Shown here one piece after another: positions 1 through 64,000 of a stretch of DNA of 64,000 nucleotides. The stretch covers positions 69,921,297 through 69,985,296 of the forward strand of contig NC_084836.1 in assembly GCF_033115175.1 (NCBI RefSeq), written 5' to 3'. Numbering within the stretch: position 1 is the first letter of the stretch; every line of letters starts with the position of its first letter. Under the pieces are notes generated by a model that saw only the letters and a program-made list of their open reading frames with translations, was not told the origin of the DNA and searched no databases. The translations under genes were made by a program, and so were the position numbers. Source of the DNA: Lepus europaeus. Taxonomy: Eukaryota; Chordata; Mammalia; Lagomorpha; Leporidae.

Positions 1-109
1 AGCCCATTTCTTAGCTTCCTATTAGGTATCTTTGTTAGTATTTGCCTAGATCCTCTGGAAAAGTAGAAATAAGAGAAAATCACCCCAATTCTCAATACTT
101 TTTATCAAA

Positions 110-289
110 ATGCAAAATGAACAAGATAGTGAATCTGAATCAGAAAAAAAGTTTGAGAATTCCCCCATCATGAGAAGAAACCTCCAAAATGAATCAGATC
201 CTCCAACAATCACTACGATTGAAATCCCACATGCAGTACAAGAAATCCTCGCTAGGATCGAGCAGGCACAGCTCCTTCGAGCCAGAGAG
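110..289 (+). CDS. FAM186A: FAM186A coding exon 1 (residues 1-60)
   Basis: First coding exon of FAM186A, a large protein of unknown function. The ATG at 110 opens a frame that runs to the donor gtaggt at 290, ending in phase 0 after ...LLRARE, the residues that precede exon 2 in the mammalian family. The C-terminal half of the exon (IEIPHAVQEILARIEQAQLL) is the family's conserved N-terminal helix-like segment; the first 30 residues are Ser/Glu-rich and variable. As I recall the human protein, it starts four residues earlier (M-F-A-K-M). Here the same FxKM context is present but the first Met codon is not, and the frame is open upstream to a stop at 47-49 without another ATG. The start at 110 is therefore the likely one. 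The promoter and any upstream untranslated exon are not identifiable in the first 109 bases. Confidence 0.9.
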
Positions 290-344
290 GTAGGTACATC
301 ACCAGAAGTTTAAGTAAAACTTGTTAAATTTAATTGTATTTCTT

Positions 345-645
345 TGAGTCCGAGAGACAAAAAAAGAGGATCAGAATGACAGATTTCCTGTCTGCTAGTT
401 CACTCCCCCAAATGCCTACAACAGCAAGAGCTGGACCGGGCTAAAGCCAGGAGCCAGAAACCCAATCTGGGTATTACATATGAGTGACAGGAAACCAACT
501 ACCTGACCCATCACTTGCTACCTCCGAGAGTGAACTACAGCAGGAAGCTGGAATTGGGAGTGGGGCCAGGACTCAGATCACAGCACTATAATATGGTATT
601 CCAGTGACTCAACAGGCTTAACCTCCAGGCCAAATGCCCACCCCA
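345..645 (-). mobile_element. old CSINE-related SINE, minus
   Basis: Diverged lagomorph C-repeat in reverse orientation: purine-rich tail side at 345-375, the conserved 'ctggttcactcccc'-like block near 395, the 'ccaggagccag' block near 448, and the head side reading 'gcttaacc' near 616. No clear target duplication seen. Confidence 0.75.
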
Positions 646-1205
646 CACTTTTTTTTTTAACTTTCCATGACTGGGTACATTTTTTTAGAGATCACTTTAT
701 TTTCAAGATATTTCACTGTGTTTGATGTAACTGACTTGAAATGATAATGCCACTTGACTCTGATTCTTTGGTTAACAAGGCTACAATTGGCTATTCATCT
801 CTTATCAGAATTAATCAACCATTTGAAAGATATATGCTGTGGGGGGTCAAAGATGTGAGGCAGAAGGTTAAGATGCCACTTGCGATGCCAGTTTGGATTT
901 GTTTGAATAGTATTGTCATCTTAACACTCTGTGACATCTTACAATTCATGAATAATGGGATGTCTTTCCATTTACTTGCTTCTCCTTTAATTTCTCTTGT
1001 TAACATTCTGTAGCAAATACTAAAAGTACATAAATCGTACACCTCCTTGCTTAAGTTTATTAACTTAAGAATAAATATTCATATTTTATTCTATATTAAA
1101 AGAATTTTTTAAATTTCCTTTTCAGATTGATTGGTTTTAATGCACAGCAAAGTACTGGTTTTTGTGTGTGGATGTTGAATCCCACAAGCTGTTAAATTCA
1201 TTAGT
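646..1205. other. intron 1 stretch, nothing recognised
   Basis: AT-rich intronic DNA. Short open frames here (741-1013 on the plus strand, 815-1042 on the minus) show no family resemblance and no splice context. Parts may be very old L1. Confidence 0.4.
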
Positions 1206-1341
1206 TTTAGCAGTTCATGTGCATGTATGTATGTTATCTTCAGGAGTATTTATATATAAGATAATGTCACCTGTGAAGAGATAATTTTACCCCTTCCTTC
1301 CCAATTTTGATGCCTTCTATTTCTTTTTATTGCCCAAGTTA
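1206..1341 (-). mobile_element. old L1 ORF2 fragment, minus
   Basis: The segment reading 'gataattttacc...ttcccaattttgatgcc' on the plus strand is the reverse complement of a well-known stretch of old mammalian L1 ORF2. It is cut by the SINE at 1342. Confidence 0.6.
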
Positions 1342-1572
1342 TTTTTTTAAGATTTATTTATTTATTTGAAAGTCAGAGTTACACAGAGAGAGGAGAGGCA
1401 AAGAGAGAGAGAGGGCTTCTATTCTCTGGTTCACTCCCCAGTTGGCTCAGTGGCCAGAGCTGCACCAATCCAAAGCCAGGAGCCAGGAGCCAGAAGTTTC
1501 AAACTGGTGCCCATATACGATGCTAGCACTGCAGGTGGTAGCTTTACCCACTATGCCACAGCACCTGCCCCA
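1342..1572 (-). mobile_element. CSINE-related SINE, minus
   Basis: Starts with the reverse tail 'aagatttatttatttatttgaaag', continues through 'cagagagaggag', 'ggttcactcccc' and 'ccaggagccag', and ends with 'ctatgccacagcacctgcccc', the reverse of the tRNA-like head. It is shorter than full length because the middle is deleted. Confidence 0.85.
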
Positions 1573-2432
1573 GTTTTTTTCTCTTAAGATTTGGAATATA
1601 TCTCACCATTCTCTCTTAGTCTGTAGGTTTTCTGATGAGAAGTCCACCGTGAGTCAATTGGAAACCCTCTGAAAGTAATCTGGCATTTCTCTCATGCACA
1701 TTTTAGAATCTTTTCTTTATTTTTTACTGTGGTGAGTTTGATTACCATGTTTTGTGGTGAAGATCTTTTCTGGTCATGTCTGTTAGGCGTTCTATGTGCT
1801 TCTTGTACTTGGATTTCCCCTTCTTTCTCCAAATTAGGGAAGTTTTCTGTTACTACTTCACTAAAAAGGTCTTCTAATGCTTTCTCTCTTTCCATGCCTT
1901 CAGGAACTCCTAGAACCCACATATTTGGTCATTTTATAGTATCCTGTAGATTCCCAACAAAACTGTCTTTTAGATTTATAATTTCTTTTTCTTGACTGTA
2001 TGGTTTCCTGTGCTTTGTCTTCTGAGTTGGATATCCTTTCTTATGATTCACCAATTCCCTTGTTAAGGGTTCCTAATGCATTTTTATTTGTTTTATTGAA
2101 TTCTTCATTTCCAAGACTTCATTTCGATTTCTCTTTAAGATCTCAATTTTGTCAGATAAATTTTCTTTCATGTCATGAATGATTTTCATTAGTTTGTGCA
2201 GTTGCTTTTGATTACTTCTAAGTAATCCTGTGATCAATTTTTTGAATTCCATTCCTGGCATTTCTTCAATCTCTTTATCATCACAATCTAGTATTGAAGT
2301 GTTGTATTCTGTTGGGGGCATCATGTTTTCTTTCTTATTCTTGTTTCTTGAAATGGTGCGTTTGTTATTTGGCATTTGTGGAGATATTCATTGGTTTATT
2401 CTTTGTTTTTTGTTTGTTTGTTTTTGTTTTTG

Positions 2433-2579
2433 TTTTTTTGACAGGCAGAGTGGATAGTGAGAGAGGGAGACAGAGAGAAAGGTCTTCCTTTTTGCCGTTG
2501 GTTCACCCTCCAATGGCCGCTGCGGCCAGCCATCTCGCTGATCCAAAGCCAGGAGCCAGGTGTTTCTCCTGGTCTCCCA
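2433..2579 (-). mobile_element. 5'-truncated CSINE, minus, inside L1
   Basis: The tail-side sequence 'ttttttgacaggcagagtgg' and the block to 'cctggtctccc' are present, and the tRNA-like head is absent. Most likely a 5'-truncated insertion into the L1 5'UTR/ORF1 boundary. Confidence 0.85.
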
Positions 2580-2736
2580 ACTTCTTTATTTTTTCACTGC
2601 GGTATCTTTTATCTCTGTACTATGCCTCTGTGGATTAGTGGAGTGTCTACTCTTTCAGGGATACCTAGAGGCATGTGGTGGGTGTGGCCAGGGAGCTCCG
2701 TTCAGTTCTTCAGGATGCAGGGCACACCCAGGTTGG

Positions 2737-2740
<4 letters not shown>

Positions 2741-2780
<40 letters not shown>
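2741..2780. repeat. (CT)n microsatellite
   Basis: About 16 uninterrupted CT units followed by a T run, in the reverse L1 5'UTR. Confidence 0.9.
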
Positions 2781-2784
<4 letters not shown>

Positions 2785-3600
2785 TCAGATGGGATGTTTT
2801 GCTCTGTTGTCAAGGACTCAGCTCACCTCTTCTCCTAAATAGAGACCAGTGTCTGGCCCAAACCACACAAAGCATCTGTGCAGTCCTCAGTGCAAGCACA
2901 GATTCCCCAGCAATGTCCCTCACTAGGCAACCAGGGAGCCCTAGTGTTTGGACCCACCCACAGTGATTGCCCAAAGTCCTAGCCACACCCTGAGCCCTCC
3001 CATGCAGACTCAGTGTTTTCACAGTTCTAGCACACAAAGACTCCCACAGTCACAAGTTCCCAGTCCCCTGTGAGTTTTCCCCACCAGATTCAGGAGTTCT
3101 GCTCAGCTGGTTGCTGGGCACAGACACAAGCTGGCACAGCTATTACGTTATATCTAAAATTGAGCCTGCTTTCTATTGGCTTGTTACAGGACATCATTGC
3201 AGGGTGATTGGGGAGAGAGAAACGTGCCCCTCTTTTTTTCTCTCTAGTTTGGCAGGTACACTATTCCCCACAGGGCTCCAAGCTGGATTCCCTCCAGGCT
3301 TTTCCTGCAACTTTATCACCAATGGCTTGGGATGCTGCAGTCTGGTCTCACCTCACTCTCCAAAGCTGGTGAGGAGGCTCTCGGCTGCTGGGGTCCTGAG
3401 TTGTTTGCATCTACACCTTCCACTTAGGTCCACCGTGTCCCTCTAATTTGTGCAGAGTTTCCTCTGACATTTTCTCCCCAACTTTTCCCTGAGACTGTAC
3501 TCTCTCCACTTTTCTCAAACTACCTTCTACCAGACTAGAGCAGTAAACTCCCTCCCTACTCCACCATCTTAATCTTCAATCTGGTATATTATCTGTTGTA

Positions 3601-3660
3601 TCTTCTTCTTCTTCTTCTTCTTCTTCTTCTTCTTCTTCTTCTTCTTCTTCTTCTTCTTTT
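3601..3660. repeat. (TTC)n microsatellite, expanded SINE tail
   Basis: About 19 uninterrupted TTC units (GAA on the SINE's own strand) directly abutting the 3' end of the reverse CSINE at 3661. It lies inside the target duplication, so it is part of the SINE insertion. Confidence 0.95.
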
Positions 3661-3980
3661 TTTGACAGGCAGAGTGGATAGTGAGAGAGAGAGACAGAGA
3701 GAAAGGTCTTCCTTTTTGCCGTTGGTTCACCCTCCAATGGCCGCTGCGGACGGCGCATCTCGCTGATCCGAAGCCAGGAGCCAGGTGCTTATCCTGGTCT
3801 CCCATGCGGGTGCAGGGCCCAAGCACTTGGGCCATCCTCCACTGCCTTCCTGGGCCATAGCAGAGAGCTGGCTTGGAAGAGGGGCAACCGGGATAGAGTC
3901 CGGTGCCCCAACCGGGACTAGAACCCGGTGTGCCGGCGCCACAAGGCGGAGGATTAGCCTGTTAAGCCACGGCGCCGGCC
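3661..3980 (-). mobile_element. full-length CSINE, minus
   Basis: Canonical lagomorph CSINE in reverse: 'gacaggcagagtgg' tail side through 'acggcgccggcc' head at 3971-3980. Target duplication 'tgttgtatcttctt' at 3594-3607 and 3981-3994. Confidence 0.95.
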
Positions 3981-4029
3981 TGTTGTATCTTCTTAAAATA
4001 TTTTTAAATATTCTTTTTATTCTTTATTT

Positions 4030-4347
4030 GCACAATTTATTTGCTTATTTGAAAATCAGACTTATAAAGGGAGAGAGAAAGAGAGTTTTCCATCCAGTGG
4101 TTCACTCCCCAAATGGCTGCAATGCCCGGAGCTGGGCTGGGCTGGGCTGAAGCCAGGAGCCAGAGCTTCTTATGGGTCCCCCACATGAGTGCAATAGCCC
4201 AAGGACTTGGGCCATCTTCTTCTGCTTTTTCCAGGTGCATTAGCAGGGAGCTAGATCAGAAGTGGAGCAGCTGAGATTGGAACCAGTGCCCTTATGGGAT
4301 GCAGCACCCCTAGGCAGCAGCTTTACCTGCCATACCACAACCCTTTC
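4030..4347 (-). mobile_element. older CSINE-related SINE, minus
   Basis: Reverse tail 'atttgcttatttgaaaatcag', 'ggttcactccccaaatgg', 'ccaggagccag', and 'gccataccacaacccttt' head end. Confidence 0.85.
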
Positions 4348-4884
4348 CTTTTATTCTGATAAAGTGATATTCTTAGATAAACTGTCTATACTCATCCTTC
4401 TAAAAATTAATATAAATAGGAAATCAATTTGTAGTAACACATTTTTCAATGTGTGAATCCTAGGTCAAACTCAAATAGAAGTAGACAGAGGCTTATTATA
4501 TGGATGTAGCTTTAAACTAACTGAAGGCTCCAAATGCAGAGTGATAGAAATGCAGCTTATTGTACTGACACTAAATACTATTGACACTAGTACATTACTA
4601 TTGGTATTATGGTGTTCCACAAGGGTAAAAAAATCAGAGAAATTTTAAATAACATTTTATTGATGTACATAGTACTTTTATTCCTGGAAATGTCAATATA
4701 TAATTAAGTTAAACCAAGGAACTCTTTGCATTTTCACTTTGGGAGTCTTGTTCTAGGCTACGTGTTTTGTAACCTGCACATATGAATGTCAATTGGGGCA
4801 TTCCAAAGTCCACAAGATGTAGGACAATTCTTTATTGTTTCAGACTGTTCATTTGCACTGGAGATTTGGCCATCATCTCTTACC
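4348..4884. other. intron 1 stretch, nothing recognised
   Basis: AT-rich intronic DNA with no open frame or repeat I can name. Confidence 0.4.
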
Positions 4885-4894
4885 ATCCCTTATT

Positions 4895-5233
4895 TTTTAA
4901 AGATTTATTTACATATTGAAAGGCAGAAATACAGAGAGAGAAGATGAGAGAGAGAGAGAGAGACAGAGATCCACCAGCTGCTAGTTCACCCCCAAATGTA
5001 TGCAACAGCCAGGACTGAGCCAAGCCGAACTCAGGAGCCAGGAGCTTCCTTGGGTCATCCACATAAGTGGCAGGGGCCCAAGCACTTAGGCCATCCTCTG
5101 CTTCCTTCCCAAAAGTCTCATCAGGGAGCAGGATCATATGTAGAGCAGCTGGGCCTTGAACCGGCACCCGTATGGGATGCCAGCACCTCAGGCGGAAGCT
5201 CAACTTTCTATGCCACAGGGCCGACCCCTTAGT
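4895..5233 (-). mobile_element. older CSINE-related SINE, minus
   Basis: Reverse tail from 'aaagatttatttacatattg', a GA run at 4948-4961, then the body, with the head ending 'gccgacccc'. Target duplication 'atcccttatt' at 4885-4894 and 5234-5243. Confidence 0.9.
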
Positions 5234-5243
5234 ATCCCTTATT

Positions 5244-6321
5244 AAATACCAGTAGTCAACCCTCCAAATCACTATGATGACCAAAAAGCTTTCACAATAT
5301 TCCAAATGTCTCCATCAATAACTACTTTGATAGAGTTATGAATACAAAAATTTACTATAGATTCTTGAGCAAAGTAGATAATTAAAGTCATATTCAAAGA
5401 ATGTTATGCTAGCCAATATCCACATGTGAAGGCCAAATTAAAAAAAGAAAAGAAAAAGAAGCAACATTTTAAAAAATTTGTTAGCAGTGATGGTTTAGAA
5501 ATAATTTTTGCATATTATATACCTCATATGGCTGTGGATTTAATATCTCCACTCTTTTATTGCTGAGACAGGGGAAGCTCAAAGATGGTAAGTGATTTAC
5601 TAAAAACTTTTTAAATAAAAGCTAGAGTTAGGATCCAGGTATGCTTCAAAGCAAATATTCTTATTTCATAGCATTTATAGGATGATGGAGGCAGAAAAAG
5701 ATTTTTTTAAATTGAGAGACAGGTAAATAGAGCTCCTGTCTACTGGTTCACTCTCTAAATTCCCACAAGATCCAGAACCAAAAGTTCAGGCTTTAAAACG
5801 TCCATGCAAAGATAGAGAAGCACCCCAAAAGGAGAAAGGGGAAAGCAGATATAATGAGGATGGAGCAGCTATACCGAAAACCAGATACTCCCAACAGTCC
5901 CGTCACAGAAAGCAGAGGCACTGGGGCTGCCAGGTGATAGCACTGACTGCTGTTTGAGACACTATTTTCTTAAATCAACCTTTATAGAAGTGTTGAGTAT
6001 TGGTTCTGCTTTTTTTCAAAACAATATGACTTCTTGTTGTCTTTTGTGGAAATGGTAAATACCATTAACACTTGTAGAATGTGTTTCAGAAGCTCAGTTG
6101 AAATGAAGGAAAAATGTGATTTTTTGTGCTGACTTTTAAAGATTGTTTTTGGTTTTCAAGACGGATTTCTCTGACATTCCCATGTTGGCCACTTTGGTAC
6201 AGAAGCCTTAAAGTGCGGAGAGGTCAATTTTCCTAAGTTCTCCTTCCTGAATGCCAGTATAGACTTGACTTCCTTAAGCCAAGAAACTTGATATACGCTT
6301 GAAACCCCTAAAATAAACCTT
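5244..6321. other. intron 1 stretch, nothing recognised
   Basis: AT-rich DNA without recognisable gene or repeat family. 5700-5790 may be a badly decayed reverse SINE ('gctcctgtctactggttcactc'). Confidence 0.4.
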
Positions 6322-6600
6322 TTGGACAGGTATTTGGCCTAGTGGTTGTGTCACTGGTTAGGATGCCCATATCCCACATTGGAATATCTGGGTTTCCACT
6401 GATTCAGACCTGGGAGTCAGTTCATGATGGCTTAAGAGACTAGGTTCCTGCCACCCACATGGGAGGCCTCAATTAATTTCCTGACTCCTTTGTTCATTCC
6501 AGACCATACCCAGCTGTAAGGGGCATTTGAGGAGTGAATCAGTGCACAGGAGCGCTCTCCCTCTCTCTCCCTCTCTTGCTCTGTCTCTCAAATGATTTTT
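6322..6600 (+). mobile_element. old CSINE-related SINE, plus
   Basis: Diverged head 'ggtatttggcctagtggttg', 'gggtttccactgattcagac' in the B-box area, and 'ctcccattctctctct'-like pyrimidine tract before 'tctcaaatga'. The next SINE inserted at its tail. Confidence 0.7.
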
Positions 6601-6616
6601 AAAAATCAAGTATGTT

Positions 6617-6921
6617 GGGGCCAGCGCCGTGGCTCACTTGGTTAATCCTCTGCCTGCGGCTCCAGCATCTCATATGGGTGCCAGGTTCTGGTCCTGGCTG
6701 CTCCTCTTCCAGTCCAGCTCTCTGCTGTGGCCCGGGAGGGCAGTGGAGGATAGCCCAGGTGCTTGGGCCCCTGCACTCGCATGGGAGACCAGGAGGAAGC
6801 ACCTGGTTCCTGGCTTCAGATCAGTGCAGCCTTAGCCATGGTGGCCATTTGGGGAGTGAACCAAAGGAAGGAAGACATTTTTCTCTGTCTCTCTCTCACT
6901 AACTCTACCTGTCAAATAAAA
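6617..6921 (+). mobile_element. CSINE, plus
   Basis: Head 'ggggccagcgccgtggctca', body, and tail 'ctctacctgtcaaataaaa'. Target duplication 'aaaaatcaagtatgtt' at 6601-6616 and 6922-6937. Confidence 0.95.
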
Positions 6922-7106
6922 AAAAATCAAGTATGTTAAGTAACAAAACTCAGATTTTCTGGTGATAACATCAAAATGATATCACTCAAAAGGTTCAGAA
7001 TTCTTGTTTGTTGGTTGTGAATTCATCTCATCGAGAATCCTGAAGGTTTTAGTGCATTTCTTCCATGTCAGAGTTGGCCTGTGAAAACCTCTTACATGCT
7101 CAGAAA

Positions 7107-7760
7107 GGGGGGGGGGGGAGAGAGAATATGAATCTCCCATCTACTGGTTCATTTCCCAAATGCTTGCCAATAACTAGGGCTGAACCAGGCCAAAGCTAGA
7201 CATCTGGGACTCCATTAGTCTTCCATATTGGTGGCAGGGGCCCAAGCACTAGAGCCATCATCTTCTGCCTTCTAGGCTGCATAAGTTGAAAGCTGGATTG
7301 GTTTCTTTCTTTCTTTCTTTCTTTCTTTTTTTTTTTTTTGACAGGCAGAGTGGATAGTGAGAGAGAGACAGAGAGAAAGGTCTTCCTTTTTGCCGTTGGT
7401 TCACCCTCCAATGGCTGCTGCGGCCGGCGCATCGTGCTGATCCGAAGCCAGGAGCCAGGTGCTTCTCCTGGTCTCCCATGCGGGTGCAGGGCCCAAGGAC
7501 TTGGGCCATCCTCCACTGCACTCCCGGGCCATAGCAGAGAGCTGGCCTGGAAGAGGGGCAACTGGGATAGAATCCGGTGCCCCAACCGGGACTAGAACCC
7601 GGTGTGCTGGTGCCGCAAGGCAGAGGATTAGTCTGTTAAGCCACGGCGCCGGCCTGAAAGCTGGATTGGATGCACAGAGTCCGGACTCAAACCAGCACTC
7701 TGAAACAGGATTTGGACATCCCAAGTGATGGTCTAACCTGCTTCACAATGTCCACCCCTG
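7107..7760 (-). mobile_element. old SINE, minus, split by a younger CSINE
   Basis: 7107-7301 and 7670-7760 are the two halves of one diverged reverse SINE ('ctactggttcatttccc' ... 'cctgcttcacaatgtccacccc'). The split is the nested CSINE at 7302-7654. Confidence 0.8.
7302..7654 (-). mobile_element. full-length CSINE, minus, nested, (TTTC)n tail
   Basis: The (TTTC)n and T-run tail at 7302-7339 is followed by a canonical reverse CSINE to 'cggcgccggcc'. Target duplication 'tgaaagctggattgg' at 7287-7301 and 7655-7669 lies inside the older SINE. Confidence 0.95.
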
Positions 7761-7774
7761 ATGCTGTCAACTTC

Positions 7775-8545
7775 TATGGTCACTTTTCTGGGAGGGGAGT
7801 TTGGAAGTTGTAAAATGTTATAGGTCACAACCTGTGTATTCTGCCAGAAGTAACTGTTTTTGAAAAGTATCATATAAATCCAGAAGCAAATTGGCTTGCT
7901 AGGGGGCGACCACTTCCTACCTAATGTTATGAAGATATTCTTTAGAATCTTGGGAAAGTTTTAGTTTTCCTTTTCACATTTGTCTTTAGCCTACTCTGAA
8001 CTGTTTTTTTATGAAAGTGTTGGGTAGAATTTCAAGTTAATATTTTTTTCATGTGGATAAGCGGTTGTCCCAGCATCTTTTAGTAGAAACTTCATCATTT
8101 CCCCACTGATCTGTAACACTAGTTCTTTCACAAATCATATTTCTGGATATGTGTGTGGTTTGTTGATGACCCACTGGTATATCTGCAGTACTAAAGATTA
8201 CTGATTATTACAACTTTTAGAGAAAGGGCTTAATAAGAACTAAGATCCCTCCATATTTTATCATAGTGTTGACCAAACCTACTTCCACCTCCAATATCCC
8301 TATCAAAGTTTTCTTCCTTGCAAGTGTCTTGGCTATCCTTAGCCATTTGCTCTTCTATACAATTTCTAGCACTAGACTAAAAAGTTCAAAATCAATTGTA
8401 AAAAAGTTGGGAGATACATGTGATCTTTACAAAGTTGTCTTCCAATCCATGAACATGGTATATAGCCTACATTTATTGAGACTTCTAAAATTTCTTTCTA
8501 TAAAGTTTTTTAATTCTCCCCAAGATAATTTATTAACATATTATC
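7775..8545 (-). mobile_element. old L1 ORF2 remnant, minus
   Basis: 'catgtggataagcggttgtc' followed by 'cagcatcttttagtagaaac' is the reverse of a conserved old-mammalian L1 ORF2 segment. Similarity fades before FAM186A exon 2. Confidence 0.6.
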
Positions 8546-8561
8546 CTATATTTTTCTTTAG

Positions 8562-8781
8562 GACATTAATTCACAAATGAATGACATAATGAACAATGTG
8601 CATCGAATAATGGCTCGCTACACTCTTGATTTTAACTTGCAGTCTGAAAGGAATATGTTCCTTAAAGAACATATGAAAAAACAGAGAACCATATTTTTGG
8701 ATAAAATGGCTACATATGCTAAGAATGCTGAAATGAGAGAGAAGACACTTGCCTACATTCTGGCCTGGTTGGAAGAATGGA
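8562..8781 (+). CDS. FAM186A: FAM186A coding exon 2 (residues 61-134)
   Basis: Acceptor 'tttttctttag' at 8551-8561 and donor gtaagt at 8782. The exon starts in phase 0 (DINSQMNDIM...) and ends one base into a codon (tgg a|), completed by exon 3 to Asn. It encodes a helical, probably coiled-coil segment ending LAYILAWLEEW, a conserved block of FAM186A. Reading on past the donor runs into an intronic stop at 8838, which argues for splicing here. Confidence 0.93.
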
Positions 8782-9079
8782 GTAAGTTTCCAGAAGTGGT
8801 TCAGCAGAAAACCACAAAAGTTAGAGAAGAGAATATATAAGTAAATGGTAAAAGATAAGTCATATTAAAGAAAACAACACAAAGAGGTTGTTCAGAAAGT
8901 GGCTGTTCTCTTTTCCAGTAAGAATAAAATGAGAAAAATATAGATTTGTTCACTTAGTGCCCATTATTCTGGCTTCCTTGCTTTTCTTTAAGCACACCAA
9001 TAATGCTCCTACCCATTTTCCTCTAGATAGCCACATGGCTTATTCCTTTAATAAATTTCACTTAAAATAAGGTGTTCTT

Positions 9080-9427
9080 GGCCGGCACCGCAGCTCACTA
9101 GGCTAATCCTCCGCCTGTGGCGCTAGCACCCTGGGATCTAGTCCCGGTCAGGGCACCGGATTCTGTCTCGCTTACTCCTCTTCCAGTCCAGCTCTCTGCT
9201 GTGGCCCGAGAGGGAAGTGGAGGATGGCCCAAGTGCTTGGGCCCTGCACTCGCATGGGAGACGGGGAGGAGGCGCCTGGCTCCTGGCTTTGGATTGGCAC
9301 AGTGCGCCGGCCGTAGCGGCCATTTGGGGGGGTGAACCAACAGAAGGAAGACCTTTCTCTCTGTCTCTCTCTCTCACTGTCTAACTCTGCCTGTCAAAAA
9401 TAAAATAAAATAAAATTAAAATTAAAA
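9080..9427 (+). mobile_element. CSINE, plus, (AAAAT)n tail
   Basis: Head 'ggccggcaccgcagctcact' and body to 'ctctgcctgtcaaaaataaaa', then an AAAAT/AAAATT tail to 9427. Confidence 0.95.
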
Positions 9428-9686
9428 AAGATATCTTCCATCCACTGCTTTATTCTCCAAATGATAGTAACACCCAGGTCTGGGCCAAGAGGCAGGAATT
9501 CTATCCTGATCTCCCACATGGGTGGTAGGGCCCTAAGTACTTGAGCCATCATCTGATGCCTTCCCAAGTTCATCAGCAGGAAGCTAGATTGGAAGCAGAG
9601 CAGCTGGGTCTCAAAGTGCCATTCTAATATGAAATTCTGTCAGTGCAAGTAGTGGCTTAACCCACTGCATCACAGTGCCAGCACCA
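9428..9686 (-). mobile_element. old CSINE-related SINE, minus
   Basis: 'atcttccatccactgcttta' through 'gcatcacagtgccagcacc'. Directly abuts the tail of the preceding plus-strand CSINE. Confidence 0.75.
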
Positions 9687-9689
9687 GGA

Positions 9690-9742
9690 CTGTGTGTGTG
9701 TATGTATGTGTGCATGTGTGCATGTGTGTGTGTGTGTGTGTA
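9690..9742. repeat. (TG)n/(ATGTG)n microsatellite
   Basis: Imperfect TG repeat with ATG interruptions. Confidence 0.9.
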
Positions 9743-9772
9743 AAATATATTTTCTTATAAAAAGGAATTTCA

Positions 9773-9864
9773 GGGGCTGACATTGTGGCAAGGCAAATTA
9801 AGCCACTGCTACAATACCAGCTTCCCATATGCGCACGGATTTCAGTCCTGGCTGCTCCACTTTT
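9773..9864 (+). mobile_element. old SINE, plus, left part of a split copy
   Basis: 'ggggctgacattgtggcaag' head to 'ctggctgctccac' in the B-box-proximal region. The rest of the same SINE resumes at 11867, with 2 kb of inserted DNA between. Confidence 0.85.
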
Positions 9865-9994
9865 TTTTTTTTTTTATTTCAATGATTATTAAATAAAGCT
9901 ATATTTCCAATGATACAAGAGATTAAGGTGATTGAAAATTATGGATAAATGAACAAATGAATGGTTTGTTTTCCAATACCCTTTCTTTTTTGTT

Positions 9995-10300
9995 TTTTTA
10001 AAAAGATTTATTTATTTGAAATTCAGAGTTACGCAGAGAGAGAGAGAGAGAGAAAGGTCTTCCATCCACTGGTTCACTCCCCAATTGGCCACAATGGCCA
10101 GAGCTGGGCTGATCCGAAGCCAGGAGCCAGGAGCTTCTTCCAGGTCTCCCATGTGGGTGCAGGGGTCCAAGGACTTGGGCCATCTTCTACTGCTTTCCCA
10201 GGCCACAGCAGAGAGCTGGATCAGAAGTGGAGCAGCCGGGACTCAAACCGGCACCCATATGGGATGGCGGTTTTACCCACTATGCCACAGCCCTGGCCCC
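9995..10300 (-). mobile_element. CSINE-related SINE, minus
   Basis: Reverse tail 'aaaagatttatttatttgaa', GA run, body, and head ending 'ccacagccctggcccc'. Inserted within the transduced segment. Confidence 0.9.
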
Positions 10301-10510
10301 TCTAAAACCCTTTCAAATGATCAAATGGAGCAAGAAATTTAAACAAAAATAGCTAAGTACGATTTTCCAGTATTCTCTTAAACTGCCTTTTTCTGTGCTT
10401 TTATGGAGCAAAAGCCATAATGAATTAAGGTTGTCTGTGTCCCAATTAAAACTTAGTTTAGGTCACAGAAATGTCAATTTCATCAAATGTTCACTTATCA
10501 CAAAATACTC

Positions 10511-10838
10511 TTTTTTTTTTTTTTTGACAGGCAGAGTGGATAATGAGAGAGAGACAGAGAGAAAGGTCTTCCTTTTTGCCGTTGGTTCACCCTCCAATGG
10601 CCGCTAAGGCCGGCGCATCTCGCTGATCCGAAGCCAGGAGCCAGGTGCTTCTCCTGGTCTCCCATGCGGGTGCAGGGCCCAAGGACTTGGGCCATCCTCC
10701 ACTGCCTTCCCGGGCCATAGTAGAGAGCTGGCCTGGAAGAGGGGCAACCGGGATGGAATCCGGCGCCCCAACCGGGACTAGAACCTGGTGTGTGGGCGCC
10801 GCAAGGCAGAAGATTAGCCTGTTAAGCCATGGCGCCGG
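10511..10838 (-). mobile_element. full-length CSINE, minus
   Basis: Canonical reverse CSINE ending 'atggcgccggc'. Target duplication 'cacaaaatactc' at 10499-10510 and 10839-10850. Confidence 0.95.
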
Positions 10839-10850
10839 CACAAAATACTC

Positions 10851-11237
10851 TTAAAAATACTTTTTAAAAACCCATTTTTTATAAAATGGAATACACATCC
10901 TTAGCTCGAAGGCCGTACAAAAATTGACAGCAGTTAGAATTTGGTCATAGGGCCATAGCTTGCTGACTTCAGCATTACCTTCCTGGGTTGATGGGAGTTT
11001 CCTGTTGACCAGATACACTTGCAATTTTACTGTCAAGTGAACTGGAAAGAGTTTTCTCACCAGCCTTGCTTCGCATCCAACACTTTGTACCACCCCGCAG
11101 GCCTGGAGAGGAGGGAGCTCTGCTTCATGTTTCTATGGCAGGGGTAGCCCCTCTCTACTTAGACTGTAGACTGAAGAAGGGCTGTCGTTCACAGGCACAG
11201 GCAGTGCTGTGAAGGGTTTGAGCTTTTTGTTAACAAA
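10851..11237 (-). other. transduced single-copy-looking DNA
   Basis: Part of the DNA carried 3' of the L1. An open minus-strand frame of 80 codons (10851-11093) resembles nothing I recognise and has no splice context. The segment could instead be part of another gene's 3' region. Confidence 0.4.
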
Positions 11238-11877
11238 AAAAATTTTCTTTAATAAATATAAATTTCAAAAGTACAACTTATGGATTATAGCGGTGCTTCC
11301 CCCCATAACCACCCTCCCCCCCATAAACCATCCCATCTCCCACTCCCTCTCCCATCCCATTCTTCGTTGATTCATTTTCAGTTATCGTTATATACAGAAG
11401 ATCAACTCTATACTAAGTAAAGAGTTCAACAGTTTGCACCCACACAGAAATACAAAGTGTAAAGTATTGTTTGAGTACTAGTTATACCATTAATTCACAT
11501 AGTACAACACATTAAGGACAGAGATCCTACATGAGGAGTAAGTGCACAGTGACTCCTGTTGTTGATTTAACAATTGACACTCTTATTTGTGACGTCAGCG
11601 ATCACCCAAAGTTCTTGTCATGAGCTGCCAAGGCTATGGAAGCATTTTGAGTTCGCCAACTCCAATCTTATTTAGACAAGGCCATAGTCAAAGTGGAAGT
11701 TCTCTCCTCCCTTCAGAGAAAGATACCTCTTTCTTTGATGACCCGTTCTCTCCACCGATATCTCACTCACAGAGATCTTTCATTTAGGTAATTCTTTGCC
11801 AGAGTATGTCGGCTTTCCATGCCTGAAGTGCTCTCATGGGCTTTTTAGCCAGATCCGAATCTGGCAGCTCCACTTTT

Positions 11878-12120
11878 GATCCATTCCGGCACCTGGCAAT
11901 CAACGGAGATGGCCTAAGTGCTTGGGCCCTGTCATCCATGTCAGAGACCTGAATAGCCTTCCCAGGAGCCTGGCTTCAACCTGGCTCAGCTCTAGCCATT
12001 GCACTGTGGGAGTGAACCAGCAAACGGAGGATTTCTATGTGTGTGAGTCTCTCTCCCTTTCTTTCTCTCTCTCATCCCTTCCTCTCTGTAATAATCCCTT
12101 TCAAATAAATAAATCTTTTT
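11878..12120 (+). mobile_element. old SINE, plus, right part of the split copy
   Basis: Continues the SINE at 9773-9864: 'gatccattccggcacctgg' to 'cctttcaaataaataaatc'. Confidence 0.85.
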
Positions 12121-12224
12121 TTAAAAAGTCAAAGTTATTTGAAATGTTTTTAAATTAAAAAATAAAAGAATTTCATTTTGTTGCAAGAAATTTTGAGTAA
12201 TGGCATCAGAAAATACCAGAATAG

Positions 12225-12560
12225 TGGCCAGCATTGTGGCACAGTGAGTTAAGCTGCAACTTGTGACACCAGCATTGCATTTGAGCCTTGGTTTGAGTCC
12301 CAAATCTTCTGATCCAGCTCCTTACTATTGTGTCTGGAAAAGCAGAAGAAGATGTCCCAACTGCTTGAGCCATTGACACCCACCTGAGAGATCCAGATGG
12401 AGTTCCTGTCTCTGGCTTCAACCTGGTCCAGCCATAAGCATTGTAGCCATTTGGAGAGAACACCAGCAGAAGAAAGATGTGTGTGGGGTGTGTGTGTGTG
12501 TGTGTGTGTGTGTTTCCCTCTCTGCATATAACTGTACCTTTCAAATAAATAAGATAAAAC
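12225..12560 (+). mobile_element. old CSINE-related SINE, plus
   Basis: 'ggccagcattgtggcacagt' head, a (GT)n run at about 12480-12513 replacing part of the pyrimidine tract, and tail 'cctttcaaataaataagat'. Confidence 0.85.
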
Positions 12561-12915
12561 TAAATATCATTTTTTTAAAAAAGGGAAACACTAGGCAACT
12601 TGCCAAAGGGATTGATTGGGATTTAAATACCCAATATTGAAGCAGTACTCACATTTTGATACCCACTTCCCTGGAGTTTAGGAGCTAACCCCGAGAGACT
12701 CCTTTAAATCTGATTCACAAGTCCTATTGCCCAACCTCCTATTTCAAACCTGTTTTAACTTTTTTTAAGAGAAAAGCCTCAGAATACTAGCAAGTGAAAG
12801 ATAACTATACTCACATGCCTGAATACTACTATTTATTGAGAAGTTACCCAATATTATGAGGCTATACGGTTATACTTATTTTTATGCACAAAAATAATGT
12901 TTTACTCTCTTCAAG
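12561..12915. other. intron 2 end, nothing recognised
   Basis: AT-rich intronic sequence leading to the exon 3 acceptor. A decayed reverse SINE may lie at 12590-12690. Confidence 0.4.
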
Positions 12916-13086
12916 ATGCTATTTTGTCTGACATAACTGCAACTGATATTGAAGAGCACTACCACTGGATAGTACAAATGGAGCTGTTTCCAGACACACT
13001 GAGAGCTATTGAAAACAATGTCAATATACTATGTAGAATTAGTACATCTTTCCTTGAAGAAAAGAAGAAACACAAGAAAAAAATGT
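12916..13086 (+). CDS. FAM186A: FAM186A coding exon 3 (residues 134-191)
   Basis: Acceptor 'ttactctcttcaag' ending at 12915 and donor gtaagt at 13087. The first two bases complete the split Asn codon; the last base (t) starts a Leu codon finished by exon 4. The product reads AILSDITATDIEEHYHWIVQMEL...RISTSFLEEKKKHKKKM, matching the conserved N-terminal region of FAM186A, which is helical and lysine-rich at its end. The frame in other phases is closed, and phase continuity with both neighbours supports the call. Confidence 0.93.
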
Positions 13087-13119
13087 GTAAGTGTGTTTTA
13101 TAATTTTGCAAAGAGTTTT

Positions 13120-14585
13120 ATCTTTTCCAAAATGAAATTTTGTTGAGGTATAATTGTGTATCATAAAACTCATACATATTAAATGTTGGATTGAATTATT
13201 TTCACTAAATTTAGAGTTCTGTTGATCATCATAATCCGATTTTAGAACATTTTCACTATTCCTTGTGTTCTTTTGCAACCAGTCTTCATTCTCATTCATT
13301 TCTCCAACCACCCACTAATCTATTTTCTGTCTCAAAATTTGTTCTTTATGGATATTTCATATAAATAGAATAATTAGGTCACTTATGTCTGCCTTCTTTC
13401 AATTAGCATGTTTCTGAGGTTCAGTCATGTTATAAGATATATCAGTAGTTTTTTCCTTTCTATTACTGATTGTATATAGCTGTCTACATAGATCACATTT
13501 TTAGACCCATTCACCAGTTTGTAGATACTTGGACTATTTCACTCTTTGGCCTTTATGAATAATGTTGCTATAAGTGAATATGGGTAAATCTTTATGTGGA
13601 TATATGCTTTCACTTATTTGGGGCACACATCCCTGACTAGAACTGCTGAGTCATCTGATCAATTTAGTTTAAACATTTAAAGAAACCATCAACTGTTCCA
13701 AAGTGACTTCACCATTTTACATTGCCACCAGCAATGCATGAGAGGTCAGCTTCTCCACCTGCTCAGCAACACTGTTACTGCCTCTCTTTTCTACTTTGAT
13801 TGTTCTGCTGGACCCAAAGTGGTATCTCACTGTGGTTTTAGTTTGCATTTCCCTAGTGTAAGCAGTACAGATGATGTTGTACATATTTTCATGTGCTTGT
13901 TAGTCATTCCTATATATGTTTGATGAATTGTTGAGTCAAATACAAGCTCATTCTTGTTACTGAGTTTGAAAATTTCTTTATATTTCTGGATGTAAGTCCT
14001 TTATCAGAAAAGTGATTTGTGAATCAGACTGCAAAGGGTTTTTGGTGCCTTATAGCCCAAAAGTATTTGCTTTTGGTGAAGTCCAATCAATCTACCAGTG
14101 ATTTCTTTCATGAATTGTGATTATAGCATTGTATTTAGAACTCATATCAGTCAGGACTCAATGAAGTGAAGCAGAACTAATAGATTATATATAATCCATA
14201 TGCATATTCCATGATTGGGGAATATATTTTGTATGACTTCAATTCTTTTAAATTTATTAAGACTTGTTTTCAAGCTAACTATATGGTCTATCCCAGAGAA
14301 TGGTCCATGCATACTTGAAAATAATGTATGTTCTGCTCTTGTTGTGTAGAGTGTCCCAAAATTGGTCTACAGTGTTCAAGGCTTCTAAATATTTCCTGAT
14401 TTCATATTTTTTTGAGCCCATTATTTGGATGAGAAAATGAATACCCCAACTATGATTTCTGAACTATCTATGTCTCTTTTATATTTTGTCAGTTTTTACT
14501 TTGTGTATTTCAGGGCTTGGTTGTATATGCTTGTAATCATAAAAGTTTAGTGAAAGACTGACAGGTTATTATGGTAAAATGTCCC
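13120..14585 (-). mobile_element. old L1 (L1M-type) 3' half, minus
   Basis: Plus-strand text such as 'accattttacattgccacc' and 'gtttgcatttccctagtg' is the reverse of conserved L1 ORF2 C-terminal/3'UTR sequence. Many substitutions, no open frame. The same element resumes at 19812 after the nested younger L1. Confidence 0.8.
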
Positions 14586-16743
14586 TCACTATCTCTATAA
14601 ATACTATTTTTATTTTATTTAAGGTACACAAATTTAATTTATTTCATACATACTAATTCAGGAACATAGTGATACTCCTCACTCTTCCCTCCCTCCCATC
14701 CACACTCCTAGCCTTCTTCCTCCTCCCTCTCCTATTCCCACTCTTAATTTTTATAAATGTCTATTTTCAGTTTACTTTATACTCATAAATTTAACCTACA
14801 CTAAGTAAAGAGTTCAACAAATAGTATGAACAGAAAACACTGTTCATCAACAGTCAAGACAGGGTTGTAAACCATCATTGAATCTCAAAATGTCAACTTC
14901 ACTCCTATACATGACCTTTTAGGTACTTGATTATTTACTACAGATCAGGGAAAACATATGGTATTTGTCTTTGGGGGACTGGCTTATTTCACTAAGTACC
15001 ATGGTTTCCAGTTGTGTCCGTTTTGTTCCAAAAGACAGAATTTCATTTTTTGTGCTGAGTAGTATTCCACAATGTATATATACCATAATTTCTTTATCCA
15101 GTCATTAGTAGATGGACATCTGGGTTGATTCCATATCTTAGCTATTGTGAATTGAGCTGCAATAAACATGGGGGTACAGATCACTCTTTCATGTGTTGAT
15201 TTTATTTCCTTTGTGTAAATTCTCAGGAGTGGGATGGCTGGGTCATATGCTAGGTTTGTATACAGATTCTTGCAGTATCTCCATACTGTCTTCCACAGTG
15301 GGTAGACCATTTTACATTCCCACCAATAATAGATTATGGCACCTTTTCTCCCACATCCTCACCACCATTTGCTGTTTATTGATTTCTGTATGAAATCCAT
15401 TCTACCTGGAGTGAGGTGAAACCTCATTGTGGTTTTGATTTGCATTTCCCTGATGGCTAGTGATCCTGAGAAGTTTTCCAAGTGTCTGTTGGCCATTTGG
15501 ATCTCCTTTTTTTGAAAAATACCTCTTGAGCTTTGCCAATTTCTTAACTGGATTGTTTGTTTTGTTGTTGTTGAGTTTCTCAAGCTCTTTATAGATTCTG
15601 GATATTAATCCTTTATCAATTGCATAGTTTGCAAATATGTTCTCCCATTCTGTCAGTTGCCTCTTCACTTTACTGAGTGTTTTTTGGCTGTGCAGAAGAT
15701 TCTCAACATGATGTAATCCCATTTGTCAATTTTGGCTTTGATTGCCTGTGCTTCTGGGGTCTTTTCCAAGAAATCTTTACCTATGCCTAGTAATTTATAG
15801 ATATCAGGTCATAGATGTAGGTCTTTGATCCATTTTGAGCAGATTTCTGTATAAGGTGAAAGGTAGCAGTCTTGTTTCATACTTCTGCATGTGGATAACG
15901 AGTTTTCCCAGCACCATTTGTTGAAAAGACTGTCCTTGCTCTAGGGATTGATTTTAGCTCCTTTATCAAATTTAAGTTGGTTGTAGATGCATGGATTGAT
16001 TTTGGGAGTTTCTATTCTGTTCTATTGGCCTATATGTCTTTTTTCTGACAGTCTCACGCTGTTTTGTTTACAATCATCTCATTTTCAAATATGGATAGTT
16101 TGACTTCCTCCTTTATAATTTTTATCCCTTTGATTTCTTTATCTTGCCTAATGGCACTGGATAGAACTTCTAGAACCATATTGAACAGCAATGGTGAGAG
16201 TGGGCATCTTTGTCAAGTTCCAGACCTCAGTGGGATTTCTTCCAAATTTTCGCCATTCAATAAGAAGCTGGCTGTGAGTTTCTCATAAATTTTTTATTGT
16301 GTTGAGGAATGTTCCAATTTACTTAAGGTTTTCACTATGAAAGGTTGCTGCATTTTATCAAATGCTTTTTCTGCATCTATTGAAAAAAATCATATTTTTG
16401 TTTTTCAATTTGTTAATGTGAAGTATCACATTTATTGATTTGCGAATGTTGAATTATCTCTGTATACCAGCGATAAATCCCACTTAGTCTGAGTGAATAA
16501 TATTTCTCATGTGTTGTTGGATTTGATTAACAAGTATTTTGTTGAGGACTTTTGCATCTATGTTCATCAGGGAAATTGGTCTGTTGTTCTCTTTGTTGCG
16601 TGCTTATCTGTTTTAGGAATTAGGGTGATGCTGACTTCCTAGAAGGAGTTTGAGAGAATTCCTTCCCTTTCAATAGTTTTGAATAGCTTGAGAAGAATTG
16701 GAATTAGTTCTTCTTTAAAAGTCTGTTAGAATTCAGCAGTGAA

Positions 16744-17054
16744 GGGCCGGTGCCCTGGCTCACTTGGTTAATCCTCCACCTGTGGCACTGGCATCCCATA
16801 TGGGTGCTGGGTTCTAGTCCTGGTTGCTCCTCGTCCAGTCCAGCTCTCTGCTATGGCCTGGAAAGGCAGTGGAGGATGGCCCAAGTGCTTGGGTCTCTGC
16901 ACCTGCACGGGAGACCAGGAGGAAGTTCCTGGCTTCTGGCTTCAGATTGGCACAGCTCTGGCCGTAGTGGCCATTTGGGGGGTGAACCAACAGAAGGAGG
17001 ACCTTTCTCTCTGTCTCTCTCTCACTGTCTAACTCTATCTGTCAAACAAAAGAA
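16744..17054 (+). mobile_element. CSINE, plus, inside L1 ORF2
   Basis: Head 'gggccggtgccctggctcac', tail 'ctatctgtcaaacaaaag'. Target duplication 'agaattcagcagtgaa' at 16728-16743 and 17055-17070. Confidence 0.95.
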
Positions 17055-17300
17055 AGAATTCAGCAGTGAAGACATCTGGTCCTAGGCTTTCCTTTGTTGA
17101 GAAGGACTTTATTACTGATTCAATCTTCATCTTGGTTACTGATTTGCTTATTTTTCTATGTCTTCATGACTTAATTTTGGTAGATTTTATGTGTCCAGGA
17201 AGCTATCTATTTCTTCTAGATTTCCTGATTTATTGGCAATCAGCTTTTTGTAGTAATTCATGATGATTCTTTTTATTTCTGTGGTATCTGCTGTTACAGT

Positions 17301-17302
<2 letters not shown>

Positions 17303-17332
<30 letters not shown>

Positions 17333-17664
17333 TTGACAGGCAGAGTGGACAGTGAGAGAGAGGGAGACAGAGAGAAAGGTCTCCCTTTTCTGTTGGTTCA
17401 CCCTCCAATGGCCGCTGTGGCCAGCGCGCTGCAGCTGGCGCACCGTGCTGATCCGAAGCCAGGAGCCAGGTGCTTCCTCCTGGTCTCCCATGCGGGTGCA
17501 GGGCCCAAGCACTTGGGCCATCCTCCACTGCACTCCTGGGCCAGAGCACAGAGCTGGACAGGAAGAGGAGCAACCAGGACAGAATCTGATGCCCCAACCC
17601 GGACTAGAACCCGGTGTGCCGGCGCCACAGGCAGAGGATTAGCCTATTGAGCCACGGCACTGGC
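17303..17664 (-). mobile_element. CSINE, minus, (TTTC)n tail, inside L1 ORF2
   Basis: (TTTC)n at 17301-17334 then a reverse CSINE with the extra 'gcgcgctgcagctggcgcac' head-side segment. Target duplication 'tacagttc' at 17295-17302 and 17665-17672. Confidence 0.95.
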
Positions 17665-19343
17665 TACAGTTCCTTTTTCATCTCTGATTTTATTGATTTG
17701 AGTCTTCTCCCTCTTTTTTTCTTTAGTCAGGTCAATGGCGTACCAACTTTATTTTTTCAAAAAATCAGCTCTTCATTTCACTGATCTTTTGTATTGTTTT
17801 TATTTGGATTTTGTTATTTGTTCTCTAATGTTAATTATTTCTGTCCTCCTCCTCTTTGATTTTAAGTACTCCTATGATTAATCTTTTGAATTCTGAATCA
17901 GGCATTCCACCAATGTCTTCATCTTCATATTCTAATATTGACCCCTTGTGGGAGGGTGGTCATGTTGTCTTCCTTATTCTTGTTTCTTGATTTTTTTCAT
18001 TTATTTTTAGACATTTGGGAAGATACTTGTTTGTTTTTCCTCTGATGGCTTTTATCTTTGAACTATGCCTCTGTGGCTTAGTGGACTGTGTGCTCTTTCA
18101 GTAAATACTCAGAGGTGTGTGTTGGATGTGGCCAAGGTGCTCTGTCTCACGCTCCAAGGTGGGCAAGTATCCAGGGTGACACCCAAGTTGGGCATGGTAG
18201 ATCTCTTGTTAGCAGGAAGGAGGCTAGAAGCACCTCTTTTGGTGTAATCACACCCTCACCTCCTCTCTTCCAACCTGATCAATGCCCAGATGTTAGCCCA
18301 CTATTGGTGCAATACTCATCCATGCTGCTACATGAACCACACAAAGGATCTGTGAAGACTTCAAGGTGAGACATTTTAATGTCCCACTCCAGGCAATCAG
18401 AGAGCTCTGAGCATGCGGAGCTAAACACAGTGATAGCCCAGAGACCCCGCTACAATCTGCTACCTCTTGTGCAGTCACCGAGATCCCACAGTCTCAGCAC
18501 ACAGGACTTCCACAGGCATGGGGTACAGAGGATCCACTCCACCCCACTAGCCTGTCCCATCCACAGAGAGGCTGAAACATTCCCAAAGACAGCTGTTTGT
18601 TGGTCCTCAGCTTAGGCAGCTTGAGCCCCAGAGCCTAGGACATGTTGAGAGGCTGGGGGCTCCTCACAGTCCTACCTGGGTACCCAGCCCCCTGTCAATC
18701 CTCCAAACCAGAATCAAAGTCAATGGGACTGCATATTTTTTCCCTCTGATAAAATCCCTGGATCACACACAGGCAAGGAGCTGCCAGCCACAGCCCCTCC
18801 TTGTTTCACAATGGTGCCTTCTCCTCAGTGCTTGCAGGGTGTGCGCAAGAGCCTCTGCGGTACTGATGCCAGAATGGCTCCTTCTCTCTGCCCATTGCCA
18901 GGTGCTGCACACAGCTGCTGCCACTGCTACTGCTGTCAAGATGGCGTCTTGCCCCCTGCAGTTGCTGGGCATGCACACAAGAGATGCCACAGCTGCTACC
19001 TATGTCCAAAATGGCGCCTGCTGTCTCTCTGCCAGTAGCCGAGTGCCATTATTAGGGGTAGGAAGAGAAATAAACATGCCCCCTTTTTACACTGAGTTAG
19101 CAGGTACCCTGCCCCCCTCAAAGCTCCAGGCTGGACTCAAACACAGTATAGTCCGCCAGACTTTCCCACCAGCTATATCACCTGTGGCATGGGCTCCTGT
19201 GGTCTGATCTCACTTTGTTCTCCAATACTGGCACTTTCTCCAGCTCAGGGCTGCTAGGGCCATGTGTTGTTTTCGTGCTCTTTGCTGCATGCCCATACCT
19301 TCCACACAGATCCATGGCATCCCTCTTCCTTCCATAGAATTTT

Positions 19344-19682
19344 TATTTATTTATTTATTTATTTTTGACAGGCAGAGTGGACAGTGAGAGAGAGAGAGAC
19401 AGAGAGAAAGGTCTTCCTTTGCCGTTGGTTCACCCTCCAATGGCCGCTGCAGCCGGCGCACCACGCTGATCCGAAGCCAGGAGCCAGGTGCTTCTCCTGG
19501 TCTCCCATGGGGTGCAGGGCCCAAGCACTTGGGCCATCCTCCACTGCCTTCCCGGGCCATAGCAGAGAGCTGGCCTGGAAGAGGGGCAACTGGGATAGAA
19601 TCCGGCGCCCCGACCGGGACTAGAACCTGGTGTGCCAGCGCCGCTAGGCGGAGGATTAGCCTGTTGAGCCACGGCGCCGGCC
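19344..19682 (-). mobile_element. CSINE, minus, (TTTA)n tail, inside L1 5'UTR
   Basis: (ATTT)n tail at 19344-19366, canonical body. Target duplication 'ccatagaatttt' at 19332-19343 and 19683-19694. Confidence 0.95.
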
Positions 19683-19811
19683 CCATAGAATTTTGACTGC
19701 AGTTTTTCTCTAACTCTCACCTTGAGAATGCACTTTCTCTAAGTTTTTTCTTACTAATTCCCTCTAACCTGGAGCAGTATGCCCTGTCCCTATCCTGCCA
19801 TCTTGGAATCC

Positions 19812-19975
19812 TCCTAGAACTGTTATTTTTATATTAAAGTCTATTTTGTCATATACTAGTATAGTCTTCTCAGCTCCCATGTTGTTACTGTCTTCAAAGT
19901 GTATCATTTTCTGTCATTTTACTTTCAATCTGTTTGTGTATTTGAATCCAAGGTGTATCACTTGTAGTCGGACCT
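19812..19975 (-). mobile_element. old L1, minus, continuation of 13120-14585
   Basis: 'aaagtctattttgtcatata' and 'ctttcaatctgtttgtgtat' followed by 'aaggtgtatcacttgtag' are the reverse of conserved old L1 ORF2 sequence, contiguous in L1 order with the segment left of 14585. Confidence 0.8.
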
Positions 19976-20488
19976 TTCTGGGACTTTTTTTCTTTGGACA
20001 CACATCTGACAATCCAGGTCTCCCTCACAAGTGGCAGGGACTCAAATATTCGAGTCATTGCTCTTTGGGGGAAACTTTGCTCTGTTTCTCATTCAGCCAT
20101 TCTGTAAATTCCATTAAATGTCTGTCTTTTATCTGTTTCTTTATGAATCTTTCAATAAACAAAAGGTAGAAAAGAGGAACAAGAACACAAGAGAGAAAAA
20201 TGAAAGCACCAAGCATACCAAAAGTCAAGGGAAGTTTGGGCTTACATTATATGTCATCCTGAAGTTGTGAATGAGAATTAAGGTCATGGCTGTGTTCATA
20301 TCCTTAACTCTAGAAGTAGAAGTTCTAGATTATTGTAGAAAAGCAGTCATTCTTTTAAAAACAGAAAAATGTTTTCTGATCAATCTTCAACCAATAGTTA
20401 TCTGTTAGTCTAAATTCTTTAAGCACAGAGTATAGCACAGAAGGATAAATGCAATCTCATTGTTTTGTTTTGTGTTTTTTTCTCCCAG
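19976..20488. other. intron 3 end with a SINE remnant
   Basis: 20005-20085 resembles a decayed reverse SINE ('ccaggtctccctcacaagtgg', 'ggactcaaatattcgagtc'). The rest up to the exon 4 acceptor is unremarkable AT-rich DNA, with a T-rich polypyrimidine tract at 20470-20486. Confidence 0.5.
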
Positions 20489-23400
20489 TGTCAAGAGGTG
20501 CTCTATGGAAAACTTGGAAAGAAAGAGCTATAAAACGACCTGCAACAACCCATGCTTTAAGACCAGATCAGATGATTGCTGACCAATTTGCAATAAATAC
20601 AAAAGTTTCAGAAATTCAAAATATGCTGCAGGAACTCATAGGCACTGGAATATTCAACAAATTAGAAAACACTGCTATTAAATACATATCATCAACAATA
20701 CTAAATCTTTTAAAAGCCTTGACTGTCGTAAATGATGAATTAAAAATTATTAACATCCGAAGTGGTAGCATATTTACAGAGATATATGAAACAGAAAAAG
20801 AGCTGTCCCTAAAGATGATTCAAGACCTGAGTCAACAAAATGAGATACTTCAACAAAAATTGCAAGAGGCAGAAGAAAACTATGAACAACTCATTCAATT
20901 CAAAGGTATTACAGACCGCCAAGAACATACACCACTACCTGTATCCACAGCCATTATCAAAGATGATGACATGGAGGACAGTATGGATAATATTTTATAC
21001 AAAGAATTTGAAAGCATGGTTGATGAGTTCAAAATAAAAGATAAGAAAGCCCTTGGGAAAAAGTGGTTCTCCAAGCTTTCACATACAGCCCCAGATGATA
21101 TGACTCCAGATGTAACTGCACAGCATCTTGTACCTGAAGAAAGACAGAAAAGAGCTTCTAGGATTTCTGAAGAAATTACTGAGGATAAAATGCCACTGAA
21201 GAAAGATGATGTCTCTCAGAAAGATGGGGCTGGTCGGTACCAACCACAGCAAAGAAAGTATACAAAAAGCCCTCACGTAGAGGAGACCTCTGGGTCAAAG
21301 CTGCAGGAGGATGTCGGTGAGGATATAGGATTAGAGGCCAAACCTAATCAGTACTCCACATTACATGTGCCAGAAAAGAAGAGAAAAGAAATAAAACTAT
21401 CTTCTGAAATCAAATCAAAGTCAGCCACTGAATCAAAAAGTCAACACTTCCTTCCCACTGAGACAAAGAGCCGGGATGGCAAAAGTAGAACAAGTGGTAT
21501 GCAAGAGAAACCCAGAAAACTCAAAACCAAATCTTTAGTAGACAAGAGTTCAGTTTTGCTAGAGGACACTGAGTCAATAGACAAACAGAGGAAAAGTGAA
21601 AGTGACAGCTTATCGGAGTCACTCAGTATGACCCAGGTGAAACACACATCTATGCCACTTAAAGCTGAGACCGAAGGAAAGACACAGCAAACCTCTTCAG
21701 GAACTACCATAAGCAAAGAAGGAAAAACTAAAGGAAAAGAAACGCTAACCAAGTCTAAACTTGATAAATCGCACTCAAGGACAGCTAAAGTGACTCCAGA
21801 AACTATCCAAGATCTAGGAGCTTCGGAGAGCAAAAGTGAACGGAGTCATGTAGAAGCATTTCAGAAAGCCATAATGAATTTCTTAAAAGAGAAAATTAAT
21901 AACATACAAAAGCCCTCTGATAGAAGCACCATGCTGAAAGAGGAGGAAGAGGAGGGGGAGAAGGAGGAGTTATTAGAAACAGCAGAAATTGAACAATTGG
22001 GGATCATAAAAGGAAAGATAGAGGAATATTTCAAAAATGTAACTGAAATTGTTACTAACATCCTGAGGAAATATCAGGTTTCAAAGAAGGAAGAACAGGT
22101 TGAAGAGAAACCTACGAAAGAAAAAAAGGAAGCTTCGTTTAAACCGGCATTGCATTATCAGAAGTCATCAATTACTACTGCACAGTCTGAAATTAGCACC
22201 TTCCTCTCCAATGAGGGTGTAGATCCCACAATTACAAATTTAATACAAGTGGTTTTAACTGAAATGGAGAGTGGAAGAGATGCTACAGCTCTCCCCAAAG
22301 CAGCGAAAGACCATGAGAAGGAAAAACAAAAACAGGAGCAATATTTAGAAGAGGATCAAGAAAAAATATACGAAGAAGCAACTCTCCATAAGAAGGATTC
22401 TAAACAAATCCATAAGACCTGGAGGAAGAAAAAGGAATTGTTCCAGAAGGAGGAGGAAAGCCAAGGGCAGGAGCAGCAGAAGCAGGGGCAGGAGGAAGAG
22501 CTGTGGGCGGAACACCATAAGCAGAGGATTCTGAGGCAGACGGAGCAAGAGGAGCAGCACAGGGAAACGGGAAAGGAGAAGGAACGGAAGGCCAAGCAGC
22601 AGGAGGAGGCAGGGAAGCAAACCACAAAAGAGGGAGGCGTGCTCTTGGAGAGGGAGAATGAAGAGGCGATGAGCCAGGCTCCGAAGGCAGCGAGACACCC
22701 GGAGCCGAAAATGAGAGGGAAGAGAGAGAAGCAAAAGCCAAGTGGAAGGGTAGAGAGCCTGGAAAGGCAGAGGGAGAAGATGCAGGAGAAAGAATCTGAA
22801 GAGCGCTTTCGAATGGAGGCCCAGACTCCAGCGATGTTAGATGAATCCCAGTTACACCAAGGAAACAACTTCTACAGAATCTTAGAGCTTCTTCAGGGGA
22901 CAACGCACTCCATACCAAGTGGCTCTCCCACCTCCACCCAGTCCTCACCATATGCAGCCCTTCCTATTTATCCAGAGCCCCTCCCAACATACCAAACTCT
23001 CACTCCTCAGCAGGCCCAGGACCTGATGACCATTCTAGCTCCTCAACAGGTCCAGGACCTGACAACCCCTCTGATTCCCCAGCAGATCCAGGCCCTGGGG
23101 ACCACTCTGACCCCTGCACAGGTCCAGGCACTGAGAAACATTCTGTCCTCACCACGGGCTGAGGCCCTGGGGCCCACTCTGACTCCTCAACAGGTCCAGG
23201 ACCTGACAACCCCTCTGATTCCCCAGCAGATCCAGGCCCTGGGGACCACTCTGACCCCTGCACAGGTCCAGGCACTGAGAAACATTCTGTCCTCACCACG
23301 GGCTGAGGCCCTGGGGCCCACTCTGACTCCTCAACAGGTCCAGGACCTGACAACCCCTCTGATTCCCCAGCAGATCCAGGCCCTGGGGACCACTCTGACC

Positions 23401-26400
23401 CCTGCACAGGTCCAGGCACTGAGAAACATTCTGTCCTCACCACGGGCTGAGGCCCTGGGGCCCACTCTGACTCCTCAACAGGTCCAGGACCTGACAACCC
23501 CTCTGATTCCCCAGCAGATCCAGGCCCTGGGGACCACTCTGACCCCTGCACAGGTCCAGGCACTGAGAAACATTCTGTCCTCACCACGGGCTGAGACCCT
23601 GGGGCCCACTCTGACTCCTCAACAGGTCCAGGACCTGACAACCCCTCTGATTCCCCAGCAGATCCAGGCCCTGGGGACCACTCTGACCCCTGCACAGGTC
23701 CAGGCACTGAGAAACATTCTGTCCTCACCACGGGCTGAGGCCCTGGGGCCCATTTTAACCCCTCAGCAGGTTCAGGCCCTTGGGACCACTCTAGCTCCTC
23801 AGGAAGCCCAAGAGCTAGGGACCACCTTGACCCCTGAACAGGTCCAGGAGCTGGGAACCATTCCGTCCCTGCCACAGGCTGAGGCCCTGGAGCCCTCTTT
23901 GACCCCTCAGCAGGTCCAAGCCCTAATGACCACTCCGACCCCCGCACAGGTCCAGGCCCTGGGAACTATTCCATCTCCACCATGGGCTGAGGCCCTGGGG
24001 ACCACCCCAACTCCTCAACAGTCCCAGGCTCTGACAACCACACTGATCCCTCAGCAGGCCCAAGCCCCAGTGATCACTCTGAGCCCTGCACAGGTCCAGG
24101 CGCTGGGAGGCACTCTCACCACTCAGCAGGCCCAAGCCCTTGGGACCCTATTCAGCCCCCAGCAGTCCCAGACTCTGATGACCACTCTGATGCTTCAGCA
24201 GCCCCAGGCCCAGGGGACCCCTCAGACCCCTCAGCAGATCCAGGTCCTTGGAACAACTCTGACAACCACTCTAGCTCCTCAGGAGGTCCAGGACCAGGCC
24301 CCAGTGACCACTCTGACCCCTCAGCAGGTCCAGGACCTGACAACCACTGTGATTCCCCAGCAGATCCAGGCCCTGGGGACCACACTGACCCCTGCACAGG
24401 TCCAGGCACTGGGAACCATTCTGTCTCCACCACGGGCTGAGGCCCAGGGGACCACTCTAACTCCTCAACAGTCCCAGGCCCTGACGACCATTCTAACTCC
24501 TCAACAGTCCCAGGCCCTGACGACCATTCTAACTCCTCAACAGTCCCAGGCCCTGGGGACCACTCTAACTCCTCAACAGTCCCAGGCCCTGGGGACCACT
24601 CTAACTCCTCAACAGTCCCAGGCCCTGGGGACCACTCTAACTCCTCAACACTCTCAGGCCCCAGTGACCTCTCTGAGCCCTGCACAGGTCCAGGCGCTGG
24701 GAGGCACTCTCATCACTCAGCAGGCCCAAGCCCTTGGGACCCTATTCAGCCCCCAGCAGTCCCAGACTCTGATGACCACTCTGATGCTTCAGCAGCCCCA
24801 GGCCCAGGGGACCCCTCAGACCCCTCAGCAGATCCAGGTCCTTGGAACAACTCTGACCCTTCAGCAGGCTGAAGCCCTGGGGACCACTCTAACCCCTCTG
24901 CAGGCTGAGGTCCTGGAGCCCACTCTCACTCCTCAGCAGGCTCAAGCCTTGGGGACAGCTGGGGCTGAGGTCCTGAAACACACGCTGACGCCTAAGCAGG
25001 CACAGGCCCTGGAAACAATTCTGACCCCTGAGCAGGCCCGAGTCCTAAGGAATACACTAATGTCTCAACAGGCCGAGGCCCTGGGGGCCGCTCTTACCCC
25101 TCAGCATGCCCAGACTCAGGGGATCCCCCTCGCCCCTGAGATGTACCAGCGTTCGGATATGACACCCACACACGAGCAGGCCAGGGCATTGCAGGCTCCT
25201 CTCTCTCTGGAACCAGCCCGGACACCGGGAGTCCCTGGTGCCCCTCGGTATGCCCAGACACTGAAAACAGCTGGCACTTTACAGATCCAGGCAAGGCAAA
25301 TCCAACTAACTGTGAAACCCACTCAGCTATTTGGGGTCCCTGGCACTCAAGAACAGGCTGAGCTTGCCCAAGCAATTGGAGCCACCGTCACTCCTGAGCT
25401 GGCTCAGGCAACAGAGGTCCCTCTCACTTTTACTCAGGGACAGTCCTCAGGAGTCTCTCTTATACCTGGGGCCCCTCCCACTCCAGGGCAACCCCTTGAG
25501 CTGGAGGCTCTTAGCTATAGGCAGTTATTTCTGTCTAAGCACCCTCTGGCCCCTCTGGCTCCCAGGCGGTCTCTTAAATCAGAACTCCCACCCTTTTCTG
25601 GAAAGATTCCCAGTCACTGGGCTCCTCTCCCTTCTTGGCAGTCCTTGGCTCCTGGGGCCCCTTCCACCCCTGAAGAACTCTTGGAATCTGGACCCTTAGC
25701 CTTTTCCGGGAAGCCTCAGGCTTTCCTACCTTCTGTCCCTGCTGTCAAGTCTCCCTCCCTGCAGGCCACTCCTGCCCTCGGACAGTCCCTGGCACCATCG
25801 GCTTTTCCTGGGCAAGTCTCCCCACCACACATCCCTCCTCCTTCTGGGCATCTCCCCACATTATGGACCCCCTCCGTTGCTGGAAAGCCCCAGAAAGCTG
25901 AGTCCTCGTTTGATAGAAAGAAAAGATTGACATCTGTTTCCTTTGTGAAATCGCAATCATCGTTGGTCCAACACAGTATTCCCGATTTCGAGGCAATTCA
26001 AGCTCCTTTCACTGCGAAGAAGATCCAAATTTCCGAGGTCTCTGTCACTTCTGAAGAAACATTTCAGTCCTATATCACCAGTGACAGGGCACCGGTATCA
26101 CACACCTCTTACATTGAGGAGGAGGCTCTTACTCCGCAGAAACCTAGGACAACGCTACCTCCTCTCACTACGCGACTGCTGAAACCATCGCAGTTACCAG
26201 CTCTGCAGAGGTGCTTGAGAACACGACTGCCCTCTATAGACAAGCCTTGGATCAAGACTTCAGCTTTGGGTACCAAGGAAACCAAAATGATGGTGCCCCC
26301 TTCCTCTCCTCAAGAACCTGAAAAGATGACGTATTTTGTTGATGTGGAGGCTCAGAGAAAGAACCTGATACTGTTAAATCAGGCCATAAAAACTTCCGCA

Positions 26401-26522
26401 GCGCCTTCACAGCTACACGTAACAGCCAGGAACCTCGTAATTGAGACACTTCACATGGACGCCATTCGGCTGGGATTCCTGTTCCACAAGTACATTGCCT
26501 ACAGGCTGATCCAGCGTGCCAG
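20489..26522 (+). CDS. FAM186A: FAM186A coding exon 4, giant repeat exon (residues 191-2202)
   Basis: Acceptor 'tttttctcccag' ends at 20488; donor gtagat starts at 26523. The open frame actually begins upstream with an intronic ATG at 20449, which is not used: the exon joins exon 3 in phase to read LSRGALWKTWKERAIKRP, the conserved FAM186A junction. Layout: conserved N-terminal block (about 191-330) with helical segments; Ser/Lys/Glu-rich linker (330-790); Glu/Lys/Gln-rich probably coiled-coil stretch (about 798-965); about sixty 12-residue repeats of the LTPQQxQALGTT type (about 1028-1775); Pro/Ser-rich tail (1780-2090); conserved C-terminal block from about 2100. No stop or frameshift in 6 kb. 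The protein's role is unknown; the repeats have no enzymatic signature. Confidence 0.95.
22999..25230 (+). repeat. FAM186A: 36-bp (12-residue) coding minisatellite of FAM186A
   Basis: Roughly sixty units of 36 bp, consensus Leu-Thr-Pro-Gln-Gln-x-Gln-Ala-Leu-Gly-Thr-Thr. Higher-order structure: a 144-bp, four-unit block in five near-identical tandem copies (23035-23754), five near-identical single units with ThrProGlnGlnSerGlnAla (about 24463-24650), and a longer segment repeated 594 bp apart (starting about 24067 and 24661). The frame is kept because all periods are multiples of three. Confidence 0.97.
23035..23754 (+). repeat. FAM186A: five tandem 144-bp copies in exon 4
   Basis: Copies start at 23035, 23179, 23323, 23467 and 23611. 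They are almost identical base for base: I see one G-to-A change (GCC-to-ACC, Ala-to-Thr) in the fourth copy and small differences only at the outer edges. Each encodes 48 residues, i.e. four 12-residue units. Confidence 0.97.
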
Positions 26523-26621
26523 GTAGATAATTCTCTAGTTGTCTAGTTGTCATATGTACAATTTTCTGACATAGTCCTGATATCAAATATCCTCCCTCAT
26601 TGCCATAGAAGTATATTCATA

Positions 26622-26627
26622 TTTGTC
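26622..26627. repeat. left 6-bp target duplication of ERV-like element
   Basis: 'tttgtc' directly before the TGTTGCAG terminus at 26628, repeated at 27949-27954 directly after the CTGCAACA terminus. Confidence 0.85.
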
Positions 26628-27052
26628 TGTTGCAGTTGATTTCTCAACAATGTTGCAGTGGATTCGTTTCTGAGAGGAGGAGCGTGGTGGGGGCCAGAGG
26701 CGCAGAGTCAACACACAGACCCTGGGAGTCGGGTGAAAGCGGGCTTGAGGCAAGCAGCCCGCAGACTCGTTTATTTCAGTTGGTACAACATCTTATATAG
26801 CCAAGACCAGCCAATCCAGTCAAGGGGCGGTCTATGCCCCAACCAATCACAGCCTGTTGCCAGGCAGTTTCAAAACCATCCAATCACAGCCTGTTGTCAG
26901 GCAGGCTCCATTGCCAGGTGGGATTCAAAGCCATCCAATCACAGCCTGTTGCCAGGCAGGCTCCATTGCCAGGTGGGATTCAAAGCCGTTCCTGAGTAAC
27001 TGACGCTTGCTTGCCAGCGGCCACTTTGGCATGGCCTTCTCATTTCACCACA
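26628..27052 (-). mobile_element. complete LTR (3' LTR), minus
   Basis: 425 bp on the minus strand from TGTGGTGAAATG (27052) to CTGCAACA (26628), starting TG and ending CA as LTRs do. U3 carries repeated 'ccaatcacagcctgttgcc' units (CCAAT-box repeats) and a TATA box (TATATAAG, plus 26792-26799 reversed). It is preceded on its own strand by a polypurine tract at 27053-27066. Confidence 0.88.
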
Positions 27053-27066
27053 TTTCCCCCTTTTCG
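27053..27066 (-). other. retroviral polypurine tract
   Basis: The minus strand reads AAAAGGGGGAAA immediately 5' of the LTR's TGTGG start, the expected position of the plus-strand primer tract. Confidence 0.8.
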
Positions 27067-27410
27067 TTTATTTTTGAGCAACGGGAGGCATGATTCTTGG
27101 CCATACCATTGTTGACCCCATTCCCATGTGGTCTCCGTACGCAGCTGTGCCTGTCTTAGGTTGTCCCCCAGGGGATCTTACCCGTCATTGACTAACCAGC
27201 ACTCAAATCGAGAGACCACAGGATTGCTTGCTCAAATAGGGGTAGGAATGAGGAATAATGTTATCAGGAATGGCATGTCCGCGCACAGGCTGTGGGCCTT
27301 TTGAGTGGCTGACCAGTGCTAGTGGGGTACAAAATAGTAACAGATATGGCTATGGGCAGTTTCTCAGGGTAGGATGATAGGGCAGGTGCATCGGCTAACA
27401 AGGCGGAGTC

Positions 27411-27597
27411 TCAGTCTTGTTCAGCTGGTTCTGGTTGGCTGTCAGTTGCAGGCTTGATGTTTCTGGCTGGTACCCAGATGGGCTGTCCCACATTCTCTGG
27501 AAAGACACAAGCATATCCTCGACCTTTGGTTAGCAGAGGGTGTGGTCTTTCCATTCTCCTGTCAGGGGGTCTTTCCACCTAACCAAAGGGGCTGGGG
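27411..27597 (-). pseudogene. ERV pol remnant, integrase C-terminus
   Basis: The minus strand encodes a piece with the integrase C-terminal pattern (W-K-D-x-L-T-G-E-W near its start, then G-R-G-Y-A-C-V-F-P), broken by a frameshift/stop near 27530-27545 and ending at a stop at 27411-27413. No gag, protease, RT or env is present. The pattern fits class II (betaretrovirus/IAP-like) elements. Its upstream end is fused directly to the U3 of the plus-oriented LTR. Confidence 0.75.
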
Positions 27598-27948
27598 CCT
27601 GCCTGGCAATGGAGCCTGCCTGGCAACAGGCTGTGATTGGATGGATTTGAAACTGCCTGGCAACAGGCTGTGATTGGATGGATTTGAAACCCACAAGGCA
27701 AACGGAAACTGCCTGGCAACAGGCTGTGATTGGTTGGGACATAGACCGCCCTTTGACCGGATTGGCTGGTCTTGGCTATATAAGATGTTGTATCAACTGA
27801 GATAAATGAGTCTGCGGGCTGCTTGCCTCAAGCCCGCTTTCACCCAACTCCCAGGGTCTGTGTGGTGACTCCGCACCTCTGGCCCCCACCACGCTCCTCC
27901 TCTCAGGAAGGAATCCACTGCAACATTGTTGAGAAATCAACTGCAACA
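27598..27948 (+). mobile_element. 5'-truncated LTR, plus
   Basis: Reverse complement of the left LTR over about 350 bp: CCAAT-repeat U3, TATATAAG at 27777-27784, R/U5 and the CTGCAACA end. About 75 bp of U3 start is missing. The U3 repeat copy number and order differ from the left LTR. Confidence 0.85.
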
Positions 27949-27954
27949 TTTGTC
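27949..27954. repeat. right 6-bp target duplication of ERV-like element
   Basis: 'tttgtc', matching 26622-26627. Confidence 0.85.
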
Positions 27955-28542
27955 AGATCGAAAAATCCTTTTATAGAGGTTTTATTTTATTTTATTTTTA
28001 GGTTCAAAAAAAAAACCTTTTATAGAAGGTTTCCTTTATAGAAGGAAACATGTTTTTAGGGAACAAGAAATGGCATAGAACATGATCCACTTCATTTATA
28101 TCTCTAGCAGAGATGATAAGATATGTCTGGTGGGTCATAATCTTTAAGATTTATCAACATTTTTAATAATGCTTGCTGCTTTCTCAAGAAAGGCTCTCTC
28201 TCCAATCTAAGATATATTTAAATTTTTCTGGTTTCTTTTGACCCTTTTTAGGTCAGTTATTAGTTTTTTTTGGTGTATCTTCTGGTTAAGTCTGATTCTA
28301 ACTTCCTACCTTAAGATACTGACCTTCCTTTTTTTTTTTTCCTATAAAGTTACTTGGTTGCACCATCACCCTTTATAAAATAATCCAATTTTCTCTCTAC
28401 TGATTTGAATGCACCTTTATCATAAACTCTCATACAATTTGGAACCACATTTGGACTTTTTTATTATTTTCTATTGCTCTATTGATGAGTGACTTCCATA
28501 CTATTTTAATTTTTGTAGTTTCTTTAAAAGACTGCATACTTT
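27955..28542 (-). mobile_element. AT-rich intron 4 DNA with old L1 remnant, minus
   Basis: 28370-28525 ('ctctctactgatttgaatgc', 'cctttatcataaactc') matches the reverse of old L1 ORF2. 27955-28360 is AT-rich and only doubtfully L1. Confidence 0.5.
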
Positions 28543-28874
28543 TTAACTTTTTTTTTTTTGACAGGCAGAATGGATAGTGTGAGAGAGAGAGACAGAAAGG
28601 TCTTCCTTTTTGCCGTTGGTTCACCCTCCAATGGCCGCTGCAGCCGGCGCATCTCGCTGATCCGAAGCCAGGAGCCAGGTGCTTCTCCTGGTCTCCCATG
28701 GGGTGCAGGGGCCCAATAACTTGGGCCATCCTCCACTGCCTTCCCGGGCCATAGCAGAGAGCTGGCCTGGAAGAGGGGCAACCGGGATAGAATCCGGTGC
28801 CCCAACCAGGACTAGAACCCGGTGTGCCGGTGCCGCAAGGCGGAGGATTAGCCTGTTAAGCCACGGCGCCGGCC
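28543..28874 (-). mobile_element. full-length CSINE, minus
   Basis: Canonical reverse CSINE with T-run tail. Target duplication 'aaaagaNtgcatacttt' at 28526-28542 and 28876-28892 (one mismatch). Confidence 0.95.
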
Positions 28875-28894
28875 AAAAAGAATGCATACTTTAA

Positions 28895-29162
28895 TTGGAG
28901 AGGTGAAGAGATCTCCCATCTGCTGGTTCACTCCCCGACGTGCCCACAATAGCCTAGACTGGGCCAGGCTGAAGTCAAGAGCACAGAACTCAATCCATGT
29001 AGGTGGCAGGGACCCAACTACTCGACCCATCACTTGCTGCCTCCTAGGGTGCACACTTCCGGGAAACTAGACTTGGGAGCAGAGCCAAGACTCAAACCCA
29101 GGCACTCCAAAATGGGAAGTGGGTGTCCCAAGTGGTTTCTTAACCACTAGGCCAAGCACCCA
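28895..29162 (-). mobile_element. old CSINE-related SINE, minus
   Basis: 'ctcccatctgctggttcact' to 'accactaggccaagcaccc'. The tail side was cut by the neighbouring CSINE's insertion. Confidence 0.8.
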
Positions 29163-29799
29163 TGCTTGTAGTTTTATTTTTACGATGCTGAGTCTTTGCA
29201 GTAGTTATTATTGCTGTTTCCCCACACATGTCATTGAGATGTGAGCAGAATTAATATGTGTCACTTATGGGCTGAGCTTGTCATTGCTGGTTTAAGACCC
29301 TCTAGAACAGACCCTTTTCTTCTGGTATGATAACCTGTGATGTATAAGGTAATGGCTATTCTGCTTAGGCTTTGTCCTGAGAGAATACAGCAAAGCTCCC
29401 TCCCTGCAGGCTGGCATAGGGTTCGTTGTGTGATTGCCAAGTAAGCTTTTAGGATTTGGGGAGTTATTTGTTAAAACAGTAAAATCTAACTCATCTGAAC
29501 TAATATGGTCTTCCTATTCAAGACTATGGTGTATCTGTCTTTTCCTTGATGCTTTGTGTGAGAATTTTAAAGTTTTCATCTAGCCCTTGCATATCCCTTT
29601 GTATTTTTTTATTTTGTTGGTGTTAATATTACAAATGAAATCTCTTCTTCTATGATATTTTGAACTGGTTATTTGTTTAAACGTTTCCACTATGCATGTA
29701 GCCATTTTACTGAATTCAAGCATGTGAAAGTTTTTACACTGATTTTCTTGAGTTTTTGAGGGATGTTATCTCACCTATAAATAATTTTTGCATCTAGAT
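29163..29799 (-). mobile_element. intron 4 DNA, old L1 ORF2 in right half, minus
   Basis: 29470-29799 has an L1-like reverse ORF2 pattern ('aactggttatttgtttaaac', 'ttttcttgagtttttgag'). I recognise nothing in 29163-29469. Confidence 0.45.
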
Positions 29800-29811
29800 T
29801 TTCCAACTTTT

Positions 29812-30103
29812 TGAGAGGTAGTGTTACAGAGAGAAGGAGAGAGCACTTCCATCTGCTGGTTCACTCCCCAAACAGGCACAATGGCTGGGAATTGGGCTGA
29901 TCTGAAGCCAGGAGCCAGGAGCTTCTTCTGGGTCTCCCACATGGTGCAGGGGCCCAAGGACTTGGGCCATCTTCTGCTGCTTTCTCAGGCACATTAGCAG
30001 GGAACTAGATCGGAAATGGAGCAGCCAGGACTCGAACCAGCACCCATATGAGATACTGGTGCTGCAGGCGACCACAACCTGCTGCACCACAGGACTGGCC
30101 CCA
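29812..30103 (-). mobile_element. CSINE-related SINE, minus
   Basis: Body from 'gagaggtagtgttacagaga' to 'caccacaggactggcccc'. Target duplication about 'tttccaactttt' at 29800-29811 and 30104-30116 (one extra c). Confidence 0.88.
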
Positions 30104-30177
30104 ATTTCCCAACTTTTACGCATCAAATTTCTTTTTTTAAGCTTTTTAAAATTTTTTTAAAAAGCTCTTCTGTTTCT

Positions 30178-30201
30178 ATTTTTATTTTATTTTATTTTAT
30201 T

Positions 30202-30240
<39 letters not shown>

Positions 30241-30245
30241 TTTTT
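30178..30245. repeat. (TTTTA)n/(TTTA)n tail microsatellite
   Basis: TTTTA units passing into about ten TTTA units, directly joined to the reverse CSINE at 30246, so it is that SINE's tail. Confidence 0.95.
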
Positions 30246-30455
30246 GGACAGGCAGAGTGGACAGTGAGAGAGAAAGACAGAGAGCCAAGGGTCCAAGCAC
30301 TTGGGCCATCCTCCACTGCCTTCCCCGGGCCACAGCAGAGAGCTGGACAGGAAGAGGAGCGACCGCAACAGAATCCGGCGCCCCGACCGGGACTAGAACC
30401 CGGTGTGCCGGCGCCACAGGCAGAGGATTAGCCTATTGAGCCATGGCGCCAGCCT
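30246..30455 (-). mobile_element. CSINE, minus, internally deleted
   Basis: 'ggacaggcagagtggacagt' jumps from 'agacagagag' to 'ccaagggtccaagcacttgg', losing about 110 bp of the middle, then runs on to the 'atggcgccagcc' head. Confidence 0.92.
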
Positions 30456-30660
30456 TAAACTTTTATTTAATAAATATAAATATCCAAAGTACTACTTTTG
30501 GATTATAGCGGCCTTTCCTCCCATAACCTCCCTCCCACCTGCAACCATCCCATCTCCCACTCCCTCTCCCATCCCATTCTTCATTAAGATTCATTTTCAA
30601 TTATCTTTATATACAGAAGATCTACTTAGTAAATACTAAGTAAAGATTTCAACAGTTAAG
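30456..30660 (-). mobile_element. L1 3' end, minus
   Basis: Reverse L1 terminus: 'aatataaatatccaaagtac', 'ggattatagcggcctttcc', the pyrimidine-rich tract 30520-30580, and 'tatatacagaagatctactt'. Closely resembles the L1 3'UTR at 11240-11440. Confidence 0.9.
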
Positions 30661-30732
30661 CATCAAAATTTCTGTCTCTTGTATATGAATTGGTTAGCAC
30701 CCCCAAAACTTTAACTATAACGGTGACATGGA

Positions 30733-31017
30733 GATAGGCACAGCAATTGAGCTATCGCTTGGGACTCCGCAATCCATATGAGAGTGCCTGGGTTTGAATC
30801 CCAGTTTGCTCCTGATTCCAGCTATATGGTAATGAGTACCCTGAGAAGCAGCAGGTGATGGCTAAAGTGGCTGGGTTCCTGCCCTTCACATGGGAGTCTT
30901 GAATTGAGTTTCCACCTCACGGCTTTGGCCTGATCCAATCCCAGCTGTTGAAGACATCTGGGGAGTGACCCAACAGATGGGAGCACTCTCTCTTTCTCTG
31001 CCTTTCTCTCTCCCTCC

Positions 31018-31048
<31 letters not shown>

Positions 31049-31128
31049 TCTGTCTGTCTGTCTCCCTGTCTCTCTCTGCCTTTCAAATAAATTAAGTAGA
31101 TAAGTAAAAAATAAATAAATAAATAAAG
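30733..31128 (+). mobile_element. old CSINE-related SINE, plus
   Basis: Diverged head, 'gggtttgaatcccag' B-box region, pyrimidine tract with (TG)n and (TCTG)n at about 31030-31066, tail 'cctttcaaataaatt' and AAAT repeats. Confidence 0.85.
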
Positions 31129-31217
31129 CTATCCACAAAGCTATCCATGGTCATTTTACTTGCCCTTAGTAACAGCTAGGAGTGCCTTTCCATGGCCACA
31201 TGTTTGTTTTGTTTTAT

Positions 31218-31520
31218 TTAAGGTTTTCTTTTTTATGAGAAAGGCTGAGTGATATAGAAAATGAAAAATATTCCATCTGCTGGTTCACATCCTAAATGGC
31301 TATAACAGCCAGCCTGCAGACAGGCTAAAGCCAGGTGCCAGGAACACCATCTAGTTCGCCCATGTGGTTGGAAAGAACTCAAGTACTTGAGCCATCATCT
31401 GTTGCTTCTCAGGTACATTAGCAGGGAGCTGGATTGGAAGCAGAGTAGCCAAGACTTGATCTGGCACTAGCTACAGGAATCAGGCATTTTAAGTGGTGGC
31501 TTAACCCACTATGCCACAGG
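31218..31520 (-). mobile_element. old CSINE-related SINE, minus
   Basis: 'ccatctgctggttcacatcc' through 'cccactatgccacagg'. Confidence 0.8.
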
Positions 31521-31574
31521 TTTTCCATGTTATTTTTGTACAGCAAAATTTCATATTCAAGAGTTTTTAGGGTG

Positions 31575-33173
31575 ATGGCAACAGCGGTGGACTTGGAGCC
31601 TAGCCCAGCTCACCCTAGTCAGCACAGTCCATGGGCCCCGGGCCCCAGGCCCCAGTGGGGCCCAGCCATGGCCTCAGAGTCCATGTCCAGGTTTTTGCAG
31701 GTCCTCAACCACTACTTGCTACCAGCAGGGGCCAGAGCCGGGGCCAGCAAGTGCAGGGCAGGCAGCGCAGCCACAACATCGAGGTGGTGCTGGCCAGCCA
31801 GCTGCACCGCCATGTGGCACCTTGCCAACATCCTGCTGCCAGGAGCGGGTGAGAGAGACAGTCCATGTTCCTGAAGCAGAGGTACAACCTCCATGACCAT
31901 GAGTTCGACCAGAAGCCACTGCTTGAGTTCCCTGATGCCATCTTTGACAACGGCCCCTAGGACACAAAGGCTTCTGTTGATGCACGAAACAAGCTTGGTA
32001 TTCTTTGGCAGTATTCTCAAAATGAAAAGCATGGCATGTTCTTGATGGCCTTTGAGACACACAAAGCAGGACTGCCTGCGGATTCTGCCACCTTTCAGGT
32101 GTCTGTGCCTGCCCTGGGCACCCTCTGCAGGGGCTCTGGCATCTAGGAAGCTATCAGCCAAGGAAGCAAGTTTCAGCTGGGTGAATCAGTGAAGTACTTC
32201 CCATCAACCTGGACCAGATTGGCCAGCTGAATTACCTCCCCAGTTAGTAAGACATCTTGCTGGGGAGGATGTCTTACCAACCAAGGGATCATGGAGCATG
32301 ACTTCATCATTTTAAAAAATTCCCTTCAAGATGGTAGATGTGGCTGGCCAGTGATCTCAGTGCCACAGGTGGTTCCGGGGCTTTGCTTTGATGGGATCAT
32401 GTCCATCCTCTTCATCTCCTCCAGCGAGTACAACCAGGTCCTCATGGAGGACAAGCCCACCAACCGGCTGGTGGAGTCACTAGCCTGTGAAATCTTTGAG
32501 ACCACAGTCAACAAGATCTTCTTCCACCTCTCCACAATTGTCTTCCTCAACAAGACAGACCTCCTGGTGGAGAAGGTGAAGCCTAAGGTATCAAGAAGCA
32601 CTTCCCAGGTTTCAAGGGCCACCAGCACGGGCCCCGGACTTTGACAGAAAGTGATGGAATCACAGAAAGCCCCTGTGATACCACTTCACCGCGGCCGTAG
32701 ACACCCAGAACACTTGCTCCGTGCTTCATGCTGTGAACCACAGGATTCTTCCAGAGAATCTGAGAGACACTAGGTCGCTATGAGAGAGAAAGCTCCCTTT
32801 TTTCTTGTCCTTTTGCAGCTTCCATAGCTGATGGCCAGATCTCTTTGGCCTGTATTCTCTGTCTTCCAGTGGCTGTCTGAGATCCATACCGTCGAAAACC
32901 TGGCTTGTGCATGCTGCCAGACCGGCCGCACCAGGACCCTCGAGGCAAGAGCAGCCTGAACCAGGGGGTGTTAGCTACTGAATCCTGGGGACTGTGAAAC
33001 TACCGAAAACACCAGCGATTACTTTGGTGTTAATGTGTGACACTTAATAACACAGGTTTCTTTTTACCAAAACTTTATTCCTTTTCTGACACAATTTAAT
33101 CGAGGATTGTGTGTATCATGCACACACAAGCACACTCTTTAGTGACAAAAAAAAAAAAAAAAAAAAAAAAAAA
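31575..33173 (+). pseudogene. GNA12: GNA12 processed pseudogene
   Basis: Intronless, degraded copy of the G-protein alpha-12 mRNA. The ATG region at 31683 reads MSRFLQVL... where GNA12 begins; clear matches follow in pieces: LLPGAG (P-loop region, shifted), [27 protein letters not shown].., FKMVDV at 32320-32345 (G3 motif, then an in-frame stop), [26 protein letters not shown] and [13 protein letters not shown]. The coding part ends near 32785. The 5' 110 bases are GC-rich 5'UTR. Stops (for example tag at about 31958) and frameshifts interrupt every long block. An A27 run at 33147-33173 may be the poly(A) tail or an internal A tract: no AATAAA precedes it, so the copy could extend into the GC-rich DNA beyond. 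Confidence 0.9.
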
Positions 33174-33362
33174 GCAGCTGTAACTTGCAAGTCTTCACTG
33201 GGACACACTAACCCGGAAGCATCGCCTTGCAGTAGCTGTAGAGATACATGCTGGTGCTGCTAACCTCAGAGTGCCCACGCAGCCTGGTCACTGGGTCTGA
33301 CTGCCACCTCCCAAAGGGAACGCTGTCTTTTAAAACTGCCTTTTAAAACTCCCGTGCCAGAG

Positions 33363-33721
33363 GCCGGCGCCGTGGCTCAACAGGCTAATCCTCTGCCTTG
33401 CGGCGCCGGCACACCGGGTTCTAGTCCCGGTCGGGGCACCGATCCTGTCCAGGTTGCCCCTCTTCCAGGCCAGCTCTCTGCTGTGGCCAGGGAGTGCAGT
33501 GGAGGATGGCCCAAGTGTTTGGGCTCTGCACCCCATGGGAGACCAGGAGAAGCACCTGGCTCCTGCCATCGGAACAGCGCGGTGCGCTGGCTGCAGCGCG
33601 CTACCGCGGCGGCCATTAGAGGGTGAACCAACGGCAAAAAGGAAGACCTTTCTCTCTGTCTCTCTCTCTCTCTCTCACTGTCCACTCTGCCTGTCAAAAA
33701 TAAAAAAAATAATAATAAAAA
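33363..33721 (+). mobile_element. full-length CSINE, plus
   Basis: Canonical head, long variant with 'gctgcagcgcgctaccgcgg', tail 'ctctgcctgtcaaaaataaaa'. Target duplication 'aaaactcccgtgccagag' at 33345-33362 and 33722-33739. Confidence 0.96.
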
Positions 33722-34257
33722 AAAACTCCCGTGCCAGAGTTCTCGGAGCCCCAGGTCCCAGTATTTTCGGTTAAGCTGAGGGACCCCCCTCCTGCTGCCC
33801 AGGGCAGGGTTGGGAGCTTTGTAGGTATGAGCGGACCTGCCTTCATGTCCCGCCAGCGTGCTCAGTGATTCCGCCCTGTCACACTGCCCAGCGACATGGC
33901 ATGGAGATGCCGCTGTGGCTGGGAGCACACAGGGATGCTTTTTACTCCTTAACCTCTCCCCGCCCCCACCCAATGGCAGAGAACCAAGTGGCCTTGTGGG
34001 AGTCCTCTTATGTGAAATTCATCTTCTGACACTCCTTCTTTTGGCAACAGGGAGTCTCACTCCCCGCCTCTGGGGCCTCTGAAAGCCTGCAAGATGACAG
34101 CAAAGCTTTTGTTAGCACCACAGCTGGCCTTTCAGAAAGCTCCGAACCCTGGAGAGGTCTGAGTTTCCCCCCGGCTGCCACTACACCGATGCCTTTCCGT
34201 GGCTGTCACTACTCTCGGCTTTCCTTGAAGTCTCATTCCTGTCAAGACCAATGGCTT

Positions 34258-34508
34258 TTGTGCTGTGGCATAGCAGGTAAAGCCACCGCCTGCAGTGCCA
34301 GCATCTCATATGGGTGCCAGTTTGAGTCCTGGCTGCTCCTCTTCCGCTCCAGCTCTCTGCTGTGGCCTGGGAAAACAGTAGAAGATGGCCCAAGTCCTTG
34401 GGCCCCTGCACCCATGTGGGAGACCCGGAAGAAGCTCCTGGCTCCTGGCTTTGGATTCGTGCAGCTCTGGCCGTTGTGGCCATCCGGGGAGTGAACCAGC
34501 AGATGGAA

Positions 34509-34549
<41 letters not shown>

Positions 34550-34624
34550 GCCTCTCTGGAACTCTGACTTTCAAGTAGACAAATAGACAAATAAAAAATC
34601 TTTTTTTTTTTTTAAAAAAAAAAG
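34258..34624 (+). mobile_element. CSINE-related SINE, plus
   Basis: Starts within the tRNA-like head ('tgtgctgtggcatagcaggt'), (CT)n at 34508-34543, A-rich tail. Target duplication 'aagaccaatggctt' at 34244-34257 and 34625-34638. Confidence 0.93.
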
Positions 34625-36000
34625 AAGACCAATGGCTTCTATTACTGTACACACACAGAACAAGCAAGCAGCGTGAGATGTGACTCCCATTGGGGTGTCT
34701 ACCTGGTGTTTTGGGGGGCTTTTCCTTGCATTTAAAAGAAACAAAAAGGCCTCCCCTTAGCTGGCCTCAGAACGTTTCTGCCGAGGCCCTGTCCTGTGGC
34801 TGCCCCATCCCTGGCCCTGACGTCCCTTGTGATCTCACTCGTGAGCTGTTTTCAGCGAAGACGGGTGAATGGGCACCTTGTGGGCAGCTGGGGAGGCGGA
34901 GGAAGAGAGGCAAGTCCGCCTCTATGTGGCCCTTGTGTCACAGGTTTTCAGTTAGGAGCAGCATGAGACTTTCCCTGTGGTTGTGCTCTTTTTTTTGGGG
35001 GGGGGGGCTGGAAAAAAATGCTGCTGCTGTTTCTGTACTGCTTCCTGTGACTCTTCACCAGCTGGAAGGATGTGACCTAGGAGGAGTGCAGATGGCTGAA
35101 CTCAAAGGAGAAAGAATGCACTGGGCAGGGCTCATCAGACATCTCAGATCACATCTTCTGTGGAGTGCGGGGAGCAGTCCTTGCCCTAATCAGTGTTCCG
35201 TGTTCCTGCGTTTGCTAGAATCCAGAGCCCGTAGGACATGCGAGCTGTGCCTCCACCGACTTGGGAGCTACTCCAGTGGCTCTGCTGGAAGTAGCAGCCC
35301 TGTGGCCTTGTTTGAAACAAGAGCTGAGGTCAGCCTTGTCAGTGAGAGCTTGTTCCTCTAACAGGCTCATCTGTTTACTCGCCGCTCAGGAGTGATGAGG
35401 TACGGTGATTTCCGTATTACTGAACAGAAGGGGGATGTCGGGGGCTGCTGAGGGCTTGGGGCCTTGGGCAGCTCAGCTCCTCAGCCCAGGCCCTAGTTGC
35501 AGCACTTGGTCTGGCAGAGCCCAATGACCTCAGTGGACTGGCATGTCTCTAACAACACCCCACTCTGAGTTCTGGAATGTGTTGTGATTGGAGAAGGCAA
35601 CTATTTACAAGACTAAACCAAAATCATTCACCACTTTTCTGCCCATGGATTATAGTCATGTTTGTCTCCAAAACTGTAGGCTTTTGTATTTTTTATTTTA
35701 ATGTCACTGTTACCCTTAATCATTGTCTCTTTTAGAGAGATGTGGAGAGGCAGGAGGTAGGTTACCTCACCTAATATTGCAGAAATGTAACAATAACCTC
35801 CTTGGAATTTAAAAAAAGTGTTTCAAAATACCATTTAGATTTATATTCTCCATTTTGAAAACTTGCAAAGCCTTCTTTTTTTTAATGTTTCAAAGACTTA
35901 TTACCATACCAACCCACTGGAGAAGTGCATAGAAACAAACAGAAAGTTGCCCCCCCCCCCAGGGGGGTAAACACATCCAGCTGTACAGACGACAGTGACA

Positions 36001-36473
36001 TCCTTCGCTTGATATGGCTAAGGTGACAGTGAGCTTGATGGAGGACAACTATGTGTGCCTTCTCAAGTGCAGTTCCTTATATACCCAGCCCGGTTCTTCT
36101 CCAGTGTCTCCCCTTGGCATTGTACTGTTTTCATTACCAGTCTTAATGGAATGGGGCAATTTCATTTTTGTTTTTTTGGTTAGGAACCTCTTGATCCTGA
36201 AAGTCTAGTGAGAAGGCACGACAGGAAGAGAGGCACACTCACCCCAAAACACAAAACATTCTTAATTTTTGTCAGTTTTGCGTTTTTTTACTTTCTCCAT
36301 TCATGTGTAATTCAGATTGGCAAAATGTCTTTCTCTCATTACCAATTAGTATTATACAATTAGAACCTGATTTTGAAAAGTTGTGGTGACAATGAACTTC
36401 TTTCTAGTGTTTGTCAGTAAGGAAAATGCTGACTTTGGGTTTGAAGTACATTGGATCATATTAAAGAAGTATC
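36001..36473. other. intron 4 stretch, nothing recognised
   Basis: No gene or named repeat seen. A short plus frame at 36014-36208 is unsupported. Confidence 0.4.
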
Positions 36474-36727
36474 CAGGGGCAGGGCGGTGCAGCAGTTAAA
36501 ACGCCGCTTGGGGATCCCTGTGGACCATAATCAAGTGCCTGGGTTTGAATTCCTGCTCTGCTTCCAATTTCAGCACTAATGGCTGCCTAGAGCCAGCAGG
36601 TGCTGGTCCCAAGCACTTGGGTCCCTACTACCCATATGGGAGACCAATATTGGATTCCAATTTCCTGGCTTCAGCCTAGCACAGCCCCATTTGTTTTGGG
36701 AATTGGGAGACTGAACCAATGATTGGA

Positions 36728-36765
<38 letters not shown>

Positions 36766-36808
36766 CCTCCCTTCCTTTCTCTCTCCATCTCTATGACTTT
36801 CAAAAGCA
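36474..36808 (+). mobile_element. old CSINE-related SINE, plus
   Basis: 'ggggcagggcggtgcagcag' head, 'gggtttgaattcctg' region, (CT)n at 36729-36763, tail 'atgactttcaaaagc'. Confidence 0.85.
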
Positions 36809-36945
36809 AGAAGTGGATACTTCTATTTCTGTTCCATTATTTTTTTAAGCCAAGAGTGGATGTCAACTTTTATTCAGTTTGTTAAGTAACATTTTGTTAT
36901 TGTGACTTCAGCTCTTAATTTTCATATGTATTAAAGAAAATACTA

Positions 36946-37216
36946 AGAGCTGACACTGTGGCACAGCAGGTAAAGTCGCCGCCTGCAATGCCGGCACCCA
37001 TGTGGGCTCTTTCATTTCTAATGTCCTGGCTCTTTCATTTCTAATCCAGCTCCCGGCTAATGGTCTGGGAAAGCAGTTGAGCACGGCCCAAGTGTTTGGA
37101 ACCCTGCCACCCATGTGGGAGATCTGGATGAAGCTCCTAGCTCCTGGCTCTTGGATTCATCCTGGCCCAGCTCTGTCCTTTGCAGCCATCTGAGGAGTGG
37201 ACCAGTGAATGGAAGA

Positions 37217-37250
<34 letters not shown>

Positions 37251-37320
37251 ACTCTCTGTCACTCTAACTCTTTCAAATAAATAAATAAATCTTAAAAAAA
37301 AGAAAGAAAGAAAAGAAAAA
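36946..37320 (+). mobile_element. CSINE-related SINE, plus (first of a tandem pair)
   Basis: Head 'gagctgacactgtggcacag', an 18-bp 'ctggctctttcatttctaat' duplication near 37005-37045, (CT)n, AAAT tail. Its target duplication 'aaagaaaatacta' (36933-36945) has its partner only after the next SINE (37646-37658). Confidence 0.88.
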
Positions 37321-37579
37321 GGGCCGGCACTGTGGCGCATCAGGTTAAGCCACTTCCTGCAGCGCCAGCATCCCATTTGGGCGCTAGTTCAACTTCCAGC
37401 TGCTCCACTTCCCATCCAGTTCCCTGCTAATGTGCTGGGGACAGCAGCAGAGGATGGCCCAAGTGCTTGGCCTCTGTACCCATGTGGGAGACCCAGACGA
37501 AGCTCCTGGCTCCTGGCTTTGGCCAGACCCAGCCCTAGCTGTTGTGACCATTTGGGGAGTGAACCAACAGATGGAAGAT

Positions 37580-37610
<31 letters not shown>

Positions 37611-37645
37611 GCCTTTCAAATAAATAAAATAAATACATTTTAAAA
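37321..37645 (+). mobile_element. CSINE-related SINE, plus (second of a tandem pair)
   Basis: 'gggccggcactgtggcgcat' head directly after the A-rich tail of the previous SINE, (CT)n at 37579-37604, tail 'gcctttcaaataaata'. It shares the outer target duplication with its neighbour, consistent with insertion into that SINE's tail. Confidence 0.9.
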
Positions 37646-37744
37646 AAAGAAAATACTACTTTTCTTCTTAGACTATTACTATGATTAGTTATATTAAACC
37701 ATTTATTCCTGGTATAAATCCATATATCATTATTGTATTCATTT

Positions 37745-38057
37745 TATTATTATTTTTATTTATTTCGGAAAGCAGTGACAGAGATGGAGAGGGGGCTTCT
37801 ATTCTTTTTTCCACTCACCCAAATGCCCAAAATGGGCTGAGCTGGGTCAGTGTGAGGGCCAGGAGCTGGGAACTCAACCCAGGTCTCCCATGTAGGTGGC
37901 AGGGACCCCATTACTTGAACCGTTAAGCATTGTGGCCTCCTAAGTTCTGCATTGGTGGGAAATTGGAGACAGGAACTAGGGCAACAAATCAACACAGACA
38001 ACTGGAATGTGGGACCTGGCTGTCTTAACTAACCATTTGGCTAAATACCCACTGTCA
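37745..38057 (-). mobile_element. old CSINE-related SINE, minus
   Basis: 'ttatttatttcggaaagcag' to 'accatttggctaaataccc'. Confidence 0.8.
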
Positions 38058-38572
38058 GGGTATCCTTCCTTGAACATGTTGTAGAGCTTGTAATATTCTA
38101 TTAAGGAATTTTTCATCATCATTAATAAGTTTGTCAAGTGGTTTACTTTTTGTGGGTTGTCTTTTTCAAATTTTGTTAAGATTTTAAACTTGCACCATTA
38201 AGTAAGTGTAGAAGAGTATCCTTTTTATGCTCTAGAACAGTTTGAATAATAGTGAAGTTAACTATTATTTCACTTATATTATAGAGATTTCACTTATATT
38301 ATAGAGTTGGTACTTTTGGGGGGGGAGTCCTTTAACAGCTTTCTCAATGTTCATATGAATTTTGATTGACAGATTTATTGAAGATTTTGAATACATAAAT
38401 GAGATGATCACTTTTTTCGGCAAAATAATCTAAAAATTGAAATATATTGATCAACTTTCCATAACAATATTAAACTTTATACAATTATAACTCCACTCCC
38501 ATTAAGATAGATCTGTGTTTTCAGAAAGCTCTTTAATTTTTTTTAAAGATTTATTGATTTATTTGAAAGGCG

Positions 38573-38839
38573 GGGGCCGGCGCTGTGGTTGACTGGGTAA
38601 AGCCACCACCTGCAGTGCTGGCATCCCATATGAGCGCTGGTTCGAGTCCCAGTTGCTCCACTTCCAATCTAGCTTTCTGCTATGGCCTGGGAAAGCAGTA
38701 GAAGATGGCCCAAGTTTTGGGTCCCTGCACCCGTGTGGGAGACCTGGAAGAGGCTTCTGGCTCCTGGCTTTGGATTGGCGCAGCTCCAGCTGTTGCAGCC
38801 AAGTGGGGAGTAGATCAGCAGATGGAAGACCTCTCAGAC

Positions 38840-38876
<37 letters not shown>

Positions 38877-38935
38877 TCTCTGCCTCTCTCTGTGTAACTG
38901 ACTTTCAAATAAATAAATAAATCTTAAAAAAAAAA
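38573..38935 (+). mobile_element. CSINE-related SINE, plus
   Basis: 'gggggccggcgctgtggttg' head, two (CT)n runs at 38840-38880, tail 'actttcaaataaataaataa'. 38534-38571 before it looks like the tail start of a reverse SINE it interrupted. Confidence 0.9.
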
Positions 38936-38949
38936 GAAAGGAAACATTT

Positions 38950-39260
38950 TTACAAGGTTTCTTTGTTTATTTGAAAAGCAGAATGATGGATAAAGAAATT
39001 GTCCATCCGCAGTTTGTTCCCCATTTCCCATCACAGCCAGGGCTGGGCCAAGCAAAGCTGGGAGCCTGGAGCTCCATCCAGGTTTCCCTTGTGCATGGCA
39101 GAGACCCAAGCACTTAAGCCATCATCTGATGCCTCCCAGGACGCACCGTAGCAGGAAACTGGACCAGAAGTGGAAGAGCCAGACTTGAATCAGGCACTCT
39201 GATATGGGATGCATACTTCCTAAGTGACATCTTAACCTGCTGAGCCACAGTGCCTGCCCC
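38950..39260 (-). mobile_element. old CSINE-related SINE, minus
   Basis: 'ttgtttatttgaaaagcag' to 'gagccacagtgcctgcccc'. Probably continues the fragment at 38534-38571. Confidence 0.8.
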
Positions 39261-39261
39261 A

Positions 39262-39590
39262 TTTTTTAAATGTTCATTTATTCATTTTTACCTACTTGAA
39301 AGGCATAGAGAGAAGGAAAGAGACACAGAGAGACATCTTCCATCTGCTGGTTCACCCAAATGCCCACAATAGCCAGGGCTGGGCTATGCCAAAGTCAGGA
39401 GCCAAGAATCCATCCAGGTATCCCACATGGGTGGCAGGGGCCCGAGCACTTGAGTCATCATCTGTTACCTTCCATGAAGTATAAGCAAGAACCTAGATCC
39501 TAAGTAGAGTAGCTGAGACTTGATCTGTCACTCTTGTCACTTGGATGTCCCAAGTGGTGGCTTACACGGTGGGATGAAAATGCCCACCCC
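39262..39590 (-). mobile_element. old CSINE-related SINE, minus
   Basis: Directly adjacent reverse SINE: 'acctacttgaaaggcatag', 'catctgctggttcacccaaa', end 'atgcccacccc'. Confidence 0.8.
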
Positions 39591-39788
39591 ATCTAATATT
39601 TAATGCTGTAATAAAATAATAAATACATGTAAAAAGGAATAAAATATTGACATATTAAAGGTTTTATAACAAGGATGGATGGGAAAATAAAATTCTAAAA
39701 TTATACATGTGAGAAAGTACTATAAATTATTTTCAAACAAAAATGTTCTTTAGAATCCCTATAAGCAAACGCTACATTGTATTTTAGA

Positions 39789-40203
39789 GGGTAGTCGCTT
39801 AGCACTGTGGATAAGATAACACCTGGGATGCCCATATCAGATATAAGAGTGCTTGGGTTCTGGCCCTGGCTATGCTGCTAGTGCCAACTCCTGCTGACTG
39901 CCCTAGGAGGCAGCCATGGACAGCTCAAGTAGTTGAGTCCATGCCTCCCATGTAGGAAACCCACGATGAGTACCAGGATCCTGATTTCAGCCTGATTCAG
40001 TCCTGTTACAGGCATTTGTGGAGTTAATCAGTACAGAGAAGATATTCTCTCTTCTCATCTCTCTCTCTCTCTCTCTCTCTCTCCCTCCCTCCCTCTCTCT
40101 CTATTCCCCTTCCCCTCTCCCTCTCTCCCCTCCCCTCCCCCTCCCCATTCCCCTCCCTCTCCCTCTCCCAGTCTCTCTCTCCTTTTGATTTAAAATAAAT
40201 AGA
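39789..40203 (+). mobile_element. old CSINE-related SINE, plus, expanded pyrimidine tract
   Basis: Diverged head and body; the CT tract at 40048-40183 is expanded to about 135 bp of CT and CCCTCT variants, then 'ttttgatttaaaataaat'. Confidence 0.85.
40048..40183. repeat. polypyrimidine (CT/CCCT)n tract
   Basis: Almost pure C/T on plus; only a few purines at the interruptions. Confidence 0.92.
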
Positions 40204-41157
40204 GCTGTCTTATCACATGATTAGTGAAATATATCTAAAGGGGATGATTGGGAGAATGTAAACTAACATCAGATAATGATAGTGAGACATTTCATTATCA
40301 TATATATTGAATAAAGTCCTCAAAAGTACTAAATGTTGTAGTGACTGAATAAGATATTTAAGTTCCTCAATATTTCTTGAATATCCACTCCTTGTGGAGA
40401 TGGTGTTAACACAAAGGGGCAATGGACGGAAGGATACAAAGATGGGTAACTCATATGCCTGCCTTTGGACAAGGCACCAAAGTCTACTCAGAAAGACAAT
40501 AAGACTTAGAGATGATTATAGAATATGACATGGAAAGAACAATGATGGCAAATACACAAAATATATAGAAGTGGACTGAAGAAATGGTAGTTTCTTGGAG
40601 TCTGGACCAGCAGAAGACAGACTTACAGAGGTCACAGTATAGCAGAGCAAAGACAGGTAGCAAGAAGAAGCAGTGTGTGTGTGTGGGGGGGGGGGGGGTG
40701 AAAATGTAAACTACTTTTGCTGGTAAGACAGGAAAAAGCAGCCAAGTGTGGCAAGTGACAAGACTGGGAAGAGGTCAGACCAAAGAGAATCCTAACCACC
40801 ATGTGAAGGAACATGTAATTCATTCTGTACGTAACGGAGTCCAACTGAAGAATTCTTGGCAAAGGGAGTAACACGCCATTCACCTGGAGCATAGACGTAA
40901 GGGGAGTGAAGCTTCTGCAAGGGCTTAAGTTAGGACCAGCGGGCATCCACCCAAACCTTCTGAAGGAATAGGACAGTAAGAATGAGATTACCAGTCACGT
41001 GTTTCCTGTTGTCTTCAAGGATCCTATGCCATGGCAGTATCTCAACATTGTAACTCTTACTTCAAAAGGGAAATGTTGTAGAATCGAATTAAAAAGTAGA
41101 ATCACTGTACTCTTGAAATAGCAAAAACTGATAGGTTAAAGAAATATGAATTTCTAG
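40204..41157. other. intron 4 stretch, nothing recognised
   Basis: Ordinary intronic DNA with a (GT)n/G-run at 40674-40698. The reverse 104-codon frame at 40632-40946 has no recognisable features. Confidence 0.4.
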
Positions 41158-41335
41158 GTGGGGTGGGCATTTAGCCTAGCAACATGTTAGCATCCCACAT
41201 TGGGCTTCCCCGGGCTCAATATCTGGCCCTGGCTCCTGACTCCACCTTCCTGCTGAGGTGCACCCTGGGAGGCACTGGTGATGACTCAAGTACTTCAGTC
41301 CCTGCTCCCCCTGTGGGAGAGCACCACAAGGAACA
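41158..41335 (+). mobile_element. old SINE fragment, plus
   Basis: 'gggtgggcatttagcctagc' to 'tgtgggagagcacc'; 3' half missing. Confidence 0.7.
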
Positions 41336-41642
41336 GGGGCTTTAGATACATTATTGCGCTCACCCTTTCTATGAGGAATGAGGTTCAGAAAGTTGATCCT
41401 ATTTGGCCAAGTCAAAGTAAATGATAGAAATGAATTTTTAAAACTCATTTCCAAAGTTAATACCATACTATACCACATATTACATTACATTGCCTTGAAG
41501 TAGGAAACCATAATAGTTTTATATTGAAATCTTAATCACGCTTTCTCTTAAACATACATTTTGAAATGTCCAGTTCTGAACTTCTCTGAAATGCAAATGT
41601 GCTGATTATAAAATGGATATAATAATATTTTTAAAATGCTGG

Positions 41643-41866
41643 AGGGGCCGGTGCAGGTTAAAGCCCCGGCCTGCAGCACCGTATCTCAGATGTTTCTCTT
41701 CCAGTCCAGCTCTCTGCTGTGGCCTGGGAAAGCAGTGGAGGATGGCCCAAGTGCTTGGGCCTCTGCACCCGCATGGGAGACCCGGAAGAAGCTCCTGACT
41801 CCTGGCTTTGTATTGGCTCATTTCCTGCCATTGCAGCCATTTGGGAAGTGAAACAACAGATGGAAG

Positions 41867-41904
<38 letters not shown>

Positions 41905-41962
41905 GTCTCTTCCTCTATCTGTAACTCTGTATTTCAAATAAATAAGTCTTTAAAAAGAAAAG
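41643..41962 (+). mobile_element. CSINE-related SINE, plus, internally deleted head
   Basis: 'ggaggggccggtgcaggtta' lacks part of the head and B-box area, then the usual body from 'cttccagtccagctctctgc' and tail 'atttcaaataaataag'. Confidence 0.88.
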
Positions 41963-42231
41963 AATGCTTGAGAGGATTAAATAAGATATGTAAAATATCT
42001 AGCACAATGTCTGACTCATAGCAGACACTCACTAAATGCAAAATATTGTCCGTATAAAAAACCCCCTAGGATGAGAGCAATATTTTATCAGTATAAATGA
42101 TACTAACAGAGTAGAAAACAAAAGGTAAGGAGGATGAATAGCCATGTTTCTAGATACGGATTTTTAAATAATGAGATACCCTATGGTTATTCCTGAACTG
42201 AGTATTAAAAGTATTAAAATGAATTATCTCT

Positions 42232-42560
42232 CGGCCAGCGCCGTGGCTTAACAGGCTAATCTTCCGTCTTGCAGTGCTGGCACACCGGGTTCTAGTCCCG
42301 GTTGGGGCGCCGGATTCTATCCCGGTTGCCCTTCTTCCAGGCCAGCTCTCTGCTATGGCCCGGGAAGGCAGTGAAGGATGGCCCAAGTGCTTGGGCCCTG
42401 CACCCCATGGGAGACCAGGAGAAGCACCTGGCTCCTGGCTTCGGATCAGCGAGATGCGCTGGCAGCAGCGGCCATTGGAGGGTGAACCAACAGCAAAAAG
42501 GAAGACCTTTCTCTCTGTCTCTCTCTCTCACTATCCACTCTGCCTGTTTAAAAAAAAAAA
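42232..42560 (+). mobile_element. full-length CSINE, plus
   Basis: 'cggccagcgccgtggcttaa' head to 'ctctgcctgtttaaaaa' tail. Target duplication 'gaattatctct' at 42221-42231 and 42561-42571. Confidence 0.95.
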
Positions 42561-42571
42561 GAATTATCTCT

Positions 42572-43478
42572 AAAGATCTATGAATAGAAAAATTCCTAAG
42601 ATTGAAATGAAACTAAACGTTTCCTACTAGTGAAATATCATTTCAATAAGGAAAAAATATGGTGGAGAAGTCTCAAAATAATATGTAGTAAATAGAAAAT
42701 TATAGGAAAGTTTGGGTTTGAAATAGAGGTTTACTGGAAAATTAAAAAAAAAAACATATTTAAGCTTACATGTACCATAGATTCCAAAGCATTAACTATA
42801 ACCACTCACAAAAGAGGCCTAAGAGCTGAGTTATACTCCCTAGGTAAGTAGGTAGATAGATAGATAGGCAGATAGAGAATTTTTTAAACAAAACTTCAGA
42901 TAAATCTTATGAATTCACCTAAGAATACATATTATACACGCACACACACAGACACCACAAAGGTACTTCAAAAAGTTAACAGAAAATTGTGTTATAAACT
43001 CCTTTTGGTGCCAAAAAATTTTTTGAAGTTCATGGATGTGAAAAGTTTTCAAAAAATTCATGGGAAAAATGCATATTATGAAAAATCTATGCATGGATTT
43101 GAAAATTTATATATATTTGAGAAAAATATCTTTGATGGTCTGTATCACCTATAGAATAAAATCCAAATTCATTAACACATGTTTTAAGGCCTTTAATAAT
43201 CCCTCTAGTTTAGTCCCCTTCTTCCACTACATCTTGTCACATCCCTTCATACACCTGTGATCTCCCAAACTACTCAACACTCCCAAACTATAACTGTCAT
43301 TTCCTGCCTGTTTACAGTATTCTTTCAACCTGAAATTCTTCATCTTCTTCTTCCTTGTTCTGTTGGTTAGCATAACAGTTTTCAAACTTTGGTAAGATTT
43401 ACTTGAGATTTTGTTTAAAATGCAGATTCCTGCCACCAAGGTATTGATTCAAAAGGTCTAGGGAAGCACCTGCGCTTT
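42572..43478. other. intron 4 stretch with possible old DNA transposon
   Basis: 42961-43120 contains 'ggtacttcaaaaagtt' and complementary-looking motifs ('ttttttgaagttcatgg', 'atgcatggatttgaaaa') reminiscent of a short mariner-type non-autonomous element. The family is not certain. The remainder shows nothing recognisable. Confidence 0.35.
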
Positions 43479-43490
43479 AAACAAGCACCT

Positions 43491-43821
43491 CAGGGCCAAC
43501 GTTATGGTGTAGCAGGTAAAGCTGCTGCCTACAGTACCTGCATCCCATATGGGTGCCAGTTTGAGTCCTGGCTGCTCCTCTTCCGATCCAGCTCTCTGCT
43601 ACAGCCTGGGAAAGTAGAAGATGGCCCAAGTGCTTAGGCCCCTACACCCTTGTGGGAGACCCGGAAGAAGCTCCTGGCTCCTGGCTTCAGATCGGCATAG
43701 CTCCGGCTATTTTGGCCAGCTGGGGAGTGAACCAGTAGAGGGAAGACCTCTCTCTCTGCCTTTCCTTCTTTTTGTGTGTAACTCTTTCAAGTAAATAAAT
43801 CTTAAAAACAAACAAACAAAA
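43491..43821 (+). mobile_element. CSINE-related SINE, plus
   Basis: 'cagggccaacgttatggtgt' head, tail 'actctttcaagtaaataaat' with (CAAA)n. Target duplication 'aaacaagcacct' at 43479-43490 and 43822-43833. Confidence 0.93.
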
Positions 43822-44071
43822 AAACAAGCACCTAAAATGCTTCAGTTCAGGTGATCAGGGCCCACATATTGGGAAATCCTCATATTGGCATTATGGAAAG
43901 AAAGATCTGGATCTCAATTTTGCTATTTATTAAACATAGAACTTCAGAAAAATCAGTTAATTTTGTTGAGATTCCTTCCCCAGAAAGAGAGAGAGAGAGA
44001 GAAGAGGCAGAAAGAATTACGACTCTTCTTCAATATTCTATCTGATACTTTCCTTTAAACCTTTACTGGAA

Positions 44072-44413
44072 TGGGCATCTGACACACAGGTAAGATACTT
44101 AAGTGCTTGGGTCCCCACTAACCAAGTGGGAGACCTGGACTGAATTCCTTTTGGCTCATGGCTTTGGCCTGGTCCGTCTATGATTGCTTTTGGCATTTGG
44201 GGAGAATATCAGTGGATGGAAGATCTCTGTTTCTGTCTTTCAAATAAAATGAAAATAGATTTTGAAAAGTTGGGCCATCCTCTGTTGCTTTTCCCAGGCT
44301 GTTATCATGGAGCTGAATAGGAAGTGGAGCAGCTAGGACATGACCTGGTGCCCATATGGAATGCTGGCATCACAGGCAGTGGCTTTACCCACCATGCCAC
44401 AATGCCAGCCCCT
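44072..44413. mobile_element. two SINE fragments, plus then minus
   Basis: 44072-44255 is the 3' half of a plus-oriented SINE ('aagtgcttgggtccccacta' ... 'ctttcaaataaaatg'). 44268-44413 is the head half of a reverse SINE ('gggccatcctctgttgc' ... 'ccacaatgccagcccc'). Confidence 0.75.
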
Positions 44414-44720
44414 CATATTGCTATTTTACAAATCAAGTATTTTGTCCGTTAAGGTAATATTATTATAGTTATGCATTTTAATACATTGAAATACTTTTTT
44501 AATAAGCAATACTTTTTAATGTTAAAAAGAACATAAAGAGTTAATGAAACTTCCATACCCATATAGACTATTCAAAGTTCATTCAAATGGAACAGTAGAT
44601 TAAGGTCTTGTTAAAAAAACAAAGCCTCCTGTTCCATCACTTGCAAGAGATGGTGTGAGAATTGAAAAAATATAGGCTCAGCACCTATATCAATCTAATT
44701 CTTATTAATTTTTTTCCAAG
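44414..44720. other. intron 4 end, nothing recognised
   Basis: AT-rich DNA ending in the polypyrimidine tract and acceptor 'ttttttccaag' before exon 5. Confidence 0.5.
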
Positions 44721-44913
44721 AAACAACATAATTCGTCGAGTAAAAGCCATCCAGAATACGGGGAGAGGTTATGAGACCAAGAACCTCTATGTCATGCTCA
44801 GCAGGATTGATGACTATCAGAAAAAGGTGATGCGTATCTGGACCGAGAAGCAGAAACTTCTGGAGGAGAGACGGAATCAGTGCCTGAGGAAGATGATACC
44901 CATATTTAGCCAG
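44721..44913 (+). CDS. FAM186A: FAM186A coding exon 5 (residues 2202-2266)
   Basis: Acceptor ag at 44719-44720, donor gtaacc at 44914. The first base completes the Arg codon split at the end of exon 4 (AG|A), giving IQRARNNIIRRVKAIQNTG across the junction. The exon encodes YETKNLYVMLSRIDDYQKK and a basic helix ending MIPIFSQ, the conserved C-terminal block of the family. It ends in phase 0. Intron 4 is about 18.2 kb, unusually large compared with the others, because of retroelement insertions. Confidence 0.93.
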
Positions 44914-45019
44914 GTAACCTGTTTTCTGTTCCCTTTCTCTGGTGTCTTGTGAAAAAAAAAAGAAGAAGAAGAAGAAGAAAAGGCTAAGCTATGAAAGTAA
45001 CACTAACCTGGGAGAGGGG

Positions 45020-45490
45020 AGACCTGTATGTTAGTTTTCTAGGTTGTCAAAACAAATTACCACAGACTTGATGGTTGAAAGTAGAAATTCATCCTCTCAT
45101 GTTCTAGAAGCCAGGATTGTATAAAATCAAGGTGCTGCAGGGCTGGTTCCATCTGCAGGTTCTCACGGAGAAATCTCTCCTACACTGACTGCAGTGTCGT
45201 TGGCAATCCTTGGCATTCCTTGGTTTGTATCTGCTTAACTCCCATCTTTGCTTCCATCCTTCAAACAGCCTTCTTTCTCAGTATGTGTTCTGTCTTCTGT
45301 CTCTTAGGAGATCACATGCCCATCAAACATAGGACCTAATGGCATCCTGGTTAATACAGTATGATCTCATCTTGAGATTCTTAACTTACATTTGCAAAGA
45401 CCCATTTTCCAAAGACACAGTCACAGGTTCTGGGTGGACATATATTTCAGGGGGCCACCACTCAACCTACTGCTACATCATGACCAGTGA
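45020..45490. mobile_element. ancient mammalian LTR-type repeat, family unsure
   Basis: 'gttagttttctaggttgtc', 'acaaattaccacagacttg', 'ggcaatccttggcattcctt' and 'acatttgcaaagaccc' follow a widespread mammalian interspersed-repeat consensus that I associate with the MaLR/MLT1 group. I cannot fix the subfamily or exact ends. Confidence 0.5.
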
Positions 45491-46305
45491 CACTCCTCCT
45501 ATACTGACAACAGGAATACCGACTAGATATCTAGGTAAGAAAAAATGTGAGACTAGAGAGAGTTCCAGAAATGCTCAGCTCCGGCCTGGTCAACACCCAT
45601 CTACCAGGCTCCAGCACTGAAACCTCCTTAAGTCACTCCTCCCTAACTCCACATGACTACCTTTCTCCTCAAAACTCTTAGCAGGCTAAGTTTACTATCA
45701 TGAGTTCACAAGAAAGGAGATAACTTGTTTTTGTAGAACCAGGCACAGATGATTCTGTTCAACCCTGACATCCACTCATTATGACCTAGAACCCCTTCTC
45801 AGACAACTAGCAATATACTTTAGGGAGTGACAGTCACCTTCCAAAAGATTGTAGAGCTGAGATTAGAATTCTTTACCCTTGGATTGCATACTCAAGAATG
45901 CCTAGCACAAACAGAAGTTCTAATTATAAATAACACAAGTTGGAGTTCTAATAATGTTTTGTATCTAAATATCTTTCTTTTTATCAACAGTGATCAGTTG
46001 ATATGATCAGTCCATTTGTTACTTTGGAAGGTACAGAGAAACATCTCATCATAGCCTGATCCAAATCCAACATATAATCTGAATTTTCCAAAAGCTACTT
46101 TAAGATATTATAGCTTTTTGTTAAAAAGAAAAAAAAAGAAAGAACATTTCTCAGTTTTGGTTTTGCAAATATGGCCAATGTACATGGATCAAAGCAAGAT
46201 GGGTTGGCAGTGACATGAGCCATCTAACAGGAATCACAATGTCTGGGGCATTTCAGAGGATGAGTAAGGGTCTGAGGATACAGAAATAAGAATATGAATA
46301 CATTG
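45491..46305. other. intron 5 stretch, nothing recognised
   Basis: Ordinary intronic DNA without a supported feature. Confidence 0.4.
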
Positions 46306-46614
46306 GGTTTTTAAAAAATATTTATTTATTTCTGAAAGGGAGAGTTAGAGGGGGTATCTTCCATCGCTGATTCACTCCCCAGATCGCCACGATGGCTAGA
46401 GCTGCGCCAGGCTGAAACCAGGAGCCAGGAGTTACATCCAAGTCTCCCATGTGGGTGGCAGGGACTCAAACATTTGGGCCATCTTCTGATGCTTTCTTAG
46501 GCCATTAACAAGAAGCTGGATAGGAAGTGAAGTAGCCAGGACAGGAAGTGGCACTCATATGAGATGCCAACCTCACAGGAGGAGGCTTTACCCACTATGC
46601 CACAACATCAGGCC
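46306..46614 (-). mobile_element. old CSINE-related SINE, minus
   Basis: 'aatatttatttatttctgaa' to 'atgccacaacatcaggcc'. Confidence 0.82.
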
Positions 46615-46794
46615 AAAATTATGAATATATTGTTGTCAATACATTAAAAAGGAAGAGGAGAAAGCACAATGGATAAGAGGGCAGATAGTAATAAACGTCT
46701 TACACTGAATCATACTCTGCTACCAGACTAGGAACAATCACTTTCACCTCATGCTGGCTAAGATACTTGGACACCTTAAGTTTTCATAGCCTCA

Positions 46795-47008
46795 ACATGG
46801 CCAAAACCAGGAGTCAGGCGCTCTAGCCTGGTCTCCCACATGGTTGGCAAGGACTCAAGCACTTGAGCCATCTCTGCTGCCTCCCTGGTGCATTAGCAGG
46901 AAGCTGGATTTTAAGGTGGAAATGGACTTGATCTCCAGCACTCTGATATGGGAAATGAGTATTACAAGTAGTAGTAGCTTAATCTGCTGTATCACAACAC
47001 CTGCCCCA
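46795..47008 (-). mobile_element. old SINE fragment, minus
   Basis: 'ggccaaaaccaggagtcagg' to 'gtatcacaacacctgcccc'; the tail-side half is missing. Confidence 0.75.
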
Positions 47009-47535
47009 ACACTTAAAGTTTTCAGAGCCTCAGTTCCAATGTATGTAAGACAAGGATAATAATACCTACAGTGTATGCTAGTTATAAGTCAGAAATGAGC
47101 CAATGTCTGAAAGGTGCTTATCTCAGTGTCTGGCATGTAGTAAGTATTTAGTAAACGTTAGGTACTATTACATTTGCATAGTGCTTCACAGTTTATACTC
47201 TGTGTGTGTTGTTGCTTTATACAACATTAACAACCTTGTGTCATTATTCCCATTTTTAAAAATGAAGATTAAACAGGTACAGATAAATTAAGCAACTAAA
47301 CAAAAGTCTCATCGCTACAACTAGGACTGGAGCTTAAATAGGACCAAGGTTTTTACGTGTCATAGTGGCCACCTCTGAAATTAAGCATGTTGGAGGTGGG
47401 TTGGAGGTGGGTTGGAGGAGGAAGAGGACTTGCAAATTTATGGACGAGGAGTTGTAGTTCCGACAAGAGCAAGTACAGAAGACCTTCCGAAAGATTCTGT
47501 TTCTTAGTATACTTTTTTTATTTAATTTTTTTTAG
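47009..47535. other. intron 5 end, nothing recognised
   Basis: AT-rich with a short GGAGGTGGGTT tandem at about 47393-47420. Ends in a T-rich tract and acceptor 'ttttttttag'. Confidence 0.5.
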
Positions 47536-47681
47536 CTCCGAGAGATGTATAAATTGAATCTTAGTCAACCTATCCCGTTGATCACTGACAAAAAACAGAT
47601 CCCTGTCTCTGCCAAATACGTTCAACAGCCAATCCAACAGTTACCAGTAGAAGAGGACAGACTATCTGATAAGAAGATCAA
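47536..47681 (+). CDS. FAM186A: FAM186A coding exon 6 (residues 2267-2315)
   Basis: Acceptor ag at 47534-47535, donor gtatgt at 47682. Starts in phase 0 with LREMYKLNLSQPIPLITDKKQIP, a conserved FAM186A C-terminal segment, and ends two bases into a Lys codon (AA|A). Codon phase and sequence both continue into exon 7. Confidence 0.93.
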
Positions 47682-48221
47682 GTATGTAGAAGAAAGACTG
47701 ACACTAAACATTGTTTAGAAGATATGTAAGACCTGTGGCTTATTTTTCTGCCCAACGTTTGCCCCATAATGATGATACAGTGCAGTGGAGTCTAAAGGAG
47801 TATTACATTTTTTGGCTAATTTATCAACAGTTTTATATACTGGTTGTGAGTCTCTTTTCTTTAAAAAAAATTGATTCTTCCTAAGAAACAAATTGTTTTA
47901 AGAATGTATAATAAAGAACATTAATTCCTGCAGGAGCTTTGGGAAGGGAATGGGAAAGGCTGCATGGTCTGTATACTCCATGAAGCTAAGAGGCAGTTTT
48001 ACTACGAATGTCTAGGTGAAGTCATAGAAATGCAGCTTTGTTAACCATTTCAGCAAAGTCTGCTTTTTTCAGCCACCTCTGTGAAAGTGGGCACAGTTAA
48101 TGTTTGTCAGTGCAAGGTGGAGGGTATTATAGGACAGCTAGGGTAAGAGATGTGGAGAGAACAAGATTCATACATTTAGATTGGCTATGGAGCTCAGGAG
48201 AGCTGTTCTCTGATTCTATAG

Positions 48222-48407
48222 ACAACAAGAAGACCAGTTGAAGGCCATCTGGAATGCCGATCTGTCCACTTCAAGCTACCCAATAATAGAGAAGACGCCA
48301 GTGAGCTTGCTCTGGGCCCAGTTGGGTGGGTTTCCAGATATTCCGAGGCTGCTCCAGTTAGATATCCAGTCTACCTACAGGAAATCCCTTGCATCCCTTA
48401 AGACACG
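48222..48407 (+). CDS. FAM186A: FAM186A coding exon 7 (residues 2315-2377)
   Basis: Acceptor 'tgattctatag' ending at 48221, donor gtaagt at 48408. Reads KQQEDQLKAIWNADLSTSSY... then SLLWAQLGGFPDIPRLLQLD and QSTYRKSLASLK, the most conserved C-terminal block. Ends two bases into an Arg codon (CG|C). The following intron is only 83 bp (48408-48490). Confidence 0.93.
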
Positions 48408-48490
48408 GTAAGTGAAAGACTGGGAGCACTCAGGTGACTAGACCTTTACTCGTATGTCTACTGTTTCCCTAACCTGACTTTCTCTTGCAG

Positions 48491-48581
48491 CACCAAGAAC
48501 TTGCCAAAAGTAAGTGTTTGGTGTGAGGCTAGACTCATTAGCCAGAAAATAATACAGGTGAACACAGCATTAGTCTGTTAG
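48491..48581 (+). CDS. FAM186A: FAM186A last coding exon (residues 2377-2406), end uncertain
   Basis: Acceptor 'ctttctcttgcag' ending at 48490. After completing Arg, the exon reads TKNLPK, where the human protein (as I recall it) ends with a similar PK. Here no stop follows: the frame continues for 23 codons (VSVWCEA... to a TAG at 48579-48581). A perfect donor (gtaagt at 48510-48515) lies right after the PK codons, so the true transcript may instead splice to a further exon holding the stop. The acceptor and first seven codons are solid; the end is not. Confidence 0.7.
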
Positions 48582-49288
48582 CTTTTCTCTTCATGGCCTG
48601 AGGATGCCACCCATGAATAATATGAAACAAGCAAACACAAAGCTCGTCACAATTCTAGGACTCCAACCTGACACCAGACAGGCCCACTTCAAATTCCATC
48701 CTTAGAGAAGCTACTGGAAGAACCAAGAAGACCAGAGTAGAATGTCTTTGTCCACATTATGGTTCAGTGGCATGACCTTAAAAGCAGTTGTCATATCTAG
48801 GCAGAATCTGAGGTAACTTATGTGATATATTCCTGACTACTGACAAGACTTGGAGAGAACAGGGAAGGTGATCAGGTGGCTCCACATTCCCAAATTCTAC
48901 TGAACTCAATTCTTAAACAAATAGAGTTACAGAAGTGAAGAGCTTTAGAGTTGCATTACCTCTTTGAGGACAGAGAATTATTTAATGACCTAAACCAAAG
49001 CTTAGAAAATTGAACATTGAACCTCCAAGAGTTCACAGGAGCAATCTAATGTATTTTAGTAAATTCCCAATCCCAAATTAAGTACTATCAACTTACAAAT
49101 TTGGTCAGGCGGCAGACATCATAAGACATTTAAAATTCTATAATATGAAAAAATAGCAAAAATGACCACATAATGTATATAATATAAAATCATATACCAG
49201 GACATATGTGTTTATTGAAAAGGTTATCAAACCAAATATAACCATTAAATTGAATAAGCATGAGTCATGGTTTAATCAGAAAGAGAAC
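48582..49288. other. 3' flank of FAM186A, nothing recognised
   Basis: Likely 3'UTR and/or intergenic DNA. No convincing AATAAA could be tied to the gene: 47909-47914 (aataaa) is inside intron 6. Confidence 0.4.
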
Positions 49289-49568
49289 TTTTTAAAAAAG
49301 CTTTATTTATTTGAAAGGCAGAGGGACAGAAAGAAAGGGAGAAACAGAGAGAGGTGTTATATCAACTGGTTCACTTCCAATGTGGCTGCAACAGCCAGGT
49401 CTGAGACAAGCCAAAGCCAGCAGACGTTAACGCCATTCAGGTCTCTCATAGGGGTGGCAGGGGCCCAAGCACTTGTGTAATTTTCCAGTATCAGAGCAGA
49501 TCAGCCCGGACTTGAACTTGTACTCCAGTAAAGAACTAGCTTTACCTAGTGCACCACAATGCTGACCT
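49289..49568 (-). mobile_element. CSINE-related SINE, minus
   Basis: 'aaaaaagctttatttatttg' to 'cacaatgctgacc'. Confidence 0.85.
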
Positions 49569-49800
49569 CGAAAGGAATTGTCCCCCCACTTCTCATTATA
49601 TTTTGAGGTATGATTAAATTCATTAATTTAGGGCAGTTTGAGGGATACCATTGTTAAATTTAATGATTGTGGTGCATGCAGCAAGATATATACGTTTTTC
49701 TTTGAGGAATGCTTCTCTTACCTCTATTCCACTGCTGACTTCAACTAGTAGACAGTTTCCTGACCTAACCATCCACTCCTTACTCATAGGAAATGCCTAT

Positions 49801-50170
49801 AGACTTGTGGCATAGCAGGTTAAGCTGCTACCTGTGATGCCAACATCCCATATGGGCACTGGTTCAAGTCAATGCTGTCCCACTTCTGATCCAGCTCCCT
49901 GCTAATGAGCCTGGGAAATCAGAGGAGGATGGCCCAAGTTCTTGGGATCTTGCACCCACATGGAAGACCCAGAAGAAGTTCCTGGCTCCTGGCTCCTGGC
50001 TCCTGGCTCCTGGCTCCTGGCTCCTGGCTTAGGATAGGCCCAGCTCTGGCCATTGAAGCCATCTGGGGAATGAACCAGTGGATAGAAGTGCTCTTGCTCA
50101 CTCTTGCTCTCTCTCCCTCCCTCCCTAACTCTGCCTTTCAAACAAATAAATAAATCCTTTTAAAAAATAC
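49801..50170 (+). mobile_element. CSINE-related SINE, plus, with 7-bp expansion
   Basis: Head 'agacttgtggcatagcaggt', tail 'gcctttcaaacaaataaata'. The usual two 'ctcctgg' units are expanded to six or seven at about 49981-50028. Confidence 0.9.
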
Positions 50171-50429
50171 CTACACAATAAGGAAGATCCCTGTTTCCAG
50201 CTTATTATTTAGCCCCCTTTTTACTATTTAATCATAATCAGGAGCTTTGACTGCTTTGGGAGGTTTTTTAAGTTTGTTTCTAGATTTTTTTTTAAGGAAT
50301 GGGTACAGTTTTGAGTTTTGATGAATGTCATGGCAGCCACTAACCTATTTTCTGTCTGTATAGTCTTACCTTTTCCAGAATGGCATATAAATCTAATTTT
50401 AGCATAATTCCTATAAGATTCATCCATGT

Positions 50430-50654
50430 TTTCATGTTTTTATTTACTGACTAGTATTATTCCATTGTATGTCTGTATCATGTTTGTTTAACCACTCATT
50501 AGGTGAGGGACATTTGAGTTGTTTCCAGTTCTTGACAATTATGAATAAAGTAATTGGGTTTTTGAGTGAACAGAAATTTTCATTTCTCTTATATAAATAG
50601 GAGTGGGAGGGTGGGCTATTTGACAAGTGTATGTTTAACATATAAGAAATTTTC
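50430..50654 (-). mobile_element. old L1 3' fragment, minus, split by L1 insertion
   Basis: 'tagtattattccattgtatg' and 'tttgagttgtttccagttct' are the reverse of old L1 ORF2 C-terminus. The fragment resumes at 55784 ('aaaagtgcctgtacattcct') after the inserted L1. Confidence 0.75.
50642..50654. repeat. left 13-bp target duplication of ORF1-only L1
   Basis: 'ataagaaattttc', identical to 55771-55783. Confidence 0.95.
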
Positions 50655-51556
50655 GGAGAGCGACAAGATGGCGGAATAGGAAGGGAGCACACTATTAGTC
50701 CGGGGGAGAGACAGTTTAATAAAAGTGGAGATACTGCAGGGTCAAGGAAGAGTAGGGGAAGAAACAGCAGAGGAAACTCTTCTGGAACTGGTGATTCACA
50801 GTGGACCTGCGTGGAGAGCGTGGGAGCCCAAGTTCGGGACACCAGTGGCACACTCAACACACCAGCACTGGAATGCGAGGTGAGCCGAACCTCAATAGCC
50901 CAAGACACCAGCGGGCAAGCGGAAAGAGGAGATTAGAGGGAATGAGGCTTGAAACTCCGTGGGGAAAAGTTCACCAGGCTAATTAGAAGAGAGAGAGAGG
51001 AAAAAAAAAAGTGACGAGTTTCTCTCTCTCCGCTCACCCCTCAAAGGCGAGCAGGCGCCATTTTGACATACGTCATAAGCAGGGCGACCTCAGGTGTGCA
51101 CCGGCCCTGAGCCTAGCAGAAAAACCTGACTCTGGGGGGAGGGGTGAAATAACAGGAGATTAGCATCTAACTTGGCAACCCAGTGGGAGACTGCAGGAGA
51201 ATTGGAGCCCACACTGAGGGCAGCACAGATTCCCTGTGTGGTCCTTGGGAAAGAACTTCCGATCTCTGGCTCCTGTGGGTATATCATTTGCCTGCTAACT
51301 ACATCCAATTACGATCAGCTGTGCGGAATTACTTCCCTTTTGAATCAAAAAAAGAAAGAAAGAGAGAGAGATTTACCACACCTAACCTGGGAGTGTCATC
51401 TTTGACACACCCTCAACCCTGAGGAACCAAACACAGCTCTCAGGCCACACTCATCTCAAGCCTCTAAGGCTCCACTGAAAGCAGACAGTCCACTTAATAT
51501 AGAGCCATAGTGTAACAAGAAAAAACACCACAGTGAAGAAACCAAATATCTCCAAC

Positions 51557-51793
51557 ATGCCAAACAAGAAACGCAAAAACCGAGGTAACAAGAACAAGGA
51601 AGACACTATGACGCCCCCAAATGAAAAAGACACCCCAATTCAAGATTATGAAGATGATGAAATAGAAGAAATGCAAGAAGCGGATCTCAAAAAATTGATA
51701 AGAACATTAAGAAGTTCTCAAAAACAAATTCTTAAACTACAGAAATCCTTAATGGACAAGATAGAAAATCTCTCTGTGAAAATGAAATATTAA
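51557..51793 (+). pseudogene. L1 ORF1 N-terminal part
   Basis: MPNKKRKNRGNKNKED... start of L1 ORF1p (basic N-terminus and start of the coiled coil). The frame is lost near 51776, where the homologous L1 at 63990 has 'ctctctcatgaaa' and this copy has 'ctctctgtgaaa' (net loss of one base), leading to a stop at 51791. Confidence 0.88.
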
Positions 51794-52734
51794 GGAGGAA
51801 TCAAAATGAAATGAAACAACTAGTGGAACAAGAAACTGTGATAGTGATGAGAAATCATAATGAAATGAAGAATTCAATAGATCAAATGACAAACACATTA
51901 GAGAGCCTTAAAAACAGAATGGGTGAAGCAGAAGAGAGAATATCAGACTTAGAAGACAGAGAACAGGAAAGGAAACAATCAAATCAAAGAAAAGAAGAAG
52001 AAATCAGAAATCTAAAAAATACTGTCAGGAACCTACAGGATACTATTAAAAAACCCAACATTCAGGTTCTAGGAGTTCCTGAAGGCATGGAGAGGGAGAA
52101 AGGATTAGAAGGCCTTTTCAGTGAGATACTAGCAGAAAATTTCCCAGGTTTGGAGAAGGACAGAGGCATCTTAGTACAGGAAGCTTATAGAACCCCTAAT
52201 AAACATGACCAAAAGAGATCCTCACCACGACATGTTGTAATCAAACTCACCACAGTGAAACATAAAGAAAAGATCCTAAAATGTGCAAGAGATAAACGTC
52301 AGATTACTCTTAGAGGATCTCCAATTAGACTCACAGAAGACTTCTCATCAGAAACCCTACAAGCTAGAAGGGAATGGCAAGACATAGCCCGGGTACTAAG
52401 AGAGAAAAACTGCCAGCCCAGAATATTATATCCTGCAAAGCTCTCATTTGTGAATGAAGGTGAAATTAAGACTTTTCATAGCAAACAGAAACTGAAAGAA
52501 TTTGTTGCCACTCGTCCTGCCCTGCAAAAGATGCTTAAAGATGTGTTACACACAGAAACACAGAAACACAGAAACATGGTCACCAATATGAAAGAAGGTA
52601 AAGGAAGGAAACCTCACAGCAAAAGATCACAGGAAGCTCAATTTCTCTTTGACATAGAATTAAACTCTGATGCTCTGTTAAAGCAATGTGTTAAAGTAAT
52701 CTATTATGTTCTCTTGATGTCTGTTAAATTCTAA
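51790..52734 (+). pseudogene. L1 ORF1 remainder (coiled coil, RRM, CTD)
   Basis: Continues ORF1p in the shifted frame: coiled coil (ERISDLEDREQE), RRM-like core (IQVLGVPEGMERE), then the C-terminal domain (RDKRQITLRGSPIRLTEDFS, ILYPAKLSFV). It reaches a stop at 52732-52734 after an atypical 50-residue tail. ORF1p is the L1 RNA-binding chaperone. Confidence 0.88.
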
Positions 52735-52739
52735 TTATT

Positions 52740-55319
52740 CAAAAACAGCTGAATTTTTATTAAGAGCTATGGGTTATTTAAATATGTGCTTATTTTCAAA
52801 GATTTGAATAATCACCTTGTAACAATGATCAAATTTGGTCTATGTTGTGTCATGATTTTAAGGAATCTTATTTCAACCAGATATTTTGGATTTTGAGCCT
52901 TCTTGGCATTCTTGACAGGCATTCAAAAAATCAAAGCTTCAAACAATCTGGTCTCTAAAATTTCCAGTAAATCCTGGACTTTGGTTTTTCCAGTTTGGGC
53001 CCAACTGAAAAAATCGAAGGACCTATGTCTCTCATCTTATAGAGACACCAACTAATCAGGCTATTTGGATTATATTAGAAGTACTGTCAAGATGTGATGT
53101 GTGTGTACTAAATTTTAAGCTTCTATAATGGAAAATGCTATTAATACAAATGTTTGAGAATTAAAAATTCTAATGATCTTGTGTTACTAGACATGATAGT
53201 TATCTTAATGAGAAAGCCCCAGAGGCCTAAAGGGTTAAATACTTGTAAAATCCTACAGGTGCTTTCAAAAATACTGTGAAGTAAGCAAGTGCCTCTTGTT
53301 GGTTGATGAGTTTATAATTTTAAACATGGCGACTTAAAGTCTTTTGTCATCCACAGTTATATATGATTTGCTGCTCATAAAACTAAAGCGTTGTTGGTTC
53401 TGTGTTTAGCTGTCCTCCTATAGGTTCCTATGGACTTTTTCCAGCTACTTCTATTGTATTCAGTACTTTGGGATGGCTCTGTAAACAGATGAAGCCAATA
53501 ATGTATTAACAGTACCAACGGAGAGAAAGTATGGTTAACTGAAGTTACTAAAAACAAAAAGCAATTCAGATCAATTGGCAATCTACAAAAGAGTTAAAGA
53601 TTTTAAAAACTATTATTAAAATTGCTATATTGGTGTATTATGCTATGTTATATGTGTGTACATATTGTATGTCCACAAGGGGAAATTTTATTAAGAGTTT
53701 TATTTTAAATGGCTTATAGATAAGATTATCCATAAATTTAAGCTGCTAAAATCAATCAAAGATACATTTTAATTTGTATGACCTGAATCTGTGTATCATA
53801 TGTTTTAAACTTGTTGGTAGAAAGAAACTAAAAACATTTTATATGGTTGTGCTTAAGTTTACTGGTTAAACAAACTACACCATGTTAGATATTTAAGAGG
53901 TGTTTCCAAATACTTGATTCTTAAAATTTATAGAAGGCATTGGACCTTCTGGTAAATGTTTTCTTAAGTTGTTATCTAATGGTTGAAACTGCTTGCTAAG
54001 TATTCATGTGATAAATAAGGTACTCATAACACAATCTTACCAGCAAGCGATCTAGGACTTGCTCCCTCATTTCTCTATTCTAAGCCCAACTTGTTCTTTC
54101 ATTTCTCTATTCTCTTCAAGGTAGGAAACTAATTCTATTATGAAGGAATCTGTAGGACGCACAATTTAATCTTTAGACCTTATAAAAGAGATGGCTAACA
54201 TTTTTCTGTAATAGCATAGCCAAAATAAGAACTTAAATAATAATCTCATAGCTAGATTCACTTCGCCATCAGCGAAGTATACAGTAAGTAGAAAAAACCT
54301 CCCTTTCAGACCAAAGGGAAAGAAAGTTTTAAAGTGAGAATATAATTTTCCTCATGGGCATTGTCTACCTTAGAAAAACTACTACAGAACAAGCCTGTGA
54401 CTATAGTCTTGTAGTTCAGGCCACCGAAGATTAGAGATGGGACACGGGCACTCCCTTGACTTGCATCCTCTGGTTTGCTTTAACACAAACCAGGAGGAAA
54501 AGAAAGCTCGGCATCAGAAGCAATGGGTGGCAGGCCTATTAAGGCTGATCTGTACAGTGATCTGCCCTCAAGGAGACCCAACAGGCCAGTCCACTGCAGT
54601 GGCTTTCAATGTGGTAAGCCTGGGCTTCAGCAGAAGTCAGCTTGTGAAGAGCCCTGGCAGCTCTGCTAAGAGTTGGATCACTGGAAATGGACCTGCCCTG
54701 GAGTCGAAGGATGCCCAGGTCAGAGCCACAGATCTTATTGGCTCCCAGCTGAAAAGCCCTTCACTCAGCCCAACTTCCAAAGTGACCACTGCAGCTGAGG
54801 GGATGGTCAAGTAGGGTCAGCAACATTGCAGGCAGAACTGTAAATTTCTTGTTAGAGATGCCCCCTGCCTTTACCTGGCCAGCTCTCCTCCCAGGCCAGC
54901 CAAGTAATGAAAGTCAATAGAGTGCCTTCCCCTAGGAGGTTCACACCTCCCTTAGGATATACCCCATGTGAAGAGATAGATAGGTCTGGGCCTCTTAACT
55001 TACAAGGCCTAAAGCCCACCAGATTATTATCAAGCCCCTTCTATCAGGTTCTATTTGCCTCTCAATCAGAAAATTTAATTGTAGCTTAGACAGCACCTTT
55101 CTTAGCTCCTCTAATAATGACTCTGTCCTTTGTTCTAGACCCTGTCTAGCGTACTTGGGCCTCATTCCTTTGTAATCATAACCTCTACTCTACCACCAAT
55201 GGCTCTACTCCCAACCTGTGTGTACTGATGGTCCTCTTCCCCACTTAATGCTGTATAATTGTTCAAACCTGGTAAATGCCACTCTTAGGATCATTGGTTA
55301 CTATCCTCACTCTGTCTTT
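52740..55319 (+). other. unidentified middle of the ORF1-only L1
   Basis: AT-rich 52740-54400 followed by a more GC-balanced part 54400-55320. No RT or endonuclease motif in any frame. A 125-codon plus frame at 54437-54814 has no family I can name. Because both flanks belong to one insertion, this DNA moved together with the L1. Confidence 0.6.
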
Positions 55320-55649
55320 TATGACCTTGTCTAAATATGATCAGAGTCGGCAAACTTGGAAGGCTTCCATAGCCTTGGCAACTCATGACGACAGCCTAGG
55401 GTGGTTACTGGCACCATAAACTAGAGTGTCAATTTGTTGGGTCAACAACAAGAGCCACTGTGCACTTGCTCCTCATGTGGGATCTCTGTCCTTAATGTGC
55501 TGTACATTGTGATTTAATGCTATAACTAGTACTCAAACAGTATGTTTCACTTTGTGTTTCTATGTGGGTGCAAACTGTTGAAATCTTTATACTAAATTGA
55601 TCTTCTGTATATAAAGAGAATTGAAAATGAATCTTGATGCAAATGGAAG

Positions 55650-55712
55650 GGGAGAGGGAGCGGGAGAGGGGAGGGTTGCGGGTGGGAGGGAAGTTATGGG
55701 AGGGGGAAGCCA
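55650..55712 (+). repeat. G-rich tract of L1 3'UTR
   Basis: Purine tract with many GGG/GGGG runs ('ggaggggagagggagcggg' type), the G-quadruplex-prone tract typical of L1 3'UTRs. Confidence 0.85.
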
Positions 55713-55770
55713 TTGTAATCCATAAGCTGTACACTGGAAATTTATATTCATTAAATAAAAGTTAAAAAAA

Positions 55771-55783
55771 ATAAGAAATTTTC
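55771..55783. repeat. right 13-bp target duplication of ORF1-only L1
   Basis: 'ataagaaattttc', matching 50642-50654. Confidence 0.95.
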
Positions 55784-55948
55784 AAAAGTGCCTGTACATT
55801 CCTTTATATTTATTTGGATGAAAATCTAGTCGGTCCTTTGATACTTCTGGTAACTTTTCCATGATATAGGTTTGTCTGATCAGGAATTTAAATTTCCAAA
55901 ACCATTCACAGTTAAAACTTTAATGTTGTTTTCAAGTTGAGGCTTTTT

Positions 55949-56267
55949 GGGGCTGGCGCTGTGACGTGGTGGGTAAAGCCACCTCCTGCAGTGCCGGCAT
56001 CCCCTATGGGCACCGATTTGAGTGCCAGTGGCTCCACTTCTGACCCAGTTCTCTGCTATGGCCTGGGAAAGTAGTAGATGGCCCACATCCTTAGGCCCCT
56101 GCACTCACATGGGAGACCTGGAAGAAGCTCCTGGCTTTGAATCAGCTTCAGCCATTGCAGCCATCTGGGGAGTGAACCAGTGGATGGAAGACCTCTCTCT
56201 CGCTCTCTGCCTCTGCCTCTCTGTAACTCTGCCTTTCAAATAAACAAATAAATCTTTTTTAAAAAAA
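55949..56267 (+). mobile_element. CSINE-related SINE, plus
   Basis: 'ggggctggcgctgtgacgtg' head, tail 'tgcctttcaaataaacaaat'. Confidence 0.92.
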
Positions 56268-56519
56268 GTTTGCCCCTCTTCTGGCTTACACTATGAAGTT
56301 TACATATAAAGAGGAGAATATGGATAGTTTTTCTTCTCCTTTATAGCCTAGTTCTTCTATTTCACTTCCCCCAGGTTGCTGCTGTGATTAGGGAGCTGTT
56401 AGGGATTTGATCTCTAAGAAGAGAGGTCAGAGAAGGCGAAAGGAAAAGTTCTTATTCAATGTTACTGTGGCATTTTCTAATATCATTGTAATTTTCTTAT
56501 TTAAATTTTTATTTTATTA

Positions 56520-56665
56520 TTATTTATCTTACTTATTTGAGAGGTAGGGAAACAGAGACAGAAGTCGACAGAGCTCACATCTGCTGGTTCACTCCCCAGA
56601 TGTCTGCAATGGCAGGGGCTAAAGACAGGAGCTAGAAACTCAATCTGGATCTCCCACAGGGGTGG
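56520..56665 (-). mobile_element. old SINE fragment, minus
   Basis: 'ttacttatttgagaggtagg' to 'atctcccacaggggtgg'; head half missing where the next SINE begins. Confidence 0.75.
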
Positions 56666-57020
56666 TATTATTTTATTTACTTCAAAAGGTAGAGTTACAG
56701 AGAGAGGAGGACAGAGAGTGAGAGCAAGACCAAGAGTGAGAGAAAGAAAGGGAGAGAGAGAGAGCACGAGAGAGATCCTCCATCTGCTGGTTCACTCCTC
56801 AAATGGCTGCAACAGTGAGGGCTGGTACAGGCTGAAGCCAGGAGCCAAGAGCTTCTTCCAGGTCTCCCACATGGGTGCAGGTGCCCAAGCACTTGAGCTA
56901 TCCTCCACAGCTTTGCCAGGTCATTAGCAGGGAGCTACATCAGAAGTAGAATAGCCAGGATTCAAACCACTGCCCAGATGGGATGCCAATGTAGCAAGGC
57001 TGCTCCACCACAATGCTGAT
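56666..57020 (-). mobile_element. CSINE-related SINE, minus
   Basis: 'ttattttatttacttcaaaa' tail, GA-rich tract 56700-56775, body, end 'ccacaatgctgatcc'. Its end was the target site of the HNRNPA3 retrocopy. Confidence 0.88.
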
Positions 57021-57038
57021 CCTGGGGTGGCGATTTTC
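57019..57038. repeat. left target duplication of HNRNPA3 retrocopy
   Basis: 'atcctggggtggcgattttc', repeated with one mismatch (g to a) at 58558-58577. Confidence 0.9.
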
Positions 57039-58557
<1,519 letters not shown>

Positions 58558-58577
58558 ATCCTGGGGTGGCAATTTTC
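58558..58577. repeat. right target duplication of HNRNPA3 retrocopy
   Basis: 'atcctggggtggcaattttc', matching 57019-57038 with one mismatch. Confidence 0.9.
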
Positions 58578-58825
58578 ATAAAGCACTTTGGTGAGTTCTT
58601 TGGAGAGTGTGCTCATGGGATCTCGCCTGCAGTTGTCTTGATCTGGGCAAACACATTTCTATTTCAATTGACTCTTTACATTTATTTCCTCAACACCTGG
58701 GAATCCTGCGAACAACCAGCTTCTCTCTGCTTTGTGTTGTGATTGCACATCTAGGCAGCCATCCTGGACAGAATCCAAGACAACCCACGGACCATCTCTT
58801 TTTTCATTTTCTTTTGTTTTTACAG
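58578..58825. other. intergenic stretch, nothing recognised
   Basis: No supported feature. Confidence 0.4.
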
Positions 58826-59150
58826 CATTTATTTAGTTAGTTCTTTGAGAGAGAGAGTTACAGGTAGAAAGATGAAGAGACAGATAGAAAGGTCTTCCAT
58901 CTGCTGGTTCACTCCCCAAATGGCTGCAATGGTAAGAGCTGCCCTGATCCGAAACCAGGAGCCAGGAAGTTCTTCCAGGTCTCCCACTTGGGTACAGGGG
59001 CCCAAGCGCTTGGGCCATCTTCTGCTGCTTTCCTAGGCCATAAGTACAGAGCTGGATAGGAAGAGGAGCAGCCAGGACTTGAACTGATGCCCATATGAGA
59101 TGCTGGCACCTCAGGCAGAGGCTTAGCCCACTATACCACAGTGCTGGCCT
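58826..59150 (-). mobile_element. CSINE-related SINE, minus
   Basis: 'atttatttagttagttcttt' to 'taccacagtgctggcc'. Confidence 0.9.
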
Positions 59151-59159
59151 TTTGTTTTC

Positions 59160-60715
59160 GTTTGTGTGTTTGTTTTTTAAACTAGAAGCTTATTTAAAGT
59201 ATACAAACTTGACACATTCCATATATACCATTTTAGGATTCTTCTCATCCTACCCTCCCTCCTGCCAGCACTCCCACCTTTCTTCCTCCTCTCTCTCCTA
59301 TTCTCATTCTTATTTTTGACAAAGAACTATTTTCAATTAACTTTATACTCATAAGAATAACCCTACACTAAGAGTTCAACAAATAATATGATGAAGAACA
59401 AATTAAAAAAAAAAAACTGTTCCTCAACAATCGAGACAAGGGCTATTCAAATCATTGCATCTTGAAATGCCAATTTCACATTCATAGATTACCTTTTTTT
59501 TTTTTTGACAGGCAGAGTTAGACAGTGAGAGAGAGATATACAGTGAGAGAGAGAGATAGAGAGAAAGGTCTTCCTTCCATTGGTTTACCCCCCAAATGGC
59601 TGCTACAGCTGGCGCACTGTGCCGATCTGAAGCCAGGAGCCAGGTGCTTCTCCTGGTCTCCCATGTGGGCGCAGGGCCCAAGCACTTGGGCCATCCTCCA
59701 CTGCACTCCCGGGCCACAGCAGAGAGCTGGACTGGAAGAGGAGCAACCGGGACAGAATGCGGCCACCCCGACAGGGACTAGAACCCAGGGTACCGGCGCC
59801 GCAGGTGGAGGATTAGCCAAGTGAGCCACAGCGCCGGCCCATAGATTACCTTAAGGCACTCTGTGAGTCACCATACGAAGGATCTGTGGAGTCCTCAGTG
59901 AGGGCATGGACCTCATTGTGATGACCCACCCCAGGCAGCCAGGGAGCTCTGAGCATGTGAAGCCACTCACAGTGCTTGCCCAGAGACCCAGCTGCACCCC
60001 GCACCCTCTCCTGCAGTCACAGTGTTCCCACAGTCTCAGCACACAAGGCTCCCACAATCATGGGGTGCAGAGGGTCTGCTCCACCCCGCTAGTCTATCCC
60101 ACAGAGAGGCAGAAACATTCCCAGAGCCAGCTGCCTGTTGGTGCTCTGGCTAGGCACTTTGAGTACAAGAGCCTGTAATATGTTGGGAGTCTGGCGGCAC
60201 GTCAGTGTCCTATGTGGGTGTTCAGTCCTAATCAGTCCTCCCAGCCAGACTCAAGCGTCTCCTCTCAGCTGGTTGCTGGGCAGGTGGTGCAGCTGTTACA
60301 GATATCCAAAATGACACCTGCCCTCTCAGCTGGTTGCTGGGCACCAGGGCAGGGGACAGAAACATGTCCCTTTACTTTTGGTTGGTAAGTATCCTGTCCC
60401 CCACGGGCTCCACGTGCCAGGCCCTCCCACAGCCATACTGCCAGCGGCATGGGCTGCTGCAGTCTGGTCTCACCTCACTCTCCAAAGCTGGTTGTCAGGT
60501 TCTCAGCTGTGGTATCTCATGTTGTGTCCATGCTCATGCTGGACACCCACACCCTCCACACAGATCTACAGTGTCCCTCTTCCATCCATGGAATTCCCAC
60601 TGCGGCTTTCTTCCTAACTCTTCCCTGAGATTGCATTCTCTCCACTGTTTTTTTAACTATCTTCCCCTAGCCTAGAGCAGTAAGTGCCTTCCTATTCTGC
60701 CATCTTGCTAACCCC
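59160..60715 (-). mobile_element. L1 reduced to 3' end and 5'UTR, minus, SINE-interrupted
   Basis: 59160-59495 is the reverse L1 3' end/3'UTR, homologous to 14600-14930. 59853-60715 is the reverse L1 5'UTR ending 'ttctgccatcttgctaac', homologous to 18290-19800. Both ORFs are gone, and the junction lies exactly at or beside the CSINE insertion point (about 59852). Confidence 0.82.
59496..59839 (-). mobile_element. full-length CSINE, minus
   Basis: T-run tail, body, head 'cagcgccggcc'. Target duplication 'catagattacctt' at 59483-59495 and 59840-59852. Confidence 0.95.
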
Positions 60716-61559
60716 CAGCAATCACACACCATCTCTAATAAGTGTATGTGTTTGTGTGGCCCCCATCTGGTATAATGGAAACACTAGAGCTTTCTTTGGC
60801 CCAACATTCTGAGGTTAAAGGCTTATCCCAGAGTAGCAACCAGTGGAGGAGGAGCTTTTTTTAAGCGAAGAAATTCGCTTAAAATCCTCTTCTTGATAAT
60901 TCCATGCCCTCAAAGTTCAAGAGTCAATTACTTTATAATTCCTGGTCTAGCACTTCTCTTTGGAAATTGGTATCAATGTCCTGTTTTTAATTTGGTAAAC
61001 TTTCTATTGGGTTTCACCAGAATGTCCATTTTTCCATGCTATCACACATGAAGTATATCTCTGTTAGAGGGGAGTCTAATTAGAAGTTAGGTGCCTGAAA
61101 ACTTTCAGAGTGGGAGACACTGAAAAAGCAAAAAAATTTAAGGTATTGTAGGAAATAAAGAGTTAGGGAAAATGAAATCGGATCTTTGCCAGGACTGAGG
61201 GACATGACTATATTCAGCATCAGCACTCACTCTTTTTTGGTTCATAGTTGAGATTTAATTGGTCCTGAGAACCAGTACACAGGCATTTCAGTTCGTTCAC
61301 AATTCTTAACACACATACTGAAAACCTAAAAATCCATAAGTTGCCATTCTTTTTAAAGGTATTCCATTGACTTTCCAGCTTTAAATTTGGAGGCAACTTT
61401 TCCTTAAGGGATATCAAGTACCAGTATCTTCAAATGTTGCTGTTACATAAACCCCATCGATTCACAATTTAATATCATATACATGAAATACCCAAATTTT
61501 CAATCTTTCACAGCACATTATTAGTTAAAACTATTGAGATAAAATATGTGCAAAGCCTA
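60716..61559. other. intergenic stretch, nothing recognised
   Basis: AT-rich DNA; an imperfect inverted repeat at 60865-60885 around 'gcgaagaaattcgc'. No gene seen. Confidence 0.4.
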
Positions 61560-62400
61560 TCTAAAATAATGGAGTTATACTCAGCACTTACAAAGAAATC
61601 TCATAACTCAATGAAAAATAATCAATAAAAATAGCAAAAGGTTTGAAGTTAATGCAGCAGAGGACGGTTATGAATGGAAAAGAAGCACATGGAAAATCCT
61701 CAACATTATTAATCATTAGGGAAATGAAACACTACTATAGACCTACTATAAAATGTACAATTAAAAAGACTGACCATACCAAGTATTGCCAAACACATAA
61801 AGGGTCTGTTCTACATTGCTGGTGATGATATAAATTAATATATCCACTTTGGAAAAGTTTCACAGTACTTAAAAGGTTACCCATATACCTGCAGTATGAC
61901 CTACTTATTATATATACCCCCAGGTATTTATCCGAGAGAAATGGAAGCATAGATCTTGGCAAAGATGTGTATATTAAAGTTCATAGCTGCTTCATTTACA
62001 ACAATAAAAACTGGAAATAACTCAAATGTCAATCAACAGGTGACTAGATAAAGTGTGATACTGACAATGGAGGATTATATACCATAAATGCAATGAACTA
62101 TTAATACATGCTATAATTCAGATCAATTTCTAAATAATTACTCTGCATGAAAGTCATAAAATAGTACATGCTGTACAACTGCACCTACAGTAGATTCTAG
62201 ATGTAAGCGTACTTACAGTGACAGAAAAATTAGTGGTTGTCTGTGGACATGAATGTTTCAGAAGAAGTTATAAGGAGCATGAGGAAGCTTTTGGGAGTGA
62301 TGGACATTCTCATCATCTTGATGGTGGTGGTGGTTATGTGCATGTAGACAGATCCAAACTTAGCAAACTGTCTTCTTTAAATACAGGCAGTTTAGAGTAA
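61560..62400 (+). mobile_element. old L1 (L1M-type) 3' end, plus
   Basis: 'aatcattagggaaatgaaac', 'gctggtgatgatataaatta', 'gcttcatttacaacaataaa' and 'actggaaataactcaaatgt' follow the ORF2 C-terminus of old mammalian L1. No open frame. Confidence 0.85.
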
Positions 62401-62505
62401 GTCAGCTGCATCCTAATAAAATATTAAAAAGTCTTTTAAATCTATTTATCATCTATCCACTCATCTACATATTTCTGTGTAATCAGCTCTGGTTAAAACA
62501 AAACA

Positions 62506-62862
62506 GGCCGGCGCCACGGCTCACTAGGCTAATCCTCCGCCTGCGGCGCCGGCACACCAGGTTCTAGTCCTGGTCGATTCTAGTCCTGCCGGATTCTGTC
62601 CCGGTTGCCCCTCTTCCAGGCCAGCTCTCTGCTATGGCCCGGGAGTGCAGTGGAGGATGGCCCAAGTGCTTGGGCCCTGCACCTGCATGGGAGACCAGAA
62701 GAAGCACCTGGCTCCTGGCTTCGGATCAGCGCGGTGCGCTGGCCGCAGCGCACCAGTTGCGGCGGCCATTGGAGGGTGAACCAGCGGCAAAGGAAGACTT
62801 TTCTCTCTGTCTCTCGTCTCTCTCTCTCACTGTCCATTCTGCCTGTCAAAAATTAAAAAAAA
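62506..62862 (+). mobile_element. full-length CSINE, plus
   Basis: Canonical head 'ggccggcgccacggctcact', a small duplication in the B-box area ('gattctagtcctg' repeated at 62560-62590), tail 'ctgcctgtcaaaaattaaaa'. It has no matching target duplication of its own; its A tail runs straight into an L1 5' end. Confidence 0.93.
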
Positions 62863-64000
62863 GGAGGCGGCAAGATGGCGGAATAGGCAGGAAGCACACT
62901 TAGTCCGGGGGGAGAGAAAGTTTAATATAAGTGGAGATACTGCAGGGTCAAGGAAGAGTAGGGGATGAAACAGCAGAGGAAACTCTTCCGGAACTAGTGA
63001 TTCACAGTGGACCTGCGTGGAGAGCGTGGGAGCCCAAGTTCGGGACACCAGCAGCAGACTCAACGCACCAGCGCTGGAACGCGAGGTGAGCCGAACCTCC
63101 ATAGCCCGAGATACCAGCAGGCAAGCGGAAAGAGGAGGCTAGAGGGAACGAGGCTTGAAACTCCGTGGGGAAAAGTTCACCAGGCTAACTAGAAGAGAGA
63201 GAAAAAAAATAAAAAAAGTGACTGATACGGACACAAGTTTCTCTCTCTCCGCTCACCTCTCACAGGCGAGCAAGACAGAGCAGGCGCCATTTTGGACATA
63301 CGTCATAAGCAGGGCGACCTCAGGTCTGCACCAGCCCTGAGCCTAGCAGAAAAACCTGACTCTGTGGGGAGGGGTGAAATAACAGGAGATTAGCATCTAA
63401 CTTGGCAACCCAGTGGGAGACTGCAGGAGAATTGGAGCCCACGCTGAGGGCAGCAGAGATTCCCTGTGTGGTCCTTGGGAAAGAGCTTCCGATCTCTGGC
63501 TCCTGTGGGTATATCATTTGCCTGCTAACTACCTCCAATTACGTTCAGCTGTGCGGAATTACTTCACTTTTGAATCAAAAAAAGAGAGATTTACCACACC
63601 TAACCTGGGAGTGTCATCCTTGACACACCCTCAACCCTGAGGAACCAAACACAGCTCTCAGTCCACACTCATCTCAAGCCTCTAAGGCTCCACTGAAAGC
63701 AGACAGTCCACTTAATATAGAGCCATAGTGTAACAAGAAAAAACACCACAGTGAAGAAACCAAATATCTCCAACATGCCAAACAACAAACGCAAAAACCA
63801 AGCTAACAAGAACAAGGAAGAAACTATGATGCCCCCAAATGAAAAAGACACCCCAATTCAAGATTATGAAGATGATGAGATCGAAGAAATGCAAGAAGCG
63901 GATCTCAAAAAAATGATAAGAACATTAAGAAGTTCTCAAAAACAAATTCTTGAACTACAGAAATCCTTCATGGACAAGATAGAAAATCTCTCTCATGAAA
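62863..64000 (+). mobile_element. young L1, 5'UTR and ORF1 start, plus, cut by window end
   Basis: Starts 'ggaggcggcaagatggcgga' and is nearly the same as the L1 5'UTR at 50655-51556. Retains a longer undisturbed 5'UTR and the ORF1 start. Continues past 64000. Confidence 0.92.
63775..64000 (+). CDS. L1 ORF1 start, partial
   Basis: ATG at 63775 begins MPNNKRKNQANKNKEE..., the L1 ORF1p N-terminus. The frame is open to the window end (75 codons) and lacks the frameshift present in the copy at 51776. ORF1p is the trimeric RNA-binding chaperone of L1. Whether the rest of the element is intact cannot be seen here. Confidence 0.8.
   Translation, partial: MPNNKRKNQANKNKEETMMPPNEKDTPIQDYEDDEIEEMQEADLKKMIRTLRSSQKQILELQKSFMDKIENLSHE

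Follow-up and report, generated by a model that had tools for sequence, protein, structure and literature searches.

How can a single retroviral insertion meet host DNA with the same viral end on both of its sides? The question is raised by an endogenous element of the hare Lepus europaeus, located in a 64,000-nucleotide stretch of contig NC_084836.1 that was analyzed at its full length and is referred to here as the window. In the one assembly that we used, the insert comprises 1,321 bp (26628–27948) and is flanked on both sides by TTTGTC. Read along the minus strand, an inverted partial LTR leads into an integrase C-terminus, followed by a stop, 346 bp, a polypurine tract, and a full LTR; the element has neither gag nor pro nor any other part of pol. 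The features, in window coordinates, are as follows.

26622–26627, no strand: left copy of the target-site duplication, TTTGTC, from the sequence and the 6-bp rule of the family
26628–27052, minus strand: left arm, a full LTR of 425 bp, whose U5 end (26628) meets host DNA and whose U3 starts at 27052
27053–27064, minus strand: polypurine tract AAAAGGGGGAAA, directly upstream of the left LTR on its own strand
27065–27410, minus strand: 346 bp without coding signs, from the pol stop to the polypurine tract
27411–27601, minus strand: integrase C-terminal remnant in two frames, from Pfam and PDB matches, with its stop at 27411–27413
27601–27602, no strand: head-to-head joint of integrase (antisense) and U3 (sense), from the limits of homology in other copies
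27602–27948, plus strand: right arm of 347 bp, U3 (first part missing)-R-U5, whose U5 end meets host DNA
27949–27954, no strand: right copy of the target-site duplication, TTTGTC, from the sequence

The left LTR has the termini TGTGG...CTGCAACA and is a true 3′ LTR, because the polypurine tract stands directly upstream of it; a tract of like kind precedes the LTR in three relatives (L006, L060, and L063). Since the tips of U3 (TGTGGTG) and of U5 (reverse complement, TGTTGCAG) are clearly unlike, both outer ends of the insert are U5, and the final 38 nt of the left and right arms are identical. The initial annotation had described two U5 outer ends with TTTGTC duplicated outside both, and the distinct tips, the shared 38 nt, and the matching flanks bear this out. 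Its limits for the left arm (26628–27052) also stand, whereas the start that it gave for the right arm, 27598, moves to 27602, where homology begins. Neither outer end carries a PBS, as would be expected of U5 ends defined by tRNA in the minus-strand origin proposed below. The element departs from a standard provirus in that both host joints are U5 and the LTRs are inverted instead of direct. It agrees with same-end (U3–U3 or U5–U5) integration in that a single target duplication encloses the same viral end twice.

Four pieces of the locus served as queries against the hare's own genome (2.93 Gb, 649 contigs): left LTR, internal piece, right arm, and joint. The best 40 candidates were scored for each. 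Both ends were found for 49 LTRs, and a simple rule classed 39 as solo, a class that includes one probable 3′ LTR, L030, which has a polypurine tract ahead of it. With the rows of the window itself (L001, L009, and L061), L039, L040, and four duplicate rows left out of the count, an exact 6-bp flank duplication was present in 27 of the 39 solo-class LTRs, and six more showed one mismatch. In the same 39, a single flank pair matched at 3 bp, no pair matched at 4, 5, 7, or 8 bp, and permuted flank pairs matched in 0 of 1,482 cases. The 6-bp duplication is therefore a mark of the family and points to one integrase event at this locus. Within the window, TTTGTC has a per-site frequency of 3.3e-4; the self-match of 6-mers averages 4.4e-4. 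Judged by its flanks, the insertion is a single integrase event enclosing two U5 ends. Inversion of a normal provirus after insertion was considered and rejected, in line with what had been claimed from the letters: its breakpoint would have to coincide exactly with the duplication, and even then it would not yield the two PBS-less U5 ends that the duplication encloses.

The integrase remnant places the element in a retroviral class. The piece matches PF00552 (E 9.8e-10, Pfam), and its top PDB matches are 5d7u, “Pr160” (E 3.7e-10), and 3jca, “Integrase” (E 6.1e-10), both of which we take to be MMTV. The frame changes inside the remnant, and the upstream piece, in the other frame, matches the same PDB entries with a best E of 0.002. 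By these matches, the remnant is of betaretroviral type and comprises a C-terminal piece only; the initial call of a minus-strand integrase-end remnant is upheld, and its extent is corrected to 27601. Within 27065–27410, a 48-aa open piece had no match in a Pfam search. Scans for exact patterns in viral contigs and in bacterial and archaeal genomes yielded nothing, and neither did a phage search, Rfam at the gathering threshold, or a protein search using the integrase piece. A lysine tRNA PBS is missing from the window element by virtue of its structure; a stretch carried by relatives reads as a PBS plus the complement of what is presumably tRNA-Lys. TTTGTC stands twice beside LTRs of a family that carries 6-bp duplications, as in class II elements, and the target-site duplication of MMTV is 6 bp according to passages of a published study (PMC3790719). 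On the remnant and the duplication, we read the element as a defective class II, betaretrovirus-like endogenous retrovirus.

The insertion has a genic setting. A plus-strand open reading frame at 20449–26526 matches the FAM186A families PF20869, PF20870, and PF20865 (Pfam), and this FAM186A-like large exon contains 72-bp tandem repeats, with 22 PQQAQ-repeat stretches by Pfam. The C-terminal family match breaks off at the end of the frame (profile 2–67 of 229), where the sequence is CAG/GTAGAT, which would put the insertion inside the next intron. We infer that it sits in a FAM186A intron, ~105 bp past the probable splice donor. Farther along the window are an L1 ORF1 remnant (51736–52734, plus strand; PF02994 and PF17490) and, by Pfam, a copy of an RRM protein (57457–58552, minus strand) that resembles a processed pseudogene, presumably of hnRNP A.

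If one integrase event brought in both arms, their kinship bears on where the integrated molecule came from. Alignment of the LTR arms, as the initial annotation had suggested, gave 85.5% identity with gaps and 95.1% over the ungapped 244 bp on the U5 side (12 of 244 positions differ), a K2P divergence of 0.051. CpG is involved in six of the 12 differences in these last 244 bp, and the differences fit old neutral decay, as expected; we claim no date. The U3 regions are arrays of ~37- and 55-bp units, spaced 55-37 in the left arm versus 37-56 in the right arm. Array order was compared in 80 distinct LTR copies, a sample picked for resemblance to the arms and the internal piece rather than a census, with the left pattern in 28 copies and the right pattern in two (L062 and L063). 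A long final unit like that of the right arm is present in 25 of the 80, L062 and L063 included. Both the array counts and those for R-U5 leave out the window's own rows (L001, L009, and L061) along with L019 and L026, which are the loci of L039 and L040; the array count also drops repeated identical rows (from 88 to 80), and L091–L095 are outside all counts. Among the best 40 matches scored, L063 is 92% identical to the right arm over all 347 nt, at equal length, and it stands behind its own polypurine tract. Because both array orders exist in other copies, the arms probably came from two parental viral genomes and were not copies of one template.

The R-U5 portions are closer to one another. 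They differ at 12 of 244 positions, and the nearest relative of the right arm is the left arm (the next nearest shows 14 differences), while the nearest relative of the left arm shows nine. One U5 state (G) is common to both arms and absent from the 88 other rows. Related parents or a shared template could account for this closeness, as could gene conversion that later acted between the arms. Changes private to one arm number nine versus three, which is not significant (p 0.15). Trees built from the last 244 bp, which have weak support, neither establish nor reject a sister relationship of the arms; in one tree, both fall inside a single eight-row group but are not sisters.

The internal joint was queried separately (27470–27720), with the best 40 of 1,923 candidates in the own genome scored. 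The query matches itself at 453 bits, and the other 39 scored matches reach at most 214 bits, ending at query position 131–132 in 38 cases and at 140 in one. The integrase part is therefore homologous up to 27601, with U3 from 27602 onward. A second joint-bearing copy would be expected to outrank the other 39 scored matches, and none of them crosses the joint, so no recurrent family is seen among the best 40 of 1,923; the suggestion that this might be a recurrent non-autonomous family is not borne out within that scope. One site close to the joint is G in the window and A in the 31 other loci where the stretch was found. CCTG occurs twice in tandem at the joint, which has no clear microhomology and may be either blunt with one substitution or a 4-base CCTG repeat.

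Relatives elsewhere in the genome provide examples of related rearrangements. L039 (C43:116529000–116538900) and L040 (C10:112635000–112644800) are insertions inside the duplications TACATA and ATAGTG, respectively, and each carries, behind its 5′ LTR, a leader and an LTR inverted head to head, plus a copy of the 5′ host flank that is also inverted (590 bp at 99.5% identity in L039 and 43 bp at 100% in L040). Reverse transcription does not explain these host-flank inversions, which could be of later origin or a product of assembly. In L039, the 5′ LTR runs into an apparent complement of a whole tRNA, again taken to be tRNA-Lys, joined to the inverted leader. The joint between the two has a ~5-nt overlap and is crossed by six of 40 scored matches, L039 included; the other 34 start at query position 72–73. 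It stands beside an LTR in L039 and at five further loci, L091–L095 (C9:7536850, C9:63242460, C2:8746190, C22:51051030, and C17:1665050), beyond which the sequences differ. On the near side of the loci that was read, the joint leads in L091 and L095 into inverted U3, an inverted polypurine tract, and internal region, and in L092 into inverted U5 and then sequence that is pol-like by eye. Such joints look like plus-strand strong-stop DNA that had copied its primer in full before switching to the leader. Their recurrence at L091–L095 points to a repeated reverse-transcription error at the ~5-nt overlap or to an inherited variant. The presence of inverted composites with a copied tRNA primer in relatives favors an error of reverse transcription for the window element as well.

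Truncations close to the LTR end also occur in the family, given that the 5′ LTRs of L011 and L036 are cut to about 3–5 and 25 bases of U3, with pol directly after and intact duplications (AATAGC and AATACC). L026/L040 was considered as a second U5-out pair and rejected, its outer ends being U3 and U5 within the duplication ATAGTG. Among the loci read, there were no independent LTR pairs in opposite orientation, and L019/L039 and L026/L040 each lie inside one duplication.

The probable origin, in our judgment, is a U5–U5 cDNA formed from two minus strands, joined during reverse transcription, and integrated once in the FAM186A intron. Each strand of the element may be read as beginning U5′-R′-U3′, like a tRNA-primed minus strand. 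One such strand would have run 974 nt into integrase and the other 347 nt into U3, their templates having been two RNAs, packaged together, whose U3 arrays differed. Aberrant annealing or template switching would then have joined the strands at their 3′ ends, giving a molecule that would need no plus-strand transfer and whose two U5 ends integrase could have used as if they were U3 plus U5. The anatomy, the duplication, and the arrays are read directly, whereas we infer the co-packaging, the reverse-transcription step, and the joining before integration. Several observations weigh against this origin. The R-U5 kinship of the arms fits a common template or gene conversion, the joint is without clear microhomology and is seen in one assembly only, and there are only two copies with an array like that of the right arm, in a sample chosen by similarity. 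In addition, L091–L095 are known from one side, and reverse transcription does not account for the inversion of host flanks in L039 and L040.

The order of the last two steps could have been reversed. Two cDNAs of one particle would each have given a U5 end to a single integrase complex, and the halves of the chromosome would then have been end-joined with loss of most of both cDNAs; we consider this possible but distinctly less likely than joining first. The end product would be the same, with two parental genomes and a near-blunt joint. Passages of a study of MMTV integrase describe in vitro concerted reactions that join two separate U5 DNAs and, with a precleaved U5 substrate, a preference for concerted over half-site integration (PMC3790719), so either order of joining and integrating is possible. 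Integration of two cDNAs requires a germ cell to have repaired a chromosome break, however, and inverted composites of the reverse-transcription type recur in the family, so that a break is unnecessary. Were it correct, the insertion would be a germline record of intermolecular integration, with cDNAs of two co-packaged genomes whose tails were joined in the chromosome, a reading that we hold as a minority view. From one locus, joining beforehand and two-cDNA integration are indistinguishable. The initial inference that the DNA was rearranged before insertion is accordingly likely, but two cDNAs joined afterwards would look alike.

Self-copying, in which a single minus strand would have folded back on itself with its own LTR as template and made the arms identical at birth, is improbable. 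The R-U5 portions of the arms are nearest kin and share a state absent from the 88 other rows, and the involvement of CpG in half of the 12 differences over the last 244 bp is also in keeping with self-copying. The U3 array orders differ, however, and both are known in independent copies, so any later change must have recreated a known order. Less likely still is the fusion, by a later deletion, of two independent insertions in opposite orientation. The different U3 types of the arms would suit such a fusion, but the match of TTTGTC would then be a chance event (~4e-4 for the flanks). A rough expectation from 4,853 first-look candidates, which are not verified LTRs, is 0.009 to 0.044 U5-out pairs with matching flanks within 10–50 kb, before any fusing deletion. 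We regard an assembly error that inverted the right LTR as very remote: there is a single assembly and the LTR family is abundant (4,853 first-look candidates), but a misjoin is unlikely to put a matching 6-bp duplication beyond an inverted LTR, and the element is short (1.3 kb). Autointegration, which the initial annotation had offered as an example and in which integrase attaches one LTR terminus to an interior position of its own cDNA, is barely credible. In its favor, it is known to yield nicked inverted and subgenomic circles (passages of PMC2644782). Circles lack a free U5 pair, however, and an integrase-made joint is expected at an LTR terminus, whereas here it lies 79 nt inside U3.

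The locus indicates that, in the germline of an animal, two U5 ends can serve a betaretrovirus-like integrase that makes its normal 6-bp cut, and the different U3 arrays offer a natural mark of two parental genomes. Together with the family's other inverted composites, it poses a testable question: how often do head-to-head cDNAs integrate, and are U3–U3 and U5–U5 fossils equally frequent? Our literature search, with most subscription journals outside its scope, found no natural U5–U5 provirus; we do not claim absence from print.

Known systems resemble the hare element in part. The autointegration circles of HIV-1, as described in passages of PMC2644782, likewise contain inverted viral DNA, but these products are circles, and the joint here is away from any LTR terminus. 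Retrotransposons of the DIRS-1 type have inverted terminal LTRs, as here, but use a tyrosine recombinase (passages of PMC5633606), in contrast to the integrase remnant, the 6-bp duplication, and a joint without a second copy among the scored matches. For complex LTR retrotransposons of Triticeae that arose by template switching, Sabot and Schulman 2007 (PMC1950507) use the flanking duplication, much as we do, to argue that the composite preceded a single integration; those composites have three LTRs, with two elements sharing one, unlike the hare element. Another likeness is a Moloney MLV provirus that, by the title of Colicelli and Goff 1988 (J Virol 62:633-636, cited in PMC5778647), has inverted LTRs and two U3 ends, so that each host joint involves one and the same end of the virus. 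That case concerns a gammaretrovirus and two U3 ends, whereas the hare locus is a betaretrovirus-like germline fossil with two U5 ends and signs of two parents. Same-end integration has therefore already been reported in its U3–U3 form, and the U5–U5 form is a new variation on it, of a rarely described kind.
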